46,223 bases of DNA from Ilumatobacter sp. Lineage in GTDB: Bacteria > Actinomycetota > Acidimicrobiia > Acidimicrobiales > Ilumatobacteraceae. Position 1 is the first letter of the stretch. The number at the start of each line of letters is the position of its first letter. The DNA lies in the NCBI GenBank assembly GCA_020439405.1, contig JAGQSS010000005.1:1-46223 (forward strand). Direction: 5' to 3'. The position numbers and the translations under genes are program-made. This document shows, piece by piece, positions 1 to 46,223 of this stretch. The notes under the pieces were generated by a model. That model saw nothing but the letters and a program-made list of their open reading frames with translations. It made no database searches and was not told the DNA's origin.

Positions 1-2340
1 GTGTCCGTGGAACCGAACCGCGCCGCCGGCGAGCCGAGCCGCGTGTTACAGCGTCTGAGCGCGCGCTTCGAGGCATCGGCCTCGTGGTGGGCCCTCGGCA
101 TGTTCGGTGCGCTGATCGGATTGCACGCCACGGGTGTCGCCGGTCCGATCGCCTACCCACTCGTCATCCTCGGCGGCATCTGCTGCGGCGTCGTCGGACT
201 TCGACGCAATCGTCCCGATCCTGCGTGGCCGTGGTGGATCCTCATCGGCATCGCATTCCTGTGGGCCGCCGCGGGGATCCTCCGCGAGGCGACCGACGCC
301 ACCGGCGATCTCACCGACGGGCGGTCGCTGCTGCCCGACCTCTTCGCGCTCCCCGGCTACCTCGCATTCGGCGTCGCCCTCGTGGGCCTGCTCCGGACGC
401 GGACTGCGACCGCCGATCGCGACGTCGTGCTCGACGGCGTGATGCTCGCCGTCGGCGCCTCGTTGGCGGTGCACGAACTGCTGGTCGCTCCGACGTTCGA
501 CATCCAGGACGGCTGGATCATGGCCCAGCTCGCCGTCGTCGTCTACCCGGTCGCTGCGATGTGTCTGTTGTTGATCGCGGCTCGGCTCGCGTTCAGCGGT
601 GGGGAGCGCACACCTGCGTTCGTGCTCCTGCTCATCGGAACGTCGTCACTGCTGGTCGGCGACATCGTGTTCGCACTCGGGGAGGTCGGCCATCTCGCCG
701 GCGCGTCGGAGAACCTCTTGGAGGTGCCCTACCTGCTGGTGCCCGCGTGCATCAGCTCGGCGCTGCTGCACCCCTCCTCGGCGTCGTTCGCCCCTCCGGA
801 CGGCGAGACGCCGAGCGATCTGTCGATGGCGCGGCGGTGGGTGGTCGGCGTCTCGGTGCTCGCACCGGCCGTCATCCTGCTGAGCGACGGGATCACGGTC
901 GATCGTCTGATCGCGGTCGCCTTGTGCGTCACCCTCGCTGCGACCGCGGTCGCACGCATCGTCGATCTGATGCGCTCGCAGGCCGAGCACCAGCACCAGC
1001 TCACCCACCGGGCGACGCACGACGAGCTGACCGGTCTCCCCGGCCGTCACCTCTTGTCGCGCCGAGCCGACGAACTCTTACGCACGCCCGGTCGCGCTGC
1101 GGCGATGATGTTCCTCGACCTCGACCGCTTCAAGCTCGTGAACGACTCCATGGGTCACGCAGCCGGCGACGAACTGCTCGTCCAGGCCGCAGAGCGCCTC
1201 CGCCGCGTCGCCCCACCGCCGATCATGGTCGGGCGCGTGTCGGGTGACGAGTTCCTCGTCCTGGTCCCCGATACGAACACCGCCGGCGCACTGTCACTCG
1301 CCGAGCGCCTGCGCCAGGTGATGAGCGAGCGTTTCGTGTTGAGCGACGGCGTGGCGGTGTTCGCGTCGGCGTCGATCGGCATCGCCATCGCTCGCGCCGA
1401 CGAGGGCACCGACGCGACCACGATGATCCGGGAAGCCGACGCGGCGATGTACCGCTCGAAGGAGACCGGACGCGACGCAATCACCGTGTTCGACGCATCG
1501 ATGCGGGAGCGGATCGAACGTCGGGTCGACATCGAACGCACGCTCAGAGGGGCGATCGAACGCGGCGAGATCGGCGTGGCGTATCAGCCCGTGGTCGCCT
1601 GGCCCGAGGGCCACGTCCTCGGGGTCGAGGCACTCGCACGCTGGACGAAGGGTGAGGAGCGAGTCGCCCCCACGGAGTTCATCGACGTGGCGGAGGAGTC
1701 AGGACTGATCGTGCCGCTCGGCGCGTTCATCCTCGACGAGGCGCTCCGTCAGGTGGCCTGGATGCGCAAGAACATCCCATCGGCGAAGGACTTGTATGCG
1801 TCGGTGAACGTGTCGCCGCGCCAACTGCAGGCCGGCGACTTCGCGGACGTCGTTGCCGAGACCCTGCACCGGCACCACCTCCCCGGTGGCGCACTGTTCC
1901 TCGAGATCACCGAGAGCGTGATGATGGGCGACACGATGGCGGCGTCGGCCGCGATGACCGCGCTCACGTCGCTCGACGTGCGACTCTCGGTGGACGACTT
2001 CGGCACCGGGTTCTCGTCGCTGTCGTATCTCAAACGCTTCCCCGTCGACGTCGTGAAGATCGATCGATCGTTCGTCTCCGGCCTCGCCCACGACGAGTCG
2101 GACGCGTCGCTCGTCGCCGCGATCGTCAAGATGGCGACGGCCCTCGGCCTGACCACCATCGCCGAGGGCGTCGAAACGCACGAGCAGGCCCGACGCCTGA
2201 TCGAGTTCGGCTGCACCAGGATGCAGGGCTACCTGTTCAGCGCTCCGGTCCCGATGGACGAACTGGTCGACACGGTGCAGGCGATCGATCGGCGGACGGT
2301 GCCGTCGGATCGCCGTCGACGGTGCGCGCCCGCTCGGTGA
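1..2340 (+). CDS. Membrane GGDEF-EAL cyclic-di-GMP signalling protein
   Basis: The protein (779 aa from a GTG at base 1; the true start could lie upstream of the window) would make and/or degrade the second messenger cyclic di-GMP. About nine hydrophobic segments fill residues 29-321 and form a membrane sensor module. The GGDEF domain follows from about residue 335, with FLDLDRFK and an SGDEF signature at 414-418 (first Gly replaced by Ser). The EAL domain follows, with EAL at 543-545, ITES, DDFGTG from 665 and EGVET, so the phosphodiesterase residues look intact. I see no RxxD inhibitory site five residues before SGDEF. The gene converges on the next one with a 4-base gap. Whether the cyclase half is active cannot be judged here; an EAL-dominant bifunctional enzyme is plausible. 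Confidence 0.93.
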   Translation: MSVEPNRAAGEPSRVLQRLSARFEASASWWALGMFGALIGLHATGVAGPIAYPLVILGGICCGVVGLRRNRPDPAWPWWILIGIAFLWAAAGILREATDATGDLTDGRSLLPDLFALPGYLAFGVALVGLLRTRTATADRDVVLDGVMLAVGASLAVHELLVAPTFDIQDGWIMAQLAVVVYPVAAMCLLLIAARLAFSGGERTPAFVLLLIGTSSLLVGDIVFALGEVGHLAGASENLLEVPYLLVPACISSALLHPSSASFAPPDGETPSDLSMARRWVVGVSVLAPAVILLSDGITVDRLIAVALCVTLAATAVARIVDLMRSQAEHQHQLTHRATHDELTGLPGRHLLSRRADELLRTPGRAAAMMFLDLDRFKLVNDSMGHAAGDELLVQAAERLRRVAPPPIMVGRVSGDEFLVLVPDTNTAGALSLAERLRQVMSERFVLSDGVAVFASASIGIAIARADEGTDATTMIREADAAMYRSKETGRDAITVFDASMRERIERRVDIERTLRGAIERGEIGVAYQPVVAWPEGHVLGVEALARWTKGEERVAPTEFIDVAEESGLIVPLGAFILDEALRQVAWMRKNIPSAKDLYASVNVSPRQLQAGDFADVVAETLHRHHLPGGALFLEITESVMMGDTMAASAAMTALTSLDVRLSVDDFGTGFSSLSYLKRFPVDVVKIDRSFVSGLAHDESDASLVAAIVKMATALGLTTIAEGVETHEQARRLIEFGCTRMQGYLFSAPVPMDELVDTVQAIDRRTVPSDRRRRCAPAR

Positions 2341-2344
2341 ACGT

Positions 2345-3064
2345 TCAGCGGCGAATGCCGCTGTCGGGCAGCGGGCGCGGCAACTCGGCCACGTAGTAGC
2401 TCTGACGATCGACGACCCCGACGGATGCCTCGGGGAACTGGTCGGCGATCCGCTGTGCGAGGGCATCGGCGTCGAACGCGAGGCGGTTGAAGTCGCAGAC
2501 GTCGAACGCCAACACACCGCCGACGCGGGCCGGCACCTGCCACATCTCGGTGTAGAGGCGGGTGAACAGGGTCCGACCCCGGTGCTCGGGCGCCACCATG
2601 ACCAAGATGCCGAAGTAGATCGCATCGCGTTCGGCATGGTCGGGATACTTGGCGTGGAGGAACGCCGGCGAGATCTGGGGGACATCGTCGAGCGAGTTCG
2701 TGACGAGGCCCAGCCCCACCGGCCGACCGTTCTCCCGACCGACGATCTTCAGGATGCGAGGATTCGCCAGCTCGGCGAGCACCTCGTCCCTCGTGAAGAC
2801 GTGCTGCAGCATCGCCAGTTCGGCGAGAGGCTCGAAGTTGGCGCGATACGCCTCCCAGAGCAGTTCGGCATCGTGGCCGTCGACGACCTGCTCGTGGGTG
2901 ATGACGACGGCATGGCGACGGTCGCCCGACGCCATGAGCCGTTCGGGTGGCGGTTGCGGCACCTCGGTCGGCGACGGCGGCGCGAACGAGGCGCGCGGCC
3001 TCCGGGTGGTGGGGTCGGAGCGGTGGCCAACCCGTGACGTCGTCGGCAACGGCTCATCCCTCAT
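2345..3064 (-). CDS. GNAT-like N-acetyltransferase family protein (putative)
   Basis: A 239 aa protein with the outline of a GNAT acyltransferase. The stretch ILKIVGRENGRPVGLGLV resembles the beta-strand pair that precedes the acetyl-CoA site, and GILVMVAPEHRGRTLFTRL resembles the pyrophosphate-binding segment, although the usual R/QxxGxG/A is degenerate (HRGRTL). The substrate is unknown. The frame stays open to 3112, but the ATG at 3064 is preferred because TACGCT lies 8 bases upstream of it, as in other probable leaderless genes here. It lies downstream of, and in the same direction as, the PlsC-like and patatin-like genes, with a 76-base gap. The family call is tentative. Confidence 0.6.
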   Translation of the reverse strand: MRDEPLPTTSRVGHRSDPTTRRPRASFAPPSPTEVPQPPPERLMASGDRRHAVVITHEQVVDGHDAELLWEAYRANFEPLAELAMLQHVFTRDEVLAELANPRILKIVGRENGRPVGLGLVTNSLDDVPQISPAFLHAKYPDHAERDAIYFGILVMVAPEHRGRTLFTRLYTEMWQVPARVGGVLAFDVCDFNRLAFDADALAQRIADQFPEASVGVVDRQSYYVAELPRPLPDSGIRR

Positions 3065-3072
3065 GTCACACG

Positions 3073-3078
3073 AGCGTA
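3073..3078 (-). promoter_or_regulatory. Predicted -10 box (TACGCT) for the GNAT-like gene
   Basis: TACGCT on the minus strand fits TAnnnT and sits 8 bases before the ATG at 3064, which supports that start over the upstream open frame. No clear -35 box was recognised. Confidence 0.4.
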
Positions 3079-3140
3079 GTTTGGCCACCACCCCAGGTGG
3101 CCGATACCTCACTCGTTGAGTATTTCTGTCGCCCGCTTGT

Positions 3141-4175
3141 TCACGTCTTCATCGGAGGACGGCCGTCGATCCAGCGGTCGATCTGTTCCCAGGCCGACCA
3201 CATCATCTCGACGCGGTCGTCCGCCGCTGCCGGCAGTTGGTCGGGTTCGACGGCGACGAACACCATGTCGAGCACCTTGTGATCGGGGATCGATCGCCAG
3301 AGGTCGCGTGGCTCGGTGATGTCGTCGAGGCCGGTGTGTGCCACGAACACGGGCACCGACGCCGGACACCCCGCCAGCGCGGCGAGCGCGCCGTTCGTCC
3401 GTGGCGGTAGGACGTGACGGAGCCCACGCGCCCGCTCGGCCTCGGCGGTGCGACCTTCCCGCTCGTAGAACGCGATCGCCCGTTCACGGCGATGCTCGGT
3501 GAAGTTGCCGCCCTCGGGGAAGATCACGAACGCATCGCGCTCCCCCATGCCCGACGACAGCTCACGGAGATGGTCGAGCACCACCTCGCGATCTGCGCCG
3601 TGGCGGACGAAGTGGGTGGGGATGCGGTGGAGCAGGATGTCGAACGCCGGGTCCCACTGCAGCGTCTCTTTCAGCACGATGCGCGGGTGCCGATCGAACT
3701 CGGCCATCAGTTCGTGCATCAACAGGATCGAGTCGGCAGGCCCGGCGTGCCGACTCATCACCACCATCGGGCGTGCGTCGAGCTCCGACGGTTCGGCCGG
3801 CCGCCGACCGTCGGCGTCGCGGACGAAGCCGTTGGTGACGATCTCGAGGCTGAACAGCCGACAGCCGCCTCCGACGAGCACGCGGAGCGCCCAACCGAGC
3901 AGGCGGTAGTGCTGGCGCATCGACCACGGCGATCGGAGCCGCAGACCGAATCCGGTCGCCACCCACAGACCGAAGGCGCCGAGGATGATCCCCACCTCGA
4001 CGAAGGCGTACACGGTGGCCAGACCGAGCGCACGCACGGCACGCCACGAACCGGGCAACCGGTACGACACGACGAACGCGACGATCAGCAGCACCGGCAC
4101 CGACGCGACGTAGAACCAGACGAGGAGCAACGGCAGCGGCCAGATGACGAACCGTCGGATCCAGCGCGGTGGCAT
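3141..4175 (-). CDS. PlsC-like 1-acyl-glycerol-3-phosphate acyltransferase
   Basis: A 344 aa membrane-anchored acyltransferase that probably transfers a fatty acyl chain to a (lyso)phospholipid or related acceptor on the inner face of the membrane. Hydrophobic segments lie at about 10-37 and 52-75. The family's HX4D catalytic motif is present as His143 to Asp148 (HAGPAD), and the FPEG substrate-binding motif is at 219-222. Its ATG at 4175 shares one base with the stop of the patatin-like gene (TGATG), so the two are almost certainly translated together. This pairs an acyl-adding with an acyl-removing enzyme, which suggests membrane lipid remodelling. The acceptor cannot be told from sequence. 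Confidence 0.87.
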   Translation of the reverse strand: MPPRWIRRFVIWPLPLLLVWFYVASVPVLLIVAFVVSYRLPGSWRAVRALGLATVYAFVEVGIILGAFGLWVATGFGLRLRSPWSMRQHYRLLGWALRVLVGGGCRLFSLEIVTNGFVRDADGRRPAEPSELDARPMVVMSRHAGPADSILLMHELMAEFDRHPRIVLKETLQWDPAFDILLHRIPTHFVRHGADREVVLDHLRELSSGMGERDAFVIFPEGGNFTEHRRERAIAFYEREGRTAEAERARGLRHVLPPRTNGALAALAGCPASVPVFVAHTGLDDITEPRDLWRSIPDHKVLDMVFVAVEPDQLPAAADDRVEMMWSAWEQIDRWIDGRPPMKT

Positions 4176-5005
4176 CAGGTCGCGATCCCGTGCTCGCGCA
4201 GGTACGACGCGGTCGCCGCGTGCGACTGTCCGATCAGCCGCTCGGCGTCACCGAGGTCGCGGTACTGCTTCAGGTCGTCGAAGTCCTTCGGCGCACCCGT
4301 CGGCAGCACCGACACGCGCACATGGTCGGGGGCTGCGGCAAGCGCCTCGAGGAAGCGGTAGCGACGCGAGATCTCGAAGGCGACGAGCGCGACTTCCCAC
4401 GGCTGTGCCGGCGTCCGCAGCGGCTGCTCGACGCGCCCGACCTGCAGGACGTAGATGTCGGTCGCACCCAGTTCGATCGCCCGGTCGAGCGGGATCGACG
4501 CGACGAGCCCGCCGTCGAGGAAGTGCTCGCCGTCGATCTCGACCGGCGGCAGCAGGCCGGGCACCGCCGCCGATGCCAGCACGGCATCGACGATCGGTCC
4601 GCGATCGAAGTAGCGCGCCCGCGCTCCCTCGATCGACGAGGCGACGCACTCGAACGCGATCGAGAGGTCTTCGATCCGCTCGACGTCGAGGGCCTCGGTG
4701 AGCAGCTCCCGCAGCCGGTCGTTGCTGTAGACGTGGGTGCGCGACCTCGCGAGCGTCCGGATGCTGTTGAAGAACGACCCGCCGAAGACGTCGGCGCGGC
4801 GCAACGACGACCACAACTCGCGCATCCGCTCGACCTGGTCGAGGCTCGGGTCGGCGGCGAGCATGGCGCCGTTGACGGCGCCGATCGACGTCCCGATGAT
4901 GACGTCCGGGAGGATCTCGGCCTCGAGCAGGGCCTGCAGCATCCCGACCTCGTGGGCCCCGAGCAGCCCACCACCACCGAGCACGAACGCGACACGATCC
5001 GACAC
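4175..5005 (-). CDS. Patatin-like phospholipase (RssA/NTE type)
   Basis: A 276 aa serine acyl hydrolase of the patatin family, expected to release fatty acids from phospholipids or lysophospholipids. The glycine-rich oxyanion loop (VLGGGGLLGAHEVG) is at residues 8-21, the nucleophile elbow GTSIG at 38-42 (Ser40) and the catalytic DGG at 165-167, so the Ser-Asp dyad is complete. It starts with GTG 24 bases after the GH32 gene and overlaps the PlsC-like gene by one base at its end. There is no signal peptide or membrane segment, so it is probably cytoplasmic or peripheral. The family call is firm; the substrate is unknown. Confidence 0.9.
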   Translation of the reverse strand: MSDRVAFVLGGGGLLGAHEVGMLQALLEAEILPDVIIGTSIGAVNGAMLAADPSLDQVERMRELWSSLRRADVFGGSFFNSIRTLARSRTHVYSNDRLRELLTEALDVERIEDLSIAFECVASSIEGARARYFDRGPIVDAVLASAAVPGLLPPVEIDGEHFLDGGLVASIPLDRAIELGATDIYVLQVGRVEQPLRTPAQPWEVALVAFEISRRYRFLEALAAAPDHVRVSVLPTGAPKDFDDLKQYRDLGDAERLIGQSHAATASYLREHGIAT

Positions 5006-5029
5006 GCCGATCAGTGTCGCGCGACGCAG

Positions 5030-6472
5030 TCAGCGCACCAAGGAGTCGAGCCGGATGCGGGACGCCGACGGTCGCGGCCGATCGTGGCTGCTCACGGTGA
5101 TCGTCCGCGGCCCCGGAGGCGGAAAGCACAGTTCGGTGAACACCACCGAACCACGGTCGGCGAACACCTCGACCGAGGATCGGTCGACGACGATGTCGAG
5201 GTCGACGTCGCGGTCGACGTCGCGGACGACCGGCGTCGACAACGACGCCGTGTGGACGCCCGTGAAGCGATCGTTCGGCCGCTCCCCCGATCGCGAACGG
5301 TCGACGGTGAGGGTCGCCGCGTGGCGGTCGTACGACACGACGACCTCGGCCGGCCCGAAGCCGAGCCGGATCGAGAGGTCGGCGCCAACGGCAACGAGTC
5401 GCAACCGATACGCGTCGGGCACCTCGAGGGTCGCTCCGTCGGCGACCAGGTCGGCACCTCCGACGACGGGGGCCGCTCGGTCGACCGTGTCGCTCGGCCG
5501 CTGGACCAGGACATGACGGCCCTCGCGCTCGACCAGCGCGATGCGTCGAGGCAGCGTCATCGCCCCACGCCACGGAGCGGTCGGCGTGTCGTGCGCGTAG
5601 TCCCAGTTGCTCATCCAGGCGATCCACGTCCGCTCCGCCGTACTCGACTCGCCGGCGAACGGTAGCGCCCCGTAGAAGTCGGCGCCCCGGTCGACCCAGA
5701 GCGGAGCGTCGGTCGGGTGCTCCGGCACGAAGGCGCTCCCATCGAAATCACCGATGAAGTACTGCCCACCGGAACCGCCCGACACATGGCCCGGGTTGTG
5801 GTCGACCTTCAACACCCAGCGACGGCCGACGGCACGACCATCGTGGTCGAGCACCGGCACCTCGAACAGGGCCGGACACTCCCAGATGCCACCGGTCGCG
5901 CCTACAGGTCCGAACCGCGAGCACTCCTCCCACGACACGAGGTCGACCGAACCGAACACGACCAACTGGTGACGGTCCGGGAGCGACACGACCATGACCC
6001 AGCGCCCGGTTGGATCGTGACGGAACACGTTCGGGTCGCGGAAGTCGACGAGGTCGAGGTCGATCACCGGGTTCGTGGCGAAGGGTCGGAACGTGAGACC
6101 GCCGTCGCGACTGATCGCGACGCGCTGGTCCTGCCGCACGCGCCGAGGGTCTGCGTCGGGTCGGTGCCCGGTGTAGAAGGCAGCGACGACGCCATCGTCG
6201 GTGATGGCAGTGCTGCCGGAGAAGATCATGTGGTCGGGCGCGGCAGGGATCGCGACCGGGAGTTCGTCCCAGTTCAGCAGGTCGTCGGAGACCGCATGTC
6301 CCCAGGAGATGTCGCCCCAGTCGGACCCGTTCGGGTTGTGCTGGAAGTACAGGTGGGCTCGGCCGTCGAGGATGATCGGACCGTTCGGATCGTTGATCCA
6401 GTGCTGCCGCGCGGTGAAGTGGACGATGGGACGGTGACGATCATCGGGCGGATCAGCGACGGGCTCGACCAT
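5030..6472 (-). CDS. Glycoside hydrolase family 32 (sucrose/fructan beta-fructosidase)
   Basis: A 480 aa beta-fructosidase that hydrolyses sucrose, sucrose 6-phosphate, raffinose or fructans. The five-bladed catalytic domain carries WINDPNG at residues 25-31 (nucleophile Asp28), RDP at 145-147 (transition-state Asp146) and the EC motif at 198-199 (acid/base Glu198). The C-terminal beta-sandwich runs from about 335. No signal peptide is present, so the sugar must be imported first. The gene is divergent from galK with only 39 bases between them, and sits next to alpha- and beta-galactosidase genes, which fits raffinose-family oligosaccharide use. Invertase, sucrose-6-phosphate hydrolase and levanase cannot be separated here. 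Confidence 0.93.
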   Translation of the reverse strand: MVEPVADPPDDRHRPIVHFTARQHWINDPNGPIILDGRAHLYFQHNPNGSDWGDISWGHAVSDDLLNWDELPVAIPAAPDHMIFSGSTAITDDGVVAAFYTGHRPDADPRRVRQDQRVAISRDGGLTFRPFATNPVIDLDLVDFRDPNVFRHDPTGRWVMVVSLPDRHQLVVFGSVDLVSWEECSRFGPVGATGGIWECPALFEVPVLDHDGRAVGRRWVLKVDHNPGHVSGGSGGQYFIGDFDGSAFVPEHPTDAPLWVDRGADFYGALPFAGESSTAERTWIAWMSNWDYAHDTPTAPWRGAMTLPRRIALVEREGRHVLVQRPSDTVDRAAPVVGGADLVADGATLEVPDAYRLRLVAVGADLSIRLGFGPAEVVVSYDRHAATLTVDRSRSGERPNDRFTGVHTASLSTPVVRDVDRDVDLDIVVDRSSVEVFADRGSVVFTELCFPPPGPRTITVSSHDRPRPSASRIRLDSLVR

Positions 6473-6481
6473 GACCCGAGC

Positions 6482-6504
6482 AACCTACCCGGTGTCCGTA
6501 GCCT
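6482..6504. promoter_or_regulatory. Divergent -10 boxes between the GH32 gene and galK
   Basis: In the 39-base gap, TAGGTT on the minus strand (6482-6487) lies 9 bases before the GH32 ATG, and TAGCCT on the plus strand (6499-6504) lies exactly 7 bases before the galK GTG. Both fit TAnnnT, and the spacing implies transcripts with almost no 5' leader. The boxes are 11 bases apart, so the two polymerases would compete or be co-regulated. Confidence 0.5.
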
Positions 6505-6511
6505 GCTGATC

Positions 6512-7648
6512 GTGACGACGTGGACCGCAGCGCAACGCGCCCATCGACGACACCGGAGCGCGTGGGGTGAGCCGGAGTTCGTCGCCCGGGCGCCCGGTCG
6601 CGTGAACCTCATCGGTGAGCACACCGACTACAACGACGGCTTCACGTTGCCGATGGCACTGCCCCTCGACACGGTCATCACGTTCGAATCGGTGGGCCGC
6701 CCGGACACCGGCACGGTCACGGTCGACTCGGCCGGGTTCGGCGAGATCGAGATCGTGCCGGGCGGCGACGTCCTGGGCTGGGCCACGCACCTCGGCGGCG
6801 TGATCGAGCTGATGGAGGAATCCGGCATCGCCTCCCGCGGGTGGCGCGCCTGCATCGACACAGATGTCCCGACGGGCGCCGGCCTGTCCTCGTCGGCCGC
6901 CCTCGAGGTGGCGGCGATCCGGGCCCTCCTCGAGCGGGCCGGCGTGGAGTGGCCGCCGATCGACGTCGCCCGGGTGGGCCAGCGGGTCGAGAACGAGGTC
7001 GTCGGACTCCGGAGCGGGATCATGGACCAGTTCATCTCGGCGGGAGCGATCCAGGGTCATGCGAGCCTGATGGACTGCCGCGCAATGACGCTGGACCCCA
7101 CGCCGATCCCTGGCAATGTCGTCGTCGCCGTGATGGACACCAGGACGCGCCGGGTCCTCGCTGAGGCGGCGTACGACGAACGACGAGCGTCGTGCGAGCG
7201 GGTCGCCGACGCGCTGGGCATCGCAGCGTTACGCGACGCCACACTCGACGACCTCGGGCAGGTGGCCGAAGCGACCGATCGACGACGGGCGCGCCACGTC
7301 GTCACCGAGAACGATCGTGTGGTCGCCCTCGCGGGACACCTCCGAGCCGGAGACGTCGTCGGAGCCGGCGCACGGATGAACGAGAGCCATGTCTCGCTGC
7401 GCGACGACTTCGAGGTGTCCGGACCCGGTCTCGATGCGATCGTCGACATCGCTCGACGTGCGCCCGGCTGCCTCGGCGCGCGGATGACCGGGGGCGGATT
7501 CGCCGGCTGTGCCGTTGCTCTCGTTCGTGCCGACGACGCCGATGCGTTCGTCGCCGATGTCGTCGGCCGCTACGACTACGACGGCCTGACGGCCGAGGTC
7601 TGGATCTGCGAACCCTCGGCCGGCGCGTCGGTCAGGCGATCAGGCTGA
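6512..7648 (+). CDS. galK: Galactokinase
   Basis: A 378 aa GHMP-family kinase that phosphorylates galactose to galactose 1-phosphate with ATP, the entry step of the Leloir pathway. The galactokinase signature GRVNLIGEHTDY is at residues 29-40, the ATP-binding PTGAGLSSSAA at 120-130, the catalytic-base aspartate is Asp172 in RSGIMDQF, and the third GHMP motif MTGGGFAGCAV is near the C-terminus. The frame is open far upstream, but that part is antisense to the GH32 gene. The GTG at 6512 gives the usual family length and sits 7 bases after a TAGCCT box. Its 3' end overlaps the convergent beta-galactosidase gene by 17 bases. Confidence 0.96.
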   Translation: MTTWTAAQRAHRRHRSAWGEPEFVARAPGRVNLIGEHTDYNDGFTLPMALPLDTVITFESVGRPDTGTVTVDSAGFGEIEIVPGGDVLGWATHLGGVIELMEESGIASRGWRACIDTDVPTGAGLSSSAALEVAAIRALLERAGVEWPPIDVARVGQRVENEVVGLRSGIMDQFISAGAIQGHASLMDCRAMTLDPTPIPGNVVVAVMDTRTRRVLAEAAYDERRASCERVADALGIAALRDATLDDLGQVAEATDRRRARHVVTENDRVVALAGHLRAGDVVGAGARMNESHVSLRDDFEVSGPGLDAIVDIARRAPGCLGARMTGGGFAGCAVALVRADDADAFVADVVGRYDYDGLTAEVWICEPSAGASVRRSG

Positions 7649-10502
7649 CCCGGTACGAGAACTCGTAGACGCCGGCGGGGAGCCGGTAGCGGTCGAGCAC
7701 GTCGGGTCCACAACTGGCGGTGCCCAGTCCCCGGTGCGCCGCGTCGACATGGACGACGACCCGCTCGGGCGGCTCGAGGTCGAACGCACTGGCGCCGGCG
7801 TACAACTCCCCGGCGTCGTAGCCGACCGCCGACACGTGGAGCGTGGCGTCGACGGCCGCGATGCGGACCGTGCGGTCGGTCGTCGCGTCGGTGATCTCGA
7901 ACCACCGGCAATCGGTGCGCAGTCCGAACTCCTGTGGAACCAGATACGGCAGCAGGTCGATGCCGCGCTCCCACACACCGAGCATCGCACCGCGATTGCG
8001 GTCGGGGTAGTTCTCGCCGGGCCCGCGGCCGAACCAGCGCAGTCGGTCGAACGCAAGCGGGAGCTCGAACGCGATGCCCACACGTGGCAGATCACCCAGT
8101 TCGGTCGGCACGTCGACGACGTGCCGGTACGTGCTGCCGGTGGCGTCGTGCTCGACGGTGACCGTGTGACCGACGAGTTGTTCGGGAGCGGTGAGATCGA
8201 CGCCGGTGTCCTGCCAAGCGGCGAGTGCCTGACCGCCGACGCGCAGACGGCGGGCCAGGTCGGGCATCAGTTTGAAGCCGTCGTTGTCGACCGGCCCGCG
8301 GAACAGCGACAGCGTCGGTGTCACGAGTTCTCCCGGCGGTTGCGATCCGGGTCGAGACGGCACCACGGGCTCGGTGTCGACGACGATTTCGTCCCACGCG
8401 ACGAGGTGTCCGGCGGCGGCGAACCAGGTGTCGCCCGCCGTCGTCCATTCGATACGGACCGAGACGGCGCCGGTCGGCAGCGCCGGCAGAGCGACCTCGA
8501 CGGCGCTGTGCGGTGCGATCGCCGGGACCTTCCATCGGCGGCGCGCGAGCTCGCCGTCGATGCCGACGGCCACGACGGACGCGCGTAGGTCGCGCAGGTC
8601 GGCGAACGACCGGCGGTTCTCGACCCGGACGGTTCCCGACGACGCGACCGTCCCGGAGTCGCCGGTGACCGTGACCGGTCGGTAGACCCACGCCAGCTCG
8701 ACGGCGGCCGGGTGCGGGTCGAGGTCGGCCGACATCAGGCCGTCGGCGACGAAATTGCCGTCGTGCGGGACGTCGCCGAACTGTCCGCCGTACGCCAGAC
8801 GGGTCGAACCGTCCGGCAGCCGCTGGCGGAGGCCGTGGTCCTTCCACTCCCAGAGGAAGCCGCCCTGGAGCCCGTCGGTCGCCACGATGACGTCCCAGTA
8901 ATCGGCCAGCGAGCCGTTGCTGTTGCCCATCGCGTGGCTGTACTCGCACATGATCAGTGGACGATCGCCGACGCCGCGCTCGCCGTAGCTGCGGATCTCG
9001 TCGATGGTCGGGTACATCGGACACACCAGGTCGGTCGCCGCTCGGCCACCGTCGTCCCAGCCCTCGATGCGGACCGCGTCTTCGTAGTGGAGGGGGCGCG
9101 TCGTGTCGGCCCGGCGGATCCAGCCGGCGAGCGCGTCGTGGTTGACGCCGTAGCCGCTCTCGTTGCCGAGGCTCCAGATGATCACCGACGGGTGGTTGCG
9201 ATCGCGCTGCACCATGCGGGCGCCGCGTTCGACCCACGCCTGCCGGTACCGGGGGTCCTCACAGAGGGACCGGTTGTAGCCGTGGGATTCGATGTTCGAC
9301 TCGTCGACGACGTAGAAGCCGAGCTCGTCGCACAGGTCGTAGAACTCGTCTCGGTTCGGGTAGTGCGAGGTTCTGATCGCCGAGATGTTGAGGCGGCGCA
9401 TGGCGACGAGATCGTCACGGATGTCGTCGACCGTGACCGCCTTGCCGCGGTCGGGGTGGTGGTCGTGGCGGTTCACACCGAAGATCCAGACCGGCTGACC
9501 GTTCACCAACAGCTGGCGATCCCGGGTCTCGACCGTGCGGAGCCCGACGAGGCACGATTCGACGTGGCGGCTCCGGCCGCGTCGGTCGAGCAGCTCGACG
9601 CGGACCTCGTACCGGTCGGGCCGCTCGGCGCTCCACGGCTCGGCCTTCTTCACGGCGAACTCGGCGGCGACCGAGAAGCCGGCGAATCGGTAGGGGCGGG
9701 CGTGCTCGTGCGGCACGTCACCGCTGATCGGCGACCCCACCGGCCGGCCGTTCGGATCGACGAGGGTGGTTCGGACGGTCCAGCCTGCTTCGGGCGCACC
9801 GCCGAACGACACGAACGCGTCGACCGACACGGTGCCCGAGCCGGTGGCGGCGTCGTAGGCCGTCCTGATCGGAATGTCGGCAAGGTGCGTCGGAGGGCGC
9901 GACTCGATCCAGACCGGGCGGTGGAGACCGCCCATCCACCAGTGGTCCTGATCTTCGATGTAGCTGTGGGCGCTCCACTTGACGACCGCGATCGCCAGCT
10001 CGTTGGTGCCCGGCCGCAGGTGCGACGTCACGTCGTACTCGCTCGGGAGCCGACTGTCGGTGCCGTAGCCGACGAACGCGCCGTTGACGTAGACCGCGTG
10101 CACGCTCTCGGCCCCCTCGACGCCGAGCACGACTCGGCCCGCAGTCCACGACGTCGGCACCTCGAACGACCGGCGGTACACCGCAGTCGGGTTGCGGTCG
10201 GGCAACTCGGGCGGTGGGCCATCGAACGGCATCTGGACGTTGGTGTAGTGCGGCAGATCGTCGAAGCCGCCGAGTTCCTGCATCGTCCAGTTCCCGGGCA
10301 CGGCGACGTCGACGGCGCGTCGACGGCTACCGGTGATCGCCGACGCCGGGACCAGACCGGGTGACTCGAACATCTCGACCCGGAATGTCCCGTCGAGCGA
10401 ACGCCGGCGGAACCCGCGCAGCGGGGTGTGGGCCGGCAGCCGCCCGATCTGGACGACGGTCGGGTCGGCCCACGGGGCGAACGGTCCGATCACGGGCAAC
10501 AT
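7632..10502 (-). CDS. lacZ: Beta-galactosidase, glycoside hydrolase family 2
   Basis: A 956 aa GH2 enzyme that cleaves beta-galactosides such as lactose. Order: sugar-binding jelly-roll domain (about 40-210, with WTMQELGGFDDLPHYTN), immunoglobulin-like domain, TIM barrel, then the C-terminal small-chain domain from about 690 that is typical of full-length LacZ. The acid/base Glu448 lies in WSLGNES and the nucleophile Glu520 in LIMCEYSHAMGNS. The ATG at 10502 is chosen because GGGAGGAGG precedes it and the earlier open frame is Arg-rich shadow. No signal peptide is seen. It overlaps the end of galK by 17 bases and is divergent from the alpha-galactosidase gene. Confidence 0.95.
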   Translation of the reverse strand: MLPVIGPFAPWADPTVVQIGRLPAHTPLRGFRRRSLDGTFRVEMFESPGLVPASAITGSRRRAVDVAVPGNWTMQELGGFDDLPHYTNVQMPFDGPPPELPDRNPTAVYRRSFEVPTSWTAGRVVLGVEGAESVHAVYVNGAFVGYGTDSRLPSEYDVTSHLRPGTNELAIAVVKWSAHSYIEDQDHWWMGGLHRPVWIESRPPTHLADIPIRTAYDAATGSGTVSVDAFVSFGGAPEAGWTVRTTLVDPNGRPVGSPISGDVPHEHARPYRFAGFSVAAEFAVKKAEPWSAERPDRYEVRVELLDRRGRSRHVESCLVGLRTVETRDRQLLVNGQPVWIFGVNRHDHHPDRGKAVTVDDIRDDLVAMRRLNISAIRTSHYPNRDEFYDLCDELGFYVVDESNIESHGYNRSLCEDPRYRQAWVERGARMVQRDRNHPSVIIWSLGNESGYGVNHDALAGWIRRADTTRPLHYEDAVRIEGWDDGGRAATDLVCPMYPTIDEIRSYGERGVGDRPLIMCEYSHAMGNSNGSLADYWDVIVATDGLQGGFLWEWKDHGLRQRLPDGSTRLAYGGQFGDVPHDGNFVADGLMSADLDPHPAAVELAWVYRPVTVTGDSGTVASSGTVRVENRRSFADLRDLRASVVAVGIDGELARRRWKVPAIAPHSAVEVALPALPTGAVSVRIEWTTAGDTWFAAAGHLVAWDEIVVDTEPVVPSRPGSQPPGELVTPTLSLFRGPVDNDGFKLMPDLARRLRVGGQALAAWQDTGVDLTAPEQLVGHTVTVEHDATGSTYRHVVDVPTELGDLPRVGIAFELPLAFDRLRWFGRGPGENYPDRNRGAMLGVWERGIDLLPYLVPQEFGLRTDCRWFEITDATTDRTVRIAAVDATLHVSAVGYDAGELYAGASAFDLEPPERVVVHVDAAHRGLGTASCGPDVLDRYRLPAGVYEFSYRVSLIA

Positions 10503-10523
10503 GGCGGCATCCTCCTCCCGTCG

Positions 10524-10555
10524 ACGGTACTGCGGGAGCCCGCGTCGGGCAGACT
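10524..10555. promoter_or_regulatory. Divergent -10 boxes between the beta- and alpha-galactosidase genes
   Basis: TACCGT on the minus strand (10524-10529) precedes the GGGAGGAGG ribosome site and ATG of the GH2 gene. CAGACT on the plus strand (10550-10555) lies 6 bases before the GTG of the GH36 gene. The same CAGACT-N6-start layout recurs at 18315 and 27369. The 59-base gap holds no other obvious operator. Confidence 0.4.
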
Positions 10556-10561
10556 GGCGCC

Positions 10562-12655
10562 GTGATCCACCTGCGCGGCAGCGGGCTCGACGTCGTGGTC
10601 GATCTGGCGCACGGCACGCCGACGATCGTCCACTGGGGCGCACCGGTCGACGATCCTGACGCGGTCGTCGCGATGCTCGAACGGACCCTCGTCCACGGCT
10701 CGCCCGACCTGATCGCGCCGGTCTCGGTCGTGCCCGAGCACGCAGGCGGCTTCGCGGGCCGACCCGGCCTCCTCGGTCGTCGTCGCCGCGGCAGGCGCTG
10801 GACACCACGGTTCGAACGGGTCGACCACCACGTCGACGGGAGCCGTCTGGTCGCCGTCGCCGACGACCCCGTCGCCGGCTTGCGACTGACCACGACGATC
10901 GACGTCGCCGACTGCCTGGTGATCGCGATCGAGTTGACCAACACCAGCGCGACCGACCGGTACCTCCTCGACGGTCTCACCGTCACCCTGCCCGTCGCCG
11001 AACACCTCGACGAACTGCTGACCTTCACCGGCCGCTGGACACGCGAGTTCCATCCGGAACGTGCGCCTTGGCCGCACGGCGCCGTGACGGCGGAGAACCG
11101 GCGGGGTCGGACGTCGCACGAGACGCCGTCGCTGCTGTTCGCCGGTCGCGCCGGATTCGGCGAGTGGCACGGTGAGGTGATCGGGGCTCACCTGGCGTGG
11201 AGCGGCAACCACTCGTGGCTGGCCGACCGGCTCGCCGACGGTCGGCGCTACCTCCAACTCGGCGAGCTGTTCCACCCGGGCGAGTGCTCGCTCGAGCCGG
11301 GCGAGTCGTACCGGACACCCGAAGTCGTGGCGGTGTGGTCGGCCGACGGGCTGACCGCGGCGACCCAGCGGTTCCATCGCCGCCTACGCGCACGACCGGA
11401 ACACCCCGCCTCGCCGCGTCCGGTGTTGGTCAACACGTGGGAGGCGGTGTACTTCGACCACGATCTCGACACCTTGCGCGACCTCGCCGACCGAGCCGCA
11501 CGGGTGGGTGCCGAACGATTCGTCCTCGACGACGGGTGGTTCGGGTCGCGTCGCGACGACACGTCGGGGCTCGGCGACTGGATCGTCTCGCCCGACGCCC
11601 ACCCGGACGGGCTCGCTCCGCTGATCGAGCACGTCACCGGCCTCGGCATGGAGTTCGGCATCTGGGTCGAACCCGAGATGGTCAATCCGGACAGCGATCT
11701 GTTCCGCGCCCATCCCGACTGGGTGCTGACGACCGACGGCTACGAGCCGCCGCTCGGCCGGAACCAGCTCGTCCTCGACCTGGCACGCGACGACGCGTTC
11801 GATCACGTCCTCCGGCAGCTCGATGCGCTGTTGCGCGACCACGACATCGCGTTCGTGAAGTGGGACATGAACCGCGACCACATCGGGGGCAGCGGTGCCG
11901 ACGGAGCAGCCGGCACCCACGCGCAGACCCTCGCCGTGTACCGACTGCTCGACGAACTGCGGCGTCGTCACCCCGACGTGGAGATCGAGTCGTGCAGTTC
12001 GGGCGGGGCGCGGATCGACCACGAGATCCTCCGTCGCACCGACCGGGTCTGGACGAGCGACTGCAACGACGCGCTCGAACGCCAGACGATCCAGCGGGGC
12101 GCGTCGATGCTGATCCCGCCGGAGCTGATGGGTGCCCACATCGGGCCACCGCGTGCCCACACGACGGGACGGCGTCACGGTCTCGCGTTCCGCTCGGCCA
12201 CCGCGCTGTTCGGGCACCTCGGCATCGAGTGGGACCTTCGATCGCTCGACGACGCCGAACTCGACGCGATCGCCGAGGTCGTCGCGCTGCACCGGCGTCT
12301 CCGTCCGCTCCTGCACGGTGGTGACGTCGTGCGGTTCGACACCGAGCCGGCGTTCGTCGCGCACGGCGTCTACGCGACCGACCGCTCCGAGGGCATCGTC
12401 TCGTTCGCCCGCGTCGCGACCTCACCGGGTCTGACACCGCCCCCGCTCCGCCTCCCTGGTCTCGACCCCGAACGGCACTACCGCGTCGAGCACGTAGCGC
12501 TCCCGAGGGAGCGTCCCGGCCCGAACCGAACCGCCCCGGCCTGGTGGTCCGACGGCCTCACGGCCACCGGCCGAGACCTGGCGACCGTCGGCCTCCAACT
12601 CCCCGCACTCCATCCGGAGTCGGCCGTCCTCCTGCACCTCCAGCGAGTCGACTGA
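10562..12655 (+). CDS. Alpha-galactosidase, glycoside hydrolase family 36
   Basis: A 697 aa retaining alpha-galactosidase that removes terminal alpha-galactose from raffinose, stachyose or melibiose. After an N-terminal beta-supersandwich domain, the barrel carries LDDGWFG, GIWVEPEMVNPDS, the nucleophile motif KWDMNRD (Asp435), ESCSSGG and the acid/base motif TSDCND (Asp500), which together define GH36 group I enzymes. The GTG at 10562 is used because the preceding in-frame region is antisense to the GH2 gene. No signal peptide is present, so the enzyme is intracellular. With GH32, GH2 and galK it forms a galactoside utilisation cluster. Confidence 0.95.
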   Translation: MIHLRGSGLDVVVDLAHGTPTIVHWGAPVDDPDAVVAMLERTLVHGSPDLIAPVSVVPEHAGGFAGRPGLLGRRRRGRRWTPRFERVDHHVDGSRLVAVADDPVAGLRLTTTIDVADCLVIAIELTNTSATDRYLLDGLTVTLPVAEHLDELLTFTGRWTREFHPERAPWPHGAVTAENRRGRTSHETPSLLFAGRAGFGEWHGEVIGAHLAWSGNHSWLADRLADGRRYLQLGELFHPGECSLEPGESYRTPEVVAVWSADGLTAATQRFHRRLRARPEHPASPRPVLVNTWEAVYFDHDLDTLRDLADRAARVGAERFVLDDGWFGSRRDDTSGLGDWIVSPDAHPDGLAPLIEHVTGLGMEFGIWVEPEMVNPDSDLFRAHPDWVLTTDGYEPPLGRNQLVLDLARDDAFDHVLRQLDALLRDHDIAFVKWDMNRDHIGGSGADGAAGTHAQTLAVYRLLDELRRRHPDVEIESCSSGGARIDHEILRRTDRVWTSDCNDALERQTIQRGASMLIPPELMGAHIGPPRAHTTGRRHGLAFRSATALFGHLGIEWDLRSLDDAELDAIAEVVALHRRLRPLLHGGDVVRFDTEPAFVAHGVYATDRSEGIVSFARVATSPGLTPPPLRLPGLDPERHYRVEHVALPRERPGPNRTAPAWWSDGLTATGRDLATVGLQLPALHPESAVLLHLQRVD

Positions 12656-12694
12656 CGCGCCGACCGAGGAGAACTCACCCTCGACGTCGGCGTG

Positions 12695-12723
12695 CCAGAA
12701 GGTGCCTGACCCCATCTGGTCAG
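12695..12723. terminator. Possible hairpin between convergent genes
   Basis: Between the stop of the alpha-galactosidase and the stop of the acylase, CTGACC (12706-12711) and GGTCAG (12718-12723) can pair around a 6-base loop. An alternative CCAGA/TCTGG pairing (12695-12699 with 12715-12719) overlaps it. There is no T-tract, and the right arm runs into the acylase stop codon. It is a weak candidate for a bidirectional terminator. The rest of this 64-base gap shows nothing. Confidence 0.3.
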
Positions 12724-15326
12724 CGCGGGGCGAACTCGATGACTTGTTGGAAGGTGGGGCGGTTGGTGGCGCGGAAGTCGTCGGGGATGAGGCCGGGGGT
12801 GAACGTCGACCGGCGACCCTCCACCAGCCAGGTGCTCGTGTCGGGGCCGTACTCGGCGGCGAGCTCGTCGGCGACCGCCGCCACCGCTCCCCACAGCGCG
12901 TCGCGGCAGGCATCGAGATCGCCCGCACCGCAGTACTGCACCTCGAAGGGTCCCTCGACGTCCTGGCCGAGCAGGTTCCGGAGATCCTTGTCGACGATGC
13001 TCGGGCCGCCGATCCCGCGGAACTGGACGTCGTCGGCGTACACCTGACCGAGCACGGGGTCGAGTGCCGCCCGGTACAGCGGCGACAGCAACGCCGGGTA
13101 GATCGTCGCTCCCGGCTGGTCGTAGTCGCCGTCGTCGTCGGCGTCGAGCAGCGGCGCGTCGTCGGCGACCCACTCGTCGAGGATCTCCTTCACCTCGGCC
13201 GCGAGTTCGGTCGGTGCTTCGCCGCCGGCGAGCACCTCGCTCACCACGGGCCACAGGGTCGAACTCTCGTCCTCGGTCGCCGAGCGATTCATGATGCTGA
13301 CGACCCCGGCGAGATCGACCTCGTCCGGCCACTGGTCGAACGCCTCGACACGGTGCACCGACCCGTAGAGGTTGTTGTCGCCGTGCATGAAACCGGGCGC
13401 CGACTGGTTGTTCCAGTTGAGCAGCCGAGACGACGGATGGCTCACGGCGTGGGGGTGCTCGTCGAGTTCGAGGTAGCCCTGCCACTCGTAGTTGCCGGTG
13501 CCGAGGGTCGGCAGCCGCCGGTCGAGGCCCTCGGCGCGCACCGGCAGGTAGCCCGATGCGAAGTAGGCGTTCGTCTCCCGGTTGGCGTACCCCCAGTTGA
13601 AGGTGAAACCGAAGCGGTTCGCGACCTCGAAGAAGTCCTCGGGTGTCGCCGCATCGCCTTGTGTCATGCCCTTGAGGGCGGCCAGGTTCAGCCCGTCACG
13701 GCCGAACGTCGATCGCTTGCTGGTGAGTGCGACCGGCAGTCCGTCGACGGTCGCCGTGCCGATCACCGGCCCGTGCACCGACACCGGATAGCGCAACGCG
13801 ACGTCGCCGAGCGTGCCGGCGTCGAACTCCTCGAACGCGATGCAGTCGCCGTCGAACTCGTAGTGGCCCGACGTGCGCGTCGGCGTGCTGCCGTCGGGTT
13901 CGCAGAGCACCTCGACATACACGTCGCGGACGTCCTGCCCGGCGGACGTGAGACTCCACGCGTAGTCGGCGGTGCGGCCGATCAGCATGTACATCGACAG
14001 CCCGGGGACCGCTGCGCCCTGGGCCTCGTAGTCGGGACCGACGAGGTGGATCTGCTGGACGATCTCGGGGTAGTAGTAGCCGAGCTGCGGACCCATCACG
14101 GCGAGCGTCGTGTCGTTCACGGATGCGCTGGGTGCCACCGTGAGCCAGTTCGAGGCGGTGCGCGTGATCGGCCCGTCGGTGGCCGGGTACACGAACGACG
14201 CGCCCTGGATCACGGGCACCGAATCGGCAGCGGGTTCGCGCGGATCGAACGAGATCATCGACCCCTCGTCGAGCACGATCGAGCCCGTGACGTCACCGCC
14301 GGTGTAGGTGCCGTAGTCGAAGCGTTCCTCGAGCGTCGTCGGGGCCTCGGGGTCGTCGGTCTGGAGCAGGTCGTTCCACACGGCCGTCCCCTCCTCGAAC
14401 CCGAGTCGGTTGCGCAGTGCGGCGAGGAACTCGGCGTTGGCCGCCTCGCCGCCACCGCCGGCACCGAAGATCGACCCGATGAACGCGGTCACCGCGATGA
14501 CGTCGTTGACGGTGGCGGGCGGCTTGTCGAGATCGTTCGCCGCCCAGTAGGCGTTCATCCCGTCGGCGTACGCCTGCGCCTCGGCGATGATCTCCGCTCC
14601 CTCGGCGCCGTACGTGTCGATGATCAGCTGGACCTGGTCGGTGACGAGCTGCTCTGCCGCCTCACTCGGCACGAACACCTGACCACTCGTGACGAGTGAG
14701 AAGGCGTCGATACCCGGGACGTCGGCGAGCGCGACGCGGGCGGCACCGCGGCCGAGGTCGATCAGCAGGGCCCGGTCGCGCGCGGCGACCCATCCGGCAC
14801 CGAACGCCACGTCGTCGTTCGTCTCGCCGGTGATGTGCGGGATGCCGTACTCGTCGTAGACGATCGTGAGCCCGTCGCGACCGGTCTCCTCGACGGTCGT
14901 CTCGCCGATCGGGGCGAAGTCGGCCGGAAGGTAGAACGACTCGATGTCGGCGTCGGTGACGTCGCCCCGCAGTGGGGTCAGCCCGTCGTAGAGGGCGAGC
15001 TGATCGAGCGAGTCGTCGTTGGTCGGCAGCCCGCCGTAGTTGCCGGGCGGGAGGATGTAATAGGCGCGATCGTCGGTGACCGCCGGTGCGGGCGGTTCGG
15101 TGGTCGGCGCGGTCTCGGCCGTCGTCGGCGGTGTGGCGTCGGTCGTCGGTGCGGTCGTGTCACCCGTCGTGTCGTCGGACGACTCCGCGTCCGTCGTCGA
15201 GACGGTGTCGTCGCCCGACGTGACCGTGGTCGACGACGACTCGTCGTCGCCCGAGCAGGCAGCCACGACCAGCGAGCCGGCAAGCAGCATCGCGATCGAG
15301 CGCGAGGTGCGCGTCGAGTTCTTCAT
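12720..15326 (-). CDS. Penicillin-acylase family (peptidase S45) lipoprotein
   Basis: An 868 aa secreted Ntn-hydrolase of the penicillin/acyl-homoserine-lactone acylase family, which cleaves amide bonds to release acyl groups. Residues 1-24 form a lipoprotein signal peptide ending in VVAAC (lipidated Cys24). Residues 25-85 are a Ser/Thr/Asp-rich tether. The alpha chain contains DEYGIPHITGETNDDVAFGAGW. The probable autocleavage site and new N-terminal nucleophile is Ser392 in RTASNWLT, giving a beta chain of about 477 residues. The ATG at 15326 has a purine-rich GGGGGAGGG sequence upstream. The substrate could be an N-acyl-homoserine lactone, a beta-lactam or a cyclic lipopeptide, and sequence alone does not decide. 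Confidence 0.88.
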   Translation of the reverse strand: MKNSTRTSRSIAMLLAGSLVVAACSGDDESSSTTVTSGDDTVSTTDAESSDDTTGDTTAPTTDATPPTTAETAPTTEPPAPAVTDDRAYYILPPGNYGGLPTNDDSLDQLALYDGLTPLRGDVTDADIESFYLPADFAPIGETTVEETGRDGLTIVYDEYGIPHITGETNDDVAFGAGWVAARDRALLIDLGRGAARVALADVPGIDAFSLVTSGQVFVPSEAAEQLVTDQVQLIIDTYGAEGAEIIAEAQAYADGMNAYWAANDLDKPPATVNDVIAVTAFIGSIFGAGGGGEAANAEFLAALRNRLGFEEGTAVWNDLLQTDDPEAPTTLEERFDYGTYTGGDVTGSIVLDEGSMISFDPREPAADSVPVIQGASFVYPATDGPITRTASNWLTVAPSASVNDTTLAVMGPQLGYYYPEIVQQIHLVGPDYEAQGAAVPGLSMYMLIGRTADYAWSLTSAGQDVRDVYVEVLCEPDGSTPTRTSGHYEFDGDCIAFEEFDAGTLGDVALRYPVSVHGPVIGTATVDGLPVALTSKRSTFGRDGLNLAALKGMTQGDAATPEDFFEVANRFGFTFNWGYANRETNAYFASGYLPVRAEGLDRRLPTLGTGNYEWQGYLELDEHPHAVSHPSSRLLNWNNQSAPGFMHGDNNLYGSVHRVEAFDQWPDEVDLAGVVSIMNRSATEDESSTLWPVVSEVLAGGEAPTELAAEVKEILDEWVADDAPLLDADDDGDYDQPGATIYPALLSPLYRAALDPVLGQVYADDVQFRGIGGPSIVDKDLRNLLGQDVEGPFEVQYCGAGDLDACRDALWGAVAAVADELAAEYGPDTSTWLVEGRRSTFTPGLIPDDFRATNRPTFQQVIEFAPR

Positions 15327-15364
15327 CCGGATTCCCTCCCCCGGCCCCCTGCCGGTCGGCCCCG

Positions 15365-15370
15365 AACCTA
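15365..15370 (-). promoter_or_regulatory. Predicted -10 box (TAGGTT) for the acylase gene
   Basis: TAGGTT on the minus strand fits TAnnnT and would start a transcript with a leader of roughly 30 bases that includes the GGGGGAGGG ribosome site before the ATG at 15326. The remaining 64 bases up to the acyl-CoA dehydrogenase stop show nothing else. Confidence 0.35.
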
Positions 15371-15434
15371 CGCCTCGCCCCACGGCCCTGCACAGTCGGT
15401 CGCGGCGGACCCACGACCGGAGAGCCCGAGACGG

Positions 15435-16598
15435 TCAGTAGCTCCGGGGCAGGCGCAGCACGTTCTGAGCGAGATAGTTGAGCGTCATCTCCTGGCTGAC
15501 CGGCGCGATGCGCATCAGCCGGGCTTCGCGCCAGTACCGCTCGACGTGGTACTCGCTCGCGTACCCGACGCCGCCGTGGGTCTGCACCGCACGGTCGGCG
15601 GCGAGATAGCCGGCCTCTGCGGCGAGGTATTTCGCCGTGTTCGCTGCCTCGCCACAGGGGAGGCCGTGGTCGTAGCGCCACGCCGCCAGCTGCACCATCT
15701 GCCACGCCGCCTGGAGCCGGGCATAGGCATCCGCCAGCGGGTGGGCGATCGCCTGGTTCGCCCCGATCGGGCGATCGAACACCTCACGATCGGTCGCGTA
15801 CCCGACCGCCCGGCGCAGCGCCGCCTCACCGATCCCGATCGCTTCGGCGGCGATGAGGATCCGTTCCGGGTTGAGGCCGGACAGGATGTGATGGAAACCG
15901 CGGCCTTCCTCGCCGACCATGCGCCAGTCGTCGACGGGCAGGTCGTCGTAGAAGGTCTCGCAACTCGCGACGGCGTTGCGGCCGAGCTTGGCGATCGGAC
16001 GCTTCTCGACGTGGTCGGGGTCGAGGTCGGCTAGGAAGAGGGTGAGGCCGCCGAACCGGTCGTCGGGGTCGTCACCGGTGCGGACCAGGATCAGCACCAC
16101 CTCGGCCTCGAGCGCCTTCGTGGTCCAGATCTTCTGGCCGGAGATCCGCCACGACCCGTCGTCGACACGGGTCGCACGCGTCGCGATCTGCGAGGTGTCG
16201 GTGCCGGCGTTCGGCTCGGTCACCCCGAACGCGACGTGCAGATCACCGGCGGCCGCCCGCGGGAGGAACGTCTCCTTCAGTCGGCCGTTGCCGAACTTCA
16301 CGACCGGTTCGAGACCGAACACCGTGAGGTGGAGCGCGCTGCACCCGTTCATCGCGGCGCCCGACTTGGCGACCTCGCGCATCAAGATCGCCGCCTCGGT
16401 GATGCCGCGTCCCCCGCCGCCGTACGCCTCGGGGAGTGCGAGGCCGACCCAGCCGTCGGCGGCCATCGCTCCGTAGAACTCCCACGGGAAACGGTGCTCA
16501 TCGTCGCACGCCGCCCAGTAGGCGTCGTCGAAGTCGGCGCACCGCGCGGCGATCGCGTCGGCGATCAGTTCGTGGTCGGGGTCGGGCGCGAAGTCCAC
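15435..16598 (-). CDS. Acyl-CoA dehydrogenase
   Basis: A 387 aa FAD-dependent enzyme that introduces the alpha,beta double bond in an acyl-CoA ester. The N-terminal helical domain, the middle beta-domain (FGVTEPNAGTDTSQI at 124-138, WRISGQKIWTT at 150-160) and the C-terminal four-helix domain with DREVFDRPIG and QTHGGVGY are all present at family length. The C-terminal position that usually supplies the catalytic Glu reads RIAPVSQEM. Glu245 in SGLNPERI instead matches the helix position used by isovaleryl-CoA dehydrogenase, so a branched-chain substrate is possible. The start is the GTG at 16598, with TACCGT exactly 7 bases upstream. The downstream neighbour in the same direction is the acylase gene. 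Confidence 0.92.
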   Translation of the reverse strand: MDFAPDPDHELIADAIAARCADFDDAYWAACDDEHRFPWEFYGAMAADGWVGLALPEAYGGGGRGITEAAILMREVAKSGAAMNGCSALHLTVFGLEPVVKFGNGRLKETFLPRAAAGDLHVAFGVTEPNAGTDTSQIATRATRVDDGSWRISGQKIWTTKALEAEVVLILVRTGDDPDDRFGGLTLFLADLDPDHVEKRPIAKLGRNAVASCETFYDDLPVDDWRMVGEEGRGFHHILSGLNPERILIAAEAIGIGEAALRRAVGYATDREVFDRPIGANQAIAHPLADAYARLQAAWQMVQLAAWRYDHGLPCGEAANTAKYLAAEAGYLAADRAVQTHGGVGYASEYHVERYWREARLMRIAPVSQEMTLNYLAQNVLRLPRSY

Positions 16599-16605
16599 CG
16601 GATCG

Positions 16606-16611
16606 ACGGTA
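16606..16611 (-). promoter_or_regulatory. Predicted -10 box (TACCGT), leaderless acyl-CoA dehydrogenase start
   Basis: TACCGT on the minus strand lies exactly 7 bases before the GTG at 16598 and there is no Shine-Dalgarno sequence between them. This placement supports the chosen start and a transcript that begins at or next to the start codon. Confidence 0.45.
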
Positions 16612-16636
16612 CCCGCCGACCGTGCGACGGCTCCGA

Positions 16637-17836
16637 TCAGGCGCCGACGGTCGCGGCGCGCCGACCGCTGAGACGGGCGGGGATCGGGAACGAGTCGGCG
16701 TAGCGGGCGGCGACCGGTCCGACGATGGCGAGGAACAACACGTAGGCGGCGGCCAACGCCTCGAGGTCGGGGCCGTCGACGAGTGACGTACCGAGCGCGG
16801 CGATCACGATCGAGAACTCGCCGCGTGCGATCAGGACGGTGCCCGCTCGGACGCGACCGCGGGCACCGACACCGGCACGACCCGCGGCGTACCACCCGGT
16901 GACGAGCTTGCCGCCGACCGAGACGACGCCGAGTGCGACCGCGGCCGGGATCATCGGGATCAGGTCGGCCGGGTCGATTCGGAACGAGAAGAACAGGAAG
17001 AACGTCGCTGCGAACAGGTCGCGCAGGGGGCTGATCAGCTCCATCGATCGCTCCCCCACCTGACCCGACAGCGCGAGTCCGACGAGGAACGCGCCGATCG
17101 CGCCCGACACCTCGATCCGCTGGGCGAGGCCGGCGACCAGCAGGGTGAGGCCGAACACGGCGAGCAGCAACGACTCGTCGGTGCCGCCGGCGAGCATGTT
17201 CGACAGCTTGTCGCCGAACCGGAGCGCCAGGAACAGGATCACCAGCACGGCCGTCACCGCGACGACGACACTCACCGTCGTGTCGGACGGCGAGCCGCCG
17301 ACCACGAGCGCCGCGACGATCGGGAGATAGACGGCCATCGCGAGGTCTTCGATCACGAGCACGTTGAGCACCGACGGTGTCTCGCGGTTGCCGAGCCGGT
17401 CGAGGTCGAACAAGACCTTCGAGACGATGCCCGACGAGGAGATCCACGTGACGCCGCCGAGCAGCACCGCCGCCAGCACGCTCCAGCCGAGCAGCAACCC
17501 GACCACGACGCCCGGCAAGGCGTTCGCGAGCATGTCGACGACGCCGGGCCGCGTGCCGGTCTTGAGACCGTGCCGGAGTTCGTCCTGGTCGTACTCGAGC
17601 CCGAGCGCGAGCAGGAGGAGCAGTACGCCGATCTCGGCGGCGAGTGAGATGAAGTCCTCGCTGACGTCGAGGGTGGCGACGCCGCCCTCCCCGACCGTGA
17701 GTCCGGCGAGCAGATAGAGCGGGACGGCCGAGATCCCCATGCGGTTCGCGAACCGCGACAGGATCGCCAGCGCCAGGACGACCGCACCGATCTCGATGAA
17801 GGCGAGTGCCGCCTCCGCCGAGCCGGCGGCGATCAC
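16637..17836 (-). CDS. CPA2-family monovalent cation:proton antiporter (KhtU/KefB-like)
   Basis: A 399 aa integral membrane protein with about 11-12 hydrophobic segments. It is expected to exchange K+ (or Na+) for H+ across the cytoplasmic membrane. Family features include GISAVPLYLLAGLTVGEGG near the N-terminus, SSGIVSKVLFDLDRLGN in the middle and RGEFSIVIAALG near the C-terminus. It ends with the membrane domain: there is no fused RCK_N domain. The missing soluble part is supplied by the upstream gene, whose TGA overlaps this GTG by 4 bases (GTGA). The pair matches the two-gene KhtT-KhtU arrangement, in which the soluble protein gates the antiporter. Confidence 0.9.
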   Translation of the reverse strand: MIAAGSAEAALAFIEIGAVVLALAILSRFANRMGISAVPLYLLAGLTVGEGGVATLDVSEDFISLAAEIGVLLLLLALGLEYDQDELRHGLKTGTRPGVVDMLANALPGVVVGLLLGWSVLAAVLLGGVTWISSSGIVSKVLFDLDRLGNRETPSVLNVLVIEDLAMAVYLPIVAALVVGGSPSDTTVSVVVAVTAVLVILFLALRFGDKLSNMLAGGTDESLLLAVFGLTLLVAGLAQRIEVSGAIGAFLVGLALSGQVGERSMELISPLRDLFAATFFLFFSFRIDPADLIPMIPAAVALGVVSVGGKLVTGWYAAGRAGVGARGRVRAGTVLIARGEFSIVIAALGTSLVDGPDLEALAAAYVLFLAIVGPVAARYADSFPIPARLSGRRAATVGA

Positions 17837-18315
17837 GGGACGACCAGCGCCCGCAGCCTGTCGAGACCCTCCGCGGTGCCGACGGCGACGAGCGTGTCGC
17901 CCGACTCGAACGCGAAGTCGGGGCCGGGTGCGGGGATCGACGTGCCGCTGCGCAACACGGCGACGACCGAACAACCGGTCTTCGTGCGGTACATGCCGTC
18001 ACCGATCGTGGCGCCGACGGCGGGCGAGGCATCGGGCAGCGTCATCCACTCGAACGCGAGCCCCTCGACCTCCTGCTGGACGACGCCCATGCTCTCGGTG
18101 ATCTGGCTGGCGCCGAGCAGCGACGCCAGCGTGCGCGTGTCGTCGCTGTCGAGGTGCAGGATCGACGAACAGCGGTCGGGATCGTCGCGGTCGTACACCA
18201 TGATGTCGCGCCGACCGTCGTGGTGTTGCAGCACGCCGACGGTGGTGCCCTGTGCGGTGACGTACTCCTGGCGGACACCCACCCCCGGCAACTTGGTCTC
18301 CGAAACGATCGCCAT
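17833..18315 (-). CDS. KhtT-like RCK_C regulatory subunit of the K+/H+ antiporter
   Basis: A 160 aa cytoplasmic protein. The N-terminal part (about 1-70, LPGVGVRQEYVTAQGTTVGV) resembles the KhtT N-domain. The C-terminal part (about 80-160, with YRTKTGCSVVAVLRSGT and FESGDTLVAVGTAEGLDRLRAL) is an RCK_C/TrkA_C fold, which in this family binds small regulatory ligands. It is translationally coupled to the CPA2 antiporter by a GTGA overlap. The ATG at 18315 is favoured over in-frame upstream codons because the upstream frame runs through the palindromic repeats at 18339-18479, and CAGACT stands 6 bases before the ATG. Confidence 0.85.
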   Translation of the reverse strand: MAIVSETKLPGVGVRQEYVTAQGTTVGVLQHHDGRRDIMVYDRDDPDRCSSILHLDSDDTRTLASLLGASQITESMGVVQQEVEGLAFEWMTLPDASPAVGATIGDGMYRTKTGCSVVAVLRSGTSIPAPGPDFAFESGDTLVAVGTAEGLDRLRALVVP

Positions 18316-18321
18316 GACCCC

Positions 18322-18327
18322 AGTCTG
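18322..18327 (-). promoter_or_regulatory. Predicted -10 box (CAGACT) for the antiporter unit
   Basis: CAGACT on the minus strand lies 6 bases before the ATG at 18315, the same layout as at 10550 and 27376. The -35 position (about 18345-18350) falls inside the first copy of palindromic element A. Confidence 0.35.
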
Positions 18328-18338
18328 CCGGATCCCCC

Positions 18339-18479
18339 GGTCGGTTGATGTCAGACACGAACCGACCACCCCATCGCCGGGATGACCACCACCCGGTCGG
18401 TTGATGTCAGACACGAACCGACCACCCCATCGCTGAAGTGATCGCCACCGGGTCGGTTCGTGTCTGACATCAACCGACC
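18339..18479. repeat. Element A: three copies of a 29-bp near-palindrome, 56-bp period
   Basis: Three identical 29-base units lie at 18339-18367, 18395-18423 and 18451-18479; the third is inverted. Each has 8-base arms GGTCGGTT and AACCGACC, a 2-base mismatch on each side, and a central TGTCAGACA with a one-base centre. Start-to-start spacing is exactly 56 bases both times. The two 27-base spacers also resemble each other: both begin ACCCCATCGC. Copies 1 and 3 cover the expected -35 positions of the divergent flanking promoters, so they could be operators. They could instead be a dispersed palindromic repeat. This fills most of the 191-base gap before the SnoaL gene. Confidence 0.9.
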
Positions 18480-18493
18480 ACATCCGTGCCGGT

Positions 18494-18499
18494 TACCGT
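18494..18499 (+). promoter_or_regulatory. Predicted -10 box (TACCGT) for the SnoaL-like gene
   Basis: TACCGT lies exactly 7 bases before the ATG at 18507. It argues against the upstream in-frame GTG at 18486, which would be untranscribed. Its -35 position (about 18471-18476) is inside the third copy of element A. Confidence 0.45.
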
Positions 18500-18506
18500 C
18501 GGCGGG

Positions 18507-18944
18507 ATGATCAGCGACGAACTGCGGGAGCGTCGGCTCGCGACACTCGACGTCCACTTCCGGTCGGAGGTCGACCACGACTGGGACGCCTGCCTGGCGA
18601 CGTTCGCCGGCACGCCGCGCTACGAGATCGTGCCGCTCGGTCACGTCCACGAGGGCGACGAGCAGGTGCTCGCCTACCACCGCGCCCAGCGCACGGCGTT
18701 CCCCGACCAGCGTCACGAGAACGCCCGCTTCCACGTCGCCGACGACGACACCGTCATCGCCGAGTTCGACCTGATCGGCACGAACACCGGCGAGTTCGTC
18801 GGCGGCGCGCCGACCGGCAAGGCGTTCCGGGTCCCGACGATCGCCGTGTTCTCCTTCGACGACGACAAGATCACCAACGAGCGCGTCTACCTCGACGTCC
18901 TCAGTCTCCTCACCCAGATCGGCCGCACCGACCTGGTCGGTTGA
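18507..18944 (+). CDS. SnoaL-like (NTF2 fold) protein
   Basis: A 145 aa single-domain protein of the SnoaL/NTF2-like superfamily, a cone-shaped fold found in small cyclases, isomerases and dehydratases. An N-terminal helix pair (ELRERRLATLDVHFRSEVDHDWD) is followed by beta-strands with EIVPLGHVHEGDEQVLAYH, AFPDQRHE and FDLIGTNTGEFVG, which match SnoaL-like ester-cyclase proteins. Substrate and reaction are unknown. The gene stands alone between two sets of near-palindromic repeats: element A ends 27 bases before it and element B begins at the base after its stop. The fold is fairly sure, the function is not. Confidence 0.75.
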   Translation: MISDELRERRLATLDVHFRSEVDHDWDACLATFAGTPRYEIVPLGHVHEGDEQVLAYHRAQRTAFPDQRHENARFHVADDDTVIAEFDLIGTNTGEFVGGAPTGKAFRVPTIAVFSFDDDKITNERVYLDVLSLLTQIGRTDLVG

Positions 18945-19031
18945 GAACGGATGTGGTCAGACCAGGTCCGTTCCAGCACGCGGCGAGCATCAGACTCCTT
19001 CGGAACGGACCTGGTCTGACCACATCCGTTC
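18945..19031. repeat. Element B: inverted pair of a near-palindrome, probable bidirectional terminator
   Basis: Two 30-base arms at 18945-18974 and 19002-19031 are perfect reverse complements separated by 27 bases. The unit itself is near-palindromic: 7-base ends GAACGGA and TCCGTTC, a 2-base mismatch per side, and a central GGTCAGACC region. This is the same plan as element A, with the same GTCAGAC core and the same 27-base spacer but different arms. The left arm starts directly after the stop of the SnoaL gene and the right arm ends 14 bases before the stop of the convergent LLM gene. A 30-bp stem here could stop transcription in both directions. Confidence 0.85.
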
Positions 19032-19045
19032 CCGGCTTCGGCGAC

Positions 19046-19954
19046 CTACTTCGCGGCGAGGAGGGCCCCTCTGGTGGCGGCGATCTCGTCGGGGTTGCCA
19101 CCCATGACGACGGCGGTGAAGTCGGTGGCGCCCGCGGCACGGATGCCGGCGATCCCCTCGACGACCTCGTCGTGGCTGCCGATCAGCGACAGCTCGGCCA
19201 GACCGTGCACGCCCTCGATGTCGAGCATCGCCCGGTACGACGGCAGCTCGGCGTAGTTGGCGAGGATCGCCCCGACGAAGTCGCGGGCCGGCTGCGGATC
19301 GTCGGTCACCCAAACGGGCAGGCTGCACACGATGCTCGGCGTCGGCCGACCTGCTGCGTCGGCGGCACCGTCGATGATCGGCTTGATCTGCTGCTCGATC
19401 GTCTTCGGGCCGACGCACCACAGGATCGTGCCGTCGGTCCGCTTGCCGGCGACCCGGAGCATCTGGTCGCCGAGCGCCGCCAGCATCACCTTCGGCGGTT
19501 CGTTCGTGGGCCGCGTGCCCTCGCCGACGTAGCTGAAGATCTCGCCTTCGTGATTCGACGCGCCTTCCTCGAGCAGGGGCTGGAGGATGTCGAGGTAGTC
19601 GAGCATGTGCCGCACCGGCTTGTGCCACGCCATCTTGTAGCGGTCCTCGACGATCGGACGGTGCGACAAGCCGATACCGAGCACGAACCGGCCGCCTGCC
19701 GCCGCCTGAGCCGTGAGGGCGGACGCCGCCATCGCGTGGGGGTGGCGCGGCCACGTCGGCACGACCGCGGTGCCGAGGGTGAGCGACGAGGTCTGCGTCC
19801 CGATCAGGCCGAGCATGGCCTGGGCGTCGAGCAGCGCCGTCTGTGCGAGCCAGTAGCTGTCGAAGCCGTCGGCTTCGACCTGGACCGCGGCGGCGGTGAT
19901 CGCGCCGAGGTCGGGATTGACGAGTTGGTCGGAGCCGTTGATGCCGATCTTCAC
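19046..19954 (-). CDS. LLM-class (luciferase-like) F420-dependent oxidoreductase
   Basis: A 302 aa TIM-barrel enzyme of the luciferase-like monooxygenase superfamily, in the actinobacterial subgroup that usually uses reduced coenzyme F420. Supporting motifs are EADGFDSYWLAQ near the N-terminus, LTLGTAVVPTWPRHPHAMA around 58-76, GGRFVLGIGLSH at about 87-98, PPKVMLAALGDQMLRVAGKRTDG and the C-terminal LIGSHDEVVEGIAGIRAAGATDF. The substrate is unknown. The start is the GTG at 19954, with TACGGT 6 bases upstream. It is convergent with the SnoaL gene across element B. F420 versus FMN use is inferred from the family. Confidence 0.87.
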   Translation of the reverse strand: MKIGINGSDQLVNPDLGAITAAAVQVEADGFDSYWLAQTALLDAQAMLGLIGTQTSSLTLGTAVVPTWPRHPHAMAASALTAQAAAGGRFVLGIGLSHRPIVEDRYKMAWHKPVRHMLDYLDILQPLLEEGASNHEGEIFSYVGEGTRPTNEPPKVMLAALGDQMLRVAGKRTDGTILWCVGPKTIEQQIKPIIDGAADAAGRPTPSIVCSLPVWVTDDPQPARDFVGAILANYAELPSYRAMLDIEGVHGLAELSLIGSHDEVVEGIAGIRAAGATDFTAVVMGGNPDEIAATRGALLAAK

Positions 19955-19960
19955 GTGGCC

Positions 19961-19966
19961 ACCGTA
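19961..19966 (-). promoter_or_regulatory. Predicted -10 box (TACGGT) for the LLM oxidoreductase
   Basis: TACGGT on the minus strand lies 6 bases before the GTG at 19954, with no Shine-Dalgarno sequence between. A leaderless transcript is likely. Confidence 0.4.
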
Positions 19967-20019
19967 CGACGTGCCGGTCGGTGGGGCGGTGTCGGGCCCG
20001 GACGCGGGATGATGGGTGC

Positions 20020-20520
20020 ATGCCGCGCCTGTTCGTCGCCGCCTGGCCGTCGCCCGACGTGGCGGGGACGCTCGGTGCGCTCCCGCCCGACACGTCGCCG
20101 GGCGTCCGGATGGTGCCGCCGGAGAACTGGCACGTCACGCTCCGTTTCCTCGGCGAGTGCGACACCGCCGAGGTCGTCGAACGCCTGCGGTCCACTGCGC
20201 TGCCCCGGGTCACTGCACGTGTCGGGCCGACGCTCGAACACCTCGGGCCGCGCCAGGTGGTGGCGCCGGTGGCGGGCGTCGACGCCCTCGCTGCCGCGGT
20301 GGTGCGCGCGACCGCCGACCTGGGCGAACCGCCGCGCGCCCGCTTCGTCGGCCACCTGACGGTCGCACGCCTGCGACGTGGTGCGAGCTCGACACTGGTC
20401 GGTGTGCCGGTCACCGGCTCGTTCCGCGTCGACGAGATCGCCGTCGTGTCGAGCACGCTCTCGCCCGGCGGGGCGGAGTACGCGACCGAGGCGCGGTTCC
20501 CCACGGCCGACCCCGTCTGA
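20020..20520 (+). CDS. thpR: RNA 2',3'-cyclic phosphodiesterase (2H family)
   Basis: A 166 aa 2H-phosphoesterase that opens RNA 2',3'-cyclic phosphate ends (historically called 2'-5' RNA ligase). Both catalytic HxT motifs are present: HVTL with His38 and HLTV with His112, in symmetric halves of the family's usual size. PRLFVAAWPSPDV at the N-terminus and VSSTLSPGGAEY near the C-terminus match the ThpR subgroup. The ATG at 20020 is chosen over an upstream GTG because residue 1 then starts the conserved RLFVA strand. It converges on the FHA-FtsK gene with a 12-base gap. Its physiological RNA target is not known. Confidence 0.9.
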   Translation: MPRLFVAAWPSPDVAGTLGALPPDTSPGVRMVPPENWHVTLRFLGECDTAEVVERLRSTALPRVTARVGPTLEHLGPRQVVAPVAGVDALAAAVVRATADLGEPPRARFVGHLTVARLRRGASSTLVGVPVTGSFRVDEIAVVSSTLSPGGAEYATEARFPTADPV

Positions 20521-20532
20521 ACAACCGTGCGA

Positions 20533-23500
20533 TCAGGCGGCCACGTCGGCCGGAAGTGACGAGAACACGTCGGCGACCTGCAGCACCGTCGGTTGCCGAT
20601 CGACGAGCAGCACACCGCGGCCGGGCGGCATGCGGAGCCCCGGCCGCAGCGAGAGCTTGACACCGGTCGCCTGCAGGAACTCGGTCGGGTCGGTCGGCTG
20701 GAGGACCAGCGACCGACGCGCCCGACGAAGTTCGTTGACCGCGGCGCTCGTCGTGTAGCCGGTCATCGAGCGAGACTCCATGGTGGCGACGATCCGGATC
20801 TCGTCGACGGCGAGCAGGCGCTGCCAGAGCGGATCGAGCGTCGGGTCGTCGAACGCGTCGACGTCGTCGACGAACAGCAGCACGGGCCGCTCGGGCGACA
20901 CCGAGGTGACCCGATTGGCGATCCGGTCGAGCAGCTCGGCAACCGCCGGTGCCCGCCCGAACCTCGCACGACCGACCGGCACCGCAAGGCCCGCGAGCGG
21001 TGACGACGACGGCCCGACGAGGTACGAGTCGTCGGTCGCGAGCGCGTGCCAGGCCGCAGCGAGCGCGGTCGAGCGACCGGAGCGCGACGGCCCGACGATC
21101 GCCAGGTGCGACCAGTCGACATCGACCGTGACCGCCGTGCCCGAGACGTCGGCGACGCCGATCGATCGTGCGGTGCTCGGGCCGAACCGTTCCGGCAGCG
21201 CGCTGCTGACGAGCGGCACCGGCACGCGTCGGTCACCGACGGACTCGGTTGCCAGCGCGCCGAGCGCCTCCGCCTGGCCGCGGGCGGTCGGGTCGACGCC
21301 CTCGACCGCGACCTGGATCTCGACACCGTCGAGCAGACCACGCCCGGCCGTCGCGTCGAAGACGTCGATGCGCTTCGCCGGCACCCCGAGGTCGGCGTAC
21401 GACTGGGGGTCGGCGTGCCGCAGGACGAGGCGGCTCCCGATCGCGGACTGGAGTCGCGTCGGGACGGCGGAGCGACGGTCGGCGGTGACGACGGTGTGGA
21501 TGCCGACGGTCCGTCCGTCGACGACGAGGCGGTGCACCAGTTCGCTCCACGTCTCCCCACCCACCGGGCCGGCGAGCGGGTCGAGCAACGTTTCGGCGAA
21601 CGCCCCGAACCCGTCGATCAGGAGCACGATCCGGTCGAACCGTTCGTGACGGTCGCGGTGGTGGGCGGTCAGGTGTTCCGCCGACGATGACGCTAGAGCG
21701 GCCCGGCGACGGGTCAGCTCGGCGTCGAGAACGAGCAGGTGCCGGGTGACCGCTTCGAGGTCGTCGCCGGTCGCGACGTCGACGACCGACTGCAGCGAGC
21801 GCAACGGCGCCAGGCCGCGCGTCCCGAAGTCGAATGCCAGCGTGACCGCGCCGCCGCCACAGCGCTCGACACCGGCGGCGATCGTGCGCAACAGGGTCGT
21901 CCTCCCCGACCCGCCGGAGCCGAAGACCGCAAGACCACCCGATCGCTCGAGGTCGACGAGCGCCACGCCTTGCGCCTGCCGTTCGGGTGCGTCGTAGCGA
22001 CCGACCACGATCGTCCGACCCGGTTCGTCTCGGGCCGGGGACGACTCCGGGGCGTCCCACGCGTCGGCGAGTCGCACGTGTTCGGGCAACACGTCGCGCC
22101 ACGGTCGTCGCGGCACCGCTGCAGCGACCGAACGAGCGGCGTCGGCGATCGCATCGAGCGCCACGTCGAGTTGCGATGCGCAGGACCGGCCGATCGTGCC
22201 GCTCGTCGAGACGGTCGACGTCGCGGTACTGGGCGAGCCGTCGAGTCGATCGAACGGCCGGACCGTCACGGCGGTGCGTTCGGTCGCCGCCGCGGCGGGT
22301 GCGCTCGCGTACGCGCTCTGGAACTCGACCAGTCGCCGCGGGCCGAGGCGGACCAGGCCGCGACCGCGGAGCGGTGCCGGGATCTCCGCCGCGTCGGGGC
22401 TGTCGAGAACGGCGTTCGACTCTGTGCGGTCGAGCATCCGGAGCGAGATCCGCAGGTTGGTATTGGCGAGGATGTTCTCGTCGACCGCACCGGTGGGACG
22501 CTGGGTCGCGAGCACCAGATGGATCCCGAGGCTGCGTCCGCGCTGCGCGATGTCGACGATGCCGGCGACGAAGTCGGGCACCTCCTTCACGAGGGTCGCG
22601 AACTCGTCGACGACGATCACGAGCGACGGCGGCGCCGCGGCCGGGTCGCGTTCGGCGAGGTCGGCGAGGTCCTTGGCGCGGCCCTCGAGCAGCGCCATCC
22701 GGTGGTGGAGTTCGGCCCGCAACGAGACGAGCGCCCGGTGGGCGAGGCTCGCCGAGAGGTTCGTCACGTACCCGACCGTGTGCGGCAATCGCTCGAAGAC
22801 CTGCGACGACGCACCGCCCTTGTAGTCGACGAACAGGAAGTTCAGGCGCTCGGGCGGATGACGGAGCGCGAGCGCCGCGACGGTCGACTGGAGCAGTTCA
22901 CTCTTGCCGGAGCCCGACGTGCCACCGATCAGGGTGTGCGGTCCGTCGGCGACGAGGTCGAGTTCGACCGGGCCGTCGGCGCCGACGCCGATCACGAACG
23001 GCAGACCCGGACCGCGACCGCGTCGCCACGCTGCCGCGATCGAGTCGACGTCGGGGTGGCCGACCACGTCGAACAGGCCGACCGTACGCGGGATCGACGT
23101 CGTGAGCGACGAGCCCGACGCATCACGTACCGGGGCGAGCGCCCGTGCGACCCGGTCGACGACCGTCGGGCGGACGTGGTCGAGTTCGACGTCGTGGTCG
23201 GGCTCGGTCGGTTCGGTCGTCCAGAGTCGCCCGACGAGGCGGGCACCGTCGGCCTGTGAGACAGCGAGCACGGCGCCCGCCTGGCGTGGGACGTCCGCGG
23301 CGCGGTCGGCGAGCCAGACGACGCTGATCGACGCGTCGCGCGCCAGATCGAGCAGCCGTGCCAACGGTGCCGGGTCGGGCCGCAGAGTCGCATCGAGCAC
23401 GGCGACGACGCGCGGCCAGGCGACGGCCCGCTGGTGGCCGACGGTGGTCTCGCCGACCCGTCGTTCGGCGAGGTCGAGCAGTCGTGCGATCAGGTCGTCG

Positions 23501-24894
23501 GCCGCGCTCGCGCTCTCGGCGAGGTGCGCGCCGACGAGCGGCGACGTCACCGATCGGCAGTGCGGTAACCACTTCATCGCGTCGAGGTTGCGGTCGGGGT
23601 CGACCGCACCGACGAGCGTCACGTCGTCCGGGCTGTGCAGCGTGGCGACCTGGACGACGAGCGCCGCCGCCGTGCCGTCGACGAGGAGCGGATCACCGTG
23701 GACGGCGAGGTGCCGTTCGGTGAGGTCGACGGCGATCGGCACGGCGACGAGCCGATCGGCGCCGCGGAGTCGGCGCTCGGCCTCGACGCGGAGGTCGTCG
23801 TCGCCACCGGCGGCCAGACGCATCTCGAACGCGGCCGTGTCGTCGCCGAGTCCGACCCGTAACCGGAGGACGTCGGGAGCGTCGCGGCCGCGCGGCCACA
23901 GGTCGATCGTGCGGAGTTCGGCTCGACGCACGAGCTGAGCCGTGTCGGGATGGGCGGCGTGGCGGACCCGACCTTCGGTCGCGGCGAGGCCGTCGAACCC
24001 GGCGCGTCGATCGGCGACCATCGAGCGGAACGCTGCGAGATCGTCGGCGAACGATCGGCGGCCCGACCGTCGGTCGTCGACCGCCGTGCCGATCATCACG
24101 ACGGGCGAGACGAGCGTGAAGAGGAGGAACATCGCCTGGCCGGTGACGAAGTACATGGCGACGCCGGCGGCGACCGGCGCGGCGACCGCCACCAGCTGGA
24201 GGCGACGTGGTTCGGGCCGGGCCGGGATCGGGCCGACCGGCTCGACGTCGGCCGGTCGGAGGCAGGGCGGACGGTAGGGCGTGCGGTGGAACGCGACCTG
24301 GCCGAGTCGGTCGCGGTCGTCGCACGGTTGGCGTTCGAACCGCCGGACGACGAGGCGGGTGCCGGCGATCTCGATCGAGTCGCCCAGGTCGATCCGGCGT
24401 GTGGCGCCGGGTGCGACGATCACCCCGGCGACGCGGACGGCGTTGCCCGCACCGGGCGCCGGCGTCAGTTCGGTCGTGCCGCCGGTACCGACGGTGAGCG
24501 TGGCGTGGACCCGGGAGACCGTCGGATCGGCGATCGTGATGTCGGCGCCGGAACTGCGGCCGATCGTGTTGGCGCCGGTCCGGAGGATGGCCGAGTCGCC
24601 GGCGGCCGGCCCGCTCACCACGTCGAGCGCCAGTGCTCGAAGCGGGATCGGATCGTGCGGTGACGCGAGCCCGTCGAGGCGGACCACGTCTCCGGCGAGC
24701 AGATCGAGGTCGGCGACCGGGCGGTCGAGGTCGACGGGTTGGCCGGTGCGTTCGACGACGAGGTGCCGGGTCGACACGCCGACATGGGCCCCGACCGCCG
24801 CCGCGAGGTCGGCACCGGTGTGGTGGTCGTCGACGGTCACGAGGACGTCGATCGAGGTATCGGACCCGGCGAGACGGAGGGCGATGTCGTGCAC
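20533..24894 (-). CDS. FHA-FtsK type VII secretion-like ATPase A (EssC/EccC-like)
   Basis: A 1453 aa membrane ATPase that probably powers export of WXG100-type substrates. Order: a 75-residue beta-rich start that may be ubiquitin-like, an FHA domain (about 105-165; Gly112-Arg113, Ser127, His130, Asn151), two membrane helices (about 233-250 and 253-272), then three FtsK/SpoIIIE modules. The first has an intact Walker A GTSGSGKS (Lys664) and Walker B VIVVDE. The second and third read GSGGSGRTT and GPSRSGRS, with Arg in place of the Lys. Only module 1 therefore looks catalytically standard. The GTG at 24894 sits 7 bases after TACGGT of the shared promoter. EssC-like fits better than classical split EccC because of the FHA. 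Confidence 0.9.
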   Translation of the reverse strand: MHDIALRLAGSDTSIDVLVTVDDHHTGADLAAAVGAHVGVSTRHLVVERTGQPVDLDRPVADLDLLAGDVVRLDGLASPHDPIPLRALALDVVSGPAAGDSAILRTGANTIGRSSGADITIADPTVSRVHATLTVGTGGTTELTPAPGAGNAVRVAGVIVAPGATRRIDLGDSIEIAGTRLVVRRFERQPCDDRDRLGQVAFHRTPYRPPCLRPADVEPVGPIPARPEPRRLQLVAVAAPVAAGVAMYFVTGQAMFLLFTLVSPVVMIGTAVDDRRSGRRSFADDLAAFRSMVADRRAGFDGLAATEGRVRHAAHPDTAQLVRRAELRTIDLWPRGRDAPDVLRLRVGLGDDTAAFEMRLAAGGDDDLRVEAERRLRGADRLVAVPIAVDLTERHLAVHGDPLLVDGTAAALVVQVATLHSPDDVTLVGAVDPDRNLDAMKWLPHCRSVTSPLVGAHLAESASAADDLIARLLDLAERRVGETTVGHQRAVAWPRVVAVLDATLRPDPAPLARLLDLARDASISVVWLADRAADVPRQAGAVLAVSQADGARLVGRLWTTEPTEPDHDVELDHVRPTVVDRVARALAPVRDASGSSLTTSIPRTVGLFDVVGHPDVDSIAAAWRRGRGPGLPFVIGVGADGPVELDLVADGPHTLIGGTSGSGKSELLQSTVAALALRHPPERLNFLFVDYKGGASSQVFERLPHTVGYVTNLSASLAHRALVSLRAELHHRMALLEGRAKDLADLAERDPAAAPPSLVIVVDEFATLVKEVPDFVAGIVDIAQRGRSLGIHLVLATQRPTGAVDENILANTNLRISLRMLDRTESNAVLDSPDAAEIPAPLRGRGLVRLGPRRLVEFQSAYASAPAAAATERTAVTVRPFDRLDGSPSTATSTVSTSGTIGRSCASQLDVALDAIADAARSVAAAVPRRPWRDVLPEHVRLADAWDAPESSPARDEPGRTIVVGRYDAPERQAQGVALVDLERSGGLAVFGSGGSGRTTLLRTIAAGVERCGGGAVTLAFDFGTRGLAPLRSLQSVVDVATGDDLEAVTRHLLVLDAELTRRRAALASSSAEHLTAHHRDRHERFDRIVLLIDGFGAFAETLLDPLAGPVGGETWSELVHRLVVDGRTVGIHTVVTADRRSAVPTRLQSAIGSRLVLRHADPQSYADLGVPAKRIDVFDATAGRGLLDGVEIQVAVEGVDPTARGQAEALGALATESVGDRRVPVPLVSSALPERFGPSTARSIGVADVSGTAVTVDVDWSHLAIVGPSRSGRSTALAAAWHALATDDSYLVGPSSSPLAGLAVPVGRARFGRAPAVAELLDRIANRVTSVSPERPVLLFVDDVDAFDDPTLDPLWQRLLAVDEIRIVATMESRSMTGYTTSAAVNELRRARRSLVLQPTDPTEFLQATGVKLSLRPGLRMPPGRGVLLVDRQPTVLQVADVFSSLPADVAA

Positions 24895-24901
24895 GGGATC
24901 G

Positions 24902-24948
24902 ACCGTACGGACGGATGCCGGACGGCGGAATGGGGACGACTCCCCGGA
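24902..24948 (-). promoter_or_regulatory. Shared type VII promoter, copy 1 (FHA-FtsK A)
   Basis: Reading the minus strand, a dyad GGGGA-GTCG-TCCCC runs into ATTCCG, followed by exactly 16 bases and CGTACGGT. TTCCGC and TACGGT can be read as -35 and -10 with a 17-base spacer, and the dyad lies directly upstream of the -35. The -10 ends 7 bases before the GTG at 24894, so this copy would give a leaderless mRNA. The same arrangement recurs at 26263-26309 and 39416-39466. Confidence 0.7.
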
Positions 24949-24960
24949 GATCGAGCGGCG

Positions 24961-25608
24961 TCAGAGGGCGGCGAGGTGCCGACGGGTCGCGTGCTCGCCC
25001 GCCCATCGATACGACACGACGCCGTCGGGTCGTCGGACGCTCACGAGCCGTCCGGTCGAGGCGCCGTGCGACCCGTAGGTGTAGGTCGCGACGCGACCGT
25101 CCGACGCCGCGACTTGTACGACGCGGTCGTCGGCCCAGTCGAGCTGGAGTCGACCGGCGTCGTGATCGATCGCGATGACGCGGCGGCGTGCGTCGCGGCG
25201 GAGACGGAGCGATCCGCTGTCGGAGCTCCAGGTCGAGAGCAGACCGTGCCCGTCGAACGTGGCGCACGCGGTCCGGCGGCCGGTGCCGACCTCGAGCCGC
25301 CACGTCCGGTCGGCGACCGTGAGCCGGTGGTGTGGGCCGGCCGAGCAGACCCAGCCGTGCGACGTCGGCACGAAACGCAGACGACGGTCGGCGAGGTGGG
25401 CGACGACGGTGCCCTCGGCGGGCACCAGCGCCATGTCGACCGACGACCAGAAGCCGGGGCCGAATGCGCCGCTCGGGCCGGGTCGGTGGGCACGACCGAG
25501 CGGCACACCGGGGAGGTCGTGCTCGACCGGCGCCGCGGCGGGAGGTGCGGCGCCGGTCGGCACGCCGACACGCACGTCGCTCCGACGGGTTGGGACATCG
25601 GTGGACAT
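24961..25608 (-). CDS. Short Rhs-type protein (DUF6531 plus YD-like repeats), apparently truncated
   Basis: A 215 aa protein that resembles only the N-terminal edge of an Rhs/polymorphic toxin shell. GPSGAFGPGFWSSVDMAL at about residues 46-63 matches the DUF6531 motif, and the second half has YD-like strands such as GRVATYTYGSHG and GRLVSVRRPDGVVSYRW. Full Rhs proteins are usually over 1000 residues and end in a toxin, which is absent here; the frame ends cleanly at HLAAL before the FtsK promoter. It begins 14 bases after the tandem WXG100 gene and may be translated with it. It could be a decayed toxin or a small free-standing shell or substrate protein. Confidence 0.65.
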   Translation of the reverse strand: MSTDVPTRRSDVRVGVPTGAAPPAAAPVEHDLPGVPLGRAHRPGPSGAFGPGFWSSVDMALVPAEGTVVAHLADRRLRFVPTSHGWVCSAGPHHRLTVADRTWRLEVGTGRRTACATFDGHGLLSTWSSDSGSLRLRRDARRRVIAIDHDAGRLQLDWADDRVVQVAASDGRVATYTYGSHGASTGRLVSVRRPDGVVSYRWAGEHATRRHLAAL

Positions 25609-25622
25609 GCGGCGGATCCGGC

Positions 25623-26207
25623 TCAGACGTCGGCGAGGACGACGCTGTCGATCTGGGTGCGGATGAAGCCGGTGAGTTGGGCCCGCGCCTCGTCGCACGT
25701 CGACGTCGCGTTGCCGGTCAGCGCCTGGACGGCCCCGACGGCGTTCTGCTTCGCGTTGCCCTCCCAGTCGGTGCGCTGGAGAGCGCCGAGGTGTCGTTGC
25801 ATCGCCTCACGGATCGCAGCGAAGTGTGCGTCGACGACCGGCATCAGCGCCTCGAGCGCCGCCGTGTCGACGTCGACGTAGTCGACGACCGCCGGCGCCG
25901 GCGCGGCGATCGGCTTGTCGGCGAGCGTGATGTCGAGCGGCGCGCCGCCGAGACTGGCGGCGATGTTCGACGTCGACACCCGGACGGCGTCGGCCATGGC
26001 ACCCATGCTGCGGTGCAGGCTGCGGCCGAACTCCTCGGCCAGGCGGCCGCACTCGGTCTTGAACTGGACGGCGTTGGGCCCGAAGTAGCGGACGGCGACG
26101 ACGTCGTCGGCGAGGCGGCCGAGTTCGGCGGTGATCGCGTCGAACTCGCCTTGGGCCGTCGCGCCGTAGGCACGGACGCTGGCGGGGTTGACTCGGATGA
26201 GGGTCAT
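25623..26207 (-). CDS. Tandem-fused double WXG100-like protein
   Basis: A 194 aa protein made of two WXG100-sized halves. Residues 1-88 form a helix pair around YFG (41-43; RYFGPNAVQFK), and residues 111-194 form a second pair around WEG (148-150; TDWEGNAKQNAV). A Pro/Ala-rich linker (about 89-110) joins them. WXG100 proteins are about 100 residues and work as homo- or heterodimers, so this looks like a covalent dimer. The ATG at 26207 has AAGGAG 7 bases upstream and a leader of about 50 bases from the shared promoter. It is first in locus A, ahead of the Rhs-type gene. An LXG or PE-like protein is less likely. Confidence 0.7.
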   Translation of the reverse strand: MTLIRVNPASVRAYGATAQGEFDAITAELGRLADDVVAVRYFGPNAVQFKTECGRLAEEFGRSLHRSMGAMADAVRVSTSNIAASLGGAPLDITLADKPIAAPAPAVVDYVDVDTAALEALMPVVDAHFAAIREAMQRHLGALQRTDWEGNAKQNAVGAVQALTGNATSTCDEARAQLTGFIRTQIDSVVLADV

Positions 26208-26262
26208 GGGTGCTCCTTCGTGTCGGCGCCGCATCGGAAGCCGCTCGTGGTGGACACGAGCG

Positions 26263-26309
26263 ACGGTACGGATCGCCGTCGGAGCACGGAATGGGGACGA
26301 GTCCCCCGA
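26263..26309 (-). promoter_or_regulatory. Shared type VII promoter, copy 2 (tandem WXG100 gene)
   Basis: On the minus strand the dyad GGGGAC-TC-GTCCCC (perfect, 6-2-6) runs into ATTCCG, then exactly 16 bases, then CGTACCGT. The transcript would carry a leader of roughly 50 bases including the AAGGAG ribosome site. The other 72 bases of the gap up to 26328 (26208-26262 and 26310-26328) show nothing further. Confidence 0.7.
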
Positions 26310-26328
26310 CCGAGCGGTGACGCCGGCG

Positions 26329-27369
26329 TCAGGCGGGCGGCACGTCGGGGCCGATCGGGCGCCCGTCGACGACCTGGTCGAGGTACTCCGACATGCCGAC
26401 GCCGGTGAGGTCGCCGCATTGGTATCGGGTCATCGCCTCGGTGATGCGGGTCGTCATGAACTCGCCGTCGGGGTTGGCCCGCCGGTTGCGGAGCGGGATG
26501 AGCGAGATCACCTCGCCGGTCACCTCGTACGTCTCGCCGTCGTCGGTCACGGCTCGGCACCGCATCGCGGTCTGGTTGCCGTGCTCGTCGAAGTCGCTGT
26601 CGATCTCGACCTCTTTCAGCTTGCGGTAGCGACCGTCGCTGTAGACCATGCCGCCCTGGCGCGGCGGCGCATCGGGGCCGCCGTCGATGACCGACAGCAT
26701 CATCGCGAGGTCGGGGCCGAGCATGATCGGCAGCCACCGGTACCACGAGATCGCCTGCCAGTAGCGGGGGCCCCACGACTTGTCGCGCAGCCCGTAGCCG
26801 TCGATCGTGAGCACCTCGTCGCCGACCACGATCTCGCCCTGCACGGTGATGTGCTGTTCGTAGTGGGCCTTGGCGAAGCTCCTTTCGGGGTCGGTCTCGA
26901 GTTCGGTGCCGTCGTCGTACTGCGGCTTGCCGCCGTACATCGGCGACATGCCGGTGACGGTCAGGTTCACCGTGCACGGCACGTGCGGGTTGTCGCGGAA
27001 CGCCTGGCGCGGGTCGGCCATCTGCAGCGGATCGTCGAGTAGGCAGAGCTTGCCGTCGTAGGTGATGCGGAGTTCCTCGAACGGGGTGACGACGTCGATG
27101 CGGAGCCCGCCCGCGTCCATCGCGTCGTTCGAGTCGATCTTGGGCCGCTGATACATGAAGCCGACGCGACCGCCGGGCAGGTACACGCACACGGTCATCT
27201 CGGCGTAGCCCTCGTTGACCCGGTTGCCGAGTCGGAACCAGCCGCCCACCTCGCGCTCGAGATCGAACGCGTTGAGGTACATCGACTCGTTGTAGTTCTC
27301 GGCGGCGTCGGGCTCGTGGGGATACTCGTCCTCTGGCTCGAGGACGGTGATGATCTTCCGCTCGGTCAT
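26329..27369 (-). CDS. AttH/CrtC-like lipocalin-fold protein (putative)
   Basis: A 346 aa protein with an all-beta, two-domain lipocalin-like look, resembling the AttH/CrtC (hydroxyneurosporene synthase-like) group by overall pattern: WFRLGNRVNEGYAEMTVCVYLPGGRVGF early, GYGLRDKSWGPRYWQAISWYRWLPIML in the middle and a C-terminal GEVISLIPLRNRR. The DKSWGPR core is the most family-like segment and may line a ligand pocket. There is no signal peptide. Binding or hydration of a terpenoid or steroid-like lipid is possible but not shown. It is divergent from the TRIC gene by 67 bases and has CAGACT 6 bases before its ATG. Confidence 0.6.
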   Translation of the reverse strand: MTERKIITVLEPEDEYPHEPDAAENYNESMYLNAFDLEREVGGWFRLGNRVNEGYAEMTVCVYLPGGRVGFMYQRPKIDSNDAMDAGGLRIDVVTPFEELRITYDGKLCLLDDPLQMADPRQAFRDNPHVPCTVNLTVTGMSPMYGGKPQYDDGTELETDPERSFAKAHYEQHITVQGEIVVGDEVLTIDGYGLRDKSWGPRYWQAISWYRWLPIMLGPDLAMMLSVIDGGPDAPPRQGGMVYSDGRYRKLKEVEIDSDFDEHGNQTAMRCRAVTDDGETYEVTGEVISLIPLRNRRANPDGEFMTTRITEAMTRYQCGDLTGVGMSEYLDQVVDGRPIGPDVPPA

Positions 27370-27375
27370 GCCGTG

Positions 27376-27429
27376 AGTCTGTTGTATCGGCCAAGCATTC
27401 GACGAGGCGGAGCCTGCGGCTCGTAGCGT
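27376..27429. promoter_or_regulatory. Divergent -10 boxes between the AttH-like and TRIC genes
   Basis: CAGACT on the minus strand (27376-27381) lies 6 bases before the ATG at 27369. TAGCGT on the plus strand (27424-27429) lies 7 bases before the ATG at 27437. Neither start has a Shine-Dalgarno sequence, so both transcripts are probably leaderless. Confidence 0.45.
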
Positions 27430-27436
27430 TGCGCGC

Positions 27437-28075
27437 ATGACCGATGCGCTCGATCTGCTGGGCATCTTCGTGTTCGCCGTGTCGGGTTGCGTGGTCGCCG
27501 TCCGCCGCGGGTTCGACATCGTCGGCCTCGTCGCGCTCGGCACGGTGACGGGCCTCGCCGGCGGCATCACCCGCGACCTGCTGATCGGTGAGATACCGCC
27601 GGTCGCCCTGCGTGAGTGGGAGTGGCTGATCGTGCCGGTCGTGGCCGCGGTGGTCGTCGCGTTGATGCCCCGCCTGGTCGAACGTCTGCACCATCCGGTG
27701 CTCGTGTTCGACGCCGCGGGGCTCGGATTGTTCGCCGCGGTCGGCGCGTCGCGGGCCGTCGACGCGCCGGTGAGCGTGCCGGCCGCGGTGCTGGTCGGGG
27801 CGATCTCGGCGATCGGCGGCGGGCTGCTGCGCGACGTGCTGGCCGGTGAGGTCCCTCAGATCTTCTCGGCCGACAGTCGGCTGTACGCGATCCCGGCGAC
27901 CATCGGCGCCTCGATCGTCGTGCTCGGCGACGAGGCCGGTCTGGCCGTCACCCCGGTCGAGGTCGTCGCCGTCATCGTCACGTTCGTGCTGCGGATGGGC
28001 GCACTGCGGTTCGGGTGGCACGCCCCGATCCCACGCCGTACCGTCGAGGCCGACCACCTACGCTCCGATCCGTGA
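27437..28075 (+). CDS. TRIC-family cation channel (UPF0126/YadS-like)
   Basis: A 212 aa membrane protein with seven hydrophobic segments arranged as a 3+3+1 inverted repeat. Prokaryotic TRIC proteins form homotrimeric channels for K+ and other monovalent cations. The two pore-kink motifs are clear: AGGITRDLLIGEIPP at about 45-59 and GGGLLRDVLAGEVPQ at about 127-141. Length matches the family. The ATG at 27437 lies 7 bases after TAGCGT. Its TGA overlaps the next gene's GTG by 4 bases, so the two are probably translated together. Confidence 0.92.
   Translation: MTDALDLLGIFVFAVSGCVVAVRRGFDIVGLVALGTVTGLAGGITRDLLIGEIPPVALREWEWLIVPVVAAVVVALMPRLVERLHHPVLVFDAAGLGLFAAVGASRAVDAPVSVPAAVLVGAISAIGGGLLRDVLAGEVPQIFSADSRLYAIPATIGASIVVLGDEAGLAVTPVEVVAVIVTFVLRMGALRFGWHAPIPRRTVEADHLRSDP
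28059..28064 (+). promoter_or_regulatory. Possible internal -10 box (TACGCT) before the DUF6204 gene
   Basis: TACGCT inside the end of the TRIC gene lies exactly 7 bases before the GTG at 28072. It could give the small downstream gene its own leaderless transcript in addition to read-through. Because it also encodes TRIC residues it may be coincidental. Confidence 0.3.
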
Positions 28076-28392
28076 GCGACGACAGGGTGTTCCGGGTGAC
28101 GGTGCGTGGACGGTTCCACGAGCTGTCGGAGCGCGCCCGCGCGTATCTCGTCGGCGCCCAGGCCGAGCACGACATCTTCGTGTCGGCCTACACACCGGAG
28201 GGCACGTTCACCTACGACGAGCGGATCCTGTTCTTCAACCTCCGTTACGAGATCCGGGCGAACGGCCCCGACGCCGAATCGGACGCGATCACCGAGGGGT
28301 TGCTCGAGGCCGAGCAGTTCCTCGCGACGATGGGGTTCGGCCACCAGGGGCTGACCGCGAAGGCCGCCGACCTGTCGGCGATGTGGCCCTGA
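28072..28392 (+). CDS. DUF6204 family protein
   Basis: A 106 aa cytoplasmic protein of unknown function that fits the DUF6204 pattern: an opening FRVTVRGRFHELSE strand-turn, AEHDIFVSAYTPEGTFTYDERILFFNLRYEIR in the middle and a C-terminal helix ending GFGHQGLTAKAADLSAMWP. Predicted alternation of beta-strands and helices suggests a ferredoxin-like fold. The GTG at 28072 overlaps the TRIC stop (GTGA), which argues for translational coupling. An earlier in-frame ATG at 28015 would lie inside the TRIC gene and is rejected. No catalytic residues are evident. Confidence 0.75.
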   Translation: MSDDRVFRVTVRGRFHELSERARAYLVGAQAEHDIFVSAYTPEGTFTYDERILFFNLRYEIRANGPDAESDAITEGLLEAEQFLATMGFGHQGLTAKAADLSAMWP

Positions 28393-28401
28393 CGCGGGTC
28401 G

Positions 28402-28785
28402 TCACCAAGCGCGGGCGCGTGCTCGGCCGAGCGTGGTGACGAGGTCGGCGGCGTCTCGGGCCCAGTGGGTCTCGGTTCCCTTGCGGGCGATCTCGGTCTC
28501 GGCGGCGAACCACCGGCCGTCGGGGAGGTCGACGACCCAGCACCGCAGACGGGTCGACGACGCTGCGTCGAGGTCGATGTCGCGGTAGCCGACCGACAGT
28601 CCGTGGGTCGGGCAGGCGAGCACGATCCCGCGACAGCGGCCCCGCCATCGGCCGATCTCGGCGACGCGGAAGGCATCGGGTGAGAGGAGGAAGAGCGCCG
28701 ACGTCAGGACGACCGGTGCGGCGTCGTCGAGCGGACGGTGGAGCATGCCGGCCACTCGGTCGGTCGCCGGTGAGACGCGCACCAT
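28402..28785 (-). CDS. Hypothetical protein
   Basis: A 127 aa protein that I do not recognise. It contains a hydrophobic stretch VVLTSALFLLSPDAF at about 23-37 and a beta-like middle (GIVLACPTHGLSVGYRDIDLD, RCWVVDLPDGRWFAAETEIARKG), and ends in an Arg/Ala-rich helix. The frame is open far upstream, but that part is antisense to the MFS gene. The ATG at 28785 is the first sensible start downstream of a TAGTAT box at 28868-28873. Another ATG lies 13 codons later. It converges on the DUF6204 gene with a 9-base gap. Existence is probable from clean codon usage; function is unknown. Confidence 0.55.
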   Translation of the reverse strand: MVRVSPATDRVAGMLHRPLDDAAPVVLTSALFLLSPDAFRVAEIGRWRGRCRGIVLACPTHGLSVGYRDIDLDAASSTRLRCWVVDLPDGRWFAAETEIARKGTETHWARDAADLVTTLGRARARAW

Positions 28786-28867
28786 CGATGTGAGCGAATC
28801 ACCCGTCTGCCCCCGCAGCCAGGATGCGGCCGCGCCGCGCTCCGGTTTTCTCCCCGCCACGGTGGAA

Positions 28868-28873
28868 ATACTA
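28868..28873 (-). promoter_or_regulatory. Possible -10 box (TAGTAT) for the 127-aa hypothetical gene
   Basis: TAGTAT on the minus strand is a good TAnnnT match in the 154-base gap 28786-28939, in an unusually A/T-containing spot (GGTTTTC, GAAATACTAG) for this DNA. It would give a leader of about 75 bases. The rest of the gap shows nothing except the plus-strand MFS promoter. Confidence 0.35.
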
Positions 28874-28927
28874 GGCGCGCCCGGCGCACACGATCGGTTC
28901 GGTTCCGACCGGTGGCGCCTCGGCCCG

Positions 28928-28933
28928 TAGGGT
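28928..28933 (+). promoter_or_regulatory. Predicted -10 box (TAGGGT) for the MFS gene
   Basis: TAGGGT lies 6 bases before the GTG at 28940 with no ribosome site between, again the leaderless layout. Confidence 0.4.
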
Positions 28934-28939
28934 CGGTGG

Positions 28940-30322
28940 GTGGCCCAGACCGACGGCTCCCCCACCGTCGCCGACCGTCGCCCCGAGCGGCTCGACCGGC
29001 GAGTGCTCCTCACGGTGCTGTCGTGCGTCGTCGTCTTCAGCTCGTCGATGACGATCGTCTCGGCGTCGTTGCCGACCATGGCCGACGATCTCGACTCCAC
29101 CGAGTCGCTGCTCTCGTGGGCGGTCACCGGCCTGTTCCTCGTGATGAGCGTGAGCACGCCGGTGATGGGCCGGCTCGGCGACGGCCACGGACACCGACGC
29201 ATCTTCCTCGCCGGCACCCTCGTCCTCGCCGCCGGCACGCTGGCCTGTGCGCTCGCACCGACGGCGATCACCTTCGTCGCTGCCCGGATGGTGGTCGGCC
29301 TCGGCATCTCGGCGACGATGCCGAACGGGATCGCGATCGTGATGGAGGCCCACCCGCCTGCGCTGCGCGGCGAGGCGATGGGCTGGTTCCAGATGGCGAT
29401 GACCGGTGCGCCGGTGCTCGGTCTGGTGATCGGCGGCCCGTTGATCGAGGCCTTCGGGTGGCGGTCGGTGTTCGCGATCCTGTTCCCCCTCGCGCTCGTC
29501 GGACTGACGGTGGCGATCAAGGTGATCCCCGACGACCGCGAGTCGCGCACACCGGTGCCGATCGACGTTCAGGGCGCCGTCTCGCTCGCGACGGCGACGC
29601 TCGGGTTCCTGCTCTGGTTGCAGGTCGGCGGGTCCGACGGCCTGGTGACCCTCGTCCCGCTCGCACTCCTGACGATCGGTGCCATCTCACTGGTCGTGTT
29701 CGTGAAGGTCGAACGACGGGTCGAGTTCCCGCTCCTGCGCCTCGACTACTTCCGTCGCCGCAACTTCACCGGTCCGCTGATCAACCACCCGCTCAGTCAG
29801 TTCGCCTACATGGGCAGCTTCCTGATCTCGCCGATCATGCTCGACGAGTCGTTCGGCTACTCGGTGGCGACGGTCGCGTTGATCCTGTTGTTCCGGCCCG
29901 CCGCGTTCTCGGTGTCGTCGCCGTTCGGTGGCAAGCTCGCCGGCCGAGTCGGCGAGCGCCCGATGCTGATCGTCGGCACCGCGCTGATGGTCGCCTCGAT
30001 GGTGACGTGGGTGTTCGCCGCGTGGTGGGTCGACCTGTGGCTGGTGATCCTCGGTCTGTTGCTGTCGGGCCTGGCGATGGGGCTGTCATCGCCGTCGTAC
30101 CAGACGGCGATCGCCAACGCCGTCGAGCCGTCCGACCTCGGCATCGCCAACGGCATGGGTTCGACGCTCATGAACATCGGCATGCTCACCGGCATCCAGG
30201 TGATGTTCACCGTGCTCGGCGAGGGCCGCGACCCGGCCGATTTCGCGAGGACCTTCGCCGTCGGCGCCGTCGCGGTGACGCTCGGCATCACGGGCGCACT
30301 CGTCATGGACCGCCGCCACTGA
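28940..30322 (+). CDS. MFS transporter, DHA2-like drug:H+ antiporter
   Basis: A 460 aa integral membrane protein of the major facilitator superfamily, expected to export drugs or other amphipathic compounds using the proton gradient. Antiporter motif A is present as GRLGDGHGHRRIFLAG (about 74-89), and the motif C region as MTGAPVLGLVIGGPLIEAFGW (about 153-173). I estimate 13-14 hydrophobic segments. The C-terminal half has an MGSTLMNIGMLTGIQVMF helix typical of EmrB/QacA relatives. There is no adjacent TetR-type regulator. The start is a GTG 6 bases after TAGGGT. The substrate is not predictable. Confidence 0.9.
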   Translation: MAQTDGSPTVADRRPERLDRRVLLTVLSCVVVFSSSMTIVSASLPTMADDLDSTESLLSWAVTGLFLVMSVSTPVMGRLGDGHGHRRIFLAGTLVLAAGTLACALAPTAITFVAARMVVGLGISATMPNGIAIVMEAHPPALRGEAMGWFQMAMTGAPVLGLVIGGPLIEAFGWRSVFAILFPLALVGLTVAIKVIPDDRESRTPVPIDVQGAVSLATATLGFLLWLQVGGSDGLVTLVPLALLTIGAISLVVFVKVERRVEFPLLRLDYFRRRNFTGPLINHPLSQFAYMGSFLISPIMLDESFGYSVATVALILLFRPAAFSVSSPFGGKLAGRVGERPMLIVGTALMVASMVTWVFAAWWVDLWLVILGLLLSGLAMGLSSPSYQTAIANAVEPSDLGIANGMGSTLMNIGMLTGIQVMFTVLGEGRDPADFARTFAVGAVAVTLGITGALVMDRRH

Positions 30323-30354
30323 CCGGCCCTGGACGAGGCGTCGGGAACGGGCGG

Positions 30355-30360
30355 TAACGT
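30355..30360 (+). promoter_or_regulatory. Predicted -10 box (TAACGT) for the beta-propeller gene
   Basis: TAACGT lies 7 bases before the GTG at 30368 but only one base before the earlier in-frame GTG at 30362. This supports 30368 as the start. Confidence 0.45.
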
Positions 30361-30367
30361 CGTGATC

Positions 30368-31771
30368 GTGGACGGAGCGGGACCGGAACCGATCGACCTG
30401 GCCATGGCTCGCACGGCGCGAGCCGCCGTAGCACCGTCGCCGATGGCGGTCGAGATGGCGGGGAACGCCGCCCAGCTGCTGGGATCGCTGTACCGCACCG
30501 AGGACGTCGCGGTTGCCCCCGACGGCCGGCGAGTCGCGATCCCCAGCTTCTTCGGCGACCACGCCGTGCTCGCCGATCTCGACGTCGACCGCGACGGCGA
30601 CGTCCCGACCCTGCACGTGAGCAGCGCGTCGATCGTGCAGTGCGAGCAGCTCCGTCACCCACACGGCGCGGCGTTCCTCGACGACCGGACCCTGCTCGTC
30701 GCCAATCGCGGCGCCGAACTGATGGCGATCGACGTGCCGCCCCGCGGTGCCGGCCCGAGCACGGTGTTCCGGACCGGGCGGGTGCTCGTCGGTGAGCACG
30801 ACCCGGCTCCCGTCGCCGGTCCGAGTTCGCTGTCGGTGCGACGCTCCGATGGTCTCGCCGACGTGCTGGTGTGCAACAACCACTCGCACACGGTGACGCG
30901 GTACCTGTTCGACATCGTCGACGACCTCCGGGTGATCGACCGGGAGGTCCTGATCGGCGACGGCCTGGCGACGCCCGACGGTGTCGACGTGAGCGCATCG
31001 GGCCGATGGATCGCCGTGTCGAACCACGACACGCACGAGGTGTTCGTCTACGCCTACGAACCCGAGGCCGAGTCGCCGGTCCGCAAGGTCGGCACCCTGC
31101 GCGGCGCCAACTTCCCCCATGGGGTGCGGTTCGTCGACGACGATCGGGCGATCCTCCTAGGCGACGCCGGCCTGCCGTACCTGTACGTGTTCCGCGCCGG
31201 CGACGCCGACTGGACCGGCGTGCGCGATCCGGCCCGCACGCTGCGCGTGATGGACGACGACACGTTCAACTCGGCGCGCTACAACCCGCAGGAGGGTGGC
31301 CCGAAGGGACTCGCCGTCCTCGGCGATCAGGGTGCGGTCGTCCTGTCGAGTGCGTACCAGCACCTGGCCTGCCTGTCGCTCGACGATGTGCTCGCCGGCA
31401 CCGCCGGGCCGGCCGCCTCGGCTGCGCCTGCGGCGTCCCTGCTCGACGACCCGACGATGCCCGACCTCGTCCGTCGCAGCCTCCGCCGCCGCCACGACGC
31501 CGAAGCCGAACTCGAGGCGCTCCGTGCCGAACTCGACGACGCCCGGTCACGCGAGCACGAGCGGGACGCGGCGGTCGCGGCATTGCACCGGCGACTCGAC
31601 GATCTGACGGAGCAGATGAGGGCCGCCGGATCGTCACACGACACCGAACTCGCCGAGGCCCACGCCGAACACGAGCGGCTCGAGCTCGAGCTGGCCGAGA
31701 TGCGGCAGAGCACCTGCTGGCGCCTCACCCGACCGATCAGAGCCGCGATCGACGCCGTCCGCCGGCGCTGA
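30368..31771 (+). CDS. Beta-propeller protein with C-terminal coiled coil
   Basis: A 467 aa protein. Residues about 30-345 repeat blade-like units (DVAVAPDGRRVAIPSF, GLATPDGVDVSASGRWIAVSN, PHGVRFVDDDRAILLGDAG, KGLAVLGDQGAVVLSS) that look like a YncE/lactonase-type propeller. A Pro/Ala hinge follows, then a long Glu/Arg-rich coiled coil (about 375-440). The last 20 residues contain TCWRLTRPIRAAI, a tail that resembles the SxxWRLTxPLR end found on many actinobacterial glycosyltransferases. No signal peptide is seen. A scaffold or sensor for cell-surface polysaccharide synthesis is possible; an enzyme role is not supported. The start is the GTG at 30368. Confidence 0.7.
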   Translation: MDGAGPEPIDLAMARTARAAVAPSPMAVEMAGNAAQLLGSLYRTEDVAVAPDGRRVAIPSFFGDHAVLADLDVDRDGDVPTLHVSSASIVQCEQLRHPHGAAFLDDRTLLVANRGAELMAIDVPPRGAGPSTVFRTGRVLVGEHDPAPVAGPSSLSVRRSDGLADVLVCNNHSHTVTRYLFDIVDDLRVIDREVLIGDGLATPDGVDVSASGRWIAVSNHDTHEVFVYAYEPEAESPVRKVGTLRGANFPHGVRFVDDDRAILLGDAGLPYLYVFRAGDADWTGVRDPARTLRVMDDDTFNSARYNPQEGGPKGLAVLGDQGAVVLSSAYQHLACLSLDDVLAGTAGPAASAAPAASLLDDPTMPDLVRRSLRRRHDAEAELEALRAELDDARSREHERDAAVAALHRRLDDLTEQMRAAGSSHDTELAEAHAEHERLELELAEMRQSTCWRLTRPIRAAIDAVRRR

Positions 31772-31785
31772 GACCAGGCGGGTCT
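31771..31785. terminator. Weak hairpin between convergent genes
   Basis: AGACC (31771-31775) and GGTCT (31781-31785) can pair around a 5-base loop, followed by TCCCC. It sits in the 23-base gap between the propeller gene and FHA-FtsK B, both of which end here. The stem is short and lacks a proper T-run, so it is only a candidate. Confidence 0.3.
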
Positions 31786-31794
31786 TCCCCGGCC

Positions 31795-34700
31795 TCACTC
31801 GACGAACGGCACCTGGGCCCCGATCACCTCACCGGCCACGGCGAGCACTCCTCGACCCGCTCGCGTGTCGCGGAGGACCTCGTCGGCGATGCGTCGAACA
31901 CCGAAGTTCGAACCATCCATCGCCGACTTCGGGGTCAGGAGCAATGCCGTCCGGGCCGGCAGTGCCCGTGTCAGGTCGCCTCGCGACCCGAAGAACTCGG
32001 TCGGACCGGCCATGATCACCGCGCGCGGCCCTGGCCCGTCGAGGAACGCCTGCAGGCCGTCGACCGGTGCTGTCCAGCGGTGTGCATCGTCGATGAACAA
32101 CGCGACCGGGCCGGGGGACTCGGCGAGGGTCTTGACATCCTCGGGGGTCGTGACCGAGCCGGGGAACGTCCCGGGGGTCAACGGTGACCGACGGGAGACC
32201 GGCAACGCAACGACGCCCCAGCCGTGACGCCGCATGAGGTGGGCCGCGGCGAGGAGTGTCGTGCTGCGACCGCTGCGAGTGGGTCCGGTCACGACGAAGG
32301 TCGGGCCGTCCTCTTCGGCGTCGAGCCAAGCGACCTCGCCCAGTTCGGTGTCGACGGCGAGCACGACAGGGTGTCGGACGCCCTCGGGCGGTGTCGACGC
32401 CGCCACGTCACGGATCGGGAGCGGCCACGGCAGCTCCGACAACCGGACGGGCAGCGCGTCGGTCGGTCCGACGTATTCGCTCGTGAGCCGGTGACCGATC
32501 GCCCGCACCACCTCCGATGCCGGAGCATCGGGAGACGACGGGACGAGCGCGAACTGCACGAGCCGCTCGCGGTTGACGTCGACGGCCCGACCCGTGCCCC
32601 GGATCGATCCGTGCAGCAGACGTGGCACCCCGACCGCGGTGTACTCCTGTCGATCGGGCAGCTCGAACACGAACCGGCGGCCGATCGACGAGCCGATCCG
32701 GTGGTGGGCGATGTTCGCAGGACCGGTCATCACGACCCGGACGCCGGTTCCGGCCGCCTCCGACACGAGTCCGATCAGCGGACCGAGCAGCAGACTCTGG
32801 TTCGACTCGCCGAGCGAAAGGATTCGATCGGCGCCGTGGACCACGAGCACCACCTCCGTGAGGGTCTCGCCCGTGGCCGTGTGGTACTCGGAGACGTTCG
32901 ACACGCCGAGGTCGGACAGCTTGGCCTTGCGGCGGCTCACTTCGGTCGCCACGTGACGCAGCATGCGGAGAGCCAGCGGCTCGTTGCGTTCGGCGACACC
33001 GCCGACGTGTGGCAACGCCAACAGGCCGCCGAGCCCTTGGCCCAGTTGGTCGAGCACGTAGAACTGAAGTCGGTCGGGGCCACGGCGCGCAGCGCCCGAC
33101 ACCGTCAGGGCGCGCACGACGTCCGCGAGCGCCGAACTGTCGCCGCCGAGCAACAACACGTGCGGACCGAACGGCTCGAACTCGACGATCGACTGCCGCT
33201 GCAGTTCGGGTTCGTCGACCAGGCCGATGGGCCACGTCGCCGTCGGCGAGCGGTTGACGTCGGCGATGCCGACCTGTGCCGGCAACTCCTTCGGCCATGG
33301 GACGGCGGGTGCGGTCCATCCTGACGCCGCCGCAGCGGCTCGGAGCGTCTCGACGACGGCCCACATGTCGGTGTCCTCGGCCGGAACGTCGACGATCGCC
33401 TCGGTCGGCGGGGCGTCGGCGAGCGATGCGAACGGCACCTGACGCACCTGCACCGCAGCGGCGACGACCTCCTTACCCGGGCGCGGCCCGGCGACGCGGG
33501 CCGCCTGGAACTCGATCGCCCTGCCGCCGTGCGAACGCAGGAAGGCACGGCCGATCCGCTCCTTCGGGATCGTCGCCGCCTCGGGCGAGTTGAGGACAGC
33601 CTTGCTGTGCGCTGCTTCCTGGACGCGGAAGCAGATCCTCATCCCGGCGTTCGCCGCGATCTGGTTCGGGAGCTGGTTCTCGAAGTTCTGCGTGACGAGG
33701 AGGAGGTGGACACCCAGACCGCCGCCGACGCGCGTCACGCTCTCGAGCGACGACAGGTTCTCCTTGCCAGTTTCGGAACTCAGCAGCTCGGAGAACTCGT
33801 CGACGATGACGAGCAGTCGCGGGACCGGTGCGAGTGACGGGTCGGATCGGCGCGCTGCTCGATAGGCGTCGAAGTTTGGTGCGCCAACCTGTTTGAACGA
33901 CCGCTGGCGGCGTTGCATCTCCGCTTCGATCAGCCGCACGGTCCGGACGAACGAGTCGACGTCGTGATTGGTCGAGAGGTCGATCACGTGCGGTAACCGA
34001 GCCGACAGTTCGTGGTCGACGCCACCCTTGAAGTCGACGATCGCGATCGACAGGTCGTCGGGATGGTTCGCCACCGCGAGCGATGTGATGAGCGATTTCA
34101 GGAACTCGGTCTTGCCCGACCGGGTGGTGCCGCCGACGAGCCCGTGGGGGCCGTCGCGTACGATGTCGAGTTCGGTGACCAGGTCGCCCAGACCACCGAC
34201 TCGGATGCGGGAGGTCCCGCTCGACATCGACCATCGTCGAGCGACCTCGTCCGCCCGTGCGGGATCGGTCTCCGCGTCGATGAGGTCGACGAGACGGATC
34301 ACCTCCGACCCGGCGACGTCGTCGCGTGCCGAACCCGCCGGGCGACATCCGGACATGGCGCGAGTCGGCCGCTCGAACACCGCTGTCGACATCTCGACGC
34401 TGCGGATGCGATCGACGCGCGGTCGGGTCTGGCTCACGAAGGTCGCCTCGTCCGAGTAGCGCCCGAGGCTCAACTCGGCGTTGCTGCCCTCGGGCGTGAC
34501 CTTGCTGTCGATCGTGATGCCGACCACGCCGACCGCGGCGCCGTCGACGAGCAGGTCGGTCAGTTCCGCCGGGTCGAGTGCCTCGACGCAGTCGATCACG
34601 ACGACGTGGACGGGCAGCGCCGAGGCGCTGCGTCCGTCGGCCTCGCGGCGGCGTTCGTCGATCGTCGATCGCAAGAGCGACAGCGCAGCGGCGCGTGCCG

Positions 34701-36036
34701 CCGGTGTCGCGAAGATCCGGTTCTGTCCGTCGCCGAGGAACGTGTGCGGCATCCAGCGCACCGCATTCCAGTCGTCGGCGAGCGATTCGTCGGTGAGGAG
34801 CCAGAGCTTGACGTCGTTCGGCGAGTGCGACGTCGCCAGGTCGAGCAGGATCGATCGGCCCAATGCTCGTGCCCGGTCGAGTCCGCCGCGCACGGCGAGC
34901 GGGCCTTCGCGCACGAGCGAGTGGCGCAGGACCGCCGACCACTGCGTGTCCATCGGGAAGGTCGCGTCGTCGGGTCGGCCGTCGACGGTGATCGACGATG
35001 GTCGGTCGTGCAGTCCGATCGCCACCTCGCAGAAGTCGTCGTCGTTCACCGAGCGCTCCCACAACCGCTCGTGGCGCGACGCTGCCAGGAGCGCGGCGAG
35101 ACCGGCGGGAGCGGCGGTCCACCGGTCGCGGCGGAGTTCCTCGCGTCGGGCCTCGCCCAGGTCGGCGATCAGACGGTCCCGTCGGCGTTGGTAGTCGACG
35201 ACCTCGGCGTCGAACTCGCGCGCCTGCAGCTTGCGGCGACGGACGCCGTCGATGGCGTAGAAGATCGGACCCAGACCGATCACCAGCAGGAAGATCCATC
35301 GTCCGGTGATCATCGCCATGCCGACGGCGGTGACGATCGGGATCGCGAAGCTGATCAACGGCCTCCGGGACGACTCCTTCGATTCGCGCGGCTCGGTCGG
35401 GTGCTTGAACGCGTCGGGGAGTCGTCGCTCCGCATCGCGGAACCGTCGCTGGAACGCAACGCTGGGTCCGTTCTTGGCGGGTTCGCTCGGAATGGCGCCG
35501 GGGTCGATCCGGACGATGCCGAACGTGGTCGCGCCGGCGTGCACGTACGCCTCGTCGGCGACGGTCACCGTGCCGTCGACGTCGTCGCCTTCGACCGTCG
35601 TCCCGTTGGTGCTGCCGAGGTCGCTGATCTCGACGCCGTCGTCGGTCACCGATGCCGTGAAGTGCCGGCCCGACAACGACGAGTCGGCGACGACGAGGTC
35701 GTTCCCGGCGGCGCGGCCGACCGAGATCGGGGTTCCGGCGATCCGGTGGTAGGTACCGGTGTCGGGACCGGCGACCGAGACGAGGTACCAGCCCGGACCC
35801 GGAGCCGGATCGGGGACGTTCCGACCGAGCACCGCACCGTGGCGGATCGGCGAGGTGACGAGCGACTCACCGGCGGCGAGGACGACGCCGTCCGACTTCA
35901 GACCGTAGGTGTCGAATCCCTGGTGGTCGAGCTCGTCGACGAGATCGCCGACGCGTGCGTCGTCGGTGGTGTCGACCACCACGTCGCGACGGTCTCGTTC
36001 ACCGACCTCGACCGAGAGCCGCCACGACGTCGTCAC
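31795..36036 (-). CDS. FHA-FtsK type VII secretion-like ATPase B (EssC/EccC-like)
   Basis: A 1413 aa paralogue of the ATPase of locus A with the same plan. A 75-residue beta-rich start is followed by an FHA domain (about 104-150; Gly107-Arg108, Ser122, His125, Asn144 in GSTNG), two membrane helices (about 228-244 and 247-264) and three FtsK-like modules. Module 1 is intact: GTTRSGKT with Lys642 and LLVIVDE. Module 2 has no Walker A at all (LLLGGDSSALAD), and module 3 has Arg for Lys (GPTRSGRS). Its ATG overlaps the FHA gene's stop by 4 bases. It is last in the WXG100 operon, which supports a role as export motor. Confidence 0.9.
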   Translation of the reverse strand: MTTSWRLSVEVGERDRRDVVVDTTDDARVGDLVDELDHQGFDTYGLKSDGVVLAAGESLVTSPIRHGAVLGRNVPDPAPGPGWYLVSVAGPDTGTYHRIAGTPISVGRAAGNDLVVADSSLSGRHFTASVTDDGVEISDLGSTNGTTVEGDDVDGTVTVADEAYVHAGATTFGIVRIDPGAIPSEPAKNGPSVAFQRRFRDAERRLPDAFKHPTEPRESKESSRRPLISFAIPIVTAVGMAMITGRWIFLLVIGLGPIFYAIDGVRRRKLQAREFDAEVVDYQRRRDRLIADLGEARREELRRDRWTAAPAGLAALLAASRHERLWERSVNDDDFCEVAIGLHDRPSSITVDGRPDDATFPMDTQWSAVLRHSLVREGPLAVRGGLDRARALGRSILLDLATSHSPNDVKLWLLTDESLADDWNAVRWMPHTFLGDGQNRIFATPAARAAALSLLRSTIDERRREADGRSASALPVHVVVIDCVEALDPAELTDLLVDGAAVGVVGITIDSKVTPEGSNAELSLGRYSDEATFVSQTRPRVDRIRSVEMSTAVFERPTRAMSGCRPAGSARDDVAGSEVIRLVDLIDAETDPARADEVARRWSMSSGTSRIRVGGLGDLVTELDIVRDGPHGLVGGTTRSGKTEFLKSLITSLAVANHPDDLSIAIVDFKGGVDHELSARLPHVIDLSTNHDVDSFVRTVRLIEAEMQRRQRSFKQVGAPNFDAYRAARRSDPSLAPVPRLLVIVDEFSELLSSETGKENLSSLESVTRVGGGLGVHLLLVTQNFENQLPNQIAANAGMRICFRVQEAAHSKAVLNSPEAATIPKERIGRAFLRSHGGRAIEFQAARVAGPRPGKEVVAAAVQVRQVPFASLADAPPTEAIVDVPAEDTDMWAVVETLRAAAAASGWTAPAVPWPKELPAQVGIADVNRSPTATWPIGLVDEPELQRQSIVEFEPFGPHVLLLGGDSSALADVVRALTVSGAARRGPDRLQFYVLDQLGQGLGGLLALPHVGGVAERNEPLALRMLRHVATEVSRRKAKLSDLGVSNVSEYHTATGETLTEVVLVVHGADRILSLGESNQSLLLGPLIGLVSEAAGTGVRVVMTGPANIAHHRIGSSIGRRFVFELPDRQEYTAVGVPRLLHGSIRGTGRAVDVNRERLVQFALVPSSPDAPASEVVRAIGHRLTSEYVGPTDALPVRLSELPWPLPIRDVAASTPPEGVRHPVVLAVDTELGEVAWLDAEEDGPTFVVTGPTRSGRSTTLLAAAHLMRRHGWGVVALPVSRRSPLTPGTFPGSVTTPEDVKTLAESPGPVALFIDDAHRWTAPVDGLQAFLDGPGPRAVIMAGPTEFFGSRGDLTRALPARTALLLTPKSAMDGSNFGVRRIADEVLRDTRAGRGVLAVAGEVIGAQVPFVE

Positions 36037-36554
36037 GGGGCCGACCGACCGGGAACGGCGACGACGGTACCGAGCACGACGCCGTCGATCGTGAGGATCA
36101 CGTCGTCGATCCGGAGCGGCACCGCCTCCGCACCGACGACGATCGTGACGCCGTCGCGTCGGAGCTGTGTCCCGTTCGTCGAGCCCGCGTCGACGACGAC
36201 GGGGGTCCCGGCGCGCCGTTCGACCGCTGCATGGCGTCGCGACACCCGGCCGTCGGCCACCACGATGACGTCTCGGTCCGGTCGCCGGCCGAACACCAGC
36301 GGACGGTCGACGAGTTCGTGGACGTCGTCACCGACACGAACCGCGACCGAAACTCGATCGGCAGGTCGTCGGCCGAGAATGTCGTCGGCCACCTCGAGGA
36401 CCCGACCGTCGATCGGACGAACCCCGACAGGGCGTACGCCGGCCCCGTCATCGGACGGATCGGCACGATCGACGGCGGCGATCGGGGCGTCGTCGGGTTC
36501 GGCCGACGAGTCGGTGGCCATGCTGCCGATGAGTGGACCGAGCATCCCCGTCAT
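36033..36554 (-). CDS. FHA-domain protein
   Basis: A 173 aa protein with a disordered, acidic N-terminal half and a C-terminal FHA domain (about 85-150). The phosphothreonine-binding features are in order: FGRRPDRD, SRRH and the STNGT loop. It probably docks onto a phosphorylated partner. The gene overlaps both neighbours by 4 bases (ATGA), so it is tightly coupled to the 244-aa protein gene before it and the FHA-FtsK ATPase after it. ATGs at codons 4 and 12 are alternative starts. It has no membrane segment. A separate FHA adaptor next to an ATPase that already has an FHA domain suggests layered phospho-dependent assembly. Confidence 0.85.
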   Translation of the reverse strand: MTGMLGPLIGSMATDSSAEPDDAPIAAVDRADPSDDGAGVRPVGVRPIDGRVLEVADDILGRRPADRVSVAVRVGDDVHELVDRPLVFGRRPDRDVIVVADGRVSRRHAAVERRAGTPVVVDAGSTNGTQLRRDGVTIVVGAEAVPLRIDDVILTIDGVVLGTVVAVPGRSAP

Positions 36555-37285
36555 CGTCGGTCGCTACGCCGTGCCGGATCGGTCGGGTCGTCGCCGCGGA
36601 ACGTCCGGAAGGTCGACATCATCGTCGCGAATAACCCCGCGAGTGGCTTGGCGTGGCGGACGTTCGGGGTCGCGAAGCTCACGACCGTCGCGCGTTCGCC
36701 GCCGTCGACGGGGACCAGGTACTGCAGGACGAACATCTTCGGTCGTTCCATCGTCGGTTCGGGCGGATCGAACGTGTGGAGCCGCACGACCTTGACCACC
36801 TCGCCGACCTCGAACTCCTCGATCGACGCGGGTTCGAGATTCGTGATCTCCGATCCGTTCTGGGCTCGGGGCTCCCGTCCGAGGGCCACGACCATGGTCG
36901 ATGCGGTCAGTGGGAGGTCGCTGCCCATCTCGCGTCGGTCGATCACGGCGATCGTGCAGGCCGCCGACAACAGGTCGCGACCGCCCCCGAGGACGGTCTC
37001 GGACTCGTCGGTCTCGAACGAGTCGGCCATCGTCGCGACGAGTCGGACGTTGCTGCGACGGCAGTCGGCACGGACCGTGTGCATCAGCAGTTCGAATCGC
37101 CGGGACGCCGTTCGCGTCAGCGCTCCGTCGGCCACCAGTCGTTCCCGCTGCTGACGCACCAGCTCGTCGAAGTCGCGGCCGTCGTCGAGTGGGAATCGCA
37201 CCCACTGCGGAGGGAGGGCGATGCCGAACGTGTCGACGGCATCGTCGGTCGTGGTCGGACGGTGGGAGGTGTCGGCGTTCGTCAT
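36551..37285 (-). CDS. Hypothetical protein in the type VII-like operon
   Basis: A 244 aa soluble protein that I cannot place in a family. It has PPQWVRFPLDD near residue 25, a helix (DFDELVRQQRERLVADGALTRTASRRFELLMHT), beta-strands with SAACTIAVIDRR, and a C-terminal YLVPVDGGERATVVSFATPNV followed by AKPLAGLFATMMSTFRTF. The last part has the look of LpqN/Mog1-like domains (a strand plus a final amphipathic helix). It overlaps the genes on both sides by 4 bases and so belongs to the WXG100 operon. A chaperone or EspG-like substrate-handling role is conceivable from position only. Confidence 0.6.
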   Translation of the reverse strand: MTNADTSHRPTTTDDAVDTFGIALPPQWVRFPLDDGRDFDELVRQQRERLVADGALTRTASRRFELLMHTVRADCRRSNVRLVATMADSFETDESETVLGGGRDLLSAACTIAVIDRREMGSDLPLTASTMVVALGREPRAQNGSEITNLEPASIEEFEVGEVVKVVRLHTFDPPEPTMERPKMFVLQYLVPVDGGERATVVSFATPNVRHAKPLAGLFATMMSTFRTFRGDDPTDPARRSDRR

Positions 37286-38742
37286 GGGGTCGCCAAACAG
37301 TACGACGCAGCGCCCGGTCCGAACGACGGGCCGGTGTTCCCGAGTGTTCCGACCGACGCGGTCTGCAGCGAGATCCGGCGTTGCAGGTCGGGGGCCAACG
37401 GCGACGACTCGACGAAGCCGACCATGTCACCGCTCGTCCAGGCGCCGGTGTCGGTGGTGACACCAGGGTCGTCCCAGCCGTCGCGCACCGCAGTGGCGAC
37501 GGTGTCCTTGGTCCCGCTGATGAGCTCGCCCTCCACGAAGTCCCACGCCGCCGAGCTGAGCTCGCGCTGCGACCGGAGCAACGTCGACTGCCGAGCCGCG
37601 CCGTACAAGGCGTCACCGGCACCGCTCACCGGTCGCTGCATCTGGCGGAGGTTGCCGAGCACCGAACGCTTGTGATCGCCGACGACACCGAACAACGCAT
37701 CGCCGCGTGACGCGACCCCGAACAGGGCGACGTCGACGACGAGGAACGCAGCGTCGATCGCGACGTCGCCCCACGACTTGGTCTCGCCGGTCTCGGGGTG
37801 GGGTGTCTGGGTGTGGGCGAGCACCCCGTCGATCAGCAGCTTCGCCGCGCCCAACGCCAGACCGATGATCGCCAGCGCCGTACCGCCGGTGAACACGACC
37901 GCGGCGACCAGTGCGACGATCGCGAGGACCGTCAGCGCGGCCTCCAGCAGGTCGGAGAGGTGCCACAACATCGCACCCCAGTCGCCTTCCATGATGGCCT
38001 CGACCAAGCCGACGATGCTGTCGACGATGCCGTTCACGAAGCCGCCGACGTCCTCCAGCCGATCGGAGATCCAGTCGAGGACGGCGTTCGGGTCGTCGAG
38101 TTCGCCGATCTCGATGCTGCGCAGCGAGCGTGCGGTCTCCTCGACGAGGGCCTGTTCGTCATCAGCGATGTCGTTCCGCTCGGTGAGGCTGTCGTCGAGC
38201 AGGCCCCGAGCGGTGGTCAGGTCGGTGTTCCGCTGGCCGAGGGTGGTCTGGTGCGTGCGCTCCGACCGCTCGAACGCCGTCCGCTCGGCGTCGACGACCT
38301 CGGGGTCCTCGGTCGACCAGTCGAGCGCTCGGATCTGTCCCTGGATCAGGCTGAGTGCCGACTGGGCCGAGTCGCGCTCCGACTCGGCCGTCTCGACGGC
38401 GTTCCAGCGCGTGTTGGCCACCGCCAGGGCGTCGGCGGCCCGCTTCTCGAGCGCCTTCAGCTCGGTCGCGTGGTGATCGAGGACGTCGTGCAGCGTCCGG
38501 AACACCCCGGGCACGTCGTCGAGCCGGGAATGGACCTTCGTGACGAACGTGACCAGCTGTCGGGCCGCCTGGCCCTCCAGCTCACCGAGTTCGCCCGACT
38601 GGCGGACCCGGGCGAACTCGTCGGCGACGACCGTGGTCGAGGTCGCCACACCGTCGGCGACGCGGGCACCACGCCGGTAGTCGGCTGATGCACCGCTGAT
38701 GGGGTCCCCGGTGCCGGGGAACAGCTGGGCCCACGTTTTCAC
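37282..38742 (-). CDS. Large WXG-type secretion substrate candidate with central membrane segment
   Basis: A 486 aa protein with an alpha-helical N-terminus (about 1-225) that resembles the type VII signal/WXG-like domain of large substrates: GDPISGASADYRRGARVADGVA, then long heptad-rich helices. A hydrophobic region (about 265-310, ALTVLAIVALVAAVVFTGGTALAIIGLALGA) follows. The C-terminal 170 residues have no toxin motif that I recognise. The start is a GTG with AGGAGA upstream, 48 bases after the WXG100 pair and behind a palindrome. Because it is the only large non-ATPase protein in the operon it may be a structural or membrane-inserting substrate. No immunity-like gene follows. Confidence 0.6.
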   Translation of the reverse strand: MKTWAQLFPGTGDPISGASADYRRGARVADGVATSTTVVADEFARVRQSGELGELEGQAARQLVTFVTKVHSRLDDVPGVFRTLHDVLDHHATELKALEKRAADALAVANTRWNAVETAESERDSAQSALSLIQGQIRALDWSTEDPEVVDAERTAFERSERTHQTTLGQRNTDLTTARGLLDDSLTERNDIADDEQALVEETARSLRSIEIGELDDPNAVLDWISDRLEDVGGFVNGIVDSIVGLVEAIMEGDWGAMLWHLSDLLEAALTVLAIVALVAAVVFTGGTALAIIGLALGAAKLLIDGVLAHTQTPHPETGETKSWGDVAIDAAFLVVDVALFGVASRGDALFGVVGDHKRSVLGNLRQMQRPVSGAGDALYGAARQSTLLRSQRELSSAAWDFVEGELISGTKDTVATAVRDGWDDPGVTTDTGAWTSGDMVGFVESSPLAPDLQRRISLQTASVGTLGNTGPSFGPGAASYCLATP

Positions 38743-38760
38743 GTCATTCTCCTGCGTCGT

Positions 38761-38776
38761 CGGGGCGATCGCCCCG
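38761..38776. promoter_or_regulatory. Perfect 16-bp palindrome after the WXG100 pair (possible attenuator)
   Basis: CGGGGCGATCGCCCCG is a perfect palindrome that can fold into a 6-bp G/C stem with a GATC loop. It lies between the second WXG100 gene and the large substrate gene. No T-run follows, so it is not a classical terminator. It could reduce read-through or protect the 3' end of the upstream message, giving more WXG100 protein than ATPase. Confidence 0.45.
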
Positions 38777-38790
38777 TCTCGTTCGCCACG

Positions 38791-39081
38791 TCAGCTGCCG
38801 TCGTCGAGTGCCGACACCAGCTGGTCTTCGGCGGCCTCGAAGGCTTGTCGCACGGCGTCGAGCGCATCGGCGGCGGCACCGATGCCGTCGCTGAGTTCGT
38901 GACGGTGCCGGTCCCACTCGTCGAGCCGGCCGTCGAAGGCCCGCTGGACGTCGGGATTGCCGCCGAAGTCGAGCTGCTCGAGCCGAGAGTGCTCTGCCAT
39001 CGACCTCGATGCCGACCGGGCGTTGCACGCCAGCGTGTCGAGGTAGGCGTGCACGATTCGGATCTGCGCAGCGGAGGCCAC
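38791..39081 (-). CDS. WXG100-like protein, partner of the adjacent WXG100 protein
   Basis: A 96 aa helical-hairpin protein that starts 2 bases after the stop of the preceding 96 aa WXG100 gene. The turn reads LDFGGNPDVQRAF in place of WxG, followed by the second helix RLDEWDRHRHELSDGIGAAADALDAVRQAF. Identical length, position and pattern suggest the second half of an EsxA/EsxB-type heterodimer. The GTG at 39081 is the natural start; the longer open frame is antisense-like noise over the upstream gene. I see no clear C-terminal YxxxD/E export signal, so the signal may be on a partner. Confidence 0.7.
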   Translation of the reverse strand: MASAAQIRIVHAYLDTLACNARSASRSMAEHSRLEQLDFGGNPDVQRAFDGRLDEWDRHRHELSDGIGAAADALDAVRQAFEAAEDQLVSALDDGS

Positions 39082-39083
39082 GA

Positions 39084-39374
39084 TCAGCCCAGCTGGCTCG
39101 CGAGGTCGGTGTCGACCTGCTCGATCGTGTTGGCGGCGGTCTCCAGGAACTGACCGAGGTTGTACAACGCCTCGTTCATCTCGTCGTTCGACGACTTCCA
39201 CTCGTCGATCCGCTCGATGAACTTGTCGTGCGTGCGGCCGGTGAAGGAGTCGACGAGGCCGTCGATGCGGTTGCGGAGCGAGTCCATCAACTGCTGCGCT
39301 TCTTCCTTGGTCTTGCGCACGTCGTCGGCGTGGGAACGGGCCTCATCGGCGCGGAGCTTGATTTCTGCACTCAT
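39084..39374 (-). CDS. WXG100 family protein (ESAT-6-like)
   Basis: A 96 aa, highly charged helix-turn-helix protein of the WXG100 family, exported by type VII systems as a dimer. Helix 1 spans about 5-42 and helix 2 about 52-90. The turn reads DSFTGRTHDKFIERIDEW, with FTG at 44-46 taking the WxG place and the family's F..R..EW pattern after it. The ATG at 39374 has GAGGAGGAAG as a strong ribosome site, consistent with high expression, and lies about 40 bases downstream of the predicted start of the shared promoter. It is first in the operon that ends with FHA-FtsK B. Confidence 0.88.
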   Translation of the reverse strand: MSAEIKLRADEARSHADDVRKTKEEAQQLMDSLRNRIDGLVDSFTGRTHDKFIERIDEWKSSNDEMNEALYNLGQFLETAANTIEQVDTDLASQLG

Positions 39375-39415
39375 GTTGCTTCCTCCTCGGGAAGTGGTCG
39401 GGTCGAGTGATGATC

Positions 39416-39466
39416 ACGGTACGCGTGGTCCGCCCGTGTCGAAATAGGGACTGACCCCCTATCGGA
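39416..39466 (-). promoter_or_regulatory. Shared type VII promoter, copy 3 (WXG100 operon)
   Basis: On the minus strand TAGGG and CCCTA form a dyad running into ATTTCG, then exactly 16 bases and CGTACCGT. The motif is more diverged than the two copies in locus A but keeps GTCCC-ATT-CG and the spacing. The rest of the 106-base gap 39375-39480 shows nothing else. Confidence 0.65.
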
Positions 39467-39480
39467 GCCGGGTGATGCCG

Positions 39481-40488
39481 TCACCCGGCACGGCGCACGG
39501 TGAACCGGCGGGTGCCGATCTGCACGATCGCGCCGGCGTCGACCGGATGCGGGACGCCGGGCTCGAGCCGGACGAGTCGGCCGTCGCCGGTCGTCAGGAC
39601 GAACGATCCGTTGCTCGATCCCAGGTCGACGAGGGTGACGCCGTCGGCCTCGGGGCGGACGGCGAGGTGACGGCTGGACACCTGTCGACATTCGACCCGG
39701 ACGAGCCGAGTGCTGTCTTCCGTCTCGCCGTCGCGTCTGCTCGGAGAGCGTCCCAGGACGACGGTGCGGTCGACCACTTCGCTGTCGCCGTCCGCGAAGT
39801 CGAGGCGCCAGCGCGCATCAGCCGAGTCCGCGGCCGGCGCAGGTGCCGACGGCGGCGGGAGCAGGTCGGGAACGATGGTGACGTCGTCCGGGCCGGCTGC
39901 GAAGCGATCGGTCGGTGGTGTCCCCAGCACCTCCGACGCCAACCGATCGACGGCGGCCGTCGGCTCGACGACGTCCACGATCGGCGGGCTCGGCTCACTC
40001 GGCGCGGGTCGCTCGTCGACGGTCTCCTCGTGTGGGACGTCGGACACCGGCAGTCGGAGCTCGAATCCCCCGGCGCGCACCAGGCCGTCACCGAGTCGGG
40101 TCAGATCGTCGGCCTCGGCGCCGACCGACAGCGTGACGGGCGCCGACAGCGTTCGCTCGACCCACGTGCCGGCACCGCGCGCCGACAGACGCGGCAGCGT
40201 CGAGAAGTCGGTCGACACCTCGACATCGCCGCACACCACGAGCCGCACTCGATCGGACCAGTCGATCGCGACGAAGCGCAGATCGGCGTCGGCGGCGTCG
40301 GCCGCCGCGGTCACGGCGGCGAGTTCGTTCCCGGCGATCGCAGCGACGAAGGTCGCAGCCACGGCGCCGTCGGCGTCGGGCAGGAACAGGACGGCCCGGT
40401 CGCGTCGGGCCACGAGACCGTGGCCGGCGACGAGTCGGACCTCGGGACCGTCGGCGTCCCGCTGCTCGGGACTGTTCGGCATCGTCAT
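39481..40488 (-). CDS. FHA-domain protein (C-terminal FHA)
   Basis: A 335 aa soluble protein. Residues about 15-190 form an unassigned alpha/beta region (VRLVAGHGLVARRDRAVLFLPD, RVRLVVCGDVEVSTDFSTLP) followed by an acidic, Pro-rich linker. The FHA domain (about 245-330) contains VLGRSPSRRD, VSSRHLAV and the GSSNGSF loop, so phosphothreonine binding is expected. The ATG at 40488 has GGAGG upstream and overlaps the phosphatase stop by 4 bases; a second ATG lies two codons on. The N-terminal region could be a regulatory or inactive enzyme-like domain. It is the last gene of the MoxR-to-FHA unit, just before the WXG100 promoter. Confidence 0.85.
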   Translation of the reverse strand: MTMPNSPEQRDADGPEVRLVAGHGLVARRDRAVLFLPDADGAVAATFVAAIAGNELAAVTAAADAADADLRFVAIDWSDRVRLVVCGDVEVSTDFSTLPRLSARGAGTWVERTLSAPVTLSVGAEADDLTRLGDGLVRAGGFELRLPVSDVPHEETVDERPAPSEPSPPIVDVVEPTAAVDRLASEVLGTPPTDRFAAGPDDVTIVPDLLPPPSAPAPAADSADARWRLDFADGDSEVVDRTVVLGRSPSRRDGETEDSTRLVRVECRQVSSRHLAVRPEADGVTLVDLGSSNGSFVLTTGDGRLVRLEPGVPHPVDAGAIVQIGTRRFTVRRAG

Positions 40489-41327
40489 CGAACCTCCAGG
40501 CGCTCGGTGTGCTCCGCCAGACGATCGAACTCGACGACGATCGCCGTCGCATTGTCGCGGCCACCCTCTCCTCTCGCCGCACGGAGCAGGTCGTCGACCA
40601 CCTCTCGGCACGTCGGGGCGCTCATCGCCTCGATCATGCGCGCGTCGGTGAGCTGACCGTGCACACCGTCGGTGCAGATCACGAGTCGGTCACCGGCGGC
40701 GATGGAGAACGACAGTGCGTCGAACGCTCCGACGCCGGACGATCGGCCGAGGAACGACGTGAGCGCGTCGAGGCGAACCCGGCGGCGAGCGACGGCCTCG
40801 AGCGGAACGCCGGACGCGAGCAGTTCGTTGCGGATCGTGTGGTCGCGTGTGAGCAACTCGAGGGCGCCGTCACGCGAGCGATACACGCGCGAATCGCCGA
40901 CGCTCACGACCACGACGTGGCTGCGATGCGCCGACACCATGACGAACGTCGTGCCGAGCCGTGGCGTCCCTGCAGCGCGCCCGGCGACGACGACCTCGGC
41001 GTTCGCTGCGGCGAGGACGTCGTGAGCCGAACCCTCCGTGACGTCGCGGACGGTCGCGGCGACGTGTGCGACGGCCGTCGATGCAGCGAGTGCCCCACCC
41101 GCGTTGCCGCCGATGCCGTCTGCGACGACGAAGAGACGGTCGTCGACGGCCGCCCAGTCGTCCTCGTTGGCGGCGCGCACCGACCCGATGTCGGAGTCGC
41201 CCGCCCAGTCGACGACGCGGAACGGTCCGAGCGATCCGTCGAGTCGCATCTGTGCGAGCACGCCGTCCTCTTCGGTCGGTGTCGTGTCCTCGTCGACCTC
41301 AGCTCCCACCGGTGCCGCCTCCCACAT
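40485..41327 (-). CDS. PP2C-type protein serine/threonine phosphatase
   Basis: A 280 aa metal-dependent phosphatase of the PPM/PP2C family (PstP/Stp1-like) that would remove phosphate from Ser/Thr residues. The metal-binding and catalytic motifs are all there: RAANEDD at 51-57, VVADGIGG at 67-74, VVSVGDSRVYR in the middle, VICTDGVHG and RDNATAIVV at the end. There is no membrane segment. It overlaps the repeat/TM protein upstream by 29 bases and the FHA gene downstream by 4. No partner kinase lies in this window. A PP2C among FHA proteins suggests that phosphorylation controls the neighbouring secretion-like machinery. Confidence 0.93.
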   Translation of the reverse strand: MWEAAPVGAEVDEDTTPTEEDGVLAQMRLDGSLGPFRVVDWAGDSDIGSVRAANEDDWAAVDDRLFVVADGIGGNAGGALAASTAVAHVAATVRDVTEGSAHDVLAAANAEVVVAGRAAGTPRLGTTFVMVSAHRSHVVVVSVGDSRVYRSRDGALELLTRDHTIRNELLASGVPLEAVARRRVRLDALTSFLGRSSGVGAFDALSFSIAAGDRLVICTDGVHGQLTDARMIEAMSAPTCREVVDDLLRAARGEGGRDNATAIVVEFDRLAEHTERLEVR

Positions 41328-42042
41328 CGCTCGGTTGCGGATCGTCGACCGCAGGGGGCGGTGTCGGCTCGGTCGGCCCCGGGTCGTCGGATCCGCCGTC
41401 GGCGAGGACGAACACCCAGACGGCGAAGGCGATCGTCACGAGTGCCAACGCCGCTCCCAAGCCGATCGCGATGGCCCGCCACGGCCCGTGATCGATCTCC
41501 TGGCGACGCTCCGGTTCGGTCGGCATGACCGTTCTCGGGGGCGGCCGCCATCCCGCGCCGGCGAGCGACGGCGTCGGGTCGTCGGAAGCAGACGTCTCTA
41601 CCCGTGTTGCCGGCGTCGATCGCGACTCGGGTGCGGGGAGGTCGGCGAGGGTCGAGGCGGTCGCCGTCGACGGGGTAGGCGGCGACACCGGAGCCTCGAG
41701 TGGTGGCAGTGCGGCGGGTTGCCGAGGAGCCGCTCGCACGTCGTCAGCGAGCCGTCGCACCTCGTCGAGTGCCGCATCGTCGGCACCGACCGTCCGGTCG
41801 TCGTCGGCACCGGTGTTGGTGTCGGTGCTGCTGCCGGCGGCCGCGCGGGCGTCGCGCTGGGCGCGCGCCTCGGCGGCGAACCGCTGGAGTTCCTCGAGCG
41901 ATGTGTCGTCGGCGCCGACGGTGACGTCGTCGGCGTCGTCGTCGGGCGCTCCGGCGTTGCGGGCCGAGACGTCGGCCGCCAGTCGTCGCAGCTCGGCCAT
42001 CGTCGCGTCGTCGGCGTCGACCGTGCGGTCGTCGTCAGTCAT
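41299..42042 (-). CDS. Single-span membrane protein with three Thr-containing repeats
   Basis: A 247 aa protein of no recognised family. The N-terminal 105 residues hold three copies of a motif of the form D-[RV]-T-V-[DG]-A-D-D-x-x-[LM]-x-E-[LV]-[RQ]-R, with the threonine at 7, 41 and 84. A Pro/Thr-rich linker (110-180) leads to one membrane helix (about 189-213) and a short Asp/Pro/Gly tail. Thr flanked by acidic residues in repeated copies is what a kinase/FHA docking site could look like, and FHA and PP2C genes follow directly. I prefer the ATG at 42042, with AAGG 6 bases upstream, over the one at 42048. The role is inferred only from context. Confidence 0.65.
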   Translation of the reverse strand: MTDDDRTVDADDATMAELRRLAADVSARNAGAPDDDADDVTVGADDTSLEELQRFAAEARAQRDARAAAGSSTDTNTGADDDRTVGADDAALDEVRRLADDVRAAPRQPAALPPLEAPVSPPTPSTATASTLADLPAPESRSTPATRVETSASDDPTPSLAGAGWRPPPRTVMPTEPERRQEIDHGPWRAIAIGLGAALALVTIAFAVWVFVLADGGSDDPGPTEPTPPPAVDDPQPSDVGGGTGGS

Positions 42043-44452
42043 CGGCATCCTTCATCGTGTCGTCCATCATGGCCCGATCCGGTCCGGCGGTGACCAAGAC
42101 CGCGCCGTCGCCGGTCGGGCCGGTCGGACCGGTCGGTTCGTCGACCGACAGCGGATCGTGCAGGAAGAGCGGCCGCGGGTCGACGCGGTGTTTCAGCCGT
42201 GCCCACCGACCCTGCCGTCTCGAGATCTGGTCGATCAGGGCGTCCGACTTCGACCAGGCCGCCACCGCTGCCGCGTCGTCGGCGGGCGAGGGATGGTACG
42301 CGGCCTGGTCGGCATCATGGGCGAGGGCGAGCAGAACGGCGCCGTCGTCGGGGTCGACGAGGTCGGCGGCGGCGAGACCACGGGCGAACTCGCTGGTGGT
42401 CGCGTTCGTGCGCGGCGTGGCGCCGAGCTCGCTGTACCGGTCGACGACCTCACACCAGGCGCCCGCAACTCGACGCGACGGCGTCGGCGCATGTCGACGA
42501 CGATCGGTGCGCCGACGCTTGAGGACCACGACCAGCAACGCGCCGCCGACCACGGCCACGATCGGGAGCGACACACCGACGCCGAGCGCGATCGCGCCGA
42601 CCGGGATGCCGGCTCCACCCGAATCGTCGTCCGCGGCGTCGTCGTCCTCCTCGTCGGTGTCGACGTCGGTGTCGCGATCGAGCTCCGGAGGGAGCACGGG
42701 CGGCGGCGGGTCGGGTGGCGGGTTCGGGACCGCGACCTCACGCTGCGAGCGGCCCTCCTGCGTCTCCTCGGGCTCTCGATCACGGGGCGGCGTCACGTCG
42801 AACGGGATCCAACCGATTCCGTCGAACTCGACCTCGATCCACGCGCCCATGTCGTCCGCCACGACGTCGAGTCGGTCACCGTCCCAGCGACCGTCGGTGT
42901 CGTCGTCGTCGATGAGGTAGCCGACCACCACGCGGGCGGGCAGCCCGACGCTGCCGGCGAGGAGCCCGGCGGTCGCTGCATACTGCTCCTCGAAGCCGAC
43001 GATCCGCTCCGGGTCGTCGACGAACTCGGCCAGACGGGCCAGACGATGACCGGACCGACCGGTTTCGGAGTTCTCGCGGCTGTCGTAGAAGCCGCCGTCG
43101 ACGAGCGCGGTGCGAATCGCCTCGACCTGTTCCCAGCCGACGTCGGCGCCCTCGAGCACATCGCCGGCGAAGCTCCGCAGCTGCGGTGCCGCGAGGTCGA
43201 CCGGCGGTCGGAGGGTGACGGTGGCGCCACGCAGGTCGACCTCGCCGATCGACGGCGGCACGACCGCGTCGACGTCGTACACGAGGCCGGGGTCGGGCCC
43301 GTCCGGCGGCAGCGCCAACGTGCCGGTGTCGGCGTTGAACCGCAGATCGAGGTCGGCGTCGCTGTCGATCTCGACCGGCCATCCGGGCAGCGGCATCCAC
43401 ACGGGATCGAAATCACCACCCGCCAGTCGGTCGAGGTCGACGATCTCGATCGTGGTCGTCACTGGGCGCCACGACTCGACGGTGCCGTCGGTCGGCGGCG
43501 GGAAGACCGTATCGACCGGACGGAACTCGCCGCCGGCGTCGCCGTCCTCGTCGGCGACGGCCCAGAACTCGCTGTTGTAGTGATCGAGCACCGCCAGCGC
43601 GAACCGGTCGGGCCGATCGGCGGAGGTGACGGTGAAGACGACCCGGTCGGCGTTCGCGTCCTGGAGTGCCGCCTTCACCTGGACCAACGGTGTCGGCTCC
43701 TCGAGCGGATCGAACGGCGGCACCTGGAACTCGCGCAGGTCGAACCGGTCGTTCGCCGAGGCGAGCGGCAGGCGTGGACCGACGACCGGGGCGAGCACGG
43801 CGACGAGCGCGATCACGACGAGTGCCGCGACCGATCCGCCGGACCGCCGACGTGGCTCGACCGTCAGGTCGTCCGACATCACCTCCCGTTCGGTGCGGCG
43901 CCGCTGCTGGACGAATCCGAGTAACAGTGCGCCGGCGACCAGGGCCATGCCCTGGGCGAGCGCGACCGTACGGTCCTCGAGCGTGATCAGCAACGAGAAG
44001 GCGAGCGCACCGATCGGACCCAGCGCGGCCAGGCCGGGCGTTCGGTCCGAACGGAGGAGTTCACCACCGACCATCGAACCGACCCAGGCAACCGTGAACG
44101 GCAGCACGCGGAACTCGGCGGTCAGGTCGGCGGGGGGGCTCGACGACAGCACCTGCGCCCACCCGTTGATCAATCCGTCGGCGAAGGTCACGAACGCCGA
44201 CGGGGTCGGTACCCCCTCGGCGGCGACCGCACCGAGCACCGCGAACGCGACGAGCGACACGAGCATGCTCTCGGGCACCGAGAGCCGGAGCGCCCGACCG
44301 GCGAAGGCGACGAGCGTCGCGCCGATCGCGCCGATCGCGGCAGCCGGCAGGAACGACCAGTCGCTGAAAACGCCTTGGAAGCCGAGCGCCGCGACGAACG
44401 ACATGACGGTGACGATCGTCGCGGGGACGAGGTCGTGTCGTGGATCGGTCAC
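42035..44452 (-). CDS. TgpA-like transglutaminase-fold membrane protein, catalytic residues lost
   Basis: An 805 aa protein: six or seven membrane segments (about 10-215), an extracytoplasmic transglutaminase-like region (about 440-560), one further membrane helix (about 640) and a cytoplasmic C-terminal DUF4129-like tail. The core is recognisable from SVGLPARVVVGYL and WIPFDVTPP. However, the position of the catalytic Cys is Glu488 (GFEEQYA where GxCExFA is expected) and the His of HAW is Gly536 (MGAWIEV). Only Asp552 remains. It is probably a binding or structural protein, not a protease or transglutaminase. It overlaps DUF58 by 4 bases, in the usual MoxR-DUF58-TgpA order. Confidence 0.8.
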   Translation of the reverse strand: MTDPRHDLVPATIVTVMSFVAALGFQGVFSDWSFLPAAAIGAIGATLVAFAGRALRLSVPESMLVSLVAFAVLGAVAAEGVPTPSAFVTFADGLINGWAQVLSSSPPADLTAEFRVLPFTVAWVGSMVGGELLRSDRTPGLAALGPIGALAFSLLITLEDRTVALAQGMALVAGALLLGFVQQRRRTEREVMSDDLTVEPRRRSGGSVAALVVIALVAVLAPVVGPRLPLASANDRFDLREFQVPPFDPLEEPTPLVQVKAALQDANADRVVFTVTSADRPDRFALAVLDHYNSEFWAVADEDGDAGGEFRPVDTVFPPPTDGTVESWRPVTTTIEIVDLDRLAGGDFDPVWMPLPGWPVEIDSDADLDLRFNADTGTLALPPDGPDPGLVYDVDAVVPPSIGEVDLRGATVTLRPPVDLAAPQLRSFAGDVLEGADVGWEQVEAIRTALVDGGFYDSRENSETGRSGHRLARLAEFVDDPERIVGFEEQYAATAGLLAGSVGLPARVVVGYLIDDDDTDGRWDGDRLDVVADDMGAWIEVEFDGIGWIPFDVTPPRDREPEETQEGRSQREVAVPNPPPDPPPPVLPPELDRDTDVDTDEEDDDAADDDSGGAGIPVGAIALGVGVSLPIVAVVGGALLVVVLKRRRTDRRRHAPTPSRRVAGAWCEVVDRYSELGATPRTNATTSEFARGLAAADLVDPDDGAVLLALAHDADQAAYHPSPADDAAAVAAWSKSDALIDQISRRQGRWARLKHRVDPRPLFLHDPLSVDEPTGPTGPTGDGAVLVTAGPDRAMMDDTMKDADD

Positions 44453-45612
44453 CTCGCCACCCGTCCCCAGGCGTGCCGGAAGCCATCGAGGTCGTCGATG
44501 TCGATGATGCGGGCGCCGGGGACGGCGCCGACGTCGATCGTGCCCGTCGGCCAGGTGCGGACGACGATGATGCGCGCACGGCGACGCGCCTGCGAGACCA
44601 CGGGGAGCAGGTCGACGGGCGCGAGCCCACCGGTGACGACGACCACCGCCGACGTCCCCGCCTCGGCGCGGATGCCCGTGAGCACGGCGGCGGTCAGGTC
44701 GCCGTCGTCGACCGGTTCGGCACCGGCGAGGCGGTCGAGGATGTCGTCGCGTCCGCCCGGCTTGGACCGTCCGACGAGCGGGCCGGACGTGGTCCAGATC
44801 GCCAACGGCTCCTGGTGCAGCAACGACGACACACCGAGCGACGCCACGACCTCCATCGCGACCTCGAAGGTCGGGCCGTCGAGACTGGTCCGACGGTCGT
44901 CGAGCACCACGAGCAGCTGGGGTCGACGGTTGTCGACGTAGTGACGAACCATCGGGCTGCCGACACGTGCGGTCGACATCCAGTGGATGTGGCGGAAGTC
45001 GTCGCCGGGTTGGTACTCGCGCAGTGCATGGAAGGCGACGTCGCCGGCCGGCGAGGCATCGGATGTCGGGCCCTCGAGGTCCTTGGCGAAGCCGACCGGC
45101 AGCGGGGCGAGCGGTTCGTAACGCGGGTGGACGTAGAACGGCTGCGCGTCGGCGTGGCGGACTTCGCGCCGCATGATGTGGAGTGGGTCGTGGCGCGAGA
45201 TGACGGCAGGTCCGACCGTGATCACGCCGCGCCGGTCGGTCGGCAGCCCGTACACCGTCTGGTGGCTCGCTCCGGCGGCGAGACCGGGGACGTCGACGCG
45301 CACGAACCGATCGTCGACGGCGTCCTCGATCGTGCGCGCTCGCAGCGGCGAACCAGTCGGGTTCGCGACGTCGAGCACGGCGACCGCACGGTCGCCGACC
45401 ATCACCCTCGGCGGGTCGAGCAACCGCGAGACGTCGACCCGCATCCGACCGACGATGAACGGCAGTGCGATCGCCGCTGCGAGGAGGCAGCCAGCAGCCA
45501 CGACCATCAGCTCCACCCACCCCAGCTGCCAGCCGCCGACGTACCCGACCACGCCGAGGCCGAGGACGAGTGCGCCGGCGGCGGTCAGCGGGATGCGGGG
45601 GATTTGTGGCAC
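44449..45612 (-). CDS. DUF58 domain protein (MoxR partner)
   Basis: A 387 aa protein with two N-terminal membrane helices (about 10-55), a beta-rich domain and the DUF58 signature YQPGDDFRHIHWMSTAR around residues 200-216, followed by a vWA-like alpha/beta region (PQLLVVLDDRRTS). DUF58 proteins are regularly encoded with MoxR ATPases and may present clients to them. The GTG at 45612 lies 32 bases after the MoxR stop, and the 3' end overlaps the TgpA-like start (GTGA). The DxSxS metal site of vWA domains is degenerate (DDRRTS). The precise role is unknown. Confidence 0.88.
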   Translation of the reverse strand: MPQIPRIPLTAAGALVLGLGVVGYVGGWQLGWVELMVVAAGCLLAAAIALPFIVGRMRVDVSRLLDPPRVMVGDRAVAVLDVANPTGSPLRARTIEDAVDDRFVRVDVPGLAAGASHQTVYGLPTDRRGVITVGPAVISRHDPLHIMRREVRHADAQPFYVHPRYEPLAPLPVGFAKDLEGPTSDASPAGDVAFHALREYQPGDDFRHIHWMSTARVGSPMVRHYVDNRRPQLLVVLDDRRTSLDGPTFEVAMEVVASLGVSSLLHQEPLAIWTTSGPLVGRSKPGGRDDILDRLAGAEPVDDGDLTAAVLTGIRAEAGTSAVVVVTGGLAPVDLLPVVSQARRRARIIVVRTWPTGTIDVGAVPGARIIDIDDLDGFRHAWGRVAR

Positions 45613-45644
45613 GGGTCGATCGGCGGACGTCGATGGGCGCAGGG

Positions 45645-46223
<579 letters not shown>

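Follow-up and report, generated by a model that had tools for sequence, protein, structure and literature searches.

Paired hairpin repeats around a SnoaL-like gene belong to a genome-wide, probably RAYT-mobilised family in Ilumatobacter

REPINs were described in Pseudomonas fluorescens SBW25 as doublets of REP sequences that form hairpins (Bertels and Rainey 2011, PMC3116915). A second known arrangement, the TIRYT or TIRtron, consists of a RAYT-like gene between inverted repeats with the common motif GGGGWSAS (Di Nocera et al. 2013, PMC3733652), and the TIRs of ORF 1152 in Stenotrophomonas maltophilia are self-complementary and mostly lie close together (PMC3733652). RAYT subclass 2.1, which corresponds to RAYT group 1, carries a Bac_DnaA_C, HTH_23 or HTH_28 domain C-terminally, and REP-like sequences were not found near its genes (Quentin et al. 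2018, PMC6006769). Here, we have analysed a stretch of 46,223 nucleotides (the window) from an Ilumatobacter genome of 4.45 Mb, the assembly of which is 79% complete, in which two sets of near-palindromes, A and B, lie on either side of a SnoaL-like gene. Both sets are members of a genome-wide family of paired hairpin repeats of about 85 bases. They are a known sort of selfish repeat, in a lineage from which it is unreported and with an unusual conserved core; the literature searched, largely outside the subscription journals, contained no account of REPINs, RAYTs and Actinobacteria together, or of Ilumatobacter with palindromic repeats and a transposase.

The features of the locus are collected in Table 1. 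Analysis bore out what a sequence-only reading of this DNA had described for the B repeat, namely near-palindromes of 29-30 nt, inverted and 27 nt apart, with a 2-base mismatch on each side of a central GTCAGAC: the two units (18945-18974 and 19002-19031) are 100% identical, and in each 12 of the 14 arm positions are paired, the exception being the 2-base mismatch beside the core. When folded as single-stranded DNA, each unit gives -9 to -10 kcal/mol (z -3.5 to -4.5) and the whole doublet -39.7 kcal/mol (z -10.8). This doublet begins at the base that follows the SnoaL TGA, directly 3' of the stop and with convergent genes on either side, which is typical placement for the family, and no run of T follows its hairpin in the window sequence. 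Element A comprises three 29-nt units and sits between divergent genes; these too are near-palindromes with a small internal mismatch around a central GTCAGAC or GTCTGAC, and they stand 27 nt apart. Units 1 and 2 are direct and unit 3 is inverted, so the set amounts to an inverted doublet to which duplication of a unit with its spacer has added a direct copy. The half B-type unit joined to its right end is read as a remnant. In arm sequence, the A and B sets represent different families.

Table 1. Repeat units and the SnoaL-like gene, by position in the window
Feature	Position	Strand	Remarks
A unit 1	18339..18367	+	additional direct copy, from a 56-bp duplication of unit and spacer (89% identity)
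A unit 2	18395..18423	+	left unit of A doublet, GGTCGGTTGAT-GTCAGAC-ACGAACCGACC
A unit 3	18451..18479	-	right unit of A doublet, inverted
Half B-type unit GACCACATCCGTGCC	18476..18490		12-nt exact inverted match to 18947-18958
SnoaL-like gene	18507..18944	+	resident, outside the mobile element; Pfam SnoaL 4.7e-20; gene order as in G003
B unit, left	18945..18974	+	30-nt near-palindrome GAACGGATGTG-GTCAGAC-CAGGTCCGTTCC, sequence GAACGGATGTGGTCAGACCAGGTCCGTTCC
B-doublet spacer	18975..19001		27 nt, unconserved
B unit, right	19002..19031	-	exact inverted copy of left B unit

Within the window alone GTCWGAC shows no excess (6 observed vs 12.6 expected), and the family rises above chance visibly only at whole-genome scale. 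There, GGTCWGACC occurs 108 times and its reversed pattern 9 times, and the search for pairs, GTCAGACN{36,66}GTCTGAC, gave 50 compared with 0 in the control; if the core is permitted to be GTCAGRC, 117 doublets are found compared with 1 in the control. The sequence-only reading had proposed a class of elements in which the arms vary while core and geometry stay constant, to be abandoned if GTCWGAC-centred elements proved no commoner than chance, and the first two of these counts come down in its favour.

The anatomy of the family was derived from 54 distinct doublets of this genome. From core to core, 53 of these span 62-69 bp (65 bp in 26), and the arms are mirror-identical across all 29 positions in 31. 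Several arm families surround the one core, and each unit has a polarity in that the triplet next to the core on its outer side (mostly GTG, GAT, CTG or GGG) does not complement the one on its inner side (mostly CAG, ACC or CGG), an asymmetry that points one way in nearly all doublets. The feet swap yet remain paired, as in GGTCGGTT/AACCGACC, GAACGGAT/GTCCGTTC and GCACGGAT/GTCCGTGC, with CAGAAG/CTTCTG in the GTCAGGC family. Across 106 distinct units from three genomes, standard pairs occupy foot positions 3 to 6 in 94-98% of cases, and positions 3 and 5 alternate between different base pairs, which is covariation. No conserved base lies outside the feet of the 54 doublets, which are thus without a GTAG or GT(A/G)G tag. 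The spacers are constant in length, fast-diverging and mostly unrelated; 10 spacer pairs here, and 6 in the congeneric genome G002, exceed every shuffled pair in similarity, and some doublets with related spacers stand at unrelated sites. Read most simply, the doublet is copied as a unit, after which its spacer drifts and its arms are kept alike. In one pair of loci with a related spacer (L009 and L145), both arms differ identically, CGG vs CAG; they seem to have changed in concert, perhaps through hairpin-templated correction.

Gene positions were taken from our own heuristic codon-usage gene caller. By this measure 1 of 52 doublets lies inside a predicted gene (five at contig edges stand undecided), and none of 42 in the sampled stretches of G002. 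Between tandem genes, the doublet is closer to the stop in 23 of 26 gaps, and in 19 of 19 in G002. A distance of no more than 6 bp was seen for stops in 30 of 56 cases (G002, 23 of 55) and for 0 of 36 starts (G002, 0 of 29). Doublets often lie between convergent genes, and some between divergent ones. The stop-proximal pattern is that given for REPs in PMC3733652. The sequence CCCGAG...CTCGGG around the doublet at locus L147 prompted the idea that doublets insert into inverted repeats already present, for instance terminators. We rejected this, as in both genomes the complementarity of left and right flanks does not exceed that of permuted pairs. Also discarded was an avoidance of T at the second base beyond the foot as a target preference, which showed in this genome (P = 3e-4) and was absent in G002.

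A Y1_Tnp search of the genome revealed two genes, on contigs C375 and C79. The former is an IS200/IS605 tnpA adjoining a tnpB-like ORF, and GTCWGAC does not occur in its 3.4-kb locus. The latter encodes a RAYT-like protein of about 300 aa that falls below the NCBIfam RAYT cut-off. On each side of it is a doublet of the same plan with the core GTCAGGC, the 3' doublet encoding the C-terminus of the protein, and GGGGTCAG occurs on both sides, in keeping with the TIRYT trait of GGGGWSAS inverted at both gene ends. The check for a RAYT-type transposase advised by the sequence-only reading has therefore returned such a gene in the same genome, bracketed by doublets. A profile of congeneric RAYTs also picked up a C-terminal RAYT fragment at the end of contig C35, which shares 34% identity with the C79 protein over 99 aa. 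It leads into an A-type doublet, GGTCGGTTGATGTCAGACCAGAACCGACC; arms of the A type are thus likewise present at a RAYT gene, albeit one truncated where the contig ends. No RAYT with B-type arms on both sides was found in this assembly, 79% complete as it is. In another congener, G003, a RAYT gene has an in-frame TAG and is flanked by GTCAGAC doublets. The only RAYT of G002 (locus L219, around C1:4552080-4552868) has tandem GGGTCAGGTGCCAGAGGTGACGACTCGCC-like repeats at 1305-1434 and 2293-2446 of that locus. It is flanked by none of the abundant doublet families of its own genome, which look orphaned or served in trans.

In our alignment of these proteins (A1), N58 H59 x H61 and Y118 x3 N122 are invariant and a P comes next in most members, as in the HUH motif and Y-x3-NP of class 2 TnpA-Y1 (RAYT) enzymes. 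A PDB sequence search with A1 gave no match, and fold comparison was used for this reason: for the Ilumatobacter homologue L034, modelled with AlphaFold (mean pLDDT 86.5), the closest structure is 4ER8 (TMt 0.72), that of a RAYT in complex with a REP hairpin. By eye, two RAYT proteins of the genus, L028 and L033, agree with the Ilumatobacter proteins L034 and L038, respectively, along all of the length compared. The C-terminus of the Ilumatobacter RAYT is modelled as helical with moderate confidence. A domain search detected no HTH or Bac_DnaA_C domain in the Ilumatobacter RAYT proteins; Bac_DnaA_C is above cut-off in the homologues L037, L040, L042 and L079. The Ilumatobacter RAYTs likely belong to subclass 2.1 (group 1).

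We then considered 80 related RAYT loci from named genomes of many phyla. GGGTCAG occurs in the sense orientation within 250 bp upstream of the RAYT genes 45 times compared with 1.65 expected, and inverted downstream 36 times compared with 4.2 expected; it is upstream in 40 of the 80 loci and on both sides in 27. Since the motif recurs at the ends of RAYT genes across phyla, the constant core in the window is a version of the terminal motif of the TIRYT, or subclass 2.1, RAYT clade. The B units read GTGGTCAG, one base off the TIRYT motif GGGGWSAS. Of the core-binding protein that had been suggested for these elements, the match between the core and the motif at RAYT-gene ends stands and fits a RAYT as the reader, so that recognition by such an enzyme is something we infer. 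Palindromic arms around the core were dismissed as a general trait of the clade, as a run of at least 7 paired bases occurs in only 5 of the 80 loci; such runs are still above the control (5.3% vs 0.9% of sites).

Within the class Acidimicrobiia (296 genomes) many doublets occur only in Ilumatobacter, and outside the genus there are few true-looking pairs, with two in G035 and one in G024. Counts per genome within the genus are 117 in the genome studied here, 135 in G002, then 89, 13 and 9, with counts near zero in the others. G008, a complete genome, lacks a RAYT and shows no excess of doublets, and in some congeners a RAYT is present and doublets with this core are all but absent.

The SnoaL gene does lie exactly between the A and B sets, as its coordinates confirm, and had been thought a possible captured passenger. 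This is contradicted by contig C26 of G003, where a TrkA-C gene, SnoaL (89% identity) and a luciferase-like gene follow in the same order with neither repeat set present. The gaps between these genes are 63 bp and about 25 bp in G003, compared with 191 and 101 bp in the window. In G002 too SnoaL, there among other genes, is without adjacent repeats. On this comparison SnoaL is resident and the A and B sets are two separate insertions. The absence in G003 could alternatively be a loss; insertion is simpler, given that the repeats are lacking in two congeners and the family is dispersed. The intergenic remains are diverged, so the base of insertion cannot be fixed. A search of plasmid DNA returned nothing beyond one distant match, which lies in the coding region of SnoaL.

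Two candidates for further empty sites were set aside, L149 because it differs by more than the doublet and L147 because G002 carries a doublet of another arm family there. At this last intergenic site (L147, G000 C352:12170-15240, 1490-1580; L199, G002 C1:477737-478866) both species have doublets and their arm families differ, with GGTCCGTTC in the genome studied here and ATCATCCGAC in G002, and G007 is repeat-free; the site has either been hit twice or had its arms rewritten in place. Some other features of these neighbourhoods were observed. Upstream of SnoaL in G002 (L130, 1500-5200) is a long gene with many internal repeats, fibronectin-type by eye, which is absent at the corresponding place in G003 and the window. 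Beside the luciferase-like orthologue in G006 (C82:88324-88611) are three further short matches to its 3' end (window ~19080-19131), two of them 118 bp apart. The window also encodes, at 20533-24894 on the minus strand, a 1453-aa protein with FHA and FtsK/SpoIIIE ATPase domains that resembles an EccC-type ATPase of type VII secretion.

Taken together, we consider it very likely that the repeats are REPIN-like, non-autonomous elements that a RAYT of the TIRYT type mobilises in Ilumatobacter. The mobile unit would be the doublet, two inverted 29-30 nt imperfect palindromes around an unconserved spacer of about 27 nt, a single strand of which is predicted to fold into one hairpin of about 85 nt. 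The Y1 (HUH/tyrosine) RAYT transposase of the same genome would excise, copy and insert doublets as ssDNA, presumably by way of a single-stranded intermediate. Most likely this RAYT clade recognises the constant core GGTCAG(A/G)C, in which case the arms need only pair and several arm families could coexist, and surviving insertions would be mostly those behind stop codons. This reading draws on the doublet family, the covariation of the arms, the RAYT bracketed by doublets, the core shared with RAYT ends and the repeat-free locus in G003, with further support from the fold of L034 near 4ER8, the related spacers at unrelated sites and G008, which lacks both RAYT and doublets. Against it we count that no RAYT with B arms on both sides was found in this assembly, that the G002 RAYT has another repeat and that congeners exist with a RAYT but few doublets. 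The mobility that had been raised as possible is thus now probable on the strength of the genome-wide family, the RAYT association and the G003 locus, and its mobilisation by the RAYT is what these data would imply.

The doublets might instead serve the host as bidirectional terminators or mRNA 3'-end hairpins, multiplied by duplication rather than by transposition. They are strong hairpins within a few bases of stops, often between convergent genes, as such a role would have it, but the B hairpin lacks a T run, some doublets, the A set among them, lie between divergent genes, the core accompanies RAYT genes in many phyla and the hairpins are absent from the locus in G003; we regard this as improbable, while a secondary host role after insertion is possible. 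A little less probable still is that another enzyme, for example the C375 IS200/IS605 transposase, moves the doublets and that the RAYT merely sits in a repeat-rich place. The genome does have this tnpA with its tnpB-like ORF, and a RAYT with matching B-type arms is missing from the assembly, but the C375 locus is without any GTCWGAC, whereas RAYT genes are core-flanked across phyla.

Two further explanations seem to us to have hardly any chance of being right. If the two sets were the ends of a composite mobile element, the position of SnoaL exactly between them would be accounted for, but the repeat-free syntenic locus in G003, with the same three genes, already refutes this, the sets differ in arm family and dozens of doublets in the genome have no SnoaL. 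The near-palindromes with their constant core, one set of which lies between divergent genes, also bring to mind operator sites of a dimeric DNA-binding regulator; against that stand some 100 doublets of fixed span with mirror-identical units, arms that covary rather than being conserved, and a location near stops and far from starts.

As in the REPINs of SBW25, the Ilumatobacter repeats are inverted imperfect palindromes with a spacer less conserved than the arms, and the two units and spacer come together in one ssDNA hairpin; they are likewise high-copy, dispersed and extragenic, with several families per genome and a RAYT in the genome, which the repeats flank in the case of the GTCAGGC family (C79) and the A arms (C35). 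Unlike in SBW25, the conserved part is the centre of the palindrome and not its end, the arm families are exchangeable around one core, and the host is an actinobacterium of the Acidimicrobiia. The nearest analogue of the doublets is provided by the S. maltophilia ORF 1152 TIRs. The TIRYT pattern is matched by the GGGGWSAS-type repeats inverted around the C79 RAYT and by the enrichment of GGGTCAG in the 80 homologues, and differs from that seen here in that our core is at the palindrome apex and several arm families coexist. The RAYTs of subclass 2.1, or group 1, form a large class of seemingly domesticated transposases with a wide taxonomic spread, and in contrast to the account of Quentin et al. 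such genes are here flanked by REP-like doublets, with about 90-135 copies per genome in three congeners. As Ilumatobacter includes genomes with such numbers, genomes with few and a complete one with neither RAYT nor doublets, the contrast within the genus opens to testing the questions of which part of a REP is recognised and of whether a single enzyme can serve several arm families. The GTAG-tagged enterobacterial REPs and BIMEs and the E. coli RAYT (4ER8) share with our system the stem mismatch, the inverted pairs, the position behind genes and the RAYT fold, but the doublets have no conserved tetranucleotide outside the foot and a different part of the repeat is constant. We would tentatively suggest, as an idea we hold to be somewhat short of evenly likely, that these elements form a separate REP superfamily with an apex tag, GGTCAG, in place of the foot tag GTAG, mobilised by group-1/TIRYT RAYTs, in which one core-reading type of enzyme serves many arm families and the arms, needed for pairing only, change in concert.
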